A stretch of DNA of 64,000 bases from Acidithiobacillus ferrooxidans ATCC 23270 (lineage in GTDB: Bacteria; Pseudomonadota; Gammaproteobacteria; Acidithiobacillales; Acidithiobacillaceae), in contig NC_011761.1 in assembly GCF_000021485.1 (NCBI RefSeq), positions 1,518,001 to 1,582,000 on the forward strand, in the 5' to 3' direction. Within the stretch, counting starts at the first letter, position 1. The number at the start of each line of letters is the position of its first letter. The position numbers and the translations under genes were made by a program. Positions 1 to 64,000 of the stretch are shown piece by piece. Below the pieces are notes generated by a model. It worked only from the letters and a program-made list of their open reading frames with translations. It ran no database searches and had not been told where the DNA came from.

Positions 1-1
1 G

Positions 2-421
2 GTGCTTCATGAACGAGTCGTCATCCTCACCATCAAATTTGAGGAGGAACCCCGCGTCCTTCCCGCGAACCGCGTGGTAGTGCTGGATTACGGGCAGGGG
101 GTGCGCCGACTCACCGCCCGTTATGGATTCATGGAACACCCAGACATTCCTGAGATTCTGAAATCTGCTGAAAATTCAGACAACCTATGGAATCCGTTGG
201 ATACCACGTATTTCGTTTCTCGCCAACGGGTCATTCCGACCGCCAAGGCGTCGCTTTCTTTATGGAGAGAACACCTGTTTGCCATCATGCTCCGCATTTC
301 CGCCAATGCCACCGACTTTTTCCGGCTCCCGCCCAATCTGGTGATGGAACTGGGAGATGTTGTCGAGTTTTCGCATAAGGTCCCCGATGCGCCAAAGAAG
401 GAAAAGACCACACAGCAATAG
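2..421 (+). CDS. kup: Kup-family potassium transporter, C-terminal part (gene starts before the window)
   Basis: The open frame runs in from the left edge and stops at 421, giving the last 139 residues of a protein that is normally about 620 residues long. Kup proteins are inner-membrane K+/H+ symporters with 12 membrane segments and a soluble C-terminal domain. What is visible is that soluble domain. The stretch around residues 68-117 (TYFVSRQRVIP, then LWREHLFAIM, then ATDFFRLPPN) matches the conserved Kup tail, in which a Tyr-Phe-x-x-Arg strand is followed by a Leu-Trp-Arg helix and the Phe-Phe-x-Leu-Pro motif. The tail ends in a charged Lys-rich segment. The gene lies on the island side of the tRNA fragment at 4500, so it could be cargo of an integrated element; the left end of that element is outside the window. 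Confidence 0.88.
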   Translation: MLHERVVILTIKFEEEPRVLPANRVVVLDYGQGVRRLTARYGFMEHPDIPEILKSAENSDNLWNPLDTTYFVSRQRVIPTAKASLSLWREHLFAIMLRISANATDFFRLPPNLVMELGDVVEFSHKVPDAPKKEKTTQQ

Positions 422-506
422 CAGACCAACTCCACTTGTTGCGAAGCTCAGGCCGTGGGAACCTATGCCTACAACGCGCAGAGCCCGGACTGGATGGAGG
501 TATATC

Positions 507-866
507 GTGAGCATTCGTGTGGAAGAGATCGAAAAGATGGATTTTTCCGATGTGGCGAATTTGCGCGCAGGTCGGTCTGTCCCCATTCACCCCGGCGAAA
601 TCTTGCTGGAAGATTTTCTGAAGCCGATGGGTATCACCCAGTACCGTCTAGCCAAGGAACTCTGCGTCCCGCAGCTCCGTATCGGGGAGATCGTGATAGG
701 AAAGCGGGCTGTTACCCCGGATACCGGGCTGCGGCTGTCCCAGTTTTTCGGGATGAGCGACGATTTCTGGGTGGGCCTGCAAATCGATTACGACCTTGCC
801 GTGACGCGCCACGCCATGCAGGCAGTTCTCAATAAGATTCAACGATACGACGTTCATGCGGCGTAA
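507..866 (+). CDS. HigA-family antitoxin (XRE-type helix-turn-helix), no toxin gene beside it
   Basis: This 119-residue protein has the HigA/VapI layout: an N-terminal HPGEILLEDFL motif (about residues 28-38), then a helix-turn-helix (ITQYRLAKELCV... RIGEIVIGKR) and a C-terminal FWVGLQIDYDL helix. HigA proteins neutralise a RelE-like HigB ribonuclease and repress their own operon. I chose the GTG at 507 because GGAGG lies 7 bases upstream; an internal ATG at 537 would give 109 residues and has no such site. The toxin gene normally sits directly upstream, but only 85 bases separate this start from the kup stop and they encode nothing like HigB. It is therefore an orphan antitoxin or free regulator. 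Confidence 0.82.
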   Translation: MSIRVEEIEKMDFSDVANLRAGRSVPIHPGEILLEDFLKPMGITQYRLAKELCVPQLRIGEIVIGKRAVTPDTGLRLSQFFGMSDDFWVGLQIDYDLAVTRHAMQAVLNKIQRYDVHAA

Positions 867-985
867 CGACCAAGATCCACTGGTAACGACTCCGGCAGGA
901 TGAGTTTGCCACACTCTGGGCAGGTGGACTGAAAGGCTATATTGCAGCGGGAGCAGTCATTCACAAATTTGTGGTTAATGAATTC
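854..985 (-). pseudogene. Zinc-ribbon coding remnant (CxxC...CxxC), no start codon
   Basis: On the minus strand a frame of 43 codons reads as a compact zinc ribbon: Cys-Ser-Arg-Cys, then seven residues, then Cys-Pro-Glu-Cys-Gly-Lys. It runs from just after a stop codon near 992 to a TGA at 854-856, overlapping the last codons of the HigA-like gene by 13 bases. There is no ATG or GTG at the 5' side, so I treat it as the broken end of a larger gene, possibly a zinc-ribbon protein of a mobile element. It could also be chance, since the frame is short. Confidence 0.3.
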
Positions 986-1429
986 TCGCGGTCAGATCTA
1001 CGGGGTTTCAAATGGACGCGATGAACGTGTCGCTAATTGACCTGGATGTCGAGACCGGTATCGCAAAACCACCTACCGCAGCAGGTGGTCATGTCAGTTG
1101 ATCCGTGCCTTGTAGTTCATCAATTGCCCAAGAAAATCTTTTGGTTTTCGAGCCCGAGCCGAAGTGATGTCTGAGCGTAAAAAAGAGTTATATAGCGGCG
1201 TTGCATTTAAACATTGAAACCGCTAGGTCCAAACTTCATGTAGCCATATGGAAACAGTTTGTGCTGGAAGGAAAAGGCAATGTTTTTAGATTGTTATATC
1301 GTGCAACGGGGTTTGGATCCAAATATTATGTAGCCAAATTGGAACAGGTACGGCAACATATTGTTCTGTATTTCTTATCGGCATAAAGTTTGCATGGCAC
1401 TCTTGATAACACCAGTTGAGGAGGCTTTC
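867..1429 (+). other. Long non-coding stretch with two degenerate direct repeats
   Basis: No convincing plus-strand gene lies here. The notable content is a pair of imperfect direct repeats of about 32 bases, at 1226-1257 and 1315-1347. Each contains the core TCCAAA-N5-ATGTAGCCA followed by GGAA(A)CAG. They are spaced 89 bases apart and end about 80 bases before the secreted proline-rich gene. A 7-bp hairpin (ACCACCT/AGGTGGT, 1068-1089) has no T-tract after it. The repeats could be tandem regulator sites or relics of a mobile element. Confidence 0.45.
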
Positions 1430-1915
1430 ATGAATAAATCAATTATTATGTCACTGATCACGCTCGGCACGATGGGCATGGCTAGTTCTGCCTTTGCCGC
1501 ATTACCCTCTACAGGCCCGGCGGCCCCCACGGCCCCCCTGCCACCGATTGGATCAGGACCCGCAGCGCCACTACCTGGCAGCGGACCGGTAGCCCCGACG
1601 CCAATTGGTGCCCCGATGCCCTCCGCCCCAGCCCCAGCGCCATTACCCAGTCCTAGCTCTTATGCTGCTACACCGGCGCAACCAAATGGTTCTGGTAACC
1701 CTGCGACCCCAGCCATGCCGGGAAATCCCAAAGCCTACAATCAGGTGATTACCCACCGGCGGGGGTATGATGACAACAATGGTATGATGCGAGGAAATGT
1801 TGGTCCAGTTCATGCGATGCGACCCGACATGGTGCGACCCGACATGGTGCGACCCGAGGTAGGTCGCCCCAATATTGTTCGGCCCAATATCGGGCGCCCA
1901 CATTTTCCGCACTAA
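1430..1915 (+). CDS. Secreted proline-rich protein with short C-terminal repeats, unknown function
   Basis: The start at 1430 has GAGGAGG a few bases upstream and opens a 161-residue protein with a clear Sec signal peptide (two Lys/Ser residues, a hydrophobic core, Ala-Phe-Ala cleavage motif near residue 23). The mature part has low complexity. About 80 residues are rich in Pro, Ala, Gly and Ser, followed by a short polar region (HRRGYDDNNGMMRGN). The tail repeats Arg-Pro-(Asp/Asn/Glu)-(Met/Ile/Val)-(Val/Gly) about five times. Two of those repeats are exact 15-base tandem copies (1821-1850). It is probably exported to the periplasm or cell surface. The outer-membrane protein gene follows 66 bases later and may be co-transcribed. 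I do not recognise a family. Confidence 0.75.
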   Translation: MNKSIIMSLITLGTMGMASSAFAALPSTGPAAPTAPLPPIGSGPAAPLPGSGPVAPTPIGAPMPSAPAPAPLPSPSSYAATPAQPNGSGNPATPAMPGNPKAYNQVITHRRGYDDNNGMMRGNVGPVHAMRPDMVRPDMVRPEVGRPNIVRPNIGRPHFPH

Positions 1916-1981
1916 TTTCAGCCAGTCCATAGTCGGCAGGGGGGTTCCCTGCCGCAACTAAATAATCATAAGGAGTATACC

Positions 1982-2764
1982 GTGCGCTGGAGCCATTTTG
2001 TGATCATCTCTTGTCTGGGAGTAGGGGGGGCTGGTATCGCCCAAGCCGCTCCTCAATTCACCGTCGGTGATATGCCCTCATTTTTTCAAGGTTCTTTTGG
2101 AACTAACAGCACCTTGAACATTTTTTACAATGATACCTACTTTCAATACCAGAACAGCACGCTGCGCCTGAAACTCGAGGTGCCCTACCTTTCAGTGAGT
2201 GGGCTTCCCAATGGTGCCTCCCTTTCTGGAGGAAGCGTGGTGAGCCGTAAAGGCGTTTCTACACAAACCCACAGTGCGAGCGGTATCGGAGATGTCTGGC
2301 TAGCAGCCCATTACACCGTGCTACAAAGTAGTGGGCTGATGCCCGCGATCGTGCCCTTTGCCAAAATCAAGTTCGGCACGGCATCCGCCTCACAGGGGCT
2401 CGGTACCGGCAGGAATGACTATGAAATCGGCATGGGGCTGGACGAAACTATTGGCGCCCGGATTTTCCCTTTTGCCCATATTGCCTATCGTTTCGTGGGC
2501 AACCCCCCTGGCAACAACCTCCAGAATATTTGGACCTATAACATTGGCTCTAGTTATCTCGTTGATGAGCATAACGTCCTCACCGGGATGTTTGATGGGG
2601 CGCAATCGGAACAGCCAGGGTATTCCGGCCCGGCAGATCTGGTTGTCGCCTGGAACTACAATGTTACCCGTGCAGGTAGCGGATTCCAGCTATACTTCGA
2701 CAAGGGTCTCAGTAACGGTAGTCCAGACTTCGGGATCGGGATAGGTGGGCAAGTGGTATTCTAA
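1982..2764 (+). CDS. Outer-membrane beta-barrel protein (transporter or phenol-degradation MetA-like)
   Basis: The start is a GTG with AAGGAG upstream. The 260-residue product begins with a signal peptide that ends at Ala-Gln-Ala-Ala near residue 23. It continues as alternating polar and hydrophobic strands rich in Tyr, Phe, Gly and Asn, and ends in Val-Val-Phe. A C-terminal Phe is the usual recognition signal for insertion of barrels into the outer membrane. Segments such as SGIGDVWLAAHYTV and VPFAKIKFGT resemble the MetA-pathway/transporter barrel group, so a small-molecule channel is plausible. It follows the secreted proline-rich gene and may form a two-gene surface unit with it. Substrate unknown. 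Confidence 0.72.
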   Translation: MRWSHFVIISCLGVGGAGIAQAAPQFTVGDMPSFFQGSFGTNSTLNIFYNDTYFQYQNSTLRLKLEVPYLSVSGLPNGASLSGGSVVSRKGVSTQTHSASGIGDVWLAAHYTVLQSSGLMPAIVPFAKIKFGTASASQGLGTGRNDYEIGMGLDETIGARIFPFAHIAYRFVGNPPGNNLQNIWTYNIGSSYLVDEHNVLTGMFDGAQSEQPGYSGPADLVVAWNYNVTRAGSGFQLYFDKGLSNGSPDFGIGIGGQVVF

Positions 2765-3057
2765 CCGTAGAACTGTCCCGACAGTTGGTTTACTCTGCAC
2801 CACCCCAGTCTTCTAAAGAACGCCACAGTTGGCAGGAATGTGGCGTCATCAGCAAACATCTCCCGGCTGCTGTGGTTATTGAACTGCCGTTCAGGCCGGC
2901 CCCGACTACCAGAATCTTGCCGCTGATCATGGAGTAGCCCGTTTCAATGACGGCACCAAGTCTTGGTGTGCGCATCCTTTTTCAAGGCATGTCAGTAGTC
3001 AGGCGCCTTCATTCTCTCTGGGTTCCGCAATCAATCAGGTTCTGGAGCAACGACCCG
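2765..3057. other. Intergenic stretch with no supported gene
   Basis: Between the barrel protein and the minus-strand HIRAN gene there are 293 bases. A minus-strand open frame (2790-2975) contains a Gly-rich segment (ISGKILVVGAGLNGSS) but has no ribosome site and no family I recognise. It could be the rest of a decayed gene. Confidence 0.3.
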
Positions 3058-3363
3058 TCAAAGCCAGAATACCACGACTTTCTGTGGCTTGCCCCCTTGC
3101 CTGCGGATGCGCTGCTCAATGTGCCCCGTGATCTCTCCGCCGGTGTCCAGCTTTTGCAGTACGGCATCACGGTTGCCGTCTTTACGATAGAGCCAACCGA
3201 TAGGCGTTTTCGGGTGCCCCCCAAGCCATATCCCCACCGCATCCCGATCATATGGGTTGGCTGTATCCCGAGCAATCCGAACCTGGTTATCCAAAGGGAT
3301 ACCAGACAGGCCAGAGGCTTCAGGGAACGCCTGGTTTAATGCAAGATTTGAAATTCGTCGCAT
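3058..3363 (-). CDS. Small HIRAN-domain protein
   Basis: This 101-residue minus-strand frame matches the HIRAN core: Arg-Ile-Ala-Arg-Asp-x-Ala-Asn-Pro-Tyr-Asp-Arg-Asp-Ala-Val at about residues 28-42, then a Gly-rich turn and PIGWLYRKDG at about 53-62. HIRAN domains bind 3' DNA ends and are usually fused to helicases or nucleases; a free-standing one is less common. The ATG is the first after an in-frame stop but lacks a good ribosome site. In the same frame, behind that stop, lies another ATG (about 3482) with a strong GGAGGAAAG, so translation may really begin upstream with a nonsense mutation or an upstream peptide between. Family call moderate, start uncertain. Confidence 0.5.
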   Translation of the reverse strand: MRRISNLALNQAFPEASGLSGIPLDNQVRIARDTANPYDRDAVGIWLGGHPKTPIGWLYRKDGNRDAVLQKLDTGGEITGHIEQRIRRQGGKPQKVVVFWL

Positions 3364-3495
3364 GGTTACCGGCTATAGCTTACGGCACCGGCCACCGGAG
3401 CATTGGCCCCGGTCCCGTTGCAGCCTAATGTTGCCATGCAGGCTTTTGGCCGACTGTAGAGCAGTTGCAAAAGCAACTTTGAACATTGAGCTTTC

Positions 3496-3575
3496 CTCCA
3501 GATCAGAACCCGCTTGGGTATAGATCGAAGGATCTGGAGATGCCTGAAGCGGCGCACCCGCGTCCGATCTATACC
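3496..3575. repeat. Two interlocked perfect inverted repeats
   Basis: CTCCAGATC (3496-3504) pairs with GATCTGGAG (3531-3539). GGTATAGATCG (3517-3527) pairs with CGATCTATACC (3565-3575). The order is A-B-A'-B', so the two stems interlock instead of nesting; in RNA this is the layout of a pseudoknot. A 10-bp palindrome CCTGGCCAGG (3574-3583) follows at once. The block sits between the minus-strand HIRAN leader and the plus-strand gene at 3613, where divergent promoters or operators would be expected. Confidence 0.6.
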
Positions 3576-3612
3576 TGGCCAGGAGTCGGACTCAGAGCAA
3601 GGGGAGGGGGGG

Positions 3613-3783
3613 GTGAACTACGAAGAAATTGAAGTTCCAGACGCGCTGCTTTGCGAGTCAGCATTTACCGAGGACAGGGCGCCAGACTTGCTCATTGCTG
3701 CGGCCTGGGCCATAAACGGGTATCGTTGCTCCGCTGAACATTTGCAGCAAGAAGAGCCACAGGAAGATGTTGATGTGGGTTGA
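3613..3783 (+). CDS. Small acidic protein of unknown function
   Basis: A GTG at 3613 follows a purine-rich AGGGGAGGGGGG tract and opens a 56-residue acidic protein (many Glu and Asp, ending in Glu-Asp-Val-Asp-Val-Gly). It overlaps the next gene by 11 bases, which suggests translational coupling. I see no known domain; a central Leu-Ile-Ala-Ala-Ala-Trp-Ala helix could form a small helical fold. It may be the first gene of a two-gene unit in the accessory segment. Confidence 0.45.
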   Translation: MNYEEIEVPDALLCESAFTEDRAPDLLIAAAWAINGYRCSAEHLQQEEPQEDVDVG

Positions 3784-4300
3784 ATCATTGGGTTACACGA
3801 TCCCGCAAGACCTGCGTAAAGAGCTTTCCTTGCTTGCCGACTTGCTTCCGGAGCAAAGCCCTTTGCCATATGCAAAGGCCAGACTCCTTGTGCTGTCGTG
3901 GAGCAAGCTCGGCGAGGAAGCCCTGGCCTGGGCCGGAGCAAACCTGGTCATCAAGATTGATCCAGCCCTCTACGAATCTGGAGATCCGGCATACGGCCCC
4001 AGTCCCATGCAGGCAGTGAACCGATCGGTTGACCTTTGGAAGCCGTTCACACATGAACACTGGCGAGAACATGTGCGAGAAATGAGCCTGTTCGACCTGG
4101 CTGTTTACCTGAAACTGAAGGTGGGAACGTGGGGAACGACGCCGATAGCCCGCCGGCGGCATGTCACAAAAGATCGGCTTGATGGTCTTGGACTTGGGTG
4201 TCAGATTCACCCTGCCAACTCGACTACCTCGCTCTTCATATGTGGCGAGCGATCGCTGCTTGAGATTGTTGAATTAGACCTTGCGGACCAGATCAAGTGA
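3773..4300 (+). CDS. Hypothetical protein, 175 residues
   Basis: I place the start at the ATG at 3773, which has AGGAAG six bases upstream; the ATG at 3767 sits directly against that site. The protein looks soluble, with an N-terminal helical region (DLRKELSLLADLLPEQ), a middle WKPFTHEHWREHVREM segment and a C-terminal leucine-rich strand-helix. It has no signal peptide or membrane segment and no catalytic motif I can name. It overlaps the small acidic gene before it and lies just upstream of the tRNA fragment, so it is probably cargo of an integrated element. Confidence 0.5.
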   Translation: MWVESLGYTIPQDLRKELSLLADLLPEQSPLPYAKARLLVLSWSKLGEEALAWAGANLVIKIDPALYESGDPAYGPSPMQAVNRSVDLWKPFTHEHWREHVREMSLFDLAVYLKLKVGTWGTTPIARRRHVTKDRLDGLGLGCQIHPANSTTSLFICGERSLLEIVELDLADQIK

Positions 4301-4499
4301 TGTTTTGCGCACCACTTTAGAGCGGCTGGCCATGTCGGATTTGTACCGCGCGGAGGGACATTGGTGGTGTGGGCCGGAGCGCAGATCTGCTTAGTAGTGA
4401 CGGCAGAGGTTGAGTGCATTCTGAGTGCAATTTGTTGCACTCTACTGGCTGTCAACGCCTTTCAGTTCCTTTTTAAATAAGTATCCACAAGCATGCAAA
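4301..4499. other. Element-end spacer with one small palindrome
   Basis: No gene is seen between the hypothetical protein and the tRNA fragment. There is a perfect 8-bp inverted repeat GAGTGCAA/TTGCACTC (4423-4442) with a 4-base loop. Only three T residues lie nearby, so it is not a clear terminator; it could be a recombinase-arm or operator site at the end of the element. Confidence 0.35.
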
Positions 4500-4548
4500 T
4501 GCCTTCACACGGCAGGGGTCGCAGGTTCGAACCCTGCACCGCCCACCA
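4500..4548 (+). tRNA. 3' half of a tRNA-Val (anticodon CAC): probable attachment site, 5' half missing
   Basis: The 49 bases fold as the 3' part of a tRNA. A 4-bp anticodon stem TGCC/GGCA encloses loop TTCACAC (anticodon CAC). Variable-loop bases follow, then T stem and loop GCAGG-TTCGAAC-CCTGC, the 3' acceptor strand ACCGCCC, discriminator A and encoded CCA. A complete gene would begin with GGGCGGT and have a D arm. Upstream there is only unrelated AT-rich sequence, and the fifth anticodon-stem pair is already broken (A4499 opposite G4515). Downstream the native terminator is intact. This is what remains when a tyrosine-recombinase element inserts into a tRNA gene and displaces the original 3' end. 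Confidence 0.8.
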
Positions 4549-4564
4549 GATAAAACAAAATGTT

Positions 4565-4593
4565 AGGCGCTACCATGAGCGCCTTTATTTTTC
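4565..4593 (+). terminator. Terminator of the interrupted tRNA locus
   Basis: AGGCGCT (4565-4571), loop ACCATG and AGCGCCT (4578-4584) form a perfect 7-bp stem followed by TTATTTTT. It lies 17 bases after the CCA of the tRNA fragment and marks this side as the original chromosomal tRNA locus. Confidence 0.75.
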
Positions 4594-4799
4594 TCTGTGA
4601 AATTTCTGGCGTAAAGCCGCCAAAAGCCGTGTCCATAGCCTTTCTCTGGGCCGGAGCCCTACGCCCAAGGTGGGTACGGTCATCACCTTGGCGTATACCT
4701 GCTACAGGTCGCGACGGCGGCGGGAAACCCTCGCCTGGTCATCAGGTCAACGTGCTCCTTGTCTACACAAAAGCACGGGCAATAACATTTGGTTGGCGC

Positions 4800-7412
4800 T
4801 CATAACCCGTCTTGCCGCGCCAGTTCTTTGAGTGCGTAAACCAGGTCCAGGGCCTGTCTGGGGCTGAGTTGGTCCGGTTCCACCTGACTCAACCGGTATA
4901 CTGCCGGATGAGGAGCGGCCTGGAAGAGGGAGAGTTGGGCGGGCGCCGTATGACTGAGCGATGATCTGGAGCTTTCTTCCAGTTGACGGAGGCGTTGGCG
5001 GGCGCGCTGCACAACCGGGTCAGGAACTCCGGCAAGCCGGGCGACCGCCAGACCGTAACTCTGCGCGGCTGGACCACTCTCCACCCGATGCAGAAATACG
5101 ACCTGATCGTCTTGTGTCAGCGCGTCGAGATGGGCATTGCGCAAGCCGGGCAGATCCAGCTCCGTCAATTCAAAATAGTGAGTGGCAAAGAGTGTGCGGG
5201 CGCCTCGTTCCGCCAGGGCTTCCGCCGTGGCCCAGGCGATGGACAGGCCGTCGTGGGTGGCCGTACCCCGACCGATTTCATCCAGAATCACCAAGCTTTG
5301 TGCCGTGGCGAGGTGGAGGATACGCGCCGTTTCGCTCATTTCCACCATGAAGGTGGAACGGCCTCCGGCGAGATCGTCGGCAGCGCCGATACGGGTGAAA
5401 ATCTGGTCGACGGGGCCGATGACCGCTTCGCGGGCAGGCACCCAGCTGCCAATGTGGGCCAGCAGGACGATGAGCGCCGTTTGCCGCATGTAGGTGGATT
5501 TGCCGCCCATATTCGGCCCGGTAATGAGCAACATCCGCCGTTCCTCGTCAAAATCGAGATCGTTCGGGACAAAATTGCTGCCGATCTGAGCTTCGACTAC
5601 GGGATGACGGCCGTCATGGATGTGTAACACCGGTTCCGTGACGAAATGCGGGGCGCACCAGTGTAAGGTGACGGCGCGCTCGGCCAGCGTGCTGAGCGCG
5701 TCCAGTTCGGCGACGGCAGCCATGGCGTCCTGTAAGGCCGGCACCTCCGGGGATATGGTTTGCAGTAGCTGCGTGAAGAGCAGACGTTCCCGGCTCAGGG
5801 CCAGACTTTCCGCCGAGAGGGCCTGGTCTTCGATCGCTTTCAATGCATCATTGATGTAACGTTCGGCGTTCTTGGTGGTCTGGCGGCGACGATAGTCGTC
5901 GGGAATGGGGCCCTGATAGCTGCGGGCGATCTCGATATAAAAACCATGTACCCGGTTGAACTGGATTTTGAGCTGGGCGATGCCGGTGCGCTGACGCTCC
6001 TGCTGCTCCAGGTCACGCAGCACTTCCTGTAGATTCTGGCTGAGTTGCTGCAGGCGATCCAGCTCCCCATCGTGGCCGGCACGGATGTAGCCTCCATCCC
6101 GCTGGGTCATGGGCGGAGTGTCCACCAGGGCCTTTTCCAGCAGGGTGCGGAGGGTGACGAAAAGCGTTATGCGCTGCTCAAAGACATCCAGAGCCGGATT
6201 CCCCGTTTCCTGGATAACGAGTCGCAGTCCGGGGAGTGCCTGGAGGGTGCTGCGGAGCTGGGCGAGATCGCGGGGGCTGGCGTTGTTCAGGGCTATGCGG
6301 GTGAGAATGCGTTCGGCGTCGGCGATACCGTGCAAGGCCTTCTGAATGGCAACCGGTCCGCTGCCTTGGGTGAGTGCGGCGACGACTTCCTGGCGGGCCG
6401 CCACCACGGGTCCTTGCCGCAGCGGTCGCAAAAGCCAGCGGCGGAGCAGGCGCGCACCCATGGTGGTCTGGGTTTTTTGCAGCAAGGTGAGCAGCGTGGG
6501 GCCATTCCCCTGTAGGCTTTCCACCACCTCCAGCGCCCGCAAGGCGGTCGCGTCGAGATGGAGCTCCTCCTCGGCGCGCTCCGGATGAATCCGCTGGATT
6601 TGGCTCAGACTGCTGCGCAGCCGGGTCTCGGCATAGTTCAGGAGTGCGGCAGCAGCGCGCAGGGCGAGGGGCCAGTCATTACACCCGAAACCCACCAGCC
6701 GTTCCCCGAAATAGCGTTCAAGTACTGCATCGCAGCGTCGCGTCTGAAAGCCGGTTTTCTCCAGAAATTGCAACTTTTTCGGGTCGATTCCAGCGGGAAC
6801 CGGTGTATCTTCCGGGGCGATGATTTCGGCGGCGGGGCGGCGCGCGAGAATATCCGCGACGGCGGTGTCGGCCACTTCACGCACCCTGAGGTGGCCGCCG
6901 GCAGCGTCCAGCCAGGCCATGCCGCAACGTGTGCCTTCCGGACACAGGGCGAGGAGCAGGGGCTCCTGTCCGCCATCCAGCAGGGCACCGTCAATAATGG
7001 TGCCGGGGGTGATGATCCGCACTATGGCGCGTTCCACCGGACCCTTGGCGGTAGCCGGGTCGCCGATCTGCTCACCGATGGCCACCCGTTCGCCCAGACG
7101 CACCAGTTTGGCGAGATAGCCATCTACGCTCTGGACGGGTACCCCGGCCATGGGAATGGCCCGTCCCGCGCTCTGCCCGCGGCTGGTGAGGGTGATGCCG
7201 AGGAGTTGGGCGGCCTTTTCGGCATCGTCGAAAAATAGTTCGTAGAAATCCCCCATGCGGTAGAACAGCAGGGCATCCGGGCACTGTTCCTTGAGCTCGA
7301 AGTACTGGCGCATCATGGGAGTATGTTGCCGAATGGCGCCGGACTCATTCACCGGGCCGCCGCCCCGTTTCCGCTCCGCGAGCGGTGGGGCGGGTGTGCT
7401 GCACTGTTCCAT
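4800..7412 (-). CDS. mutS: DNA mismatch repair protein MutS
   Basis: The 870-residue product has the full MutS order. The N-terminal mismatch-binding domain includes the Phe-Tyr-Glu loop ([10 protein letters not shown], about residues 51-60). Connector, lever and clamp domains follow. The C-terminal ABC ATPase has Walker [11 protein letters not shown] near residue 630, the Walker B segment [11 protein letters not shown] and the ATHYFEL histidine switch. It detects mismatches and recruits MutL. E. coli MutS has 853 residues, so the length is normal. The first 20 residues are Pro/Gly-rich and a later start (GTG or the Met-Met before RQYFELKE) is possible. A small DUF465 gene lies 24 bases upstream on the same strand and is probably co-transcribed. 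Confidence 0.97.
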
Positions 7413-7436
7413 CGCGACGGTTTGCCGTTTTTCGGC

Positions 7437-7673
7437 TCAGGCCGATGCTATCTGATAGATCTCGTCCTTGAGGGCGAGGCGGCGTTTTTTCATTTGTTCC
7501 AGTACGCTCTCGCCGGTTGCAGCATCGTTGCGTTCGATATGTTCGATTTCCGCGGTGAGGGCGTTGAACTCGTCAAAGGCCTTGGCAAAGTGCGCATTGC
7601 TTTGTTGCAGGACGTCCATGCGGGCCGCGAGTTGGGGGAATTCCTTTTTCAGATCCTGGTGTTCCGTTTGCAT
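7437..7673 (-). CDS. DUF465 (YdcH-type) small coiled-coil protein
   Basis: This is a 78-residue helical protein with a GGAAGGAG site just before its ATG. The pattern of a polar N-terminal helix, a short turn and a C-terminal Lys/Arg-rich helix (LEQMKKRRLALKDEIYQIA) is the signature of the DUF465 family. These are small two-helix proteins of unknown function. It precedes mutS by 24 bases on the same strand, so the two are likely one transcript. Confidence 0.8.
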   Translation of the reverse strand: MQTEHQDLKKEFPQLAARMDVLQQSNAHFAKAFDEFNALTAEIEHIERNDAATGESVLEQMKKRRLALKDEIYQIASA

Positions 7674-7777
7674 GTTACGCTCCTTCCGGTTGCCTGGGCC
7701 CGGGATCAGGCCTAGGGTGCTTGCCTACGAACTGCAAATTAGCATTGTGCCCGTTGGCTGGGCAAGCGTCCTTGCGG

Positions 7778-7806
7778 TTGAAGGAAACGGGAGTGGGCGT
7801 TACGAT
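7778..7806 (+). promoter_or_regulatory. Possible sigma-70 promoter for the glycosyltransferase gene
   Basis: TTGAAG (7778-7783), a 17-base spacer and TACGAT (7801-7806) give a fair -35/-10 match about 190 bases before the ATG at 7997. It lies in the 323-base divergent gap between the DUF465 and glycosyltransferase genes. I saw nothing else of note in that gap. Confidence 0.35.
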
Positions 7807-7996
7807 GAATGGTGGCAAATATGATTTCAAGAGCTCCAAGACGACCAGGAAACGGGAGGGAGGTGCAAGTCAGCATCCAGGGGATCGACTGCGGGTGTCG
7901 GGCAGGTGCCGGGACATGTTGCAGACGATCATTGCCGCCTTGCGCGGGCAGGATTTTGGTCTCGCCCCTACGGTTCAGTAATTTTTGGGATTGACC

Positions 7997-9241
7997 ATGA
8001 AAGACGCTGCTCTGCGGGCTCGGCACTCCTTGATGCCCACACCCCTCCCTTCGACCGGGCCGGCGCAGCGGGCCGGTAACGAGCGGCTTCGGCTTCTGCA
8101 GGTCTTGGGCGGCGATGGCCGTGGCGGGGCGGATCAGGTTGCCCTGGCCTTGGCCGATGGCCTGCACGAGCAGGGTTTTGCGGTGGAGTTCTTCGTGCCT
8201 GCGGGTTTCGTGCGCCATCAGCGGGAACGCCTGCGCGGCCGGGCGGTCACCGTTGCCCCGTCATTTTCCCCCTTCAGCGCAGCGGCGCTGGGGGCCCTGC
8301 GCCGGGCGGCGCAACGGGTTGATCTGGTACTCACCCATGATTCTCCAGCCCGGCATTTGACCCTGGCGGCCAAGGCCATGGGTGGTCTGCAAGCCCCTTT
8401 GTGGTTCATGCGTCATTGTATCATACGCCCCCCAGCCCTGCGCTGGGCGCCCTGGCAGCGGCTCTGGGTGGCGCATCAGCTGGCCGCCAGCGAGGTGATT
8501 GCCGAGAGTCTCGTCGCCAGCGGCTATCCCGCCGCGCGGGTCACCCGCCTCTATGCCGGCCGCGATCTCTCATCTTTCTTCGCGGTAGACTCTCCGGCCC
8601 GGAGCGCGCTGCGGGCTGTGCTCGGCCTCGATGTCTCGCCGGCACCGTTTTGCATCGGCATGGTGGCTCGTTTCGATCGCTGGCCGGGTTGGCATCCCCA
8701 GGTGGCGCACCCCAAGGGCTTTGATGTGCTTTTCGCAGCCCTGTCGCGGCTGGATTTTCCCTATCGTGTCCTGCTTCTGGGCCCGCCCCATCCGGAAGAC
8801 CACGAAGCCCTGCGCGCCATGGCCCATGCCCACGGCGCGCGTCCTGAGTGGCTGATTTTCCTAGGCTTTCAGAACGACATCTCGGCCTACTATGGGCTGA
8901 TGGATGTCAATGTCCTACCCTCGCGGCGCGAGGGGCTGGGTCTGGCGCTGGTGGAAGGATTGGCCGCCGGGGTGCCGGTGTTGGGCAGTGGCAGCGGCGG
9001 CATTCGCGAAGTGATCCAGGACGGACGCAATGGTTTTCTCTTTCCCGAGGGTGATGCCGTTGCCCTGGCAGGTCTGTTGATCCGGCTGGCGCGGGAGCCG
9101 GAGTTGCGGCGGCGCCTGGGTGAGGAGGGCAGACGGCAACTGCAGGAGGCCGTCTTTGATGAAGGCCGCCTCGTGGGCGGTTTTATGGACTGTTTGACGC
9201 GGGAGCATCCGACCTTTGTACACGGCGAGCGGATGCCGTAA
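7997..9241 (+). CDS. GT4-family glycosyltransferase
   Basis: The 414-residue protein has a GT-B fold. The N-terminal half carries the acceptor-side loop GGDGRGGADQVAL (about residues 38-50). The C-terminal half has the nucleotide-sugar-binding region with PSRREGLGLALVEGLAAGVPVLG, containing the Glu-x7-Glu motif typical of retaining GT4 enzymes. Such enzymes move a sugar from an activated donor to lipopolysaccharide, exopolysaccharide or lipid. The ATG at 7997 gives a normal N terminus; an upstream TTG at 7985 is possible. It stands alone between divergent mutS and convergent Bax1-I genes, so the acceptor cannot be inferred. Confidence 0.85.
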   Translation: MKDAALRARHSLMPTPLPSTGPAQRAGNERLRLLQVLGGDGRGGADQVALALADGLHEQGFAVEFFVPAGFVRHQRERLRGRAVTVAPSFSPFSAAALGALRRAAQRVDLVLTHDSPARHLTLAAKAMGGLQAPLWFMRHCIIRPPALRWAPWQRLWVAHQLAASEVIAESLVASGYPAARVTRLYAGRDLSSFFAVDSPARSALRAVLGLDVSPAPFCIGMVARFDRWPGWHPQVAHPKGFDVLFAALSRLDFPYRVLLLGPPHPEDHEALRAMAHAHGARPEWLIFLGFQNDISAYYGLMDVNVLPSRREGLGLALVEGLAAGVPVLGSGSGGIREVIQDGRNGFLFPEGDAVALAGLLIRLAREPELRRRLGEEGRRQLQEAVFDEGRLVGGFMDCLTREHPTFVHGERMP

Positions 9242-9437
9242 CGCGGTGGGGAAAAAGGGCAGCGGGGTATAGGGCGGTATCAGCACAGGGGCGTAACTGG
9301 TGGAAGCAGCGAAGCGGCCCCACCCTGCTCAACCGCGAGGTAGTATCCCTGGCGACGATGGTGGGATGCAAAGGCCGATGCGGCCCCTGGGGATGACCGC
9401 AGGGCGGATGATGTGTGCCATTGCTTTCGGAAGAATC

Positions 9438-9465
9438 GTCCTTCCCGCCGCGGCGCAGGAAGGAC
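9438..9465 (-). terminator. GC-rich hairpin after the Bax1-I gene
   Basis: GTCCTTCC (9438-9445) and GGAAGGAC (9458-9465) form a perfect 8-bp stem, and the loop holds CGCCGCGGCG. It starts 7 bases after the stop of the minus-strand gene. No U-tract follows on either strand, so it may be a weak terminator or an mRNA-protecting hairpin. Confidence 0.4.
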
Positions 9466-9472
9466 GCCGGGA

Positions 9473-10165
9473 TCAATTGCGGTTGCCGCCGAAGATTTCG
9501 AGCAGCGCCATGAAGAGATTGATGATATCCAGATAGAGACCGACGACCAGCAGGACTGGCTCCTGAATGCCGCCGCGAATCATCCGCTGGGTGTCAAAAA
9601 GGATCAGGCCGCTGAAGACCAGCACCAGGACGCCCGCAATGGCGAGTTGCAACGCGGGGATATGCAGCAGGAAGATGTTCAGCAGAGAGACCACGATGGC
9701 CAGCACCAGACCGGTGATCAGGAAACCACCGATGTTGCTGAAATCCCGTCGCGTGGTGACCGCATAGGCGGAAAGTCCGACAAACATGGCTGCGGTAGTA
9801 CCCAGGGCTTCGGCGATGATGGAGGCGCCGCCTGGCATCCGCAGATACATCTCGATGGCCGGACCCATCATCATGCCCATGCCACCCGCAAACAGAAAGA
9901 CCAGAGGGACGGCAAAGGGGCTGCGATGCGCGCCGGTGTACTGCACCGCAAAGAGCAGGGCAAAGGAACCGATCATCAGGATGAAGGGATGTTCATAGGC
10001 AAACGGCGAATGCATGCCGTAAATGGAGGCTATGGTTGAAACGACGAGTGTGGCCGCAAGCAGCGCATAGGTCTTGCCCATCAGCGTGCCGATGGCTGTG
10101 CCGCTGCCCGATCCGGGCGGATTCATGCTGTCCGGAAACTGGTAAGGGTTCTGGTCCTGATTCAT
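9473..10165 (-). CDS. Bax inhibitor-1 / YccA-YbhL family membrane protein
   Basis: The 230-residue product has a short cytoplasmic Pro/Gly/Ser-rich head and seven hydrophobic segments. The GLILFDTQRMIRGG stretch (about residues 184-197) near the C terminus, and the last helix with Asp (YLDIINLFMALLEIF), are signatures of the Bax1-I family. Bacterial members (YccA, YbhL) are inner-membrane proteins, some of which modulate the FtsH protease or leak cations. The gene is monocistronic here, with a hairpin just after its stop. Confidence 0.92.
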   Translation of the reverse strand: MNQDQNPYQFPDSMNPPGSGSGTAIGTLMGKTYALLAATLVVSTIASIYGMHSPFAYEHPFILMIGSFALLFAVQYTGAHRSPFAVPLVFLFAGGMGMMMGPAIEMYLRMPGGASIIAEALGTTAAMFVGLSAYAVTTRRDFSNIGGFLITGLVLAIVVSLLNIFLLHIPALQLAIAGVLVLVFSGLILFDTQRMIRGGIQEPVLLVVGLYLDIINLFMALLEIFGGNRN

Positions 10166-10393
10166 GTCTGACTCCTGTGAATGATCACGCCGCTAGCATA
10201 ACGTAAATTACGTTTTCTCGCCTCTTTCCGAGGAATGGGGACGCCGGAGGAAAAAAGCAATACCCGGACAAAGTGGCCGGGCAAACAATGAGATGCTGCG
10301 TTTTCAGCAAAGTTCCCCAGGCACGGGTGCTTGCCCTAGGGGAGATGGGCATTTACCCTGCATCTTTTCGCCGGTTCCCGGGCGGGGTTTTGC

Positions 10394-11056
10394 ATGCGCG
10401 CATTGATTTTTGATACAGAAACGACGGGTCGGGTGGAGCCTGAGCTGATCGAGGCAGCCTGGCTGGCGGTAAGCGATCTGCGGACGCTGGAGGTCGAGGA
10501 GCAGTTCGTGCAACGTTACCGGCCGGCCAAGCCCATCGAGATGGGAGCCATGGCGGTTCACCATATTCTTGAGGAGGACCTCCTCGAAAGCCCGCCCGCC
10601 AGCAGTTTTCGCCTGCCCGAAGATACCGGGTACCTGGTCGGTCACAGTATAGATTACGACTGGGGCGTGATCGGCAAGCCCGACGTTAAACGCATCTGCA
10701 CCTATGCCATGACCCGCAAACTCTGGCCCGAGGTGGACAGCCATTCCCAGTCGGCATTGATGTACCACTTCAGCAAGGACAAGAGAAAGACCCGGGACAA
10801 CCTCAAAAATGCCCACTCGGCGCTGGCCGACGTGAAGTTCTGCCGGATTCTGCTGAACAAGGTCATCCTCTCGGTGCGGCCCAACTCCTGGGAAGATTTG
10901 TGGGAGTTCAGCGAGCGTGCCAGGATTCCCGAAACCATGCCCTTCGGCAAGCACAAGGGTGTGAAGATAGCCGACCTGCCCGACGATTACCGGCGCTGGG
11001 CTCTGAATAACCTTACCGATATGGATACTTACCTGCGCAAGGCGCTGGAAGCCTGA
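10394..11056 (+). CDS. 3'-5' exonuclease, DEDDh type, with a C-terminal DUF3820 domain
   Basis: Residues 5-11 are FDTETTG (Exo I, with Asp and Glu). GHSIDYDW near residue 83 supplies the Exo II Asp, and HSALADVKF near 141 gives the Exo III His and Asp. Together these form the DEDDh two-metal active site of RNase T, exonuclease X and the DNA polymerase III epsilon subunit. Residues about 180-220 (MPFGKHKGVKIADLPDDYRRW) are a DUF3820 module, common after such exonucleases. At 220 residues it matches the exodeoxyribonuclease X-like group. Its end overlaps the convergent aldolase-like gene by 28 bases. Confidence 0.88.
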   Translation: MRALIFDTETTGRVEPELIEAAWLAVSDLRTLEVEEQFVQRYRPAKPIEMGAMAVHHILEEDLLESPPASSFRLPEDTGYLVGHSIDYDWGVIGKPDVKRICTYAMTRKLWPEVDSHSQSALMYHFSKDKRKTRDNLKNAHSALADVKFCRILLNKVILSVRPNSWEDLWEFSERARIPETMPFGKHKGVKIADLPDDYRRWALNNLTDMDTYLRKALEA

Positions 11057-11655
11057 GCTTCGGCAACCTTGTTCAATAGCAGGGTGCAGGCGTCCATGCC
11101 GCTGTGACCGGCGGCGATGAGCCCGTCTTCGTGGCCGGCCATCCGGATGAGCAGAGGTAAGTGCGCCTTTCCGGCAAGCTCGGATACGGCCAGGGCCATG
11201 GCGGGGGTGCCGTATTCCGCATCCGGGGGGGTGGCCGCGAATCCCAGATCTGCCGCCTGTCTCCAGAGCTGCGGATGGTGGATATGAAAAACCCAGCAAA
11301 TATCAGGATGGGCGTCATAACATGCCGCATGGCTGAGGGCCTCGGAGGAGGGCGGCTGTGGTCCTTCGGCACGGATCCGGTTGTGGACGATGTCCCAGTA
11401 GGTGACCTGACAGAAATGCTCCGGAGCCAGGGTGCTGAGGTGACCAGTCTGAGTGGCGGTGATCAGAAAACCGCCGCGGCAACGACAGCTCACGTTGCCG
11501 AAACCGATGCCGCCGTAGCGGGCGGGGTCGGCGCCGATCAGTCCATGGGCGTGCAGGACATCGCGCCAATGGCCGAGGGTGGCCTGGAGTGCGCAGGCGA
11601 TGACCGGCCCCGCGTGCCAGTCCAGTTGAAATTTGATCACGCCTTCCTGAGTCAT
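11029..11655 (-). CDS. Class II aldolase/adducin-family protein
   Basis: The 208-residue protein carries the class II aldolase fold. There is an N-terminal RYGGIGFGNVSCR segment (substrate phosphate loop), then CWVFHIHHPQLW with clustered His residues expected to hold a divalent metal, and a late RMAGHEDGLIAAG segment. Relatives cleave or isomerise sugar phosphates such as fuculose-1-phosphate. I chose the ATG at 11655, which overlaps the stop of the upstream Smr gene (ATGA). It is the last gene of the nine-gene pcnB operon. The substrate is not clear. Confidence 0.8.
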   Translation of the reverse strand: MTQEGVIKFQLDWHAGPVIACALQATLGHWRDVLHAHGLIGADPARYGGIGFGNVSCRCRGGFLITATQTGHLSTLAPEHFCQVTYWDIVHNRIRAEGPQPPSSEALSHAACYDAHPDICWVFHIHHPQLWRQAADLGFAATPPDAEYGTPAMALAVSELAGKAHLPLLIRMAGHEDGLIAAGHSGMDACTLLLNKVAEAQASSALRR

Positions 11656-12053
11656 ATCCCGCCTCGATGCCTGACGAAAATGCGGTGTAGCAGCCGGTAC
11701 CAGCCCGGCACCCGCCCCGGCCGGTGTACTTTTGCCTCCGGGGGCCGGCGCGGTGGCAGGGAGACATTGGGCGGATAAATATCCACCAGCGTTGCGCCCC
11801 AACTGCTGCGATCATTGGCCAGATGAAAGCCCCGGACCACGGGCTCGCGCCGGAGAATGGCATGTACCGTTTCGCGCAGCACGCCTTTGCCCTTACCGTG
11901 GATGATACGGATTTTCGTGATATGCCTGATCCGGCAGGCATGAAGATATTCGCGGATCAGGTCGGGCACTTCCTGGGGGCGAAAGGTATGCAGGTCGAGG
12001 ACTCCGTCAATGGGTGCCTGTACGGGATGCGTATTCGGGTCGGGGTTTTTCAC
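11652..12053 (-). CDS. Smr-domain protein (MutS2-like small nuclease domain)
   Basis: The 133-residue protein contains the two Smr motifs. LDLHTFRP (about residues 19-26) holds the Leu-Asp-x-His catalytic pair, and IHGKGKGVLR (about 51-60) holds the His-Gly-x-Gly-x-Gly loop. Smr domains nick DNA or cut RNA and occur at the end of MutS2 or alone, as here. The C-terminal 40 residues are Pro/Arg-rich and look unstructured. It starts 46 bases after the big oxidoreductase gene and overlaps the aldolase-like gene by 4 bases. Confidence 0.85.
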   Translation of the reverse strand: MKNPDPNTHPVQAPIDGVLDLHTFRPQEVPDLIREYLHACRIRHITKIRIIHGKGKGVLRETVHAILRREPVVRGFHLANDRSSWGATLVDIYPPNVSLPPRRPPEAKVHRPGRVPGWYRLLHRIFVRHRGGI

Positions 12054-12099
12054 CGGCTCGCACCTTCAGCGCGCGGCAACTGAGACGGGATGCCAGCCA

Positions 12100-15000
12100 T
12101 CAGAGTAAAACCCGCTCGATACCCCCCTGGTGCGCGGCATCGATAAAACCTTGCTGCCACTGCGGTCCAAGTATCTTGCGCGCAAGTTCCACGACGATGT
12201 AGTCGGTGTCGAGACCCGTATCTTCACGGTAGCGTTCCAGACCCTGCTGGCAGGCTGGGCAACTGGTGAGCAGTCTGACGTTGCCCCCCTCGGCCCGTGC
12301 GCCGCCGGTGAGTTGCAGGATGCCCTCCTTGAGGATCTCTTCCTTGCGGAAGCGGAGCTGGGTGGCGATGTCCGGGCGACTGCTGGCCAGAGTGCCCGCC
12401 TCACCACAGCAACGCGCGGAGTCCAGCACCTGCTGCCCGAGCAGTTGCGATGCCACGGCGTGGGGTTTGTGGGTTTTCATGGGACTGTGACAGGGATCGT
12501 GGTAGAGATATTGGACGCCCTCCACACCATCGAGGGCGACGCCCTTTTCCATCAGGTACTCGTGAATGTCCAGCAGGCGGCAGCCAGGGAAAATCTGCTG
12601 AAACTGGTACTGCAGAAGTTGATCCATGCAGGTGCCACACGACAGAATCACGGTCTTGATATCCAGGTAGTTGAGTGTGTTCGCTACACGATGAAAGAGC
12701 ACCTGATTGCGCACCGAGATTTCCTGGCCTTTGTCTTCCTGGCCACCGGCCGTCTGCGGATAGCCACAGCAGAGATAGCCGGGTGGCAATACGGTCTGCG
12801 CACCGACGTGATGCAACATGGCCAGCGTAGCCAGGCCGATATCGCTGAAGAGCCGCTCGCTGCCACAACCAGGAAAGTAGAATACCGCATCGCTGTCCTC
12901 CGCCACTTTGGCGCTGTCCCGGATGATGGGGACGGTTTTATCGTCGACGATGGCGAGGAGCTGGCGCATGGTCCGCGCGCCCATGTCCGCAGGCAGCGGT
13001 TTGCGCAGGAAGTGGATGACTTCGGCGCGCAACGCGGCCTTGCCGGTGGTGGCCGGCGGTGGTCCCTTGGGTAGCAGTGGCTTGAAGATTCTGTGGGCGA
13101 GTGCCTGCGCTTTGTAGGCGGTTTGCAGCACACCTTGCCGTATTAAATGAACCCTGCGTGGTTCCGTGGTGTTGAGGTAGAGCATGGCTAGACGCGTGCC
13201 CATATTGAATGATTTCTCTCCGCGGGCACGGAGAATGTTGCGCATCTGAATGGAGACCTTGCCAAAATCGATATCCACCGGGCAGGGAGTCTCACATTTG
13301 TGGCATGTGGTACAGTGGTCGGCCACGTCGTTGAGGGCTGCAAAATGCTGCTGGGATACTCCGCGCCGGGTCTGTTCCTCGTAAAGGAAGGCCTCGATGA
13401 GCAGGCCGGTGGCGAGGATTTTGTTGCGCGGCGAATAAAGCAGGTTGGCGCGGGGGATATGGGTCATGCAGACCGGCTTGCACTTGCCGCAGCGCAGGCA
13501 GTCCTTGATCTCACGATTCAGGGCGCCCAGCGCGCTGGCTTCCAGCAACAAAGCTTCCTGCTCCACCAGTTGTAGTGAAGGCGTGTAAGCGGTTTCCAGC
13601 CCGGAACCGGCCAGCAGTTTACCCGGATTGAAGAGATCGTCCGGATCGACCTGCGCTTTGTAGTGGGCAAAGGCTGCGATTTTATCCGGCTCCATCCAGC
13701 GCATTTTGGTGATACCGATGCCATGCTCGCCGGAGATTACGCCTCCCAGGCCCAGGGCGATGGCCATGATCCGGTCCACTACCCGGTCGGCTTCCTGGAG
13801 CATGGCGTAATCACTGGAAAGCACCGGAATATTGGTGTGAATGTTGCCATCGCCGGCATGCATGTGCAGCGCGACAAACAGGCGGGTCCGGCGTACCTCC
13901 CCGTGGATTTCGCGGATACGTCCGCGCACTGCGGCAAACGCATCACCCGCAAACAGGGCCTCCAACGGTTTGCCCACATGTTCCCGGTAGCTGACCCGCA
14001 GGGCACCGCGCAGCAAGAGGCTCGCCAGTGTGTCGCCTCGGTGCACGGCGGACAGCATATGGACATCCAGCAATTCCGGATGCTCCATGGCCGGCATGTC
14101 CAGATTCTCCAGCAGGGATTGCCAGCGCCCGCGCGTATTGCTGATCAGTGCCCTGGCAGCGGACTTCTTGGCGTCGACGATGGCCTGATCCTCGCTGCTG
14201 TCTTCATAGTCCTTGGCCTTGCGGACTTCGGCCAGATCGCCGGAGACATATTCCTCCAGTGCGCTCAGGCTCGCCAGCTTATTGTTGATGGACTGCTCAA
14301 TGTTGATCCGCTCGATTGCGCGGCTGTACTGTGCCAGATTTTCCAGAGGAATGACCACATCTTCATTGATTTTGAAAGCGTTGGTGTGGGCGGAAATGGC
14401 TGCGGTACGACTGCGGTCGGCCCAGAACCGGCGTCTCGACTCGGGTGTGGTAGCGACAAAGCCTTCGCCGCCCCGGGCATTGGCAATACGTACCACCGCC
14501 GCTGCTGCTGCGCCGGCCGCACCGGGGTCGTCACTGGCGATATCGGCGAGCAGCAGCATTTTCGGGCGTTCGTGGCGGGGAGCCTTGTTACTGTACTTGA
14601 TGGCTTTGAGATAGCGCTCATCCAGATGCTCCAGACCGGTGAGCAGGACATGCTCCAACCCCTCCACATAGGATTTTACTTCGACGATGGCAGGTACGGC
14701 GGCATCCAGATCGCTGCCATAAAATTCCAGACAGACCGTGCGCACATGGGCAGGCATCCGATGCAGCAGGAAACGTCCGGAAGTGATGATCCCGTCACAG
14801 CCTTCCTTCTGGATGCCAGGGAGACCGCCGAGAAACTTGTCGGTAACATCCTTGCCCAGCCCCGCCTTGCGGAAGCTGGCGCCAGGCAGGATGAGAGTTT
14901 CCGGCTCTCCCAGCGCCGTGTGCCCATCAGCCGCGAAGCGGTTCAGGCGGAACCGGACTTCCGGCTGATCGTGAATCCGGCCAAGATTATGATTCAGGCG

Positions 15001-15933
15001 CTCTACTTCCAGCCAGTTGCCGTCGGGGGTCACCATGCGCCAGGAGAGCAGGTTGTCCAGGGCCGTGCCCCAGAGTACCGCCTTCTTGCCCCCCGCATTC
15101 ATGGCGATATTGCCGCCGATGGTAGATGCATCCAGGGATGTCGGGTCGACGGCAAAGACCAGGCCGGCCGCGTCGGCCGCGTCGGCTACGACCTTGGTGA
15201 CCACGCCCGCGCCAGCGAAGATACTGTGGACGGCACTGTTCAGGCCGGGTGGTATAACCTTTTCCACCGCTGAAATCTGCTCCAGCTTTTCGGTGTTGAT
15301 GACCGCGCAGTGGCGACGCAGAGGAACGGCACCGCCGGTATATCCGGTACCACCACCGCGCGGGATGATGGACAATCCGAGTTCCCGGCATGCGGAGACC
15401 AAGCGCTGGACCTCCTGCTCGTCAACGGGGTAGAGAACGACAAAGGGCAACTCCACGCGCCAGTCGGAGGCGTCGGTGACGTGGGAGACGCGCGCATAGG
15501 CGCTGAAGTCCACGTTGTCCTTTGCGGTGATCCGGAGCAGGCGGCGCTCCGCTTTCCTGCGCAGCATCAGGTCCTCATCAAATTGCCGCGTAAAGCCGCT
15601 CACCGCCGCGCGGGCGCTGTCCAGTAGACGGAGCACCAGCGGATTTCCGTCGGCGCGACCGGCAATGTCGTTCAGGCGATGAGCCAGGGCATCCCATAAG
15701 GCCTGGCGGCGGCGCCGATTCTGCGCCAGGTCATCCTGAATATAAGGGTTGCGCTGCACCACCCAGAGGTCGCCCAGCACTTCAAAAAGCATTCGTGCCG
15801 AGCGTCCGGTAACCCGCCGGTCACGCAGGTCTTCCAGCAGTCGCCAGGCATCCGCTCCCAGCAGGCGATGCACAATCTCGGCGTCAGAAAACGAGGTGTA
15901 ATTGTAAGGAATTTCGCGGAGGCGATGGTTCAT
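12100..15933 (-). CDS. Fused FAD-linked oxidase and Fe-S (GlcD-GlcF-like) oxidoreductase, DUF3683 type
   Basis: The 1277-residue protein has several modules. Residues 1-130 are a DUF3683-like head. About 165-350 is an FAD-binding type-4 domain ([15 protein letters not shown] pyrophosphate loop). About 430-770 is an FAD-oxidase C-terminal domain with the [12 protein letters not shown] and SGEHGIG metal-ligand motifs. About 811-885 carries two 4Fe-4S binding sets ([11 protein letters not shown] and [11 protein letters not shown]). From 1015 there are two CCG modules (FFPGCGS-like, [27 protein letters not shown]). The design matches oxidases of 2-hydroxyacids such as D-lactate or glycolate that pass electrons to the quinone pool, but the substrate is unknown. 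The start overlaps the panC stop by one base, so the gene belongs to the panBC operon. Confidence 0.9.
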
Positions 15934-16769
15934 CAGGAAATGATGACGTTATCAATGAGCCGGATCTGGCCCAGCCGGGCAGCCGCAAACCAGCGCGCCC
16001 CGGGCTGTGGTAAGGCAAGGGACTGCAAGGTCTGCGCGTCGCGCAGTTCCAGATATTCCGGCAGGAAACCCGCCCGTTCAAGGCGCTCCCAACCTGTCGC
16101 GGCGAGATCAGACACCGCTGCGTCGTTGGTACTGCGCCGGGCGAGGTCGAAAAGTGTTTCTGCGAGAAGCGGGGCTACCTGCCGTTCCGCCAAATTCAGA
16201 TAAATGTTACGGGAACTGTAGGCGAGCCCGTCTGCCTCTCTTTGCAGCGGCCCCGGCAGGACCTGCACGTTGAGGTTCAAATCGGCCACCATCTGCTGAA
16301 CGATGCGCAGTTGTTGATAGTCTTTCTCTCCGAGAATGAGTATTTCCGGCGCGACCATGTGCAACAGTTTGCTGAGCACCGTGCAGACTCCGGCAAAATG
16401 ACCGGGGCGGCTGGCGCCGCAAAGCACCTTGCTGAGGCTGCGCGGCGGCATGACGATACTGATATCCTGGCGTCCCCGCGGATACATCAGCCCGTCATCC
16501 GGGGTAAATACGGTCTGGCAACCGGCCTCATGCAGGCGTTGCAGATCCTGATCCAGGGTGCGCGGATAGTTCGCGAAGTCTTCCCCGGGTCCAAACTGCA
16601 ACGGATTCACGTAGATGCTGACCAACACATGTTCGGCACGGTTGGCAGCCAGCCGCACCAGCGCGAGGTGGCCTTCGTGCAGGTTGCCCATGGTGGGTAC
16701 GAGGGCCAAGGTGCCATGCAGACTCTGACGCCACTGGCGCAAACCGGCAATATCCTTGAATATCGCCAT
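15933..16769 (-). CDS. panC: Pantothenate synthetase
   Basis: The enzyme joins pantoate and beta-alanine with ATP to make pantothenate. The 278-residue protein has the adenylate-site motifs [14 protein letters not shown] (His-x-x-His, residues about 24-37), [37 protein letters not shown] and the [14 protein letters not shown]-like loop. The ATG at 16769 gives the expected N terminus. It starts 2 bases after the panB stop and ends sharing a base with the next gene (TGATG). Only panB and panC are here; panD and panE are not in the window. Confidence 0.97.
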
Positions 16770-16770
16770 A

Positions 16771-17556
16771 TTAACGTTTTCGGCGCGGCGGGAACTCGCT
16801 GTTGCCCACTTCCCGCACATATTCGGCCAAGGCGTCCCGCATGATCCGTCCGCCCTCGATGTAGCGCCGCGCAAAGGGCGGGCTTTCGGTTCCCAGTCCC
16901 AGCAGGTCGTGTATTACCAGCACCTGGGCATCCGTATCCGGCCCCGCGCCGATGCCGATCGTGGGTATGGCGATATCGCGGGTAATATTCGCCGCCAGCG
17001 CATCGGGGACCGCTTCCAAAACCAAGAAGCGGGCACCCGCTTCCGCCAGTGCGCCGGCGTCGGCCTGCAAGCGACGTGCACTGTCCGCATCGGTGCCCTG
17101 TCGCTGAAAACTGCCCCACTGCCGTACCCGTTGGGGAGTCAGGCCGATATGGGCGCAGATGTTGATGCCACGTTCGGTACAGAAGGCCACGGTGGAGGCC
17201 ATTTCCGCGCCTCCTTCCAGCTTGACCACATCGGCGCCGGCGCGGAGCAGAGTTACCGCCGCAGCCCAGGCCTGCTCCGGTCCTTTTTCATAGCTTCCAA
17301 AGGGCAGGTCGGCAAATACCAGACAGTCACCCGCTCCTCGAACCACCATCCCGGTGTGATAAGCCATCTGCTCCAGAGTAACGCCGAGGGTATCACTGCC
17401 GCCGCCGACCACCATGCCGAGAGAGTCGCCCACCAATATGCCATGTACCCCAGCCTCGGCCGCAAGGCGGGCAAAGGGATAGTCATAGGCGGTCACCACG
17501 GCGCGTTTGATGCCGCTCTTTTTGTCTTGCACCCAGCGGGCGATTTTCTTATGCAT
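16771..17556 (-). CDS. panB: 3-methyl-2-oxobutanoate hydroxymethyltransferase
   Basis: PanB transfers a hydroxymethyl group from methylene-tetrahydrofolate to ketoisovalerate, the first committed step to pantothenate. The 261-residue TIM-barrel protein has [11 protein letters not shown] (about residues 21-31), [10 protein letters not shown] with the Mg-binding Asp (about 43-52), KLEGG near 113, the HIGLTPQ segment and the [17 protein letters not shown] region (about 201-217). The start overlaps the end of the deoxynucleoside kinase gene by 8 bases and panC follows at once. Confidence 0.97.
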
Positions 17557-18160
17557 CTTGCTCCTCAGCGTCTTTCAGGCGATGCCTGACGGCGTCGATC
17601 AGTCGCTCAGTGTGCCGCGGATCGTGGACAAAATCTACCTGCGCCGAGTCGACATTCATGCGGGGCAGGGCATAATTGGCCTGCCACGCACGGTAAGCCG
17701 CTTGCACCCGCGCCAGATAATCGGGCGCCAATGCCTGTTCGTAGGCATCTCCACGGGCCCGGATGCGTTTCATCAGGACCGCCAGCGGCGCATCCAGGAA
17801 TATCATCAGATCCGCGGGTGCGGGATGAAAATCCAGTGCCATGCGCAACTCATTAAAAAGATGGTGTTCTTCCGCATCCAGAGTGAGAGGGGTAAAAATT
17901 TCGTCTTTGCGGGCGCTGTGATCGCTGATGAGCCAGGAGCTGTCATCTCGATGCCGCCACTGCTCCCGGCGTTGCATGAAAAACTGCAACTCGGTCGCCA
18001 GCGCGGCGCCCGGACCCTGGTAGAACCGGGAGAGAAAAGGGTTTTGGGCTGGTGCTTCGAGGATCATCCGTCCGCCCAAGGACTGGGCCAACTGCCGGGC
18101 AAGGCTGGTTTTACCGGCCCCCATGGGGCCTTCGATGCTGATGATGCGGGGGCTGGTCAT
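17549..18160 (-). CDS. Deoxynucleoside kinase family protein
   Basis: The 203-residue protein starts with the P-loop IEGPMGAGKTSLA (about residues 8-20). It has the EAPAQNPFL stretch with a base-contact Glu and the late LIFLDAPLAVLMKRIRARG lid with Arg residues, as in the dGK/dAK family. It would phosphorylate a deoxynucleoside such as deoxyguanosine or deoxyadenosine with ATP. The start ATG at 18160 shares ATGA with the folK stop, and the end overlaps panB. A folK-kinase-panB-panC order is common in gammaproteobacteria and relatives. Confidence 0.85.
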   Translation of the reverse strand: MTSPRIISIEGPMGAGKTSLARQLAQSLGGRMILEAPAQNPFLSRFYQGPGAALATELQFFMQRREQWRHRDDSSWLISDHSARKDEIFTPLTLDAEEHHLFNELRMALDFHPAPADLMIFLDAPLAVLMKRIRARGDAYEQALAPDYLARVQAAYRAWQANYALPRMNVDSAQVDFVHDPRHTERLIDAVRHRLKDAEEQDA

Positions 18161-18685
18161 GCCTGGACGGAACGGCTCTGGCACACAGCCATCTCTGGGG
18201 CATGGTCCGGTATGCAAATCACGGATTGACCGGCCACTGCGGACAGGTGGCGGGCGATGCGCCCGCAGCCGGGAATGACCAGTTCCGGATCAAACTCGGC
18301 AAGAGGGACAAGCACGAAGGCCCTCTCATGCAGCGGGGGTGGGGCAGGGTGAGTTCCGGATCGGTCGAGTGTGTGTTCCCATAACTCAGCAGGTCGAGGT
18401 CCAGCACCCGCGGACCCCAGTAAATTTCCTCGGCGCGGCGCCGCCCGCGGCCGCCTCCAGCATTTGCAGATGGCCGAGGAGATCGCGGTCCGGTAACGCC
18501 GTCTGCAACCGGGCGACCGCATTGATAAATGCAGGCTGTGGAACACCACCCACGGGTGCCGTCTGGTAGAGATGGGAATGCCACAGCAAGGTGCTTTCGG
18601 GTACGGTGGCCAAGGATTCCAGCGCCTGTCGCACCTGCGCCACGGGCAGGTCCAGGTTGCTGCCGATACTGATCCAGGCGATCAC
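18157..18685 (-). pseudogene. folK: folK (6-hydroxymethyl-dihydropterin pyrophosphokinase) broken by two frameshifts
   Basis: FolK motifs are all present but in three successive frames. The GTG start at 18685 overlaps the cca-like stop (GTGA) and the first frame reads WISIGSNLDLP, YQTAPVGG and FINAVARLQT. Near 18440, where the sequence is an alternating G/C run, the frame must shift to read the core WGPRVLDLDLLSYG and LPHPR. Near 18333, after a C-run, it shifts again to read HERAFVLVPLAEFDPEL. Each shift equals one missing base. The end overlaps the next start as ATGA, so the operon joints are intact. Either the gene is recently dead, or these are base-calling errors in GC-rich DNA. FolK is normally needed for folate synthesis and I see no second copy here. 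Confidence 0.85.
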
Positions 18686-20034
18686 GGTTGGATGGACGGC
18701 AGGATGCCTTGTCTGATAAGCCATTGTCGCGCGGTTTCCTTATCTTCGATCTCGCCATCCAGGTGGGCTTCGTACAGGCGACGCAGTACCTTACCAAGTT
18801 GAGGGCCGGGCGCCAAGCCCATGGCTTGCAGATCCCGGCCGCTGAGCGGCGATTTCAGCGCACGCTGCTTCAGCAGATAGTGGCGGCCACTTTCGGCAAC
18901 TGCGTCGCTTTCCGGATGCTCCGCAAGCAGCGCGAGTATGCCGGGTAACGACAGCGACGCCCATAATTGCGCCGCCGCACTGGGGCGAGTGGCCTGCGCC
19001 AGGGCCGCCGACACTTCGGACAGGAATTGCAGATCCCTCAGAATATGGTGACCGTCGGCCACAGGCCAACAGTGTAAGCGTTTCTCCGCCTCCGCCCAAG
19101 GGATATGCCGCCAGATCAGGGTCAGCAACACGGCGGTATCGAAAAGTCTCTCGCCAGGGAAGTGGCGGTGAAACCAGGTGATCTCCTGTCGACCGCGCTT
19201 CATGCTGGCAAGGAGCGTCTCCGGTTCCGGTGGTACCGGACGCAACAGAGGCCATAACTGCCAGGCATCCAACTTTTCGAAAACCCCGGCGAGATCCTCT
19301 AGTTCAAGCACATACTTCAGCTCACGCCATAAACGTGCGCCGCTGAGCCGGGCGAAAATATCCCGGGCCAGCGCCGTCTTGAGCAGAACATGGGTACCAG
19401 GTTCCAGTCGCAGGTGAAAACGCACGGCAAAACGCAGTCCGCGCAGCATGCGGGTGGGGTCATCCACAAAGGAAAGGGGGTGCAGCACGCGCAGCAGGCC
19501 GTGTTGCAGATCCATGCGTCCCCCATGGGGGTCTAGGAAGCCGCCAAAACTGCCCGGGTCCAGGGAGATGGCCATGGCATTGATGGTGAAATCGCGGCGG
19601 GCGAGATCCGCGACGATATCGCCGGGCCGTACTTCCGGCAGCGCGGCGGGTGCAGGGTAGTGCTCGACGCGGCAACGCGCCAGATCCAGCCGGAATCCAT
19701 CGGGGTACTCGAGGATGGCGGTACCAAATTGTGGATGATAGGTACATTGCATGCCGGACAACTGGGCGGTACAAGCTTCAGCGACGGCGCGGACATCCCC
19801 CTCTATGGCCAGATCTGTGTCCGGTGCAGGATGGTTTTGCAGAAGGTCGCGAACGCAACCACCCACCAGATAGGCCGGCGTGCCGAGACTTGCTGCGGTT
19901 CTGCCGATGTCGTACAGGCGCTGCAGGCGCCCCTCGCCCCAATGCTGCCGCAGCAACCGGTGGATCTGTGCAGCGGATGGGGGGTTGTCGGTGCCGGATA
20001 TGGTCTGGTGAGAGTTCAGCGCGGTTCGTCCCAT
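18682..20034 (-). CDS. tRNA nucleotidyltransferase / poly(A) polymerase family protein (Cca-like)
   Basis: The 450-residue protein has a class II nucleotidyltransferase head: AYLVGGCVRDLL (about residues 54-65) followed by DTDLAIEGD, where the Asp-x-Asp pair binds metal. It then has the RRDFTINAMA loop, DPTRMLRGLRFAVRF and a helical body. It is adjacent to, and clearly paralogous with, pcnB upstream. The Asp-Thr-Asp metal site and shorter body fit a tRNA CCA- or A-adding enzyme, which repairs the 3' CCA of tRNA; the sequence alone cannot decide CCA against A addition. It is 21 bases from pcnB and overlaps folK by four. Confidence 0.85.
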   Translation of the reverse strand: MGRTALNSHQTISGTDNPPSAAQIHRLLRQHWGEGRLQRLYDIGRTAASLGTPAYLVGGCVRDLLQNHPAPDTDLAIEGDVRAVAEACTAQLSGMQCTYHPQFGTAILEYPDGFRLDLARCRVEHYPAPAALPEVRPGDIVADLARRDFTINAMAISLDPGSFGGFLDPHGGRMDLQHGLLRVLHPLSFVDDPTRMLRGLRFAVRFHLRLEPGTHVLLKTALARDIFARLSGARLWRELKYVLELEDLAGVFEKLDAWQLWPLLRPVPPEPETLLASMKRGRQEITWFHRHFPGERLFDTAVLLTLIWRHIPWAEAEKRLHCWPVADGHHILRDLQFLSEVSAALAQATRPSAAAQLWASLSLPGILALLAEHPESDAVAESGRHYLLKQRALKSPLSGRDLQAMGLAPGPQLGKVLRRLYEAHLDGEIEDKETARQWLIRQGILPSIQP

Positions 20035-20055
20035 AGTGGAGACGCGGGCCCGGGA

Positions 20056-21549
20056 TCAATCGTTGCCGGCTCGTCCGTCGTCATGGCCGTCGTCCGAGCC
20101 GCCCGGCTGGGAGGTTTCGCCCTGTTTCGCATGATTGCTGCGCCGTCGCCGCCGAGGGCGGCGCCGCGAAGTTGCCGGAAGTGGTCCCAGCGCGGGTTCC
20201 TGTCCCGTTTCTTCGAGGCGGGCACGTTCGATCAGGGCGCGCCGGCCATCATGATCCGCGGTCTGGAATTGTTCCCACCATTCTACCAAAGTAGCTGGTA
20301 TTTCTCCGCTCTGGCTGCGCAGGTTCAGGAAATCGAAGGCGGCGCGGAAACGCGGGTGGGCTAGCAGCGCATGGGGGCGACGCCCGCCACGGCGCATGAA
20401 ACGCGCCTGTAAGTCCCAGATTTCACGCATGGGCAGGGCGAAGCGGCGGGGAACAGAGATCCGCCCCGCGCACTCCTGCAGAACGCCGCTGGCGGCCTGC
20501 TGCAGGGCAACTGTCTCGGGCTTCCCCTGTTGTTCCAGCAACTGTCGTTCCTGCTGCAGGGCAGGCCAGAGCAGCGCGGCAAAGAGAAACGCGGGCGTCA
20601 CCGATTTACCGTCGAGCAGCCGCGCATCGGTGCCCTGCAACGCACCTTGCAGGAGGATGCGGGCGGAGCCGTATCGTGCGTCGTCCAGAAGCGCATCCAC
20701 CTGTGGAAACAGGGCCGCAAACAATCCCATCTGGCGCAGGTGCTCAAAGCTGGTCTGCGCATTGCCGGTCAGGAAAAGCTTCAGCGTTTCCTCAAACAAC
20801 CGCGCCGAGGGCACTTCCTGCAGGAGTTTCCGGCAGGCAGCTATCGGTGCCTGGGCGGCAGCATCCAGAGTGAACCCAAGCTTCGCGGCAAAACGGACCG
20901 CCCGCAGCATCCGCACAGGGTCTTCCCGGTAGCGCTGTTCCGGATCACCGATGACGCGCAGTCGGCCGGCCTGCAAATCTTCCATGCCGGTGGAGAAATC
21001 CAGAATGCTGCGGTCGGCAATATTATAATAGAGCGCGTTGGCGGTGAAATCCCTGCGCCGCGCGTCCTCTTCCAGAGAGCCGTAGACGTTGTCTGCCAGT
21101 ATGCGTCCCGTTTCGCTGTGCTCGCTGGATTCGTCTTCCTTGCCGTTCGCACTGCCGCGGAAGGTGGCCACTTCTATGATCTCGTTGCCAAACTGCACAT
21201 GGACCAGAATGAACCGTCGGCCGATCAGCCGGGCATTGCGGCGAAATAACTTGCGGACCTGTTCCGGGTGCGCATCTGTTGCGACGTCGAAATCCTTGGG
21301 CTCTCGTCCGAGCAGCAGATCGCGGACACTGCCGCCCACCAGATAGGCCTGAAAGCCGGCACGGTGCAGGCCATTGAGCACTTGCAGGGCGCTGTCGCTG
21401 ATCTGCAGCCGGGATACGTTGTGCTGACTGCGCGGTGTGACCCGCGCACCGGGGATGCCGGACGATAACGATGAGGGCGCCGCCGCCATTTCGACGGCAC
21501 TGTCGGGCAGGTTCAACTGCTTGGTAATAAATGATTTTATGGATACCAA
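20056..21549 (-). CDS. pcnB: Poly(A) polymerase I
   Basis: PcnB adds A tails to RNA 3' ends and so promotes decay. The protein has the start-proximal RSQHNVSR motif, the catalytic head AYLVGGSVRDLLLG with PKDFDVATDA, the RLIGRRFILVHV strand, RRDFTANALYYN and the RNA-binding body. The C terminus is an Arg-rich tail (SRRRPRRRRRSNH), typical of PcnB. I place the start at the TTG at 21549, giving 497 residues that begin with a helix like other PcnB proteins. The frame is open further upstream (to 21735) but that would run into the GT2 gene. This is the first gene of the pan/folK operon. Confidence 0.88.
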   Translation of the reverse strand: MVSIKSFITKQLNLPDSAVEMAAAPSSLSSGIPGARVTPRSQHNVSRLQISDSALQVLNGLHRAGFQAYLVGGSVRDLLLGREPKDFDVATDAHPEQVRKLFRRNARLIGRRFILVHVQFGNEIIEVATFRGSANGKEDESSEHSETGRILADNVYGSLEEDARRRDFTANALYYNIADRSILDFSTGMEDLQAGRLRVIGDPEQRYREDPVRMLRAVRFAAKLGFTLDAAAQAPIAACRKLLQEVPSARLFEETLKLFLTGNAQTSFEHLRQMGLFAALFPQVDALLDDARYGSARILLQGALQGTDARLLDGKSVTPAFLFAALLWPALQQERQLLEQQGKPETVALQQAASGVLQECAGRISVPRRFALPMREIWDLQARFMRRGGRRPHALLAHPRFRAAFDFLNLRSQSGEIPATLVEWWEQFQTADHDGRRALIERARLEETGQEPALGPLPATSRRRPRRRRRSNHAKQGETSQPGGSDDGHDDGRAGND

Positions 21550-21683
21550 GGGCGATCTCTGGGTTGGTAGGCGGTAATCTGGGCGACAGTGTACCTGAAA
21601 AGTTAAGGAAAAGCAGTGTTTGCTGGAAAGCGGGTACCTTGAATACCGGAACGCATATTGGATGCGGCGCCCTGAAAACCCAT

Positions 21684-22688
21684 TCAGGGATGGTCCTGCG
21701 GCTGAACAGCCTGGGTGGGATGCTCCCCGCCCCACACTTGTCTGACCAGGTAAATCGGTCTGTGCTTACTTTCCTCATAGATCCGACCGAGGTACTCACC
21801 GATCACCCCCAGGGCCATGAGCTGCACGCCACCCAGGAACAACAGGGTAACCATGATGGATGGATAACCCTTTACCGGGTTTCCGTACGCCAGGGTGCTG
21901 ATTACCAGCCAGACGGCATAAAGAAAGGCCAACAGCGAAACCGCAAAACCCAGATAAGCGGCAAGTTGTAATGGTACCTGACTAAAGGAAGTAATACCTT
22001 CTACGGCGAGATTCCATAGCCGCCAATAGCTCCAGGTGGTTTTTCCCGCATGGCGAGGCGCACGATGGTAGTACACATTCGTGCTGCGAAAACCGACCCA
22101 GGCAAATAAACCCTTCATGAATCGTCTGCGTTCGGGAAGCGCCTGCAGGGCCTCCAGAACCGGACGGGACAACAGCCGGAAATCACCCGTGTCCGGCGGG
22201 ATCCCCACGTCGCTCATGCGATTGATGATCCGATAAAAGACATGGGCAGAGGCGCGTTTGAGCCATGATTCTCCTTCGCGGGAGAGGCGAACGGCGTTCA
22301 CCACATCAAACCCCTCCCGCCATCGGGCAAGAAGCTCGGGAATCAGTTCGGGCGGGTCTTGCAGGTCAGCATCCAGCGGAATGGCGGCTTCTCCCAGTGC
22401 GGCATCGAGCCCGGCGGTGAGCGCCGCTTCCTTGCCAAAATTCCTGGATAAATCAATAACTCTGACCCGACGATCCTGGTGATGCAGGGCAATCAACTGC
22501 AATAGTGTATCATCTCCGCTGCCGTCATTGATGCAAATCATCTCCCACGGCTCGCCCGCTTCGTCCATGACGGCACGGACACGGGTGTAGAGAGTCTGGA
22601 GACTCCCGGATTCGTTGTGGCATGGGACGATGATGGAGGCAGTCACGATGCTGTGTTGCGGGTCCGGTCGTGGAGATGATGGAGTCAT
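21684..22688 (-). CDS. GT2 glycosyltransferase with two C-terminal membrane segments (GtrB/ArnC/DPM1-like)
   Basis: The 334-residue protein begins with the GT-A core: SIIVPCHNESGSL (about residues 18-30), CINDGSGDDT, and IPLDADLQDPPELIPE, which has the Asp-x-Asp metal site. It continues to RRRFMKGLFAW. Two hydrophobic helices (about residues 230-255 and 270-290) anchor it in the inner membrane. This is the polyprenyl-phosphate sugar transferase layout. Relatives load glucose, mannose or L-Ara4N onto undecaprenyl phosphate for envelope modification. No flippase or second transferase gene is beside it. It is transcribed divergently from guaB. Confidence 0.88.
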   Translation of the reverse strand: MTPSSPRPDPQHSIVTASIIVPCHNESGSLQTLYTRVRAVMDEAGEPWEMICINDGSGDDTLLQLIALHHQDRRVRVIDLSRNFGKEAALTAGLDAALGEAAIPLDADLQDPPELIPELLARWREGFDVVNAVRLSREGESWLKRASAHVFYRIINRMSDVGIPPDTGDFRLLSRPVLEALQALPERRRFMKGLFAWVGFRSTNVYYHRAPRHAGKTTWSYWRLWNLAVEGITSFSQVPLQLAAYLGFAVSLLAFLYAVWLVISTLAYGNPVKGYPSIMVTLLFLGGVQLMALGVIGEYLGRIYEESKHRPIYLVRQVWGGEHPTQAVQPQDHP

Positions 22689-22730
22689 CGCAGAAAATTA
22701 CAAGAGTGCGTCCGCCACGTCAAACGAGAC

Positions 22731-22759
22731 TGGAAAATTCATATCCGCTTCGGTATAGT
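22731..22759 (+). promoter_or_regulatory. Probable sigma-70 promoter of guaBA
   Basis: TGGAAA (22731-22736), a 17-base spacer and TATAGT (22754-22759, 5 of 6 to consensus) lie about 70 bases before the guaB ATG. A GC hairpin (GGGGC/GCCCC, about 22780-22805) lies in the leader before a pyrimidine tract and might act in attenuation. Confidence 0.5.
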
Positions 22760-22820
22760 GCGGAATGCCTTGAACCATGGGGCTGGGACGCAATGGCCCG
22801 GCCCCTTTCTTGTTAGGTGA

Positions 22821-24287
<1,467 letters not shown>

Positions 24288-24290
24288 ACC

Positions 24291-25835
24291 ATGCAAGAAC
24301 GTATCCTGATTCTCGATTTTGGTTCGCAGTTCACCCAGCTTATTGCGCGGCGGGTGCGCGAAGCGCACGTCTATTGCGAAATTCACCCCTACAATATGGC
24401 GCTGGCGGAGATATGGGCTTGGCGGCCCAAGGGGATCATTCTGTCCGGAGGGCCATCGTCGGTGCACGATGTCGATGCCCCATCCGTTGATCCTGCCCTG
24501 TTTGCCATGGGCTTGCCAGTCCTCGGTATTTGTTACGGCCTGCAGTTGATGGCCCAGTTACTGGGTGGGCGGGTAGGCAAGGCGGAGCATCGGGAATACG
24601 GCCGCGCGCACCTTCAGATAAAGGAAGCGATCGGACCGTTTCTACCCTTTGGAGCGGCAGGCGCTGCCGAAGAAGTCTGGATGAGTCACGGCGACCGGAT
24701 AGAATCCATGCCCGATGGTTTCCGGGTGCTGGCCAGCAGCGCCAATTCACCGCTGGCGGCCATTGGCGACTCTGCACGCAACTTTTATGGTGTGCAGTTC
24801 CATCTGGAGGTCGCCCATACCCCCCGCGGCGCGGAGATGCTCACGGCCTTCGTGCGCGGCGTATGCGGCTGCACTGGCGACTGGACCATGCACTCTTATG
24901 TGGACACGGCAGTGGCGACGATCCGTGCCCAGGTGGGCAAGGGCCGGGTCATCGCCGCGCTTTCCGGCGGGGTGGATTCGGCCGTGGCGGTGGTGCTCAT
25001 TCATCGCGCCATCGGCGACCAGCTTACCTGTATTTTTGTGGATAACGGGCTGTTGCGCTTTGGGGAAGCGGAGAAGGTGGCGACGGTCTTTCGCAATTAC
25101 TTTCAGATTCCCCTGCAGGTGGTGGATGCCCGGCAGCGTTTTCTGGATGTACTGGCGGATGTCACCGATCCCGAAAAGAAGCGCAAGGCCATCGGTAATC
25201 TGTTCATCGAGATTTTTGAGGAAGAGTCGAAGCATCTGGAAGGCGCCGATTTCCTGGCGCAGGGTACCCTTTATCCTGACGTGATCGAGTCCATCTCGTT
25301 TAAGGGTCCCAGCGCGACCATCAAGTCTCACCATAACGTGGGTGGCTTGCCGGAGCGCATGCGCTTGCAACTGGTGGAGCCTTTGCGTGAGCTGTTCAAG
25401 GACGAAGTACGTGAACTCGGCCGTGAGCTGGGCATGCCCGAAGAAGTGATCCGGCGTCAGCCCTTCCCGGGGCCTGGTTTGGCCATCCGCTGTCTGGGGG
25501 CGGTTGATGAACATCGCCTCGAAGTCCTGCGCCGTGCCGACCGTATCGTCATGGAAGAGATCCGTGATGCCGGATTGTATGGTCGTCTCTGGCAGGCTTT
25601 TGCGGTATTGCTGCCGGTGCGCAGTGTCGGCGTGATGGGCGACGCGCGGACCTATGATGAAACCGTCGCCCTGCGCGCGGTGGAGTCGGCGGATGGCATG
25701 ACCGCAGACTGGGCGCATATACCCTATGAAGTGCTGGGACGCATCTCCACCCGGATCATCAACGAGGTCGCCGGGATCAATCGGGTGGTTTACGATATTT
25801 CATCCAAGCCGCCGGCTACTATCGAGTGGGAGTGA
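24291..25835 (+). CDS. guaA: GMP synthase (glutamine-hydrolysing)
   Basis: GuaA aminates XMP to GMP. The 514-residue protein has a class I amidotransferase domain first: the nucleophile in GICYGLQLM near residue 80, and the His-Glu pair in VQFHLEV near 170. The ATP pyrophosphatase domain follows ([11 protein letters not shown], about residues 223-233), then the dimerisation domain ending TIEWE. The last 15 bases (25821-25835) are one copy of the direct repeat that flanks the toxin-antitoxin insertion, so the 3' end of the gene may have been supplied or preserved by an integration event without changing the protein. Confidence 0.98.
25821..25835 (+). repeat. Left direct repeat at the guaA 3' end (probable attL)
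   Basis: ATCGAGTGGGAGTGA encodes the final Ile-Glu-Trp-Glu-stop of guaA. A copy differing at one base stands at 27372-27386. The 3' end of guaA is a known insertion target of integrase-bearing genomic islands, which leave this kind of repeat. After it comes a short basic open frame to 25956 (rich in Arg, Glu, Lys) without a usable start. Confidence 0.75.
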
Positions 25836-26008
25836 ACTGAAGCCGGCACCATCCGAGCGGGAGCAGCGCGAGGCGCGGCTACGGGCGCAGATGGAAGCCA
25901 AGAAGGCGAAACGCCAGGGCAGGAAGGGGCGCGGCGTTTGGCCCTTGCTCGGGTGACTGCATAGTTCTACGATTGTAGTCATGGACAGCAAATGAGAGGT
26001 TTTGAATC

Positions 26009-26263
26009 ATGGCAATCCTGACTGTAAGAAATGTGCCGGATGACGTGCATCGCGCTTTGCGCGTGCGGGCGGCCCGGCACGGTCGCAGCACGGAAGCGGA
26101 GGTGCGCGAGATTCTGGCGGCTGCGGTCAAACCTTCGAGCCGCGTGTGCATGGGGGAAGCCCTGGCCGCCATCGGCCGCAAGATCGGTCTGACCAATGAA
26201 GATTTCGCCGTTTTCGAGAGTGTGCGCGACAAGACGCCGGCCAAACCGTTGCGCTTCGACTGA
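26009..26263 (+). CDS. Ribbon-helix-helix antitoxin (FitA/StbC type)
   Basis: The 84-residue protein has the Arc-like ribbon (AILTVRNVPDDVHRAL) and the two helices with EAEVREILAAAV. That is the FitA-like RHH domain which binds DNA as a dimer and whose tail blocks a partner PIN toxin. A GAGAGG-like ribosome site precedes the ATG. The stop codon touches the ATG of the toxin gene, so the pair is translationally coupled. It is the first intact gene inside the guaA-flanked insertion. Confidence 0.88.
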   Translation: MAILTVRNVPDDVHRALRVRAARHGRSTEAEVREILAAAVKPSSRVCMGEALAAIGRKIGLTNEDFAVFESVRDKTPAKPLRFD

Positions 26264-26683
26264 ATGATCGTCCTGGATACCAACGTCGTTTCCGAGGCGA
26301 TGAAGCCGGAGCCAGACGCGGCCGTGAGGGCTTGGCTGAACGAACAGGCGGCGGAAACCTTGTATCTGTCGAGCGTCACGCTGGCCGAGTTGCTGTTCGG
26401 CATCCGGGCGCTGCCGGCGGGCAAGTGCAAGAACATGCTCGACCGCGCCCTGACCGAACTGCTGGAGCTGTTCAAGGATCGGGTGCTGCCCTTCGATACG
26501 GATGCAGCGCGCCACTATGCCGACCTGGCCGTGACGGCCAAGAACGGCGGGCGCGGCTTCCCGACGCCAGACGGCTACATCGCGGCTGTTGCCGCATCGC
26601 GGGGCTTCATCGTGGCATCACGCGACACGTCGCCCTATGAAGCGGCCGGCGTGACCGTCATCAATCCCTGGAAGGATGCATGA
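26264..26683 (+). CDS. vapC: PIN-domain toxin (VapC/FitB/StbB type)
   Basis: The 139-residue protein shows the PIN metal site: Asp5 in IVLDTNVVSE, a Glu in TLAELLFGI near residue 42, Asp in FPTPDGYIAA near 104 and a late Asp in ASRDTSPYEAAG. PIN toxins are Mg-dependent ribonucleases that cut tRNA or rRNA. All catalytic acids are present and the length is normal, so it should be active and held in check by the preceding antitoxin. Pairs of this kind are common stability modules on plasmids and islands. Confidence 0.9.
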   Translation: MIVLDTNVVSEAMKPEPDAAVRAWLNEQAAETLYLSSVTLAELLFGIRALPAGKCKNMLDRALTELLELFKDRVLPFDTDAARHYADLAVTAKNGGRGFPTPDGYIAAVAASRGFIVASRDTSPYEAAGVTVINPWKDA

Positions 26684-26700
26684 CCGCAGGAGTGCGAACC

Positions 26701-26913
26701 ATGACCGCCACAGCCACCTTGTCGAGCAAGTTCCAGATTTCCATCCCCAAGGCCGTGCGCGAAGAGCAGCACTGGGAAGCCGGGCAGGAGTTCGTGTTCA
26801 TTCCCAAGGGCAAGGGCGTGCTGGTGATGCCGGTGCCCGAGATGGCGCAGTTGGTCGGTATCGCCAAGGGCGCCCGCACCGACAATGTTCGTGATCGCGA
26901 GGATCGCTACTGA
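26701..26913 (+). CDS. AbrB/MazE-type antitoxin
   Basis: I choose the ATG at 26701 because AGGAG lies 8 bases upstream; an earlier ATG at 26680 overlaps the toxin stop. The 70-residue product starts with the swapped-hairpin DNA-binding motif (TLSSKFQISIPKAVREE) followed by GQEFVFIPKGKGVLVMPVP, as in SpoVT-AbrB antitoxins such as VapB. The stop overlaps the start of the next frame (TGATG), so it was paired with a PIN toxin that is now truncated. Confidence 0.85.
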   Translation: MTATATLSSKFQISIPKAVREEQHWEAGQEFVFIPKGKGVLVMPVPEMAQLVGIAKGARTDNVRDREDRY

Positions 26914-27068
26914 TGACGGCAACGCCGTACGTGGTCGATACCTCGGCATGGATCGAATGGCTTGCGGACACCGCGCTGGGCAGGCGTCTGGGAAAACAGT
27001 TTCCGGATAGGCCGCAGTGCATCGTGCCGACCATCGCGCTGATCGCCAAGACCGATGGGATAGATTGA
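26913..27068 (+). pseudogene. Truncated PIN-domain toxin, N-terminal 40 residues only
   Basis: The frame begins with VVDTSAWIEWL, the first catalytic Asp of a VapC-type PIN domain, and reads well to CIVPTI at about residue 42. It then runs into nine unrelated residues and a stop, for 51 residues in all. A full toxin needs about 130 residues and three more acidic residues, so this copy is dead. The antitoxin in front is intact. Confidence 0.8.
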
Positions 27069-27245
27069 ATGAACATGGGAAAAAGCATCCCCTCCGTCTC
27101 CGTCACCTACGCCCCGGGGGATACCCCGCACCGAACCCAAAACCTGACGTAAATCCTGGCAGGGCTCACCGATGACGAGTTGGTAAGATGGCCCGGCGAC
27201 CTGGTCGATGCCGAGCGGGAGAGGAGGCGCAACGCCGCAGGCTGA
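27069..27245 (+). pseudogene. Short gene interrupted by an in-frame stop
   Basis: An ATG directly after the truncated toxin opens 27 codons (starting Met-Asn-Met-Gly-Lys-Ser-Ile-Pro) to a TAA at 27150. The same frame then continues for 30 codons with a coherent hydrophilic helix (LAGLTDDELVRWPGDLVDAERERRR) to TGA at 27243. The two halves look like one small protein with a nonsense mutation. I do not recognise the family. Confidence 0.4.
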
Positions 27246-27371
27246 ACGCGAGGACGGAGAGGTCGCCGGCCAGCTCAGACTTCCTTTGGCGTGACATGGT
27301 ATTTTTAGGGGTATCGGGTGATGGTTGTTTTTAAGATATTGATTGTAAATTGATATATTCTTCCGTTTACC

Positions 27372-27386
27372 ATCGAGTGGGAATGA
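27372..27386 (+). repeat. Right direct repeat (probable attR) with a displaced guaA-like end
   Basis: ATCGAGTGGGAATGA matches the guaA terminus at 14 of 15 bases. Read in frame with what precedes it, it gives Phe-Thr-Ile-Glu-Trp-Glu-stop, like a second guaA C terminus. This fits the original chromosomal end having been pushed 1.55 kb downstream by an insertion. The next 360 bases to the permease ATG are AT-rich and hold only its promoter. Confidence 0.72.
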
Positions 27387-27606
27387 CCAGGCGGTAAGTA
27401 TATATGGCGGCAACTGGGCGTTTCTTTGCACCTGAATTGTCGTTATCTTTTATGAAAGATCCTCCGTCCCTGCCTTTTTGACTATGTGCGTCTTCCGTAG
27501 CACGTTCCCGCAGTATATGCTGCTTCGCGCCACGCCATGTTACGGGTTCCCTGCATTATTTGTTATGTGAAATACGCTAATTATTTTGTACGTTAAATAA
27601 ATAGTG

Positions 27607-27635
27607 TTGACATTTTTGCTGCGAAATGTGATAAT
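27607..27635 (+). promoter_or_regulatory. Strong sigma-70 promoter of the amino-acid permease
   Basis: TTGACA (27607-27612, perfect), a 17-base spacer and GATAAT (27630-27635) lie in AT-rich DNA 112 bases before the permease ATG. It is the clearest consensus promoter in the window. Confidence 0.8.
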
Positions 27636-27747
27636 AAAAAATATAAATATTTACCAGTAATGCATATCAAAAACATTCGGTGTGGCTGTAACGTGCAATT
27701 CCTTGGTCATTCTGCACCGTGATATTCACCACATTTCGGGAGAAATC

Positions 27748-29367
27748 ATGGCATCCATACAGCTCCAGAATATAAAAAACAGACTGCGGCGAGAGGGTTC
27801 TCTGCAAGGCCTTATACTTGCCTGTGTGGGCGCTTCAATTGGCTCTGGGTGGCTGTTTGGACCACTATATACCGCGCAGCAGGCAGGGCCCTACGCGGTC
27901 GGTTCATGGATGATCGGCGCCTTCGCCATCCTTTTGCTGGCGCTGGTTTTTGCGGAACTTGGTCCGCTGATTCCCCGGGCTGGGGCAGTGGTTCATCTGG
28001 CCCACGTGGGAAACGGCCCGATCATTGGCCATATGTGGAGCTGGATCCTCTTTCTCTCTTATGCCACCATCGCGCCTATCGAAGTTACGGCCATACTGAC
28101 CTACGCCAATAATTACCTCCCGGGATTGCTACAGCAGCATTCTGACCTGCTCAGCGTCAAGGGTTTCGCCATCGCGCTGGTGTTGCTGGCCTTTTTTGTT
28201 GCCATCAATTTTCTGGTGGTGCACTGGGTGTTGAAAATCAACAATGGCGCTACCTGGTGGAAAATTTCGATTCCTGTATTGACGATTGGGGTATTGCTCG
28301 CCACATCCTGGCACCCCGGTAATTTCGTGGTGCATGCACAGAATGCCACGGCCGATTTTCACGGGATGTTCGTTGCCGTGGCCACCAGCGGTGTGATTTT
28401 CAGCCTGCTGGGTTTTCGTCATGCTATCGACCTGGCTGGAGAGAGTAAAAATCCGAAACGGGATGTGCCGATCGCCGTTATCGGCTCTGTCTTGATTGCA
28501 TCGGGAATTTATGTCGCTTTACAGATAGCTTTTATCGGTGCGATACATCCTGCCGATTTGGCGGCAGGAGGCTGGCGGCATCTGCGTTTTTCTGGAATCA
28601 ACGGTCCTTTTGCCGCCCTTGCCGCTGCGGTGGGGGCCGGCTGGCTGGCCGTGCTGCTGTACGTCGATGCGTTTGTATCACCGGGCGGGGCCGCATTGAT
28701 CTATACCACCACCGCAGCCCGCGTTACCCTGGCGACCGCTGATACCGGAGCAGCGCCCCCGTGGGTGGCATGCATCAATCGGCGCGGTGTTCCCTGGGCC
28801 AGCCTGATTTTGCTGTACGTAGTCGGTGCGGTGTTCTTTTTTCCCTTTCCCTCCTGGCAGAAAATGGTGGGTTATATCGCTTCCATGACGGTACTGTCGT
28901 ATGTCATCGGTCCTGTTGCGCTGATTCAATTGCGCCGCGCGATGCCGGATCTGGAACGCCCTTTTCGCCTGTGGGCAGCACCAGTTATCGCACCCTTCAC
29001 CTTCGTCGTGGCCAGCTGGATCGTGTTCTGGTCGGGTCTGAATACCCTGAATTTCATTTTCGGCACTTTGTTCGCCCTGCTCATCTTTTATGCCCTCACC
29101 GGTATCTGGCGGAAAGGAAGATGGTCCGCAATGGGGTGGCAGTATATGTGGTGGATTATTCCCTATTTCCTGGGTTTGTGGGGAATCAGTTGGCTGAGCC
29201 CGGCGGTTCTGGGCGGAACCGGGGTGCTTGGATTTTTTCCCGGCATGGCGGCAGTGGCCGTTTTGAGCCTGCTGATATTTTATGTGGCCATTCATCAGGC
29301 GGTGGCGGACAGTACCATGAGAGCCTACATGCAGCATTTCAGAAAGCGGGAAGCGGATGCGCCGTGA
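27748..29367 (+). CDS. APC-superfamily amino-acid permease
   Basis: The 539-residue protein has about 12 membrane segments. The first contains GASIGSGWLFGPL (about residues 27-39), the unwound Gly-rich helix that binds amino-acid substrates in APC carriers. The conserved FRHAIDLAGESKNPKRDVP follows segment 6 (about residues 229-247). It should import an amino acid or related compound by ion symport; the substrate is open. The ATG at 27748 has GGGAGA upstream. It stands alone behind its own strong promoter, just after the guaA-flanked insertion. Confidence 0.9.
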   Translation: MASIQLQNIKNRLRREGSLQGLILACVGASIGSGWLFGPLYTAQQAGPYAVGSWMIGAFAILLLALVFAELGPLIPRAGAVVHLAHVGNGPIIGHMWSWILFLSYATIAPIEVTAILTYANNYLPGLLQQHSDLLSVKGFAIALVLLAFFVAINFLVVHWVLKINNGATWWKISIPVLTIGVLLATSWHPGNFVVHAQNATADFHGMFVAVATSGVIFSLLGFRHAIDLAGESKNPKRDVPIAVIGSVLIASGIYVALQIAFIGAIHPADLAAGGWRHLRFSGINGPFAALAAAVGAGWLAVLLYVDAFVSPGGAALIYTTTAARVTLATADTGAAPPWVACINRRGVPWASLILLYVVGAVFFFPFPSWQKMVGYIASMTVLSYVIGPVALIQLRRAMPDLERPFRLWAAPVIAPFTFVVASWIVFWSGLNTLNFIFGTLFALLIFYALTGIWRKGRWSAMGWQYMWWIIPYFLGLWGISWLSPAVLGGTGVLGFFPGMAAVAVLSLLIFYVAIHQAVADSTMRAYMQHFRKREADAP

Positions 29368-29374
29368 GTCGCAT

Positions 29375-29422
29375 GTAAGCAGGTAATGGGTGACGGTGCT
29401 ACCGGCATGGGCTTACTTTTTT
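29375..29422 (+). terminator. Possible terminator after the permease gene
   Basis: GTAAGC (29375-29380) pairs with GCTTAC (29411-29416), directly followed by TTTTTT. The loop is long (30 bases) and only partly structured, so the call is moderate. Confidence 0.45.
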
Positions 29423-29457
29423 CAATAACAGATCTATTCGGTGATCAGGAGAGATGC

Positions 29458-30657
29458 ATGACGGATCGCATCGGGAAAAAACGGGCCACAGAACCTAACC
29501 GATGGTTGAATCGTTCCAATCTGCAAACGGATGCGAAGCGTTGGGTGATTAAAATTGGCAGCAGCCTGCTGACGAACGACGGCCAGCATCTGGATATCAC
29601 CGCGATACGCGCATGGATGCAGCAAATTCTGCTGTTGCATCAGCGTGGTGTGGAAGTGGTACTGGTGTCCTCCGGATCGGTAAGCGCTGGAATGCAACGT
29701 CTGGGCTGGACAGATCGGCCGGTTTCACTCAAAGCTCGACAAGCCGCGGCCAGCGTCGGTCAATCCGCCCTGATACATACCTACGAGAAGATGCTGCAGG
29801 AATGCGCGCAGCCCGAGAATGACCGTTTATACTGTGGTCAAGTGCTGTTGACCCACGATGATCTTCGTACCCGCCGGCGCTACCTGAATGCACGCTCCAC
29901 GTTACGTACGCTGCTGGACATGAACGTGCTGCCCATCATCAACGAAAATGATGTGGTTTCTTACAGTGCGATCAATCTGGGCGACAACGACACCCTGGCG
30001 GCATTGGTGAGCAACCTGCTGGATGCCGATATCCTGGTCATTCTTACCGATCAGACGGGACTGTTTGACGCTGATCCGCGCAGTCATCCCGAAGCAACGC
30101 TCCTGACGGAGGTGGGTGCAGGTGATCCGATGCTGGAGCGCATTGCCGGGGGAGGTGGATCCCGGATGGGAACGGGCGGTATGCTGGCCAAGGTGCGTGC
30201 TGCGGCACGTGCCGCGCGTTCCGGCACGTCGACGATCATTGCGGATGGACGCCGTCCGGAAGTCTTGCCGCGCTTGCATCAAGGGGAAGCGATCGGCACC
30301 TTCGTTCATGCCCGCTTACCTAAGCTGGCTGCGCGGAAGCGCTGGCTGGCCGGGCATCTGCGCAGCCACGGAGTGCTGCATCTGGATCAGGGAGCGGCCC
30401 GGGCGATTCTGGAGGAGGGAAGCAGCTTATTGCCGGTGGGCGTTATCGCGGTAGAAGGCACATTCCGGCGGGGGGATTTGGTCGTTTGCAAAGATCCGCT
30501 GGGGCGGGACATCGCCCGCGGTTTGATCAATCTCGACGCGCCGGTCGCTGCCCGCTGCTGCCGGAAACAGAGTCATGAACTGGCGGATGATCCTGAGGTG
30601 CTGGAAGATGTGCTGATTCATCGTGACAACTTGGTAATCAACGACTTGTTACTCTAA
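29458..30657 (+). CDS. proB: Glutamate 5-kinase
   Basis: ProB phosphorylates glutamate, the first step to proline. The 399-residue protein has an amino-acid kinase domain (WVIKIGSSLLTND, VLVSSGSVSAG, INENDVVS, LTDQTGLFDADPR, GGMLAKVRAA) and a C-terminal PUA domain from about residue 300, ending LIHRDNLVI. The first 25 residues, before the kinase core, are a polar extension not usual in the family. AGGAGAG precedes the ATG at 29458. proB usually follows obgE; here it stands alone next to a decayed copy of its own 3' end, so it may be a second or relocated copy. Confidence 0.93.
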   Translation: MTDRIGKKRATEPNRWLNRSNLQTDAKRWVIKIGSSLLTNDGQHLDITAIRAWMQQILLLHQRGVEVVLVSSGSVSAGMQRLGWTDRPVSLKARQAAASVGQSALIHTYEKMLQECAQPENDRLYCGQVLLTHDDLRTRRRYLNARSTLRTLLDMNVLPIINENDVVSYSAINLGDNDTLAALVSNLLDADILVILTDQTGLFDADPRSHPEATLLTEVGAGDPMLERIAGGGGSRMGTGGMLAKVRAAARAARSGTSTIIADGRRPEVLPRLHQGEAIGTFVHARLPKLAARKRWLAGHLRSHGVLHLDQGAARAILEEGSSLLPVGVIAVEGTFRRGDLVVCKDPLGRDIARGLINLDAPVAARCCRKQSHELADDPEVLEDVLIHRDNLVINDLLL

Positions 30658-30665
30658 AAAGCGGT

Positions 30666-30773
30666 GAAACGGCTGACGATCCCGAAGCGATAGGGGATGT
30701 ACCGATACTGATCCATCGCGATAGCCTGATGGTTAATGCTCCCCCGTCGGCGGAGCCATATTCCCGTCCATAG
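30666..30773 (+). pseudogene. Decayed duplicate of the proB 3' end
   Basis: Eight bases after the proB stop a 35-codon frame without a start reads Glu-Thr-Ala-Asp-Asp-Pro-Glu-Ala-Ile, then LIHRDSLMVN. This lines up with the end of the intact ProB just before it (ELADDPEV...LIHRDNLVIN). The DNA has diverged a lot but the protein match is clear. It is the remnant of a second proB C terminus, tandem and in the same direction, and its end overlaps the 3' end of the convergent channel gene. Confidence 0.7.
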
Positions 30774-33090
30774 GTAAAATCCGACCGGGAATAATGTGGA
30801 CGTCCTGCTGCTGGTGCGCCAGTGTTATGTTATGGCGGAGCAGACTTTCCACCACGGAAGCACGCAGGTCGGTCTGCACGTTATAACTCTTGTTACAGTC
30901 GTCCAGATACACCCGCAGATAGAATTGCAGGGCATTTTCGCTGACATCCAGTAACAGCGCGGTGGGCGGAATACCGCGCGGATCATCTTGCAGGACGTCG
31001 GGGTGGTTTTGACCTTCCGCTACCAGCAGCTGCTTTACCAGCGGGATATCGGCATCATGGGCAATGCTGAAGGGGATCATCAGGCGCAACACGCTATTTG
31101 TGTACATCCAGTTGGTCACCTGGCCAGAGATCAGTTCAGAATTAGGAACGAAGACTTCAGTGCGGTCAAAAGTAAGGATCAGAGTGTAACGGATGCTCAT
31201 CTTCTGCACATATCCCTGAGTGTTCCCCACCTGAATCCAGTCACCAACACGAATGGGACGCTCCAATAGCAGAATCAGACCAGACACAAAATTATTGACG
31301 ATATTTTGCAGGCCAAAGCCGATGCCTACCGATAGGGCGCCGGCGACGATGGCAAGATTACCGAGTGCGACACCGGCGGTAGAGAGTGCAATCAGCACCG
31401 CGATAATGAACCCGGTATAGCGGAGGATGGATAATACGGAGTGGCGGGCTCCGCTTTCCATATGGTTGATAATCCGCGAGTTATCAGACAGGTATTTCTG
31501 GACCAGGGCGTTGATGTTGAACAGGATGGCGAGCAGTATCGCGGCGATCACCCAGCGGAAGGGCTGGATGTGAAAACCGGCAATGGTGAATCCGGTGATA
31601 AAATATTTCCAGATCAAGGTAAATCCTGTATGCGTCAGGCCCCAGGCATGCAGGACGAAGGCCGCCACCCCCAACCATACGGCGGTGTAACTTATCGTAC
31701 TGAACCAGGTTATCCATGGCAGGGGCTGATCTTCCTTCACGCGTAGGCGGCGGCGCAGGAAATGTTGCCAGAAACCGGATTTTTGTGCCGCCCGCATCCA
31801 GAATTCGGCAAGCCCCCAGGACAACAGGAACCCCATGCTGAGGGCCAGCAGGGACGTCAGCAGGCCGAAGAACAGATAATTGGAAAGGTTGCGATAACCG
31901 GACAGCGTACATATGGCGGTAGCGATCAGGGCCAGAAGCAGGACCATCCTGGGCAGCGGATGAGATCGGAAAGGCTTTTGCACGCCCATTCGCCAGACCA
32001 GCCATAACACCGCGCTGAGGAGGACTAGATGATATGCGGACACGAAAAAGGCCTGGTCTGCTGCGGACAAGGGATCCTGAGGGGAAATGCCTATCCACAC
32101 GAGTCCGAACAGGGAGAGGAGGGCAATGAACCGCAGGGTTCGCAGTGCGGAGCGCAGCGTCTGCTGCTCCCAGGAAAAATGGCGGCTGACGATGCCGGAC
32201 GACCGCAGGGCCCACGCGAGCAGCATGGAGATAGCGGCATAGGTGCCCCAGGTGCCGAATATGAGGGCAATGAGAGGCGAAAAGGTGTCTGTAATATAGC
32301 TTGAGGCTGCAGCCGCGGCGACGCCTCCCAGCAGGGGCGCATAATGGTAGAAATTTCGCTGCGTATCGGATAAATCCCGCGTGCGATGAATGGCCTTGGC
32401 CAAAGGCACCCGCAGAAACGACAGCAGGGCAAACAGGAAGATACCGATCCCGGCGGAGAGTTGCAGGCCCTTCTGGGCAAAAATGGAATGTTCATTCCAG
32501 GTAAGCCAGAAATGCCGCTCGGCAATCCAGGTAGTGGCAGGAGTAGACAGAAGGGCTACGGCCTGCTGCCAGATGTCGTGATCGTGGCGCAACAGCATTT
32601 GGGCCAGTAGCGCATCACGTTGTTCGCGGATCTGTCGGCCCAGATCCGCACTCGCAATGGCGAGAATCTTACAGGTGGCGAGTTCCCCGCTGAGAGTTTT
32701 CTGCTCATTCTGCAGCTTCTGGCGTAAAACCGTCAGATTCTCGGGCTCGCCGGCGACGGCGGGTCCAAGAATGCCCAGGGCTTTGTCCGTCTGGCTCAGA
32801 TTGCTGTTTTTTTCGGTCATGCAGACGTCTGCATCATGGCCAATGGCGGTTACGCTTTTCTGCCAGTTCTGAAGTTGCCGCGTATCCGCATGCTGTGACA
32901 GCCCGCGGTGGATGGTCTGCAACGTGTCGTTAGCCGTCGCAAGTTGCAAGCCCGATGCCTGGGCCAGCAGCGGAATCGTCCACATTGCAAGGAGCATCCC
33001 CAGCAGAAAATAGCCTGAACATGAACTTCGCCTGTTGTCGGGTGTGCCGTTGTCGATCGGCCCAATGCTTATCCGGTTGATCACGCGCAT
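30733..33090 (-). CDS. Large mechanosensitive channel, MscS superfamily (MscK-like)
   Basis: The 785-residue protein has an export signal (about residues 25-46), a periplasmic helical region (about 47-200), a row of about eleven membrane segments and a C-terminal MscS core. The pore helix is LAIVAGALSVGIGFGLQNIVNNFVSG, split here after the Gly-Phe-Gly turn, followed by LLERPIRVGDWIQVG and the cytoplasmic vestibule. MscK-type channels release solutes on hypo-osmotic shock and are K+-sensitive. AAGGAG lies against the ATG at 33090, so the GTG at 33084, six bases downstream of it, may be the true start. The last codons overlap the proB remnant. Confidence 0.88.
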   Translation of the reverse strand: MRVINRISIGPIDNGTPDNRRSSCSGYFLLGMLLAMWTIPLLAQASGLQLATANDTLQTIHRGLSQHADTRQLQNWQKSVTAIGHDADVCMTEKNSNLSQTDKALGILGPAVAGEPENLTVLRQKLQNEQKTLSGELATCKILAIASADLGRQIREQRDALLAQMLLRHDHDIWQQAVALLSTPATTWIAERHFWLTWNEHSIFAQKGLQLSAGIGIFLFALLSFLRVPLAKAIHRTRDLSDTQRNFYHYAPLLGGVAAAAASSYITDTFSPLIALIFGTWGTYAAISMLLAWALRSSGIVSRHFSWEQQTLRSALRTLRFIALLSLFGLVWIGISPQDPLSAADQAFFVSAYHLVLLSAVLWLVWRMGVQKPFRSHPLPRMVLLLALIATAICTLSGYRNLSNYLFFGLLTSLLALSMGFLLSWGLAEFWMRAAQKSGFWQHFLRRRLRVKEDQPLPWITWFSTISYTAVWLGVAAFVLHAWGLTHTGFTLIWKYFITGFTIAGFHIQPFRWVIAAILLAILFNINALVQKYLSDNSRIINHMESGARHSVLSILRYTGFIIAVLIALSTAGVALGNLAIVAGALSVGIGFGLQNIVNNFVSGLILLLERPIRVGDWIQVGNTQGYVQKMSIRYTLILTFDRTEVFVPNSELISGQVTNWMYTNSVLRLMIPFSIAHDADIPLVKQLLVAEGQNHPDVLQDDPRGIPPTALLLDVSENALQFYLRVYLDDCNKSYNVQTDLRASVVESLLRHNITLAHQQQDVHIIPGRILPMDGNMAPPTGEH

Positions 33091-33461
33091 CTCCTTCCTT
33101 GAACTGTTTTCCACCCGCCGGTAACCGGGCATCGGGCAAAAATCGTTTGTTACGTTATCACAAGGTGGGGTTATGTTGCTCCCACCGGATGTAGTTCTGC
33201 GGAAACGCCCTAACTGTTTATTTATTCGATGAAAAATAAATCGGAGAGGATTATGTGTCGGGAGCTGACGACAGGAACGCCGGTATTTGGCGCAGTATGA
33301 CAGAAGTTTTGCACGTCGCGATGCTTTGGTCCGATGCCCGCAAAAAATGCGCATAACCTTGTGTCTGCGTGCCATGTCCGTCGCTGGATGCTGTATATAT
33401 TGCGCCATGGCATGATACTTGCTTGACTTATTGCGCATCCGACGATCCAAAAGGAACAGTC
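33091..33461. other. Divergent intergenic region, AT-rich, no gene found
   Basis: These 371 bases separate the channel gene (minus) from a small secreted protein gene (plus). Open frames here lack ribosome sites and family matches. Both promoters should lie here, but I do not see a convincing consensus pair. Confidence 0.4.
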
Positions 33462-33740
33462 ATGAAAAAGCCCATCTATAATACCCTGTTAACGATGTTG
33501 ATCGCCGCACCTTTTGTGGCTTTGGGGAGTTTTGTGAATACGGTGACCCCCATCGCCAGCCCCACACATACCGCATCTGTCCAACCGGTGTTGCAATCCG
33601 GTTTGCAGACAGTCAGTGCCGTGGGCCAGGTGGTGGGCCATGTGGAACAGGCTCAGTGGCTGAAGCTGACGCCCGCGTCTCCGGAGGAAGGGAAGCCGGT
33701 AGGCGAAGCTGTCGACGTGGTGCAGATCTGGTCCGTATGA
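33462..33740 (+). CDS. Small exported protein of unknown function
   Basis: AAGGA lies 6 bases before the ATG at 33462. The 92-residue product opens with Met-Lys-Lys and a hydrophobic stretch (LLTMLIAAPFVALGSF), a probable signal peptide or anchor. The rest is a polar Ser/Thr/Pro/Val-rich tail without Cys. It ends Val-Gln-Ile-Trp-Ser-Val, 26 bases before the convergent ferritin-like gene. No family recognised. Confidence 0.55.
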   Translation: MKKPIYNTLLTMLIAAPFVALGSFVNTVTPIASPTHTASVQPVLQSGLQTVSAVGQVVGHVEQAQWLKLTPASPEEGKPVGEAVDVVQIWSV

Positions 33741-33766
33741 GTGTGCCCGACCGGCGTGCGCGACGC

Positions 33767-34591
33767 TCAACCGAGTATGGCGCGGCGTGCGCCGTGGCTG
33801 AGCAGGGGGAGTGCAGCCCTTTGCAGCATGGGGGGCAGGGCGACGGGTTTGAGCAGCATCTTGATGGCCATATCGAAAGGGTAATAGCGATCCACCCAGC
33901 CGCCTATGCGTTTCCGGAACGCGGCAAAGTCCTCTATGAAAAACTTCTCTCCCGGATTTTTCACTTCAAAAGCATTTTTGATCGCCAGATAGCTGTCTTC
34001 CTGCTCTGCTTCCGCTACTCGTTTCCATAGTTCGCGACCGATACGCCAGCGCGAATTTTTTTCGGCGGCCTGATATTGCCTGAAAATTCTGTAAAAATAT
34101 TTGTAGTGGTGGACTTCGTCAGCGCGGATGTGTGCGGCGATCTGGCGCAGCACCGGCTCCGGGCTCGCCGCCTGAATCATGGTGTAGAAGCTGGCCGTAC
34201 CCGTCTCGACGACACAACGCGAAGCCATCTCCAGCGCGTGCGTGGGGCCGAGCAGTTCTGTGCGGCAGCAGGGCGCATACGCCGTCACGAAGCCCTGATA
34301 TGCACGTTCCCAGTCGAAATCCGGCCAGACAAAGAGCACGTACCGGCGCAGCGCGTGCCCGTGCTGTACCTCTTCCATCTCCCACTCCTGGCGCAACCAT
34401 GTGGTGGCGCCGACGTTTTCCTGGTAATACTCCACCAGGTTGCGGGTATAGAGATCGGAGAGCGTTTCTACAAAAGAGGCGCCGGCTAACAGGTAAAACC
34501 AGTCGGTGTTGCCGATGATCTTTTCTTTTTCAATGGTGGCATAGGGAATATCGGTCAGAGACCAGGTCGGACGAACGCTATCTGCGGGCAT
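33767..34591 (-). CDS. Diiron ferritin-like protein (acyl-ACP desaturase-like fold)
   Basis: The 274-residue all-helical protein carries two carboxylate-bridged diiron motifs: Glu-Met-Glu-Glu-Val-Gln-His (about residues 70-76) and Arg-Ala-Asp-Glu-Val-His-His (about 157-163). Further Glu residues occur between them (ETGTASFYTM region). This is the layout of ferritin-like and soluble desaturase proteins, which use a diiron centre for oxidation or oxygen handling. AGGAGG precedes the ATG. There is no ferredoxin or acyl carrier gene nearby, so the substrate cannot be told. Confidence 0.75.
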   Translation of the reverse strand: MPADSVRPTWSLTDIPYATIEKEKIIGNTDWFYLLAGASFVETLSDLYTRNLVEYYQENVGATTWLRQEWEMEEVQHGHALRRYVLFVWPDFDWERAYQGFVTAYAPCCRTELLGPTHALEMASRCVVETGTASFYTMIQAASPEPVLRQIAAHIRADEVHHYKYFYRIFRQYQAAEKNSRWRIGRELWKRVAEAEQEDSYLAIKNAFEVKNPGEKFFIEDFAAFRKRIGGWVDRYYPFDMAIKMLLKPVALPPMLQRAALPLLSHGARRAILG

Positions 34592-34729
34592 TGTGTTGGC
34601 CGCCTCCTTGAACTGCGGTTGATAAGACCTTTAACTATAGCGCACATCTGGCGGGGCCGCGCGTGGCTGGCGTATTATCCCCCGGGTACCTGCCCAGGGC
34701 AGGTAATGTTGCGTTTTCAGGAGGCCGTC

Positions 34730-35365
34730 ATGGCGTTATGTGTGGAATTGCATCCCGTGAACCCGCAACCGCGATTGCTGGCGCAAGCGGCTGAAGTGTT
34801 GCGCGGGGGGGGCTTGCTGGTTTACCCAACGGATACCTGTTATGCCTTGGGCTGTACGGTGGCGGCACGGGAGTCCCAGGAGCGGCTGCGGCGCATCCGG
34901 CAACTGGATTTGCAGCATGACCTTTCGCTACTGTTTTCCAGTATTTCTCAGTTGACCGACTATGCCCAACTAGACGATCGCGCCTACGCACTGCTGCGTA
35001 GAATCCTGCCCGGACCTTATACCTTCATCTTGCCGGCGACCCGGGATGTGCCGCGTCGCCTCGCCGACCCGAAAAAGCGCAGTATCGGTGTACGCATACC
35101 CGCGAGCCCCCTCTGTGAGGGGCTGATTGCCGAATTGGGAGAGCCCCTGATGAGTTCCACCCTGCAGCTCCCCGGTGCCACTGCACCGCTGACGGATCCC
35201 GATGAAATCTGCAAAACGATGGGCAATCAGGTGGATATGGTGCTGCTGTCCGGCCCTGGCGGGGTGCGCTGTTCAACGGTGGTGGATTTGCTGCAGTGGC
35301 CGCCCCGATTGCTTCGCGAAGGTGCCGGGGATCCGGCAGCGCTGGGTCTGGGTGCTGCCGTCTGA
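34730..35365 (+). CDS. Threonylcarbamoyl-AMP synthase family protein (Sua5/YciO/YrdC)
   Basis: The 211-residue protein has the YrdC fold: LVYPTDTCYALGC (about residues 30-42), the KR-like loop region after RLRRIRQLD, LPGPYTFILPAT and SIGVRIP. TsaC/Sua5 make threonylcarbamoyl-AMP for the t6A modification of ANN-reading tRNAs; YciO paralogues have a weaker or different role. This one has the YciO-like LRRIRQLD instead of the Lys-x-Arg core of TsaC, so I lean to the YciO branch. GGAGG lies before the ATG at 34730. It heads the M50-trpS-scpAB cluster, as YciO genes often do. Confidence 0.85.
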   Translation: MALCVELHPVNPQPRLLAQAAEVLRGGGLLVYPTDTCYALGCTVAARESQERLRRIRQLDLQHDLSLLFSSISQLTDYAQLDDRAYALLRRILPGPYTFILPATRDVPRRLADPKKRSIGVRIPASPLCEGLIAELGEPLMSSTLQLPGATAPLTDPDEICKTMGNQVDMVLLSGPGGVRCSTVVDLLQWPPRLLREGAGDPAALGLGAAV

Positions 35366-35415
35366 GATGTCGGTGGTATTAGGCGGGCGGGTCAGTACAC
35401 TGATATACTCCGGCC

Positions 35416-36075
35416 ATGTCTGACGCCGCGCAATTTATCCAAACCTTGGCCATTTGGGCCATTCCTGTACTGTTCGCCATTACCGTGCACGAGGTGGCCC
35501 ATGGCTGGGTCGCCTGGAAACGGGGCGACCCGACGGCCATGCTCATGGGGCGGCTAACCCTGAATCCCATTAAACACATCGATCCCTTCGGAACGATTCT
35601 TCTGCCGGGCATACTGCTCCTGCTTCATTCGCCCTTTCTATTCGGCTATGCCAAACCGGTGCCGGTCAATTTTGACGGGCTGAAAGATCCCAAGCGCGAT
35701 ATGGTGCTTGTCGCCATCGCCGGGCCGGCCGCCAACCTCTTGATGGCCTTCTTCTGGACGTTGGTGCTGTGGCTCGGCGGACATCTTCCCGGTGCCCTGG
35801 CCTATCTTGATGAACCCATGCAGTTGATGGGTAAAGCGGGCATCATGATCAACGTGATCCTGATCATTTTCAATCTGATTCCTATCCCGCCGCTGGACGG
35901 CGGCCGGGTGGCTGTGGGGCTCTTGCCGCCGTCCGCCAGCATTGCCCTGAGTCGGATTGAACCTTACGGGTTCATCATCCTGATCGTGCTGCTGTTCACC
36001 GGCGTGCTCTGGTCTGTGCTGGGTCCCCTTTTTCTGATGATGAGCAATTTTTTTCTGACGATGGGTGGTTGGTGA
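35416..36075 (+). CDS. Site-2-protease family membrane metalloprotease (M50)
   Basis: The 219-residue membrane protein has the zinc motif His-Glu-Val-Ala-His at residues 25-29 in its first helix. The second motif IPIPPLDGGRV (near residue 158) supplies the third ligand Asp. These compact M50 proteases lack the PDZ domains of RseP and their substrates are mostly unknown. The stop overlaps the trpS start (TGATG). Confidence 0.9.
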   Translation: MSDAAQFIQTLAIWAIPVLFAITVHEVAHGWVAWKRGDPTAMLMGRLTLNPIKHIDPFGTILLPGILLLLHSPFLFGYAKPVPVNFDGLKDPKRDMVLVAIAGPAANLLMAFFWTLVLWLGGHLPGALAYLDEPMQLMGKAGIMINVILIIFNLIPIPPLDGGRVAVGLLPPSASIALSRIEPYGFIILIVLLFTGVLWSVLGPLFLMMSNFFLTMGGW

Positions 36076-37286
36076 TGAGAGAGATCATCGTTTCCGGCAT
36101 GCGCCCGACGGGCCGCCTGCATCTGGGGCATTATCATGGCGTACTGAAAAACTGGCTGCGTCTGCAGGAGGAAGCGGAGTGCTATTTCTTCGTCGCCGAC
36201 TGGCATGCGCTGACTACCCATTATGAGACGATCCAGGGGATCAGTGTTGCGGTCTGGGATCTGCTCATCGAATGGTTGGCCGTGGGTGTGGACCCGGACA
36301 AAGCCGTGCTCTTCATCCAGTCCCATGTGCCAGAACATGCCGAACTCGCGCTGCTGCTGGGAATGCTGACACCGCTTTCCTGGCTGGAGCGTGTCCCGAC
36401 CTTCAAAGATCAGCAGGAAAAACTGCGCGAACGTGACCTTGCCACCTTCGGTTTCCTGGGCTACCCGCTGTTGATGACGGCAGACATTCTGGTTTATGAC
36501 GCTCACAAGGTACCTGTGGGCGCAGATCAGGTCGCGCATCTGGAGATCAGCCGGGAGTTGGCGCGGCGTTTCAACAGTTTTTACGGGCGCGACGCCGATG
36601 CCGCGACCCAGGTGGAAAAGGGTCTGCAGGTCATGGGCAAGCGTGCGGCGAAGACTTTTTTGTCCTTGCAGCAGCGCTTCCAGCAGGATGGCGATGCGCT
36701 GGCCGTGAGCGAGGCAGTGGTATTCCTGGGAGGGCAGGCGGGACTCAGCGCCGAGATGCGCGAGCAACTCCTGGCCCATCTGGAAGGCAAGGGCCGCGAA
36801 ATCCTTCGCGAACCACAGGCGCTTTTGACGGCGGCTTCCAAAATGCCGGGGCTTGACGGGCAGAAAATGAGCAAGTCCTACGGGAATACCATCCCGTTAC
36901 GCGAAGCGCCGGAGGTGGTTCGGAAAAAAATACGTACCATGCCCACCGATCCGGCACGGGTGGCACGCACGGATCCTGGCACGCCGGAAAAGTGCCCGGT
37001 CTGGGCCTTGCATCAGGTGTATTCCGGGCCTGAGACGCAGGCATGGGTCCGCAACGGCTGTACGACGGCGAGTATCGGCTGCCTGGATTGTAAACAGCCG
37101 GTGATCGAAGCCGTGCTCGCCGAACAGGCCCCGATCCGTGAACGCGCGGAGTACTGGGCGGCACGTCCGCAACAACTCACGGAAATCGCCCATGCGGGCG
37201 CTCAACGTGCCCGCCAGCGTGCCGCACAAACGCTGGAGCGGGTCCGTGCGGCCATGGGGCTGGCCCATGAGCGTCACGACTGCTGA
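36075..37286 (+). CDS. trpS: Tryptophanyl-tRNA synthetase
   Basis: The class I synthetase charges tRNA-Trp. The 403-residue protein has the His-Leu-Gly-His signature at residues 16-19, the KMSKS loop (LDGQKMSKSYGN) near residue 265, and a long C-terminal part with Cys residues (CLDCK near residue 340). It is longer than the 330-residue E. coli enzyme, as in many beta/gamma relatives. The ATG overlaps the M50 stop, and the end overlaps the scpA start by 20 bases. Confidence 0.96.
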   Translation: MREIIVSGMRPTGRLHLGHYHGVLKNWLRLQEEAECYFFVADWHALTTHYETIQGISVAVWDLLIEWLAVGVDPDKAVLFIQSHVPEHAELALLLGMLTPLSWLERVPTFKDQQEKLRERDLATFGFLGYPLLMTADILVYDAHKVPVGADQVAHLEISRELARRFNSFYGRDADAATQVEKGLQVMGKRAAKTFLSLQQRFQQDGDALAVSEAVVFLGGQAGLSAEMREQLLAHLEGKGREILREPQALLTAASKMPGLDGQKMSKSYGNTIPLREAPEVVRKKIRTMPTDPARVARTDPGTPEKCPVWALHQVYSGPETQAWVRNGCTTASIGCLDCKQPVIEAVLAEQAPIRERAEYWAARPQQLTEIAHAGAQRARQRAAQTLERVRAAMGLAHERHDC

Positions 37287-38088
37287 ATCCGGCGCGTCGG
37301 CTGCACCCGTACAGGTTCACGGGCAGTCACGGGCAGACCTACCGGACGGCCTCTTCGTTCCGCCGGATGCTCTGGAGCTGTTGCTGGAAAGCTTCTCCGG
37401 CCCGTTGGAGCTGCTGCTCTGGCTCATCCGCCGTAACCGCATGGATATCCGCGATATTCCCGTAGCCGAAGTGACCCGCCAGTACCTGCATTACCTGCAC
37501 GAGGCGCGTCGCCGCAATCTGGAACTCGCGGCGGAATATCTGGTGATGGCCGCCTGGCTGGCGGAGATCAAGGCGCGCATGCTGCTGCCGGTGCCTCCGA
37601 CTGGAGATGATACGGATTTTGATCCCCGGCAGGAGCTGGCGCGCCGCCTGGAAGCCCTGGCTATGGTGCAGGGTCAGGCTGCGGCGCTCCGCGGCCTGTC
37701 CCAGGCCGGTCGGGATTTCTGGCCGGTCTGCCCTGCGATACATCCCGATCCGTTCCCCGCACCTCCTCCAGTGTCTCTCACCGATCTGGCGAATGCCTGG
37801 CGGGCTTTGCTGGGGCGCCCGCCCCGCAGACTGGCTCCCGCCCATACCCTGGTACACCCGCATATGGGACTACGGCAGCGGATGGTGGAGGTGCTGTTGC
37901 TTTGTCGGCGGGAGTCGCGTCCCTGGTATCTCCATGAGCTTCTGCCGCTTGGGGCGGATCGCCTGGCTCTGGCCGTGTCCCTGTTGGCGGTGCTGGAGTT
38001 GCTCCGGCAGCGGGCATTGGCCCTGGTTGGAAATGAAGATGTGGGCTGGCAGATCGTTGTGGCGGCGGCGCAGGTCTTTGGCGACTGA
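37267..38088 (+). CDS. scpA: Segregation and condensation protein A
   Basis: ScpA is the kleisin that closes the SMC ring in chromosome condensation. The 273-residue protein has the N-terminal SMC-binding helix FSGPLELLLWLIRRNRMDI (about residues 42-60), then IPVAEVTRQYL and the AAEYLVMAAWLAEIKARMLLP helix. A C-terminal winged helix follows. The ATG at 37267 lies inside the trpS end. scpB follows with a TGATG overlap. Confidence 0.93.
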   Translation: MSVTTAESGASAAPVQVHGQSRADLPDGLFVPPDALELLLESFSGPLELLLWLIRRNRMDIRDIPVAEVTRQYLHYLHEARRRNLELAAEYLVMAAWLAEIKARMLLPVPPTGDDTDFDPRQELARRLEALAMVQGQAAALRGLSQAGRDFWPVCPAIHPDPFPAPPPVSLTDLANAWRALLGRPPRRLAPAHTLVHPHMGLRQRMVEVLLLCRRESRPWYLHELLPLGADRLALAVSLLAVLELLRQRALALVGNEDVGWQIVVAAAQVFGD

Positions 38089-38621
38089 TGCGTGAAGCGC
38101 TCCTGGCATTGTTTTTGTCCAGCGCCGAGCCGCTTACTCGCGCGCGCCTGGCCGATATTTTCGACGGCGACCCTGGCTGCGCGGGATGGGAGGCGGCGCT
38201 GGACATGCTGTTGGCTACCGGCGAGGGACCTCTGCAACTCGTCTGTGTAGCGGGTGGCTATCGTCTGCAGATTCATCCGCGTCACAACGCCCTCGTGGCG
38301 CGCCTCCATATGGAGCCACCACGGCCTTTGTCGCGGGCCACGTTGGAAACCCTGGCGGTGATTGCCTATCAGCAGCCGGTGACCCGTCCGGAAATCGAGC
38401 ACTGGCGTGGGGTTGCGGTCAGCGTGCAGATCATGCAGCAGCTTCAGGAGCGGGGCTGGATCACCACCAGCGGACACCGGGATACACCGGGTCGCCCCGC
38501 GCTTTGGGTGACAACACCCGGTTTTCTGGAGCATTTTTCATTGCCGTCGCTGGCTGCGTTGCCGGAGATCGTGACGATGGAAGAGGGCCAGACGGATATA
38601 CAGGCAGGCATAACGGACTGA
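38088..38621 (+). CDS. scpB: Segregation and condensation protein B
   Basis: ScpB dimers bind ScpA and stabilise the SMC complex. The 177-residue protein has two winged-helix domains, with the conserved LATGEGPLQLVCVAGGYRL, LSRATLETLAVIAYQQPVTRPEIE and RPALWVTTPGFLEHF segments. It normally precedes rluB directly; here sqr stands between them. Confidence 0.94.
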   Translation: MREALLALFLSSAEPLTRARLADIFDGDPGCAGWEAALDMLLATGEGPLQLVCVAGGYRLQIHPRHNALVARLHMEPPRPLSRATLETLAVIAYQQPVTRPEIEHWRGVAVSVQIMQQLQERGWITTSGHRDTPGRPALWVTTPGFLEHFSLPSLAALPEIVTMEEGQTDIQAGITD

Positions 38622-38664
38622 AACCTTATTAAAAATATATTTGGAAAGTTGCAACAATCTAATT

Positions 38665-38746
38665 TGACGAATTGGGAAGGTTCTATAATATTCCGACTAG
38701 AAATCCAATTGGGCTCGGTAAGCGAAATCCGATGTTGTGGCTTACC
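38665..38746 (+). promoter_or_regulatory. sqr promoter region and leader hairpin
   Basis: TTGACG (from 38665) is followed after about 14 bases by a perfect TATAAT. The spacing is short for sigma-70, so the TATAAT may work with a weak upstream -35 (AATTTG) or with an activator. A 7-bp stem GGTAAGC/GCTTACC (38717-38746) then lies in the 5' leader, 37 bases before the sqr ATG. It may stabilise the mRNA or be a regulator site. Confidence 0.5.
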
Positions 38747-38750
38747 TTGA

Positions 38751-40088
<1,338 letters not shown>

Positions 40089-40112
40089 TCGTTCCGTTGG
40101 TCAGTGAAAATG

Positions 40113-40140
40113 CCCCCGCCTGGTGCGGGGGTGTTTTTTT
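40113..40140 (+). terminator. Rho-independent terminator of sqr
   Basis: CCCCCGC (40113-40119), a 5-base loop and GCGGGGG (40125-40131) form a 7-bp GC stem, followed by TG and seven T residues. Confidence 0.92.
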
Positions 40141-40211
40141 ATAGGTGCCGGGGCGCGGACAGGATATGATCCCGGAAGTATTTGCCGCAGATGGACAGGT
40201 TTCGGAGAAAC

Positions 40212-41090
40212 ATGGACGAAAAATTGCAGAAGGTGCTCGCCCGCTTTGGGCTGGGGTCGCGCCGCCTCATGGAGGAATGGATCGCGGCGGGGCGTGTGGT
40301 GGTGAATGGCCAGATCGCCAAACTGGGTGACCGGGTGACGGCACAGGATAAAATTGCTGTTGACGGGGAGACGTTGCGAATTCCTTCCTGGGTACGTCCG
40401 CGCTTGCGAGTGCTGCGCTACCACAAACCGGCGGGGGAACTCACCACCCGCAATGACCCGGCAGGGCGTCCCACGGTTTTTGATCGCCTGCCGCGATTGC
40501 GCGGTAGCCGTTGGATTGCGGTAGGTCGCCTCGACTACAACACCGAAGGGCTGCTGCTGCTCACCAATGACGGTGATCTGGCCAACGCGCTGATGCATCC
40601 CCGTGCCGGCATCGAACGGGAATACGCTGTCCGGGTGCTGGGGGAAGTAAGTCCGGAGCAGCAGGTCCGGCTGCTACAGGGCGTAGTGCTGGAGGACGGC
40701 GAAGCGCATTTCGTGACCTTGCAGGAAGCCGGTGGTGAAGGCGCTAATCGCTGGTATCACGTCACTCTGGCAGAAGGGCGCAATCGTGAGGTAAGGCGAC
40801 TTTTTGAGGCGGTGGGCCTGACCGTGAGCCGCCTGATTCGGGTGCGTTACGGGGTGGTGGAGATGCCGCGCCTGCTCAAGACCGGTTACTTTGACGAATT
40901 GCCCGATGAAGAACGTGACGCCCTGCTCGCCAGTGTACAGTGGGTCAATCCCGCTACACCACCTTCCGACAGCGTGGAACGCGTCACCGCGCCGCTGCCG
41001 GACGCGCGAAAAAATAACAGTCGGAGGGAAGCCCGGCAGACGCCATCGCGTGGCCGGCCGGGGCAGGGACGGCGAACGGTCCGGGATTAG
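40212..41090 (+). CDS. rluB: 23S rRNA pseudouridine synthase (RluB-type)
   Basis: RluB makes pseudouridine 2605 in 23S rRNA. The 292-residue protein has an N-terminal S4 RNA-binding domain (EKLQKVLARFGLGSRR... VVVNGQIAKLGD) and the RsuA-family core, with the catalytic Asp in VGRLDYNTEGLLLLTNDG (about residues 107-124) and EGRNREVRRLFEAVG later. The C-terminal tail is basic and Pro/Arg-rich. I chose the ATG at 40212; an upstream ATG at 40182 is possible. Confidence 0.93.
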   Translation: MDEKLQKVLARFGLGSRRLMEEWIAAGRVVVNGQIAKLGDRVTAQDKIAVDGETLRIPSWVRPRLRVLRYHKPAGELTTRNDPAGRPTVFDRLPRLRGSRWIAVGRLDYNTEGLLLLTNDGDLANALMHPRAGIEREYAVRVLGEVSPEQQVRLLQGVVLEDGEAHFVTLQEAGGEGANRWYHVTLAEGRNREVRRLFEAVGLTVSRLIRVRYGVVEMPRLLKTGYFDELPDEERDALLASVQWVNPATPPSDSVERVTAPLPDARKNNSRREARQTPSRGRPGQGRRTVRD

Positions 41091-41099
41091 AGGTCGCCA

Positions 41100-41771
41100 A
41101 TGCGGGAACAAGGGGGCTGGTCAGCCGTATTCGGAATGCTGGAGGAGGCCTTCGGCCCCCAGGACTGGTGGCCCGCGCAGTCCCCCTTTGAGGTCATGGT
41201 GGGTGCGATCCTGACCCAGAATACCGCCTGGCGCAATGTCGAAAAGGCGATTGCCAATCTACGGGCAGTCGACGCGCTGAGTGTGCGGGCTCTTCTCGCT
41301 CTGCCCGAAGGGGATCTGGCGGAACTGCTCCGGCCATCCGGATTTTACCGGATAAAGACCAGACGCCTGCTGGCCTTGTGCCGGTTCCTGGAGGCCCGGG
41401 GTGTGGGTGCTGCGCCGGAACAGCTTGCGCGGCAGGCGAACATTCCGACGCTGCGGAAAGACTTGCTGGCAGTCCATGGTATCGGCGCGGAGACGGCGGA
41501 TTCCATCCTGCTCTATGCCCTGGGCCTGCCGGTCATGGTGGTAGACGCCTATACCCGCAGGATCGGCAGTCGCCTGGGTCTGCTGGAAGATGATCTTTCC
41601 TACGGCGAAGTGCAGGCCGGGATGGAGGCTGAACTGCAGCCCGGCGATGTGCAGACACGCAATGCGCTGCATGCGCTGCTGGTCTCGCTCGGCAAGGATT
41701 ACTGTCGGCCCCGCCCGCGCTGTGGCCTCTGCCCTCTCCATGCGTGCTGCGCCTATGCCGCAGGAGCATGA
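41100..41771 (+). CDS. Endonuclease III-like HhH-GPD DNA glycosylase
   Basis: The 223-residue protein has the HhH-GPD fold: VGAILTQNTAW (about residues 34-44), the helix-hairpin-helix LLAVHGIGAETADSILLYALG (split here after the Gly) with the catalytic-site Asp in VMVVDAYTRR, and a 4Fe-4S loop Cys-x6-Cys-x2-Cys-x5-Cys at about residues 201-217. The usual catalytic Lys of the HhH in true Nth is replaced by Glu-Thr, as in the Nth-related group sometimes called endonuclease III domain protein. It may act as a monofunctional base-excision glycosylase. It starts 9 bases after rluB. Confidence 0.87.
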   Translation: MREQGGWSAVFGMLEEAFGPQDWWPAQSPFEVMVGAILTQNTAWRNVEKAIANLRAVDALSVRALLALPEGDLAELLRPSGFYRIKTRRLLALCRFLEARGVGAAPEQLARQANIPTLRKDLLAVHGIGAETADSILLYALGLPVMVVDAYTRRIGSRLGLLEDDLSYGEVQAGMEAELQPGDVQTRNALHALLVSLGKDYCRPRPRCGLCPLHACCAYAAGA

Positions 41772-41807
41772 GGCGCGCGCCGCGCCCCGGAGAGACTCCC
41801 GGCGGAG

Positions 41808-42068
41808 TCAGATTTTTTTGATGATCTTGATGATGCTGAGAAGGATGACCGCGCCGATGAACGCCACGATGACGGCGCCGACGATGCCCGCCCCGAAAAG
41901 GCCGGCCAGGCCGAAAAAGATGAGGACAAAGCCGCCGATGAACGCGCCGATGATACCCACGATGATATCTCCGACCATTCCGAAGCCGCGTCCCGTGATC
42001 AGCAGCCCGGCCAGCCAGCCGGAGATGCCGCCGATGAGGAGGAAGATGATGATGCTCAAGAGAGTCAT
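41808..42068 (-). CDS. GlsB/YeaQ/YmgE-family small membrane protein
   Basis: The 86-residue protein is almost entirely three hydrophobic helices with Gly-rich turns (GGISGWLAGLLITGRGFG, GDIIVGIIGAFIGGF). This is the transglycosylase-associated or YmgE family, small inner-membrane proteins often induced by acid or envelope stress. It is the last gene of the operon that starts with the FAD/NAD oxidoreductase at 51138, 6 bases after the gene before it. Confidence 0.85.
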   Translation of the reverse strand: MTLLSIIIFLLIGGISGWLAGLLITGRGFGMVGDIIVGIIGAFIGGFVLIFFGLAGLFGAGIVGAVIVAFIGAVILLSIIKIIKKI

Positions 42069-42074
42069 GGGCGG

Positions 42075-42347
42075 TTACTCAACGATGACTTCCAGCGCGC
42101 CGACATCCAGCAACGCGGCTTCCGCCATCGCGGATTCCCTTTCGTCGAAGCCATAGAATTCACAGGAGACGACGTCTTTTTCTGCAAAAACCGCATGCTT
42201 GAGATGTATCTGCTGCTGCAGAATCTTGCGCAATACGTCATAGTAATCCGCATGATCCGGATGGTTTTCCATCAACGTCCTGCGGATGCTGGAAAATCCC
42301 TCCCTGACCGCAACTTCATCATTGAATAGCGCTTTTATAGCAAACAT
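42075..42347 (-). CDS. Hypothetical 90-residue acidic protein
   Basis: The protein is soluble and acidic with no membrane segment. It has a helical centre with several His (NHPDHADYYDVLRKILQQQIHLKHAVF) and a single Cys in a strand (VVSCEFYGFDERE), and ends in a hydrophobic strand. A metal or sensor role is possible but unsupported. It is packed between an EmrB-like pump (7 bases upstream) and a GlsB-type gene (6 bases downstream), so it is really expressed in a stress-linked operon. Confidence 0.6.
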   Translation of the reverse strand: MFAIKALFNDEVAVREGFSSIRRTLMENHPDHADYYDVLRKILQQQIHLKHAVFAEKDVVSCEFYGFDERESAMAEAALLDVGALEVIVE

Positions 42348-42354
42348 AAGGCTC

Positions 42355-43887
42355 CTAGGATTTATCCTTCATCAGTAGCGCGATGAGCATCACGACCAAA
42401 AAGCTCCAGAACAGGAACATGAACGCATCCAGTATACCACGCATTGCCGCATGCTGCGCCAGAACCCGGCCCAGCACCTGCCAGGTCAGATTTCCCTGAC
42501 GCAAACCGGCGCCACCCAGGTAACGCGGCAATGCCGCATTGAAGGGGCTGATATGCCCTCCCATCTGGTTCCACGCCGCCTGCGCCTCTTCGGTCATGAT
42601 GGTGGAGACGATGGCAATGCCCACAGAACCGCCCAGATTGCGCATGAGATTGAATATCCCCGATCCCTCCGGCGTCTGCTCCTTGCTGAGGGTCGCAAAA
42701 GCCAGCGTAAATAGGGGGATGGATACCAGGCCGAGACCGAGGCCCCGGATCACCCCAGGCCAGATGATCCAGGCAGGGCTTACCTGCAGGTTATAGGAGA
42801 GGCTGATCCAGGTGCCCGTGGCACCCAAAAAAACTCCGGCCATGATCATCCAGCGGGGGTTGGCCCCGCGATTGAGCAGGCGTCCCGCCATCCACATGGA
42901 AATCCAGGAGCCCAGGCCCTGGGGAGCCATGGCAAGGCCTGCGGTTTGCGGTTCGTACCCCATATAATCCTGCAGATAGATGGGCAGAATCACCATGGTC
43001 CCATAAAGCGCGAGGCCGAATAAACCTATACCCGCACTGCCCAGGGTCAGGGAGCGATCCTTGAGCAGGCGCAAGTCGACCAGCGGATGGGCGACGCTGA
43101 GCGAACGCAGTACAAAGAGAAAAATGCCGGTGCCCGCCGACAACATCAGGATGATGATGAAGTCGGAGCTCAACCAGCCGTCCTGATCGCCGAGGCTGAG
43201 CATCATCTGCAACGCACCCAGCCCGATGGCCATCCATACGAATCCAAGCCAATCAATCGGCCGGGGATGTTCGCTTTTGCCAAAGCGGGGGATGTAAAAA
43301 ATCAGCATGGTAAAGGCGATGATGCCAATGGGTATATTGACGTAGAAACACCAACGCCAGGAGAGATTTTCGGTGAGATAGCCGCCGAGCACCGGACCGA
43401 CGATGGGACCGAGCATGGTGCCCATGCCCAGGGTCGCCATGGCTACCCCCCGTTTCTCCCGGGGATACGCCTGAACCAGAATGGCCTGCCCGACAGGTAC
43501 CAGAGAGGCGCCCAGTGCTCCCTGCAGGAAACGCCAAAGAACGATTTCCGTGAGGCTGTGGGATTGTCCGCTCATGACCGAGCAGACCAGGAAGCCGGCC
43601 ACGCTCCACAGGATGAGCCGGCGTTGTCCGAAGCGCTCGACCAGTAAGCCGGTCAAGGGAGTGACGATGACCATGGCCAGCATGTAGGTGGTGAGTGCCC
43701 AGGTAATCTGATCGCTGTTGGCGTGAAGCGACCCCTCCATGTGCGGCAGCGCCACGTTGACGATCGTGATGTCCAGAACATTCATGATGATGCAGGCCAT
43801 TACGGCGACAGTAATGGCGAGAAGATGCGGGCTGCCCGTTTTATCGAAATTTCCGCTTGCGAGCATTGGCGCGTGAACGCCATCCAT
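42355..43887 (-). CDS. EmrB/QacA-type drug efflux transporter (MFS, DHA2)
   Basis: The 510-residue protein has 14 predicted membrane segments. MFS motifs include LDITIVNVALPHM in the first segment (motif D1), GLLVERFGQRR in loop 2-3 (motif A) and GPIVGPVLGGYL in segment 5 (antiporter motif C). DHA2 pumps export drugs or organic acids against protons and usually pair with a membrane-fusion protein (EmrA); none is beside it. It starts 2 bases after hdeD, so it belongs to the glgP operon and may export a metabolite or organic acid. Confidence 0.9.
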   Translation of the reverse strand: MDGVHAPMLASGNFDKTGSPHLLAITVAVMACIIMNVLDITIVNVALPHMEGSLHANSDQITWALTTYMLAMVIVTPLTGLLVERFGQRRLILWSVAGFLVCSVMSGQSHSLTEIVLWRFLQGALGASLVPVGQAILVQAYPREKRGVAMATLGMGTMLGPIVGPVLGGYLTENLSWRWCFYVNIPIGIIAFTMLIFYIPRFGKSEHPRPIDWLGFVWMAIGLGALQMMLSLGDQDGWLSSDFIIILMLSAGTGIFLFVLRSLSVAHPLVDLRLLKDRSLTLGSAGIGLFGLALYGTMVILPIYLQDYMGYEPQTAGLAMAPQGLGSWISMWMAGRLLNRGANPRWMIMAGVFLGATGTWISLSYNLQVSPAWIIWPGVIRGLGLGLVSIPLFTLAFATLSKEQTPEGSGIFNLMRNLGGSVGIAIVSTIMTEEAQAAWNQMGGHISPFNAALPRYLGGAGLRQGNLTWQVLGRVLAQHAAMRGILDAFMFLFWSFLVVMLIALLMKDKS

Positions 43888-43889
43888 CG

Positions 43890-44447
43890 CTATTGATGGT
43901 CTCCGGAGACGGCATTGCGGAGCATCAGCAGAATGACGCCATCAAAAATCAGATTTACGCCCACAAAGATACCGACCAGGATGAGCGAGCCCTGTGGCCA
44001 GGTGACAAAAAACAGAATGGCTATGACGACATCGATTACCCCGCTGAAAATAAACCACCCCCGTCCGTGACCGGCGTGGACATTGGACTGGGTGAAGTTG
44101 CGGTAGGCATCCATGACGAAATACAGGATGAACATCAGGCCGATGGCGGCGATGCCGGCGTTGGGCAGTGCAATCATCACTCCGCCGGTGGCCAACAGCA
44201 GTACCGGCTTGAGCCAGTCCGCCAAATGATGCTGATGCATCTGATAGCTGTGGATGAACCAGGTGAATCCGGCAATGATCAATAGGGCCGCCAGCACGCC
44301 ATCGGTTGCGGCAGACAGAATGACCGGGCTCAGCAGTCCGAAAATACCGATGATGATCAGGACGACGGCGATGGGCAGCACGTACTTGCCGAACATTTTC
44401 CGTTCGGCCTCGACGACCGTGGAAAGATCGGGTATCTGGTTGTTCAT
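43890..44447 (-). CDS. hdeD: HdeD-family acid-stress membrane protein
   Basis: The 185-residue protein has six hydrophobic segments in three pairs, with the DUF308 repeat pattern (GIFGLLSPVILSA, GGVMIALPNAG, WFIFSGVIDVVIAI). HdeD proteins are inner-membrane proteins linked to acid resistance in enterobacteria, fitting an acidophile. It lies 12 bases after glgP. Confidence 0.87.
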   Translation of the reverse strand: MNNQIPDLSTVVEAERKMFGKYVLPIAVVLIIIGIFGLLSPVILSAATDGVLAALLIIAGFTWFIHSYQMHQHHLADWLKPVLLLATGGVMIALPNAGIAAIGLMFILYFVMDAYRNFTQSNVHAGHGRGWFIFSGVIDVVIAILFFVTWPQGSLILVGIFVGVNLIFDGVILLMLRNAVSGDHQ

Positions 44448-44459
44448 GGAACTCTCCTT

Positions 44460-46985
44460 TCAGCGATACCAGAGTATCTCTGTACTTTCCAGGGGGACCA
44501 GGCATCCCTCGCGATATGGGATGATCCTGGGTGTAAAAGCCTCCACCGGGTGGCGGGCCGGCACTGTACAGTGATAATTGTGGCTGTTGATGGCGCCGCT
44601 CAGGGCTTCTCCGCGCGTCATGGTATAGAGGGTCGGGCACTGTCCCCCCTCGCCGTTGGCGAAGAGCTGTACCGCAACGGCGTCTGGGTTGAGGTCATCC
44701 AGATATACGGGCACCTGAAAATGGTGGGTATCGGTATCGCTTTGCACATTCAGTTCGCCAAAATGCACGCTTTGCCAGTGCTGGCGAATTTCATGCTGCC
44801 ATTTGCAGATGCCTTCAACGGTGGCGCGGTCGCTGCGCGCGGCCAGAAGTCGTGCGGCCGGGACGTAGAGGGTGGATACATATTCCTGCAACATGCGATT
44901 GGTGCTGAATTGCGGGGTCAGGCGGCCCATGCTTTCGCGGATTTTGCCGACCCAGCCGCACGGGCAGCCGTTGGCATCGCGTTGGTGGTAAAAGAGGGGC
45001 ACGACTTCGTCTTCCAGCAGGCGATAGAGCTGCTGTGCTTCCTGTTGGTCCCATGCCAGATCGGTATCATGTTCCTGCCCGTCGCCCAGGGCCCACCCGA
45101 CCTCCGGGCAATAGGCCTCGGCCCACCAGCCGTCCAGCTCCGAGAGATTGAGGCCGCCATTGACCAATACTTTCATGCCGCTGGTACCGCTCGCTTCCCA
45201 GGGGCGGCGCGGTGTATTGATCCACAGGTCGACACCCTGCACCAGGTGTTCGGCGACCAGCATGTCATAGTCGGTGATGAAGACGACGCGCCCGGCCAGG
45301 TCGGGATACTGGTGAATGAACTGGGTCCACTGCTGGATCATGGCCTTACCGGCGCCATCCTGGGGATGAGCCTTGCCCGCGATCAGCAGTTGTACGGGAT
45401 AGCGCGGGTTGTTCAGCAGGCGGTACAGACGATCCGGGTCGCTCAGGAGCATGTTGGGGCGCTTGTAGGCGGCAAAGCGGCGGGCGAAACCGATGGTGAG
45501 GGTGTTGGGGTCGAGCGCCGTTTTCGCTTGTTCACACTCTCTTTCGGGCGCATAGGTTGCCGCCAGTTGCTGCTGCAGGCGCTGGCGGGCGAATTGGATC
45601 ACCTCCTGCCGCGCGACGCTGCGCAGGTGCCAGATATCGGCATCAGCGGTCTGGCGAAAGTCCGTTTCGATATCCTTCAGGTCCCCAAGCCAGCGGGACT
45701 TGCCGCAGTATGTGGTCCACAGGGCGTCGGCTTCGGCGGAGTCCCAGGAGGGCATATGCACGCCGTTGGTGACGTGGGTGACGGGAACTTCGTCTTCGGG
45801 CCAGCGTGGGAACAGAGGCTGGAATAAGCGACGGCTGACGGTTCCATGCAGGCGGCTGACGCCATTGACGGTCAGGCTGCCGCGAATGGCGAGCCACGCC
45901 ATGTTGAAGGGTTCACGGCGGTCTTCGGGATGCTCCCGGCCTAAGGCAAGGACGGTTTCTATGTCAATCCCGAAAGCCTCGGAGGCACCGGCAACGTAGC
46001 GTGTCATCAGTTCCGGCGGAAAGCGGTCGAAACCGGCGGAGACCGGGGTGTGCGTAGTGAAGATATTGCCAGCGCGGGTGGCGGTGAGGGCGCAGGCGAA
46101 GTCGGTACCGTGATCCCGCATATGGCTGTAGGCCCGGGCGAGAATGGCGAAGGCTGCATGCCCCTCGTTGAGATGGCAGATATCCGGCTGGATACCCAGG
46201 CGGCGCAGCAGCATCCAGCCGCCGACGCCCAGGCAGATTTCCTGCTGCAGGCGGGTCTCCGGGCCGCCGCCATAGAGCTCGGCGGTGATGCCCCGGTCGG
46301 CGGGGGCGTTGAGGGGATCGTTGCTGTCGAGCAGATACAGGGTCACCCGGCCGACCTGTGCCTGCCAGGCGCGGAGGATGACGGTGCGGCCGGGAAAGGG
46401 CATTTCCAGACGCAGCCATTCGCCCGCCGCGTCCCGCACCGGGGTGACGGGCATCTGGGTGGGGTCGTTGTACGGATAGAGTTCGATCTGACGACCACAC
46501 TCATCCAGACTCTGACGGAAATAACCCTGCTGCCAGAGCAGGCCGATACCGAGCAGAGGAACACCGAGATCACTGGCGGTTTTCAGGCAATCGCCGGCAA
46601 GGATACCCAGGCCGCCCGAGTAGATGGGCAGGGACTCGGATAGACCAAACTCCATGCTGAAATAGGCCACCTGACGGAAGGGAGGGTGAGGATAGGTTTT
46701 ACCGAACCAGCACGTTTGCGCGAGACGGTTGCGGTGTTCGGTGACGAAGGCCTCCAACTCCGCGATGAAGTCTTTATCCTGGGCCAGTTGCTGGAGTGCC
46801 TCGCTGCCAGCGTTCTGCAGAATCAGCCACGGATTGTGGGTCTGCTCCCAGAGTTTGGGGGCAATATGCTGCCAGAGGGTGTCGGAGACATGGCTCCAGG
46901 ACCAGCGCAGGTCGAGGGCAAGTTCCGCCAGGCCGGCCAGTGATTCGGGTAGTTGCGGGAGCAGGTAGCAAGGGGCGATGGTCAC
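44460..46985 (-). CDS. glgP: Alpha-glucan (glycogen) phosphorylase
   Basis: GlgP releases glucose-1-phosphate from glycogen with PLP. The 841-residue protein begins with a DUF3417 head (LALDLRWSWSH, about residues 22-32), then YFSMEFGLSESLPIYSGGLG (about 106-125). It ends with the PLP region RPWEASGTSGMK, whose Lys forms the Schiff base, and NGGLNLSELDGWW. That is the DUF3417-containing subfamily of alpha-glucan phosphorylases. It stands 56 bases after the enolase-fragment gene. Confidence 0.95.
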   Translation of the reverse strand: MTIAPCYLLPQLPESLAGLAELALDLRWSWSHVSDTLWQHIAPKLWEQTHNPWLILQNAGSEALQQLAQDKDFIAELEAFVTEHRNRLAQTCWFGKTYPHPPFRQVAYFSMEFGLSESLPIYSGGLGILAGDCLKTASDLGVPLLGIGLLWQQGYFRQSLDECGRQIELYPYNDPTQMPVTPVRDAAGEWLRLEMPFPGRTVILRAWQAQVGRVTLYLLDSNDPLNAPADRGITAELYGGGPETRLQQEICLGVGGWMLLRRLGIQPDICHLNEGHAAFAILARAYSHMRDHGTDFACALTATRAGNIFTTHTPVSAGFDRFPPELMTRYVAGASEAFGIDIETVLALGREHPEDRREPFNMAWLAIRGSLTVNGVSRLHGTVSRRLFQPLFPRWPEDEVPVTHVTNGVHMPSWDSAEADALWTTYCGKSRWLGDLKDIETDFRQTADADIWHLRSVARQEVIQFARQRLQQQLAATYAPERECEQAKTALDPNTLTIGFARRFAAYKRPNMLLSDPDRLYRLLNNPRYPVQLLIAGKAHPQDGAGKAMIQQWTQFIHQYPDLAGRVVFITDYDMLVAEHLVQGVDLWINTPRRPWEASGTSGMKVLVNGGLNLSELDGWWAEAYCPEVGWALGDGQEHDTDLAWDQQEAQQLYRLLEDEVVPLFYHQRDANGCPCGWVGKIRESMGRLTPQFSTNRMLQEYVSTLYVPAARLLAARSDRATVEGICKWQHEIRQHWQSVHFGELNVQSDTDTHHFQVPVYLDDLNPDAVAVQLFANGEGGQCPTLYTMTRGEALSGAINSHNYHCTVPARHPVEAFTPRIIPYREGCLVPLESTEILWYR

Positions 46986-47041
46986 GAAGTTCTCCGGTTC
47001 AGTGGGGTGCGCGGTAGGCCGCGTTGGGTAATGAAAGTCGG

Positions 47042-47392
47042 CTAAAACCTTACGAGTCTGCGGAAAGCATGTTTGCCGGCGAAACTGGCGGTGGCACCCA
47101 GTTCTTCCTTGATACGCAGCAACTGGTCGTGATTGGCCACCCGTTCGCCACGCGCCGGAGCACCCGACTTCAGATGCCCCGTATCCAGGGCGACGGTGAG
47201 GTCGGCAATGAAATCGTCAGGGGTCTCACCGGAGCGGTGGGACACAAAAGCGTCCCAGCCATGGAACTGGGCCAGCCGTGTGGCGGTGATGGTCTCGGTC
47301 ACCGTACCGATCTGATGGAGTTTGATGAGGGTAGCGTTGGCGATGTTGTCCTCCATGGCGCGGGCGGTGAGGTCTTGGATACGGCTGTCCAT
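47042..47392 (-). CDS. Enolase C-terminal fragment as a separate gene
   Basis: The 116-residue protein matches only the last quarter of enolase. It has [12 protein letters not shown] (Lys24 equals the catalytic base of enolase), [12 protein letters not shown] (Ser51-His52-Arg53-Ser54) and GHLKSGAP (Lys75, equal to the second catalytic Lys), then the conserved end [15 protein letters not shown]. The metal-ligand acids (Asp245, Glu289, Asp316 in E. coli numbering) and the Glu pair of the N-terminal side are missing, so it cannot be an enolase alone. Yet it has its own ATG with AGGAG 6-7 bases upstream, an uninterrupted frame and intact motifs, and sits 11 bases after pyk in the operon. It is either a recent truncation or a kept regulatory or complementing piece. 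Confidence 0.8.
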
Positions 47393-47403
47393 AAATGCTC
47401 CTG

Positions 47404-48831
47404 TCAATGGATGGCGGGTTGTTCCAGGCGGATGATTTCCAGTCGGTTGGTACCGCCGGGGTGGCCCTGGCTTGGACCCTGGGTAAGGAGAATGAGGCCC
47501 TTCTCGATGCCGTGGGTCACCAGCCAGCGGCGGACGGCCTGTTCCCAGCCCTGATCGGGGCTCGGCATGGCTACCGCATGCACGCCGTAATGAAAGCACA
47601 GGCGCTGGCAAGTGCGGTCCTGCGGGCTGATAGCCAGTATCCACGGGACCAGCCGGAAGCGTGCGATGCGGGCCGCGGTGGTACCCGTTTCGGTGGGGGT
47701 GACGATAAACAGTGGATTCAGATGCTCGGCGGCGGTGCGCACATCCCAGGCGATGACCGATTCCACACTGGGCGCGTCGTGCAGGGTTTCTGCACTGAGC
47801 GGGCTCAGCTCGGATCGGGATTTTTCGGTGATGCGGGCGATTTCGGCCAGCATTTTCACTGCATCCACCGGATAATCGCCCATGGCGGATTCTTCGGAGA
47901 GCATGACACAGTCGGTACCGTCGAGGATGGCATTGGCGACGTCGGTGACCTCCGCGCGGGTGGGGCGACGATTGTGCACCATGGATTCCAGCATCTGGGT
48001 GGCGGTGATGACCGGCTTGCCTGCCGCACGGGCCTTGCGGATGAGGCGTTTCTGAATCAGCGCGATCTGCCCGATGGGCACCTCCACGCCAAGGTCACCA
48101 CGCGCCACCATGATGCCGTCGGCGGCGGCGATGATGGCATCCATGTGTTTCCAGGCCCGAGCCCTTTCGATTTTGGCGACCAGAAAGGGCTCATAACCCA
48201 AGGCCCGCGCTTCCCGGCGGGCGGTGTGCAGATCCTCCGGCGTTTCCACGAAAGAGACACTCAGCCCGTCGACGCCGGCCTCCAGCGCGAAGGCCAGCAA
48301 CTCGCGGTCGGCAGGGGTGAGGGCGCCGCCTTCCAGCGTCACCCCGGGCAGATTCACGCCCTTATGGGAGAGGAGCACGCCGCCCACCACCACCCGGCAA
48401 TGGATACCGGCAGGATCATGCTGCTCCACACGCAACTCGATGAAGCCGTCATTGAGAAATATCGTGTCCCCCTTGACCAGAGGTCGGGAAAGACGGGGCA
48501 GCTCCAGGGGAATCTGCTCCGGGGTTCCGGGTGCATCGGGGGCGAGGAGTACCTGACTGCCGCGCTTGAGGGTGACCGGGGCGGGTAGCACACCGATACG
48601 GATTTTAGGGCCGGGCAGATCGGCGAGGATGGCTACCCGCTGTCCCACCCTTTCTGCCGCAGCCCGGATACGGACTATGCGGGTGCGGTGTTCATCCGGC
48701 GTGCCGTGAGCGAGATTCAGGCGGGCCACGTTCATTCCGGCGCGGATCATCTGCTCCAGTGTTTTCGGTGCATCGGACGCCGGGCCGATGGTACAGACGA
48801 TTTTGCTGCGCTGTACTGGTAGTTTCATCAT
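47404..48831 (-). CDS. pyk: Pyruvate kinase
   Basis: The 475-residue enzyme converts PEP and ADP to pyruvate and ATP. It has [12 protein letters not shown] (about residues 8-19), the barrel motifs [22 protein letters not shown] (catalytic Lys-Ile-Glu), [12 protein letters not shown], the substrate loop TATQMLESM and [12 protein letters not shown], then a C-terminal allosteric-type domain ([20 protein letters not shown]). The first ATG at 48831 overlaps the aldolase stop (ATGA), so translation is coupled. ppsA, the opposing PEP enzyme, is in the sister operon. Confidence 0.96.
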
Positions 48832-49748
48832 GCGTTGGGATGCAGCAGCTTGACCGCTTCGTCGACGCCCTGATTGTGGACGACAATGGCATGGATGGCC
48901 TTGCAGAAGTTGACCGCGTCGGGCTGACTGCGCTGATGGACATTCCGGCCGGTGGCGCAGCCTTGCGTGCCACCCACATGAATCTGTTCGTAGAGGCGTT
49001 GCAGAAACTCCGGCGCATCGGTTTCGGACCCCCCCGCGCAGATGACCTGCGTGCGTCCGGCAGCGGCGACGGCTTCACCGAGGAGCGTACCGTCCATGGC
49101 ACCCGCTGCGTCGAGTGGTGGGTTGATCTTGACGAAATCCGCCCCGAGACAGGCCGCCAGACCCGCGGCGCCGGCAATGAGATGCGGGTCCTGCTCGCGT
49201 TCACCTACGGCCTTGCCGCGCGGATAGGCCCAGATGACGGCCAGCAATCCCATGGCATGGGCATCCTGAATGATGCGTGCGGCTTCGCTGAGCATGGTCG
49301 GCTCGAACTCGGAGCCAGGGTAAATGGTGTAACCCACCCCGACCACCCGGAGACCGGAGTGGCGCACAAAATCATGGACCTGCGCCATGCTCTGCCATTG
49401 CAGACTGACCGGATCACGTTGTGCCGTTTTGATCAGGTGGGTCTTGCTGTTGAGCTTGAGCAAGTAGGGCGTGTCACGGTAATCCATGCCGTAGCGGGCA
49501 ATGAGGCCCATCTGCGCGGCAAAACAGCCCACGGGTGCTTCACTGGCGATGCGGAACAGATGCTCCGGGTCGGAATCGTCCGTCGCCACGTGACCCCCGA
49601 CAAAGTCATCGTTGAGATGTTCGGCTTTCTGGTCACCCGCCATCAGAAACAGGCGTCCGCTGTCCTGGGTGGCGAGACGATAGTTTTCCGTCCAGCGCTG
49701 GGTGCTTTCGGCGGACATGCCGAGTGGTGCTTGGGCGATTTTAGGCAT
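48828..49748 (-). CDS. Class I fructose-bisphosphate aldolase (DhnA/FbaB type)
   Basis: The 306-residue protein is a DhnA-type TIM-barrel aldolase. The segment LFLMAGDQKAEHLNDD (about residues 34-49) matches the Asp-x-Lys strand, and LGADFVKINPPLD (about residues 222-234) carries the Schiff-base Lys. It should split or form fructose-1,6-bisphosphate. AGGAG precedes the ATG at 49748. It overlaps the oxidoreductase gene upstream by 8 bases and pyk downstream by 4. Confidence 0.85.
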   Translation of the reverse strand: MPKIAQAPLGMSAESTQRWTENYRLATQDSGRLFLMAGDQKAEHLNDDFVGGHVATDDSDPEHLFRIASEAPVGCFAAQMGLIARYGMDYRDTPYLLKLNSKTHLIKTAQRDPVSLQWQSMAQVHDFVRHSGLRVVGVGYTIYPGSEFEPTMLSEAARIIQDAHAMGLLAVIWAYPRGKAVGEREQDPHLIAGAAGLAACLGADFVKINPPLDAAGAMDGTLLGEAVAAAGRTQVICAGGSETDAPEFLQRLYEQIHVGGTQGCATGRNVHQRSQPDAVNFCKAIHAIVVHNQGVDEAVKLLHPNA

Positions 49749-51138
49749 GAGGATCTCCTGTAACGCAGGGATGAAGTGGTTCGTAATGGCGCCGCAGGGC
49801 GTCACCCGCAGCGGCTACCAAGGGGTGCAGGGAGGGTGTCAGACGGGGCTGGCTGCCGAATTGCATGCTGGCCAGATCGGGTGCGGAGGCATGCATCTGA
49901 ATGGCCAGGCCGATGGTGTTGACCAGTTCGCCGGTGGTGGCGCCGCCGAGAATCTGGCCGCCGAGAATCTGCAGGGAGTCGGCGGCGAAGATGATCCGGC
50001 AGTAAATCTCCGTGGTGTTGGGCATCGATGCGGGGTGATGATCAGGCAGACGGGTTTCGCCGACCAGAATGGGGAAGCCTTCCAGTTCCGCCTGACGCTC
50101 GGTAAGCCCGGCGACGCCGAAGGCCAGACCATCGATTTCGCTCGCGTAGATGCTCACCGATCCGGCGTTGTAACGGAGTTGACGCAAGCCATAGAGGTTC
50201 ATGCCGGCAATACGGCCCTCGGCCGCCGCCTGTGAGGCGATCATGGCGTGATTGGCCTTGCGGGTGAAAAAGTCCTGCTTATGGGCGCAATCCCCAACGG
50301 CAAATATATTGGGATCTTCCCGGGAACGCTGGAAGGCGTCGACCCAGATGCCGCCGGAACGACTGAGGGTCAGGCCCATGTCCCTGGCCAGGGCGACCTG
50401 GGGGCGGGTACCGATGGCGATGAGCACCGCGTCCACCGTCAGCGCCTCCTGTCCGGCGATCTGTATTTGTCCCACGCGCCTGCCGCCGGAATCGGGCAGC
50501 AGCGCCTCTACCCTGGCTCCGGTATGGATATGAACCCCATGGGCCCGCAACTGCTTCTCCACCGCCGCGCAGGCATCCGGGTCAAAGGCCGCCTGCATCA
50601 GGTGTGGCAGCATTTCGACGATGTGCACTTCAATACCGCGTTTGCGGATTTCGTCGGCAAACTCCACCCCGATGAAACCGCCACCGATAATAGCCAGTTT
50701 TTTGATCTGCGGGATGAGAGTACTGAAGAGCGTGTCCAGGTAGTCGTAATCTTTACGGATACTGAAGACCCCTTCCAGACCGGTGCCTGGAATGGGCGGG
50801 ATGAAGTTCTCGGCACCGGTGGCCAGCACCAGACGTTCCCAGTGCATGACGTTGCCATCGCTTAGGGTGGCCGTGTGTGCGACGCGGTCTATCTGTTGGA
50901 CCGTCCCGATCTGAAGCTGTCCCCCGGCCGCCAGCAGAGGCGCGCGCCCGGCCATATCCTCATCGGTGCCGCCCAGGGTGCCAAAAATGTAGGGGATACC
51001 GCAGGGAATCACTGCGTCCGTCTCCGGGCGGATCACCAGCACTTTCTTGTGTGGCGAGAACTGGGCGGCGGTGATTCCCGTCATCATGCCGGCGGGGCCA
51101 CCGCCAACAATCAGGATATCCGTTACTGTCTCGGCCAT
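49741..51138 (-). CDS. FAD/NAD(P) oxidoreductase, single-Cys type (CoA-disulfide reductase / NADH oxidase-like)
   Basis: The 465-residue protein has an FAD loop VGGGPAGMMTG (about residues 11-21), an NAD loop IIGGGFIGVEFADEIRKRG and the late FAVGDCAHKQD. Residues 43-50 are VIPCGIPY with the single Cys46 used by CoA-disulfide reductases and NADH oxidases. The CxxxxC of a true dihydrolipoamide dehydrogenase is absent. The last 130 residues form the dimer domain. It is the first gene of the aldolase-pyk-glgP operon. It could reoxidise NADH made by glycolysis, reduce a small disulfide, or serve a lipoyl or CoA partner of the neighbouring pdh operon; which one is open. Confidence 0.82.
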   Translation of the reverse strand: MAETVTDILIVGGGPAGMMTGITAAQFSPHKKVLVIRPETDAVIPCGIPYIFGTLGGTDEDMAGRAPLLAAGGQLQIGTVQQIDRVAHTATLSDGNVMHWERLVLATGAENFIPPIPGTGLEGVFSIRKDYDYLDTLFSTLIPQIKKLAIIGGGFIGVEFADEIRKRGIEVHIVEMLPHLMQAAFDPDACAAVEKQLRAHGVHIHTGARVEALLPDSGGRRVGQIQIAGQEALTVDAVLIAIGTRPQVALARDMGLTLSRSGGIWVDAFQRSREDPNIFAVGDCAHKQDFFTRKANHAMIASQAAAEGRIAGMNLYGLRQLRYNAGSVSIYASEIDGLAFGVAGLTERQAELEGFPILVGETRLPDHHPASMPNTTEIYCRIIFAADSLQILGGQILGGATTGELVNTIGLAIQMHASAPDLASMQFGSQPRLTPSLHPLVAAAGDALRRHYEPLHPCVTGDPHA

Positions 51139-51698
51139 CTGTTACTCCTCGTCGGTTGCGGTGGGAAAGGGATGCTGCGGCTGGTACATGGTCACCATCC
51201 GGATCCTCCCTGGGTGGCTTCGTCCATCAGTATAGAACAGTCGGGGATATTGAGCGCTCCTGGGAACAGGGTGACTCCGCCTTCCCGGCATGCTGCGGCG
51301 GATAATCTTGTAGTACCCATGGAGGGTTGAACGATTTTCAGCAGGACAGACGCCACGTTATGGTGAATTGGCGTAGACAATGAGCGACAGTCATAACTAA
51401 TTGTTTGGTAAAATATATATTATTGTTTTTCAGGATGGTCGTCGTGCTATGGCGACAAAACGCCGCGGCGATCCCTTTGATCACCCCCGCCAGGCTCGTG
51501 ATGAAAACTAACAAATCCATATTCTTACCATTGGTCACTCAGTATGGCACGAATACTGCATAGATAATATCGGTGGGAAAAATTCCCACGTACTACGGCG
51601 GCAAGGGACGGTTCCCCTCACCGGTTACTGAACCCCGCCGGGAAGCGGACATGCTGGCGAAAACCTTTTTGGAACCCTTTTTGGAAGAGGAGCACGTT
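51139..51698. other. Regulatory spacer between the operon and the Sel1 gene
   Basis: The two genes diverge, so both promoters must lie in these 560 bases. An AT-rich block (51400-51430) and a TATACT on the minus strand (51228-51233) are candidates for the operon promoter. The plus side has the sigma-54 site listed separately. CCCTTTTTGGAA occurs twice in tandem (about 51662-51688) close to the Sel1 ATG. No gene was seen. Confidence 0.45.
51545..51560 (+). promoter_or_regulatory. Sigma-54 (RpoN) promoter for the Sel1-repeat gene
   Basis: TGGCACGAATACTGCA matches the -24/-12 consensus TGGCAC-N5-TTGCA with the GG and GC exactly 10 bases apart and only one mismatch (C for T). Transcription would start near 51572, about 125 bases before the ATG at 51699. 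Sigma-54 promoters need an enhancer-binding activator. Confidence 0.68.
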
Positions 51699-52100
51699 AT
51701 GTACAAAGGCAAGTTTACAGCATCGATCTTGTTGGCACTTGGTCTCATGGTTCCGGTCCTGTCCCAGGCCGAAGGGACCCTGTTGGACCTCAGAAACCAG
51801 GCCGAAGATTCTCCTGCGGCCTTGCGGCAACTACAGCACCAGGCCGATAGCGGAAACAGGACTGCCGGGTATTATCTGGGGACGCTCTATGACCCCGGCT
51901 TGAAATTGGGGCATATCGAAAAGCCCGACTGGGTCCGGGCGACCTACTGGTACCAAAGGTCTGCATTGGCCAAAAGGGACCCGGTGACCTGCTATCCCAA
52001 CAAGGCGGTGGCCAAGACGGCATCCGGGATCGGGGCCTGGTGGCGCACCGAGGCGGAAGAGAATATGAACGGCGGCGATAACGACAACGGGCATTGCTAA
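51699..52100 (+). CDS. Sel1-repeat exported protein
   Basis: AGAGGAG lies before the ATG at 51699. The 133-residue protein has a signal peptide (Lys4, hydrophobic core, Ser-Gln-Ala near residue 23), then one to two Sel1-like repeats: AALRQLQHQADSGNRTAGYYLGTLY and RATYWYQRSALAKRDP, here given in parts. Sel1 repeats are helical pairs that hold protein partners, often in the periplasm. Two Cys (in PVTCYP and at the C terminus) could form a disulfide. It faces the carbon-metabolism operons convergently and ends before a strong terminator. Confidence 0.72.
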   Translation: MYKGKFTASILLALGLMVPVLSQAEGTLLDLRNQAEDSPAALRQLQHQADSGNRTAGYYLGTLYDPGLKLGHIEKPDWVRATYWYQRSALAKRDPVTCYPNKAVAKTASGIGAWWRTEAEENMNGGDNDNGHC

Positions 52101-52191
52101 AGGCCCGTTCTCCTGATGCGCCGGGAGGATGCGCGCCAATCACCCTTGTTTGCTTCGCAGGATGAATGATCTGTCTCCCATACCTCCCTTT

Positions 52192-52216
52192 GGCCCTCCT
52201 CGCGAGGGCCTTTTTT
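52192..52216 (+). terminator. Rho-independent terminator of the Sel1 gene
   Basis: GGCCCTC (52192-52198), loop CTCGC and GAGGGCC (52204-52210) form a 7-bp stem followed by six T residues. It lies just before the convergent end of pfkB. Confidence 0.9.
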
Positions 52217-52225
52217 GGGGTACCC

Positions 52226-53185
52226 TCAGATGTCGAGTACACGCGCTTCCGTTATCTGTAGCAGTTCGTCCAGATCATTATGGGAGAATATCTCGGTGCC
52301 CGGCCGGGCAGCCGTGCCGCTGCCGCAGGCGACGGCCAGGCGCAGGGCCTCTGCCGGGCTTTGGCCGTGGGCCAGCGCGGCGACGAGACCGGCGACCATG
52401 GAGTCGCCCGAGCCGACCGTCGACTTCACCTGAATGGGGGGTGCCTTGGCAAAATAGCTGCCATCGGGCCCGACCAGCAGTGCTCCGTCGCCCCCCAGGG
52501 ATACACAGACATACTGCACCCCTTCCCGCTGTATGGCGCGCGCCTCCTTCGCCACATCCTCCAGCGTGGGGAGCTCGCGCCGACGCAGGAGGGACAGCTC
52601 ATAGCTATTGGGTTTGATCAGGAAGGGGTGATGGGGAAGGGCGTGTTGCAGGAGGGCGCCATGGGCGTCGACAATGGATTGTCCGCCTCCGGCGCGGACC
52701 CGATCGACCATATCTCCATAGAAATGATCATCCACGCCAGGGGGGACGGAGCCGGTGAGTACCGCGAAACCGTCTTTGCACAGGCCCAGAAAGGTTTCCC
52801 GGACTTCGGCGAGGATAGGTTCTGAAACCCGTGGCCCGATGCCGGTGATTTCAAACTGGGTGGCGGGGTCCCCCTGCAAAATGGTGGCGTTGACGCGGGT
52901 TTCCCCCTCTACGTGCACGCAGTGGGGATCGTCCAGGTGATGTTGCAGCAGCTTCTGTAGCAGTTCGCCGATATTGCCGGCCACGACGCAGCAACTATGG
53001 GCGTAGACCAGCAGCTCCTTGAGGGCGCGGGCGACATTGATGCCGTTACCGCCGGGATCGTAGCGGGTGGATGTGGCGTGGCTCTTCTGGTCCGGGATCA
53101 GGTGCGGCACTTCGTAGGCGATGTCTACGGCCGGGTTGAGGGTGAGGGTAGCGATGGACGGGGAGCGGGTGTTGTTTTCGGTCAT
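52226..53185 (-). CDS. pfkB: PfkB-family phosphofructokinase (6-phosphofructokinase II-like)
   Basis: The 319-residue protein follows E. coli PfkB closely in pattern: TLTLNPAVDIAYEV (about residues 13-26), the substrate loop PGGNGINVARAL (about 44-55), LTGSVPPGVDDHF, KPNSYELS, VSLGGDGALLV and the catalytic STVGSGDSMVAGL (about 253-265), where the Asp is the base. It should phosphorylate fructose-6-phosphate, or fructose-1-phosphate, with ATP. Classic PfkA is not in the window. It is the last gene of the ppsA-pdh-ackA operon, overlapping the phosphotransacetylase gene by 4 bases. Confidence 0.9.
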   Translation of the reverse strand: MTENNTRSPSIATLTLNPAVDIAYEVPHLIPDQKSHATSTRYDPGGNGINVARALKELLVYAHSCCVVAGNIGELLQKLLQHHLDDPHCVHVEGETRVNATILQGDPATQFEITGIGPRVSEPILAEVRETFLGLCKDGFAVLTGSVPPGVDDHFYGDMVDRVRAGGGQSIVDAHGALLQHALPHHPFLIKPNSYELSLLRRRELPTLEDVAKEARAIQREGVQYVCVSLGGDGALLVGPDGSYFAKAPPIQVKSTVGSGDSMVAGLVAALAHGQSPAEALRLAVACGSGTAARPGTEIFSHNDLDELLQITEARVLDI

Positions 53186-54105
53186 GACCGCGCCTCCAGC
53201 CGGCGATAATGGATGAGGGCGGCCAGGGCGGCGGAAACGAGACGGGCACGGGCAGGGTCGGCACGGGAGGTGAGGATGACGGGTACCTTGGCCCCCATCA
53301 CGATCCCCGCCAGAGTCGCGCCGGCCAGATATTCCAAGTCCTTGGCGAGGATATTGCCGGACACCAGATCGGGCACCAGCAGAATATCGGCATCTCCGGC
53401 CACGGAACTCTGTATCCCCTTGATCTCCGCCGACTCTTTGGAGATGGCGTTGTCGAAGGCGAGGGGACCATCCACCAGCGCGCCGGTGATCTGCCCGCGT
53501 TCTGCCATTTTCGAGAGACAGGCGGCATCCACCGTTGAGACGATGGCGGGGTTGACCACTTCCACCGCGGAGAGAATGGCGGCTTTGGGTTGGGCAACCT
53601 CCAGAATATGCGCCAGATCAATGGCATTTTGCAGGATGGCCGCCTTGGTGCCGAGGTCGGGCGCGATATTGATGGCGGCATCGGTGATGAGCAGGAGTTT
53701 CGGGTACGTCTGGATGTCCGCAACAAAGACATGGGAAAGACGACGATCCGTGCGTAGTTTGGCGAGAATGGGGTGGAGGAAGGCATCGCTATGCAGGTGT
53801 CCTTTCATCAATGCCTTGGCCTCTCCGGCAAGCACCATTTCGACACCCTTTTCCGCCGCAGCTTCCGCACTGTCGGCGTGAATGATATGGAAGTTTGGGC
53901 AACTGCCGGAATCGTGCCCCATTTTGAGCAGCAGACTGCGAATCTGTTGTGCGTCGCCGATGAGGATGGGTTCGATGATGCTCTGACTCCTGGCTTCGCA
54001 GGCGCCACGCAATACATGCTCTTCGGCGGCGTCCACTACGGCTACGGGGATGTCGTCCAGGGGCGCGACATCGGCCAGCAACGCGTCAAAATGGGCATAG
54101 GGCAT
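53182..54105 (-). CDS. Phosphate acetyl/butyryltransferase
   Basis: The 307-residue protein is the short Pta/Ptb type: an N-terminal VAVVDAAEEHVL strand-helix, EPILIGDAQQIR, LMKGHLHSDAFLHP, and the C-terminal QSSVAGDADILLVPDLVSGNIL with the conserved Gly-Asn. It converts acetyl-CoA and phosphate to acetyl phosphate. The pairing with ackA in one operon gives a Pta-AckA route that makes ATP from acetyl-CoA. It lies 24 bases after the MFS gene. Confidence 0.87.
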   Translation of the reverse strand: MPYAHFDALLADVAPLDDIPVAVVDAAEEHVLRGACEARSQSIIEPILIGDAQQIRSLLLKMGHDSGSCPNFHIIHADSAEAAAEKGVEMVLAGEAKALMKGHLHSDAFLHPILAKLRTDRRLSHVFVADIQTYPKLLLITDAAINIAPDLGTKAAILQNAIDLAHILEVAQPKAAILSAVEVVNPAIVSTVDAACLSKMAERGQITGALVDGPLAFDNAISKESAEIKGIQSSVAGDADILLVPDLVSGNILAKDLEYLAGATLAGIVMGAKVPVILTSRADPARARLVSAALAALIHYRRLEARS

Positions 54106-54129
54106 GTCTGATCTCCTTCTCGCGATGCT

Positions 54130-55554
54130 TCATTGGGGCAGAGCCGGTCCGTGGTGTTCTTCCAGCGTCAGGCCGCGGCCCTGCACCCGGAAGTTGTAAG
54201 TGAGCACCAGACCCAACAGGCTGACCGTGCCCATCAGCAGCAGGATCACGGTAACGCCCAACGCAGACTGGATCACCGGCAGCAGAAAGACGCTGATGGT
54301 GGCGCCGATCTTGGCTACGGCGGCGGCGAACCCGGCGCTGAAGGCGCGCACCTGGGTGGGGTACATTTCCGTTGGCAGGATGAAGGTCGTCGCGTTGGGA
54401 CCCGCAGTCATGAACAGATTGAACACCATGAAGCCGCTCAGAATGAGCTGCGGATGGGCCGCGGTGCTTCCTGCCAGTTCCGTCGCAAAATAGAGCAGTC
54501 CCATCCCCAGCGTCATACCGCCAAATCCGATCATCTGCATATGAATCCGTCCCAGCCAGGGCACCATCCAGAGGGAGAGCAGCGAACCGAGGAGGAGGAA
54601 GATATCCACCTTGCCGCTGTCCAAGGCATTGCTAAGGTCTCTGCCGACAACACCGATGATACCGACGTTTTCGCCATTGCGCATGGTGCCGAGCAGGATG
54701 GTGGTGAACAGGCCGACACCATAGGTAGCCACGTCCATGAAAAACCAGGGCAAGGTCACCAGAAGGGTGCGGCGCCGATATTCCGGCGAGAACAGGGTCC
54801 GAATGCCCATATGTCGGCCGGGACGGATCTTGGCCACATGGTGGATTTTTTTGCCCAGACGCTGGGCCATGGCGTCGAGCATCGCTTTCTGTCGGGGTAC
54901 GATGCGTTCGAGGATGCGCGCGGCTTCGGCGTTATGACCGCGTCCCATGCACCAGCGCGCGCTTTCGGGCAGGGTGAGGCGGCCCAGTAGATAAGGGAGC
55001 ACCAGCAGCGCTTCCGCTGCCAGCAACCAGCGCCAGGTGTTGTCCCCGGAATGAGCGCCTTGCAAAAGAACCAGAGCAAAACCGGCACCTGCCAGCATGC
55101 CCACGGATTGCACGGCAATGGAGGCCGCCATCATGCGTCCGCGCCGTCCCTGGGGCATAAACTCCGCCAGATAACTGCTGCCCACTGGGAAATCCATACC
55201 GATACCCACACCGACCAGCAATTCGGCACCGATGAGCACCCTGGCGTCCGGAGCGAGGGCGGTCAGCAGGGCGGCGATCATGAGCAGGATCATATCCATG
55301 ACCATGACCGGCTTGCGCCCCAGGTGATCAGCCAGATGCCCACCGATCAGTGCACCCACCACCGTGCCACCCATGAGCATGGCGGCCGCGAGACCGATGC
55401 TGGTGGCGGGCATGGCAAAAATGGGGATGATGAGTGGTAACGTCACACCCAGCAGAAACATGGAGACGCCGCTGAGCAGGGTGCCGCCGGTGGATAATGC
55501 CCAGATGCGGTAATGAATGGGTAGCAGAGGACTTTCGTCGAGTATCCGGGTCAT
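54130..55554 (-). CDS. MFS transporter, sugar-porter type
   Basis: The 474-residue protein has 12 membrane segments with sugar-porter signatures: GGHLADHLGRKPVM in loop 2-3 (about residues 71-84), RRGRMMA in loop 4-5, and LPESARW at the start of the central loop, then a second-half motif around PTEMYPTQVRAFSAG. It would move a sugar or organic acid. Lying between ackA and pta suggests that a sugar is imported to feed, or acetate or another acid exported from, this pathway. I place the start at 55554, 71 bases after ackA. Confidence 0.85.
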   Translation of the reverse strand: MTRILDESPLLPIHYRIWALSTGGTLLSGVSMFLLGVTLPLIIPIFAMPATSIGLAAAMLMGGTVVGALIGGHLADHLGRKPVMVMDMILLMIAALLTALAPDARVLIGAELLVGVGIGMDFPVGSSYLAEFMPQGRRGRMMAASIAVQSVGMLAGAGFALVLLQGAHSGDNTWRWLLAAEALLVLPYLLGRLTLPESARWCMGRGHNAEAARILERIVPRQKAMLDAMAQRLGKKIHHVAKIRPGRHMGIRTLFSPEYRRRTLLVTLPWFFMDVATYGVGLFTTILLGTMRNGENVGIIGVVGRDLSNALDSGKVDIFLLLGSLLSLWMVPWLGRIHMQMIGFGGMTLGMGLLYFATELAGSTAAHPQLILSGFMVFNLFMTAGPNATTFILPTEMYPTQVRAFSAGFAAAVAKIGATISVFLLPVIQSALGVTVILLLMGTVSLLGLVLTYNFRVQGRGLTLEEHHGPALPQ

Positions 55555-55625
55555 GCTGGCGTGGTCCGGGTGTATCGGGTGTGGAAGTGCATGCTGCGTG
55601 TGGCGCTGGCGCGTTTTACGGGATT

Positions 55626-56810
55626 TCAACGATGCTGCTCCCGTGTGGGCAGGAGCCGGTGGCAATGCCGGGCGATCATCAGGTCTTCATTGGTGGGTAC
55701 GACGAGGATTTCTACTGGACTATGGGCCACTGATATGCAAGGTTCTGGGCCTTCGTTGGCGATCGGATCGATCTCCAGGCCAAGTCCCCTCAGGGGGCGG
55801 CAGATGGCCCAGCGGATCGCGGCGGCGTGTTCGCCGATGCCCCCCGTAAAGACGAGGCGGTCCAGTCCGCCCAGCACCGCCATCAGTCCCCCGATGGCCT
55901 TGCGCGCACTATAGGCAAACATCTCGATGGCCTGCGCCGCATGGGCATCGTCATTGCGCAGCCCGAGCAGGGTCTGCATGTCGCCGCTGCAGGCCGAGAT
56001 ACCCAGCAACCCGGACAAATGGTTGAGGAGCCGCTCCAGTTGTGCGGCATTATAGCCTTTTTCTTCCATGAGATAGAGCAGAACGCCAGGGTCGAGATCG
56101 CCGCTCCGCGTGCCCATCACCAGCCCCCCCGTGGGAGTGAGGCCCATGGTGGTGTCGCGGCACTGGCCGTTATGCACCGCCGCCATGCTGGCGCCGTTGC
56201 CCAGGTGAGCGATGATGGTCTTGCCGGCGGCGTGATTGGGGAGTCGGCTGACGATATATTCGTAAGAGAGGCCATGAAAGCCGTATTTACGGACACCCTC
56301 ATGCCAGAGATTGCGCGGCAGAGGCAGGCGGGCGGCCACTTCCGGGATACTCTGGTGAAAGGCCGTATCGAAGCAGGCGACCTGCGGAATGCCGGGCCAC
56401 ACCGCCTGTACGGCCTCGATGGCGGCGATTTCTGCGGGCAGGTGCAGTGGCGCAAAGCGCAGGGAGGCGCGCAGGTCACCGAGCACCTGGGTGTCCACCA
56501 GGCAGTGCGCCTGATGACGGGGGCCGCCGGAGACGATGCGATGGCCAACACCGTCCGGCGTTGCGTATCGCGCCTCGGTCAGGGCTGCGAAAACGGCTTC
56601 CAGGGCATTCTGGTGATGGGAAAGGACCAGTTGCCGGTCGGTGATCGGATCTTGTCCCCGTTGCAGCCACAAGCGTCCGATGCTCTGCCCGATGCGTTCC
56701 GCGGCGCCCTCTGCGAGCTTCTCTTCTCCTGCAGGGCCCAGCGCAAAAACGGCGAATTTGATGGAGGACGAACCGCTGTTGAGGCAGAGAATATGGCGTA
56801 TTGCCGCCAT
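55626..56810 (-). CDS. ackA: Acetate kinase
   Basis: AckA makes ATP and acetate from acetyl phosphate, or the reverse. The 394-residue protein has the N-terminal LCLNSGSSSIKFAV (about residues 8-21), GHRIVSGGP (about 90-98), the FDTAFHQSIPE motif, KYGFHGLSYEYI, HLGNGASMAAV and GGLVMGTRSGDLDPG, then FTGGIGEHAAAIR. It starts 2 bases after pdhC. Confidence 0.96.
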   Translation of the reverse strand: MAAIRHILCLNSGSSSIKFAVFALGPAGEEKLAEGAAERIGQSIGRLWLQRGQDPITDRQLVLSHHQNALEAVFAALTEARYATPDGVGHRIVSGGPRHQAHCLVDTQVLGDLRASLRFAPLHLPAEIAAIEAVQAVWPGIPQVACFDTAFHQSIPEVAARLPLPRNLWHEGVRKYGFHGLSYEYIVSRLPNHAAGKTIIAHLGNGASMAAVHNGQCRDTTMGLTPTGGLVMGTRSGDLDPGVLLYLMEEKGYNAAQLERLLNHLSGLLGISACSGDMQTLLGLRNDDAHAAQAIEMFAYSARKAIGGLMAVLGGLDRLVFTGGIGEHAAAIRWAICRPLRGLGLEIDPIANEGPEPCISVAHSPVEILVVPTNEDLMIARHCHRLLPTREQHR

Positions 56811-56812
56811 GC

Positions 56813-58081
56813 TCACGGTTGTCCGCCGCCACCGGCCAGCCAGGATAGGTCCTCCAGCCGCTTGCCCAGGCGTTGCAGGAAGCGCGCGGCATCCGCGCCG
56901 AAAATCACCCGGTGATCGCAACTCAGAGTGAAGTCGGTCAGCCCGTCACTACCCGCCGCCGCAACGGCAAGGATGGCGGAAGCGCCCACCGGCACGATGG
57001 CATTGAATCGCTCAATTTGCGGGAAAACCCCAAGATTGGAGAGGTAAAAACTCGCACCCTGGTAGTCTTCCGGATAAATCCTGCCTTTTTTGACTTTGCC
57101 CAGCAGAATGCGCCAGTCCTCTGTGAGTTCCTTGAGCGGCCGTTTGGCTGCGTCACGCAGCACGGGGGTAATCAGTCCGCTCCCGGTGTCTACGGCGATG
57201 CCCACATCCACCCGACTACGCTTGGCCAGCCCCTCCCGGGTCCATGCGTGGTTAAACCAGGGATCTTCCGCGACGGTCAGGGCGCAGGCACGGCTCAGAG
57301 CAAGGGTCAGGCTCAGTCCGGCCGTCTTGGCGGCGGCATGCAGGGGCGCCACGGCAAAGCGACTGCTGATGAGGAAAGCGGGCGTATTCAGCGTGGCGGA
57401 CATGTTGCGGGCGACGGCGGCGCGCAGGATATTGGGACGTTCGATGGTATAAGGCGGTCCCATACGCAGATCGGCATCCTGAGGTGCGAGGGCTGCGGCC
57501 AGCACCTGGGCGGCGTGAATGGTGCCATCGGGGCCGGCCTTGACCTGGAGGATGTCGAGTTCCAGATCCCGGGCCAGGGCGCGGGCGTATGGAGAAGCCC
57601 GTAAACCATCGGCATGGGGGGGTTGCGGTGCCACGACTTGCGGCTGGGGGAGGGGAGCGGGCTTCTCCGGGGAGCCGGAATCTGCCGGTGTTGCAGCGGG
57701 CGTAGAGGTGGCTGGTGGCAGTTTATCCGGCGGTGCGGTCTTTTTCTCTGCAACCGCTCCGGGTGTAACCGAAGGCGGTGCGGGCGGTGTACCGGGTGTG
57801 GGGGTTTTGGCCGCACCGCCCGTGTCCGTCTGTGCCGCTTCCGGCGCGTCGGCGATGTAACCGATCACCTGCCGCACCGGGATATCCGTATCCACAGCGG
57901 CCAGAGGACCAATGAGATAACCATCGGAAAAGGCTTCCACGTCCAGAATCGCCTTGTCGGTCTCGACCTCGGCAACGGCCTCGCCTTTTTTTACCGCGTC
58001 ACCCACCGACTTGTTCCAGCGCGTCAGGCGACCGGTCTGCATGGTGTCGGACAATACCGGCATGGTGATTTCGGTTTTCAT
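56813..58081 (-). CDS. pdhC: Pyruvate dehydrogenase E2, dihydrolipoamide acetyltransferase
   Basis: The 422-residue protein has one lipoyl domain (Lys43 in ETDKAILDVEAF), a long Pro/Ala/Thr hinge, a peripheral subunit-binding domain (RASPYARALARDLELDI) and the catalytic domain. Its active-site motif is Asp-His-Arg-Val-Ile-Phe-Gly-Ala (His390); the usual Asp of the HxxxDG motif is Phe394. The same change to Tyr occurs in cyanobacterial and plastid E2 proteins. Starts and stops overlap pdhB by 4 bases. A separate E3 gene is not found in this operon. Confidence 0.92.
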   Translation of the reverse strand: MKTEITMPVLSDTMQTGRLTRWNKSVGDAVKKGEAVAEVETDKAILDVEAFSDGYLIGPLAAVDTDIPVRQVIGYIADAPEAAQTDTGGAAKTPTPGTPPAPPSVTPGAVAEKKTAPPDKLPPATSTPAATPADSGSPEKPAPLPQPQVVAPQPPHADGLRASPYARALARDLELDILQVKAGPDGTIHAAQVLAAALAPQDADLRMGPPYTIERPNILRAAVARNMSATLNTPAFLISSRFAVAPLHAAAKTAGLSLTLALSRACALTVAEDPWFNHAWTREGLAKRSRVDVGIAVDTGSGLITPVLRDAAKRPLKELTEDWRILLGKVKKGRIYPEDYQGASFYLSNLGVFPQIERFNAIVPVGASAILAVAAAGSDGLTDFTLSCDHRVIFGADAARFLQRLGKRLEDLSWLAGGGGQP

Positions 58082-59070
58082 CGTGCTGCTCCATTTCGTG
58101 CCATCATTTGCCGGGCTGCCTGTACTATGTCGTCTGCCCGCGGGATACTGGCGGCCTCCAGTGTGCCATTGAAGGGGGTGGGGATGTCCATCCCCGCCAC
58201 CCGCTGGATGGGGGCATCCAGCAGATAAAAACAGTGCTCCTGCAGGGTGGCGGCGAACTCCGCCCCGGCTCCGGCAAAGCGGCAGTCCTCCTCGACGATC
58301 AGGCAGCGGTGGTTTTGCTCCACTGCCGCGATGCAGGTATCCCAATCGATGGGTGAAAGGCTGCGCAGGTCGATCACCGTGAGTTCGATGTCTTCCGCGG
58401 CGAGCGTTTCAGCCGCCTGCAGGGCGAGGGGCAGCATCCGCGAGTAGGCGACGCAGGTGATATCCCGCCCCCGTCGCCGTACCATCGCCTGATGGATGGG
58501 CGGAGCCGGTACCATTTCGTCCACTTTTCCCTTGCCGAAATAGAGCAACTCATGCTCGAGAACTATCACGGGATCATCGCTGCGGATGGCTTGGCGCAAC
58601 TGCCAGTAGGCATCCTGCGGAGTAGCGGGAACCACCATGCGCAGGCCGGGCACGTTCATCAGCATATGCTCCAGTCTTTGCGAATGCTGGGCACCTAACT
58701 GTTTGGCGACACCACCGGGCATGCGGATGGTCAGCGGCATGGGAAACTGGCCGCCGGACATGAAAGGGATCTTTGCCGCCATGTTGACGATGGCGTCCAT
58801 GGCGAAGAGGGCGAAGTTGATGGTCATGATCTCCACCACCGGGCGCAAGCCCAGCATCGCCACCCCCACCCCGAGGCCGGTAAAGCTGTTCTCGGAAATG
58901 GGGGTGTCACGCACCCGCCATTCGCCGTATTTGGCCATGAGGCCCTCGGTCACCCGGTAGGTGCCCCCGTAGAGGCCCACGTCCTCGCCCAGGGTCAGCA
59001 CCGTCTCATCGGCAGCCATTTCGGCATCCATGGCGCGGTTCAACGCCTGCCAGTAAAACATCTCGCTCAT
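58078..59070 (-). CDS. pdhB: Pyruvate dehydrogenase E1 beta subunit
   Basis: The 330-residue transketolase-like protein has LGEDVGLYGGTYRVTEGL (about residues 27-44), ISENSFTGLGVGVAMLGLRPVVEIM with the TPP-activating Glu and a C-terminal fold (VIDLRSLSPID, VEEDCRFAG). Together with PdhA it decarboxylates pyruvate and passes the acetyl group to the lipoyl arm of E2. Overlaps with pdhA and pdhC (ATGA) show one transcript. Confidence 0.95.
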   Translation of the reverse strand: MSEMFYWQALNRAMDAEMAADETVLTLGEDVGLYGGTYRVTEGLMAKYGEWRVRDTPISENSFTGLGVGVAMLGLRPVVEIMTINFALFAMDAIVNMAAKIPFMSGGQFPMPLTIRMPGGVAKQLGAQHSQRLEHMLMNVPGLRMVVPATPQDAYWQLRQAIRSDDPVIVLEHELLYFGKGKVDEMVPAPPIHQAMVRRRGRDITCVAYSRMLPLALQAAETLAAEDIELTVIDLRSLSPIDWDTCIAAVEQNHRCLIVEEDCRFAGAGAEFAATLQEHCFYLLDAPIQRVAGMDIPTPFNGTLEAASIPRADDIVQAARQMMARNGAAR

Positions 59071-60131
59071 CGCGCGACCTCCATGAGGGTTTCGAAACGG
59101 CGGTTGGAACGGAAGGCCTTCCAGGCATCCTCCATATCCGGTGCGGCGCTCTGTTCGGCAAAAGTGACCGCATCTGCCACTTCTTCCTGAACCTCTTGGC
59201 GCATACGCTCGACCGTTGCCTCGTCGAGGTGTCCCTCCTGGCAGCAATGGTCGGCAAAGCGGGTTACGCTATTTGCACTGGCTGCGGCAACGGCCTCGAT
59301 GCCGGGATAGGGATACTCCGCCTCATGGACTGCCGCCGCGATGGGATCGTTGGCCTGGTAGGCATTGAGCTCCACATTCGGGCGATAACTGCCGGAGTCG
59401 GCCATGGAGTGCCCCCGGTAACGGTAGGTTTCCAGTTCTAGGAACTGCGGCCCATCTCCGGCGCGGATACGCTCCAGCGCCCTCTCTGCCGCTTCATGTA
59501 CGGCGATGACGTTCATGCCATCCGCCTTTTCCGCGGGGATGCCATAGGCGCAGGCGCGCTTGTAGACCTCGGTGATGGCGGAGTGACGGTGAATCTCGGT
59601 GCCGATCTGATAATGGTTGTTTTCGCAGATGAAGAAAATGGGTAGCTTCCACAGGGCGGCCATGTTCAGGGACTCATGAAAAGTGCCCTGGTTCACCGCG
59701 CCATCCCCGAAGAAGCAGAGCACTGCCTCGGGCAGCTTGCGGTAGGCCACGGCGTAGCCCGCGCCCAAGGCGATGGGAAAGGTCTCGCCGACGATGGCAT
59801 AACCGCCCAGAAAGCGCCGGTCCTTATCGAAAAGATGCATGGAGCCGCCCATCCCGCCGCTGATCCCGGTTTTTTTGCCGTGCAGTTCGGCCATGATCTG
59901 CCGTGCCGGAATGCCGCGCACCAGGGCATGGACATGCTCGCGATAGGTGCTGACCACGTAATCGCCGGGCTCGGCCGCATGCAGTACGCCCACGGCCACC
60001 GCCTCTTCACCCGGATACAGGTGCAGGAAACCAGCGATATGGCCCTGCGCATAGGCCTGTGCCGCCGCCTCTTCAAAGGCCCTCGCGCGCAACATGTCGC
60101 GGAGCATGGCCACCATTTGTGTCTTATCCAT
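59067..60131 (-). CDS. pdhA: Pyruvate dehydrogenase E1 alpha subunit
   Basis: The 354-residue protein has the thiamine-diphosphate motif GDGAVNQGTFHESLN followed by FICENN (about residues 160-190), preceded by GGYAIVGETFPIALG, and the YRYRGHSMADSG segment with the regulatory Ser of E1 alpha. I chose the ATG at 60131, preceded by GGAAGAAAG. It overlaps the AhpD-like gene upstream by 8 bases. Confidence 0.95.
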   Translation of the reverse strand: MDKTQMVAMLRDMLRARAFEEAAAQAYAQGHIAGFLHLYPGEEAVAVGVLHAAEPGDYVVSTYREHVHALVRGIPARQIMAELHGKKTGISGGMGGSMHLFDKDRRFLGGYAIVGETFPIALGAGYAVAYRKLPEAVLCFFGDGAVNQGTFHESLNMAALWKLPIFFICENNHYQIGTEIHRHSAITEVYKRACAYGIPAEKADGMNVIAVHEAAERALERIRAGDGPQFLELETYRYRGHSMADSGSYRPNVELNAYQANDPIAAAVHEAEYPYPGIEAVAAASANSVTRFADHCCQEGHLDEATVERMRQEVQEEVADAVTFAEQSAAPDMEDAWKAFRSNRRFETLMEVAR

Positions 60132-60474
60132 GGCTTTCTTCCGGCAAAAACGCATCGACGGCCTCGGTCAGGCGCACCAGATACATGAGCGCCGGGCCAC
60201 CGTGCATGAGCACTGCCAAAAAACCCGCACTCATGATTTCATCGCGGGTGGCCCCGGCGGTTACGGCGCCTTTGACATGGAGTGCGATACACCATTCACA
60301 TTGGGCGGCAACGGACAGTGCGACATTGATCAGTTCCTTCTGCGCCTTGCCCAGGGCCGGATTGCCCTCGGTCTTCCCCATAAAACCGAGGAACGCATTG
60401 ATTTCGGCGGGATACTTGTCTTTGAGGCGTTCGGTGAGCTGAGCGATTTCGTTGACGCGATCGTTGGCACTCAT
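60124..60474 (-). CDS. AhpD-like carboxymuconolactone-decarboxylase-family protein
   Basis: The 116-residue helical protein has the AhpD active site: Glu47, Cys59-Glu-Trp-Cys62 and His66, in the order needed for proton relay and disulfide exchange. AAGGAG precedes the ATG. AhpD reduces AhpC using the lipoyl group of an E2 protein, so its coupling to pdhA (8-base overlap) suggests it draws electrons from, or reoxidises, this lipoyl complex. Other CMD proteins act in aromatic breakdown, which nothing here supports. Confidence 0.85.
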   Translation of the reverse strand: MSANDRVNEIAQLTERLKDKYPAEINAFLGFMGKTEGNPALGKAQKELINVALSVAAQCEWCIALHVKGAVTAGATRDEIMSAGFLAVLMHGGPALMYLVRLTEAVDAFLPEESHG

Positions 60475-60509
60475 AACGTGTTCTCCTTATTCTGATGAGG
60501 AAGGTGCTT

Positions 60510-62033
60510 TCAGACGGGCCGGTTTTTGAGGAGGATGCTATGTCCCGTCATTTCCTTGGGCTGCGGCAGGCCCATGAGCTCCAGGATGGTGGGGGCGATG
60601 TCGGCAGTACCGCGGCCGATGCCCAGATGTACGCCCGGTTCGCCAATCAGCAGCATGGGCACCGGATACACCGTATGCTGGGTATGTGGCTCACCCGTCA
60701 CCGGGTCCACCATTTCGTCGCAGTTGCCATGATCGGCGGTGAGAATGACCTTGAAGCCGTGCCGCTGTGCCGTCTGCAGCACCCGGTGAAACTGCAGGTC
60801 GAGGGTTTCCACCGCGCGCAGGATGGCGGGGATTTTGGCCGTATGCCCGACCATATCGCCATTGGCGAAGTTCACCAGGACAAAGGCATACCTGCCGCTC
60901 TCCAGTGCCGCGATGATGCGGTCCGCCACCTGGGGGGCACTCATTTCCGGCTTCAGGTCGTAGGTGGCCACCTGCGGCGAGGGGACGATCTCGCGATCCT
61001 CGCCGGGAAAGGGGTCTTCCCGGCCGCCATTGAAAAAATAGGTCACATGGGCGTATTTCTCGGTCTCGGCACAGTGGAACTGTTGCTGTCCCGCGTCGCT
61101 GACCACTTCAGCCAGGACATTGACGGGAATTTCCGGGGGAAACAGTACCGGGAACGGGTACTCGTCGTCGTAGGAAGCCATGCACAGGGCACGCCGGGCA
61201 GACTCACCGCGGCGGTCGAAGTGGGTAAAGGCCGGCATGGCGACGGCGGCACTGAGCTGGCGCATGCGATCTGAACGGAAGTTAAAGAAGAAGACCGGCT
61301 CATCGGCGGCTAGGCGGTTCTGCTGCGGATTACCGATGACGGTGGGTGAAATGAACTCATCCCCCTCACCGCGTTTCCAGGCCGCATGGATGGCCGCCTC
61401 AGCACTCTCCGCGGTGAGTCCTTCGCCGCGCAGCAGGGCGGCCCAGGCCTTTTCCGTCCGATCCCAGTGGCCGGCACGGTCCATGGCCGTATAGCGCCCG
61501 CAGATGGTGGCAATGCGCCCCTGGCCGAGCTTGTGCAGGATTTCTTCCACCTGACGGGCGTAGAGATCGGCGCACTGCGGCGCCGTATCCCGGCCGTCCG
61601 TAATCATGTGGATAACCGGTTCCACACCCGCAGCCACTATCAGTGGCAAAATGCCCAGCAGATGATCGATATGAGAGTGCACGCCTCCATCGGAGACCAT
61701 GCCCACCAGATGCAGGCGTTTGGCGTCCCTGAGCACATCCTGCCAGGCTGGAATCCGCGCAAAACTGCCATCTTCCAGGCTATCGGAAATGCGCACCAGA
61801 TCCTGCAGGAGGATCCGTCCCGAACCCAGGGTGAGGTGACCCACCTCCGAATTGCCGAATTGTCCGTCCGGCAGGCCCACCGCCCGTCCCGAAGCCTGCA
61901 GGGCGGTATGGGGAAAACTGGCAAAGTAGTGATCGAGATGCGGCGTGTGCGCCAGTGCCCAGCCATTGAAGGCGCGATTGGGGTTGAGGCCGAAGCCGTC
62001 AAAAATCACCAGTAATACCGGGTTGACCTTCAT
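60510..62033 (-). CDS. gpmI: Phosphoglycerate mutase, 2,3-bisphosphoglycerate-independent
   Basis: GpmI interconverts 3- and 2-phosphoglycerate with Mn. The 507-residue protein has Asp12 in IFDGFG, the phospho-Ser62 in GNSEVGHL, SDGGVHSH (about residues 122-129), TDGRDTAP, and the C-terminal TADHGNCDEM metal site. The ATG at 62033 follows GGAGGGG and shares ATGA with the ppsA stop. The AhpD-like gene lies 35 bases downstream. Confidence 0.97.
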   Translation of the reverse strand: MKVNPVLLVIFDGFGLNPNRAFNGWALAHTPHLDHYFASFPHTALQASGRAVGLPDGQFGNSEVGHLTLGSGRILLQDLVRISDSLEDGSFARIPAWQDVLRDAKRLHLVGMVSDGGVHSHIDHLLGILPLIVAAGVEPVIHMITDGRDTAPQCADLYARQVEEILHKLGQGRIATICGRYTAMDRAGHWDRTEKAWAALLRGEGLTAESAEAAIHAAWKRGEGDEFISPTVIGNPQQNRLAADEPVFFFNFRSDRMRQLSAAVAMPAFTHFDRRGESARRALCMASYDDEYPFPVLFPPEIPVNVLAEVVSDAGQQQFHCAETEKYAHVTYFFNGGREDPFPGEDREIVPSPQVATYDLKPEMSAPQVADRIIAALESGRYAFVLVNFANGDMVGHTAKIPAILRAVETLDLQFHRVLQTAQRHGFKVILTADHGNCDEMVDPVTGEPHTQHTVYPVPMLLIGEPGVHLGIGRGTADIAPTILELMGLPQPKEMTGHSILLKNRPV

Positions 62034-64000
62034 GCCCCTCCACTCCGCTTTTTTTCCACGTCGAGCACATGCAAGGTCGTCGCCAGCACCGTATCCGGAT
62101 TCAGGCTCATGGACTGAATGCCGATTTGTACCAGAAACTCCGCCATTTCCGGATAGTCCGAAGGTGCTTGCCCGCAAAGCCCGGAGTGGATGCCGTTACG
62201 GGCGCAGCCCTCCACCGCGAGGCGGATCATCTCCTTGACGCCGTCGTCCCGTTCATCATAGTCGTAAGCGACGATGGCCGAGTCGCGGTCGACGCCCAGG
62301 GTGAGCTGGGTCAGGTCATTGCTGCCAATGGAAAAACCGTCAAAGCGTTGGGCGAACTGATCGATCAGAATGATATTATTGGGAATTTCGCACATGGCAT
62401 AGACCTGCAAGCCGTTTTCGCCACGGCGCAGGCCAAACTCCGCCATCTTCGCCAGCACGTCGTCCGCCTCTTTCACCCGGCGCACAAAAGGCAGCATGAG
62501 GATGACATTATCCAACCCCATCTCTTCACGGACCCGCTTCATGGCCAGGCATTCCAGATGAAATCCCTCGGTATAGGCCGGATGCGCGTAGCGGGAGGCG
62601 CCGCGGAAGCCCAGCATCGGGTTATCCTCCTCCGGTTCAAACCAGCGTCCTCCCAAGAGTGCGGCATATTCGTTGGTTTTGAAGTCGGACATGCGCACGA
62701 CCACCGGCTTTGGATAAAACGCGGCCGCGATGGTTCCGATGCCTTCCGACAAGCGTTCCACAAAGAAATCGGCGGGCTGGGCGTAGCCCTGGGTCAGCAT
62801 GGCCAAGGCAGCGCGTTCATGGGCATCCTCGACCTTCTCCGGATGCAGCAGCGCCATGGGATGAGCCTTGATGGCGCTGCTAATGATGAACTCCATCCGC
62901 GCCAGGCCGATACCGTCATTGGGCAGCATGCACGTCTGAAAAGCGATTTCCGGATTGCCGAGATTGATCATGATCTGCGTCTGCGGGCGGGGCAGGGTGG
63001 CGAGATCGGTATGGCGGACCGTGAAGGGCAGGGCGCCGGCATAGACGCTGCCTATATCGCCGCCGGCACAGGATACGGTCACGCTATCACCATCCTTGAG
63101 CGTGGTGGTCGCAAGATCGGTGCCGACGACAGCGGGAATACCCAGTTCCCGGGCGATGATGGCGGCATGGCAGGTGCGTCCGCCGCGATTGGTGATGATG
63201 GCGGCCGCCTCTTTCATGATGGGCTCCCAGTCCGGGGTGGTGATGTCCGCCACCAGAATCTCACCGGGCCTGAAGTCCGCCAGATGTTTCACATCCCGGA
63301 TGACGCGCACCGGGCCGGATGCGATTTTGCCGCCGATGGCGCGCCCCTGTATCAGCGCAGGGCCCTGACCATCCAGGATGTACTCTTCCAGTACCTGCCC
63401 CTTTTTCTGCGACGCGACGGTCTCCGGCCGCGCCTGGACCATGTAAAGCTGCCCGTCGATGCCATCTTTCGCCCACTCCATGTCCATGGGTCGGCTTTCC
63501 TGCATCTTGCGGCTGTAATGCTGTTCGACCTTGATGGCGTAATCGGCGAGGGTCAGCACATCCGCGTCGCTGAGGCAGAATGTGTCCTGCTCACGGCGAT
63601 GGGTGGCGATATTGCGGGTGCTGTGGCGGGTATCTCCTTCGGTATAGATCATCTTGATTTTCTTGCTGCCCAATACCCGCCGCAGAACCGCCTTTTTACC
63701 GCGCAGAAACGCTGGCTTGAAGACGTAGAATTCGTCCGGGTCCACGGCGCCCTGCACCACGTTTTCACCCAGTCCCCAGGATGCGGTGATGAAGACCACG
63801 TCACGGAAGCCCGTTTCGGTATCCAGAGAAAACATCACCCCGCTGGTCGCTTTATCCGAACGCACCATTTTCATGATGCCGATGGACAGGGCGATCTTGA
63901 AGTGATCAAAGCCCTGGTCGATCCGATAGTGAATGGCGCGATCGGTAAACAGGCTGGCAAAGCAGCGGCGGCAGGCGTCCAGCAGGGCGGCTTCGCCGGA
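62030..64000 (-). CDS. ppsA: Phosphoenolpyruvate synthase, C-terminal part (gene starts beyond the right edge)
   Basis: The frame is open to the right edge and gives the last 656 residues of a protein of about 800. PpsA makes PEP from pyruvate and ATP, the gluconeogenic direction. Visible are the end of the ATP-grasp domain (VMFSLDTETGF, GLGENVVQGAVDPDEF, MDMEWAKDG), the swivelling phospho-His loop GGRTCHAAIIARELG, and the PEP-binding barrel (RMEFIISS, LPFVRR, SIGSNDLTQL, SGLCGQAPSD). With pyk in the adjacent operon, flux between PEP and pyruvate can go both ways. Confidence 0.97.
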   Translation of the reverse strand, partial: SGEAALLDACRRCFASLFTDRAIHYRIDQGFDHFKIALSIGIMKMVRSDKATSGVMFSLDTETGFRDVVFITASWGLGENVVQGAVDPDEFYVFKPAFLRGKKAVLRRVLGSKKIKMIYTEGDTRHSTRNIATHRREQDTFCLSDADVLTLADYAIKVEQHYSRKMQESRPMDMEWAKDGIDGQLYMVQARPETVASQKKGQVLEEYILDGQGPALIQGRAIGGKIASGPVRVIRDVKHLADFRPGEILVADITTPDWEPIMKEAAAIITNRGGRTCHAAIIARELGIPAVVGTDLATTTLKDGDSVTVSCAGGDIGSVYAGALPFTVRHTDLATLPRPQTQIMINLGNPEIAFQTCMLPNDGIGLARMEFIISSAIKAHPMALLHPEKVEDAHERAALAMLTQGYAQPADFFVERLSEGIGTIAAAFYPKPVVVRMSDFKTNEYAALLGGRWFEPEEDNPMLGFRGASRYAHPAYTEGFHLECLAMKRVREEMGLDNVILMLPFVRRVKEADDVLAKMAEFGLRRGENGLQVYAMCEIPNNIILIDQFAQRFDGFSIGSNDLTQLTLGVDRDSAIVAYDYDERDDGVKEMIRLAVEGCARNGIHSGLCGQAPSDYPEMAEFLVQIGIQSMSLNPDTVLATTLHVLDVEKKRSGGA

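Follow-up and report, generated by a model that had tools for sequence, protein, structure and literature searches.

The window analysed here is the whole 64,000-nucleotide stretch at bases 1518001-1582000 of the single-contig genome (2,982,397 bases) of At. ferrooxidans ATCC 23270. Its left edge carries the end of kup, two open reading frames and, next to mutS, an incomplete tRNA-Val(CAC) gene followed by a terminator (Table 1). The incomplete gene (TGCCTTCACACGGCAGGGGTCGCAGGTTCGAACCCTGCACCGCCCACCA) spans the tRNA from the interior of the 5' anticodon stem to the CCA, including the loop, the T arm, and the acceptor strand; no tRNA was called by ARAGORN in the window. The terminator is a hairpin followed by a T-run (GGCGCT-ACCATG-AGCGCC-TTTATTTTT). 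The original prediction had described this site as half a tRNA-Val(CAC) gene with its native terminator. Both features are indeed present, and the terminator is native because the same sequence follows the intact tRNA at the unoccupied site of a sister species (G010).

Table 1. Features at the left edge of the window (window positions unless marked otherwise).
Feature	Position	Strand	Evidence or remarks
Right end of 175.6-kb ICEAfe2 (genome 1346955-1522548)	1..4548		Repeat pair, G010 empty site, published coordinates
kup, C-terminal part, variable cargo	2..421 (whole gene, genome 1516433-1518421)	+	Pfam K_trans_C
Conserved right-end module common to the elements in G000 (ATCC 23270), G012, and G008	2879..4450 (about)		Includes ORF 3058-3363 (-) and ORF 3767-4300 (+)
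Paired direct repeat TGAGTGCATT/TGAGTGCAAT, candidate arm-type integrase sites	4411..4431	+	89 and 78 bp left of the core
Possible third, inverted repeat copy GTTGCACTC	4434..4442	-	In ATCC 23270 and G012, not in G008; weak
attR core, displaced 3' half of tRNA-Val(CAC), 49 bp	4500..4548	+	Direct repeat of attL 1346981-1347029 in the same genome; matches the published iMGE4 attL/R repeat
Native intrinsic terminator of the original tRNA-Val gene, chromosomal side	4566..4592	+	Same sequence after the intact tRNA in the G010 empty site
mutS, right-flanking chromosomal gene of the attachment site	4800..7412	-	Neighbour of the tRNA (G010) or of the displaced half (G008, G009)

An intact tRNA-Val(CAC) gene, the only one found in the genome, is located on the same strand at 1346955-1347029, 175.6 kb to the left of the half gene. 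The 3' part of this gene (1346981-1347029) is the second copy of the 49 bp, and no third copy was found in the genome at up to two mismatches. In the alignment of the two copies, the continuous identity ends leftward inside the anticodon stem, as the original prediction had noted, and rightward after the CCA, where scattered matches follow. The copies differ at one base in the T-loop, which is G in the window and A in the intact gene. This difference was considered as a marker of the crossover and rejected, as A is present at this position in the intact genes of other species. It is probably a later mutation that does not map the crossover, because it is absent from the left tRNA of a related genome, G012.

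The intact gene is accompanied by a gene for a tyrosine recombinase of 331 aa on the minus strand (1347049-1348044), the 3' end of which is 20 bp from the tRNA. An intact tRNA-Val(CAC) with an integrase had been expected to the left of the window, and the proposed search for a second copy of the 49 bases beside a recombinase gene thus found both, with one mismatch in the copy. The reading frame of the integrase is open, without an internal stop; the protein matches the Pfam profile Phage_integrase (3.2e-24), and the R, H-x-x-R, H, and Y motifs are visible. Its close relatives among the named genomes searched were found only in Acidithiobacillus, with weak ones elsewhere. A small ORF upstream of int, with an HTH_17 match below the Pfam cut-off, is excisionase-like by its position. 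The repeat extends from the anticodon region to the 3' end of the tRNA, with the intact tRNA on one side, the displaced half on the other, and a tyrosine recombinase gene adjoining the att site from inside, which is the arrangement of elements whose tyrosine recombinases target the anticodon loop of tRNA genes. The sequence common to the att sites around the anticodon loop is GCCTTCACACGGC. The recombinase of the element most likely cleaves within the seven bases of the anticodon loop (TTCACAC, flanked by the stem halves TGCC and GGCA). Recombination of Acidithiobacillus ICEs was reportedly placed in the anticodon stem/loop by Castillo et al. in 2018.

The comparison with relatives revealed the site in empty, occupied, and possibly remnant states. 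In the sister species G010, the left flank (95%), the intact tRNA, the same terminator, and mutS follow one another in one stretch. The original prediction had pointed to the possibility that kup and the following genes lie at the same place in strains with an intact tRNA; this is not so, since these genes are absent at the site in G010, where kup is found elsewhere. The sequence after the half gene in the window matches that after the intact tRNA of G010, and the sequence after the intact tRNA of ATCC 23270 does not. Thus, it is the native 3' half that was displaced, and the 3' half of the working gene was supplied by the element. The arrangement in G012 is as in ATCC 23270, with the two copies 169.5 kb apart. 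In G008, an 87%-identical integrase (one TAG is contained in the match) adjoins the intact tRNA, and the displaced half is next to mutS on another contig. G013 has a 3' integrase fragment of 114 residues (87%) after the intact tRNA-Val (L113, 15595-15966); the displaced half was not found in this draft genome, and the fragment is either a remnant or the result of an assembly break. In G009 (L010/L112, L124), the integrase (64% identical) is encoded on the side of the displaced half, which adjoins mutS; a different contig holds the intact tRNA. With related insertions or remnants in these four other members of the genus, the tRNA-Val(CAC) site is therefore a repeated target within Acidithiobacillus. 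In G009, the 3' half of the working tRNA also differs from the displaced half by paired changes in the T-stem (ACAAG/CTTGT vs. ACAGG/CCTGT), a pattern that selection on the element-supplied half as a tRNA would be expected to produce.

A random partial duplication or a decayed second tRNA gene, with no element involved, is almost certainly not the origin of the half gene. Although duplication alone could yield a partial tRNA, the homology ends in the anticodon stem here and likewise in four other genomes, an integrase lies beside the intact partner, and both flanks are contiguous in G010, whose empty site was the ground for rejecting a random duplication. We conclude with a probability of about 0.96 that the half tRNA is the attR of ICEAfe2 (iMGE4), a 175.6-kb integrative and conjugative element that occupies the sole tRNA-Val(CAC) gene found. 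The integrase encoded just inside the left end would cut in the anticodon loop of the tRNA. ICEAfe2 carries its own copy of the 3' half, so that a functional chimaeric tRNA is retained at the left end. The native 3' half was pushed 175 kb rightward together with its terminator.

The element was identified by its genome coordinates (1346955..1522548), its Val-CAC target, and its 49-bp repeat, all of which equal the published ones. iMGE4_ATCC23270 is an ICE at 1346955..1522548 with attB Val-CAC, a gene of 75 bp, and a repeat of 49 bp, and its status is given as candidate, not validated (PMC10322971 Table 1). ICEAfe2 was named as an element of 176 kb (PMC4226512), its carboxysome and RuBisCO genes were described (PMC6416229), and it was called actively excising (PMC10561277). 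Int, the Trb-type T4SS, the type I RM, and the size of ~176 kb are shared, so this is the same element (PMC10322971, PMC4226512); there is no difference in the finding itself, and the paired arm-type repeats described below are additional. The identity to the base with published ICEAfe2/iMGE4 means that the finding is correct but ordinary, as both ends were already known, and the half tRNA is a scar of the textbook kind. ICEAfe1, in the same strain, is likewise a large ICE in a tRNA gene with a similar repeat of the 3' end (76/48 bp), but it differs in its tRNA-Ala target, Tra-type transfer system, and size of 291 kb. For the iMGE4 variant of strain CCM 4253, tRNA Ala-CGC is listed (PMC10322971 Table 2) vs. 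Val-CAC for the type-strain element; this entry may reflect another site or an error in naming.

The interval flanked by the two tRNA copies codes for a relaxase, a VirD4-type coupling protein, and VirB4-, VirB6-, VirB9-, VirB10-, and T2SSE/VirB11-type proteins. It further carries genes for a lytic transglycosylase, a type I restriction-modification system, an ArdC-like antirestriction protein, three GGDEF/EAL proteins, and a DabA carbon-uptake pair. By its gene content, with relaxase, coupling-protein, and type IV secretion genes present, the element is integrative and conjugative. The finding fixes both ends of a 176-kb conjugative element with inorganic-carbon uptake genes (DabA) in a bioleaching bacterium, to which RuBisCO and carboxysome genes are added by the literature, and the comparison shows reuse of the site across the genus. 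Near the left end (1357799-1364395, L023/L024), a 2198-aa DUF4011/AAA helicase-type protein adjoins the type I restriction system and is a possible defence gene. The repeat pair could also belong to an old genomic island that was inserted once by the integrase and is now fixed and unable to excise, and iMGE4 is only a candidate in PMC10322971 Table 1. However, the integrase frame is free of internal stops, the cores and candidate arm pairs of both ends are preserved, conjugation genes are present, and active excision is stated in PMC10561277, which makes immobility improbable. We infer that ICEAfe2 still excises in present-day ATCC 23270.

All of the sequence to the left of window position 4500 had been regarded as element cargo. 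It is all element DNA, but variable cargo, with kup, is confined to the part left of ~2.9 kb, and the rest is a conserved module that contains the HIRAN-like and the 177-aa ORFs. The similarity of the right end to both G012 and G008 begins at the same base, window position 2879 (genome 1520879), where the conserved end module is sharply divided from the variable cargo with kup. kup is absent from G012, which has a related element at the same site.

Pairs of the form TGAGTGCA-N3/4-TGAGTGCA were observed just inside each end of the element, with a constant spacing to the crossover. A pattern search for TGAGTGCA-N(2-5)-TGAGTGCA returned exactly two pairs in the 3-Mb genome, at 1347075-1347094 and 1522411-1522429 (window 4411-4429), while the number expected in the examined 246-kb stretch is ~0.0003. 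Relative to the first base of the core, the repeats start at +94/+106 and -89/-78, identically in ATCC 23270, G012, and G008; the left spacing of +94/+106 also occurs in G013, where the second copy is TGAGTACA. Judging from these patterns, the pairs are probably arm-type sites of the integrase, and such candidate sites make integration and excision directly testable. The left pair in ATCC 23270 falls within the last codons of int (NALNNALN) and could thus be a by-product of coding sequence, and the pairs could otherwise serve another protein (excisionase, IHF/HU, or an int regulator). This appears unlikely, because the right pair is not near int, and its spacing of -89/-78 is kept in G008 although the right arm-to-core spacers of G008 and ATCC 23270 are identical at just 24 of 68 positions. 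Moreover, G009, with its 64%-identical integrase, has a changed repeat, TGGTGTAAT/TGGTGCAAT (TGGTGYAAT), which occurs two or three times on each side at almost unchanged distances, with int on the opposite side.

The likeness of these probable arm sites to the system of heterobivalent tyrosine recombinases of the lambda Int kind lies in a core site with paired direct repeats on both arms, whereas arm binding in ICEAfe2 is deduced from sequence only. A complex of the lambda type would also be consistent with the genes for IHF_A and HU that ICEAfe2 is reported to carry. We lean towards the view that the integrase family acting on the anticodon of tRNA-Val(CAC) keeps a fixed arm geometry (~-89/-78, +94/+106), in which the arm sequence varies with the integrase and int may be on either side of the core. 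If this is true, the evolution of arm-binding specificity independent of the core could readily be tested in this family. The paired repeats and their geometry are the only part for which no match was found in the accessible literature, and further papers may contain them. The intact tRNA of G015, G020, and G023 is likewise followed by similar repeats, single or paired, which suggests more elements or remnants. Repeats of the GGTGTAAT type, as in G009, occur ~95 bp after the core of the intact tRNA-Val at L012, L017, and L019 (at L017 also at 107 bp), and may mark additional elements or remnants in other genera of the family.
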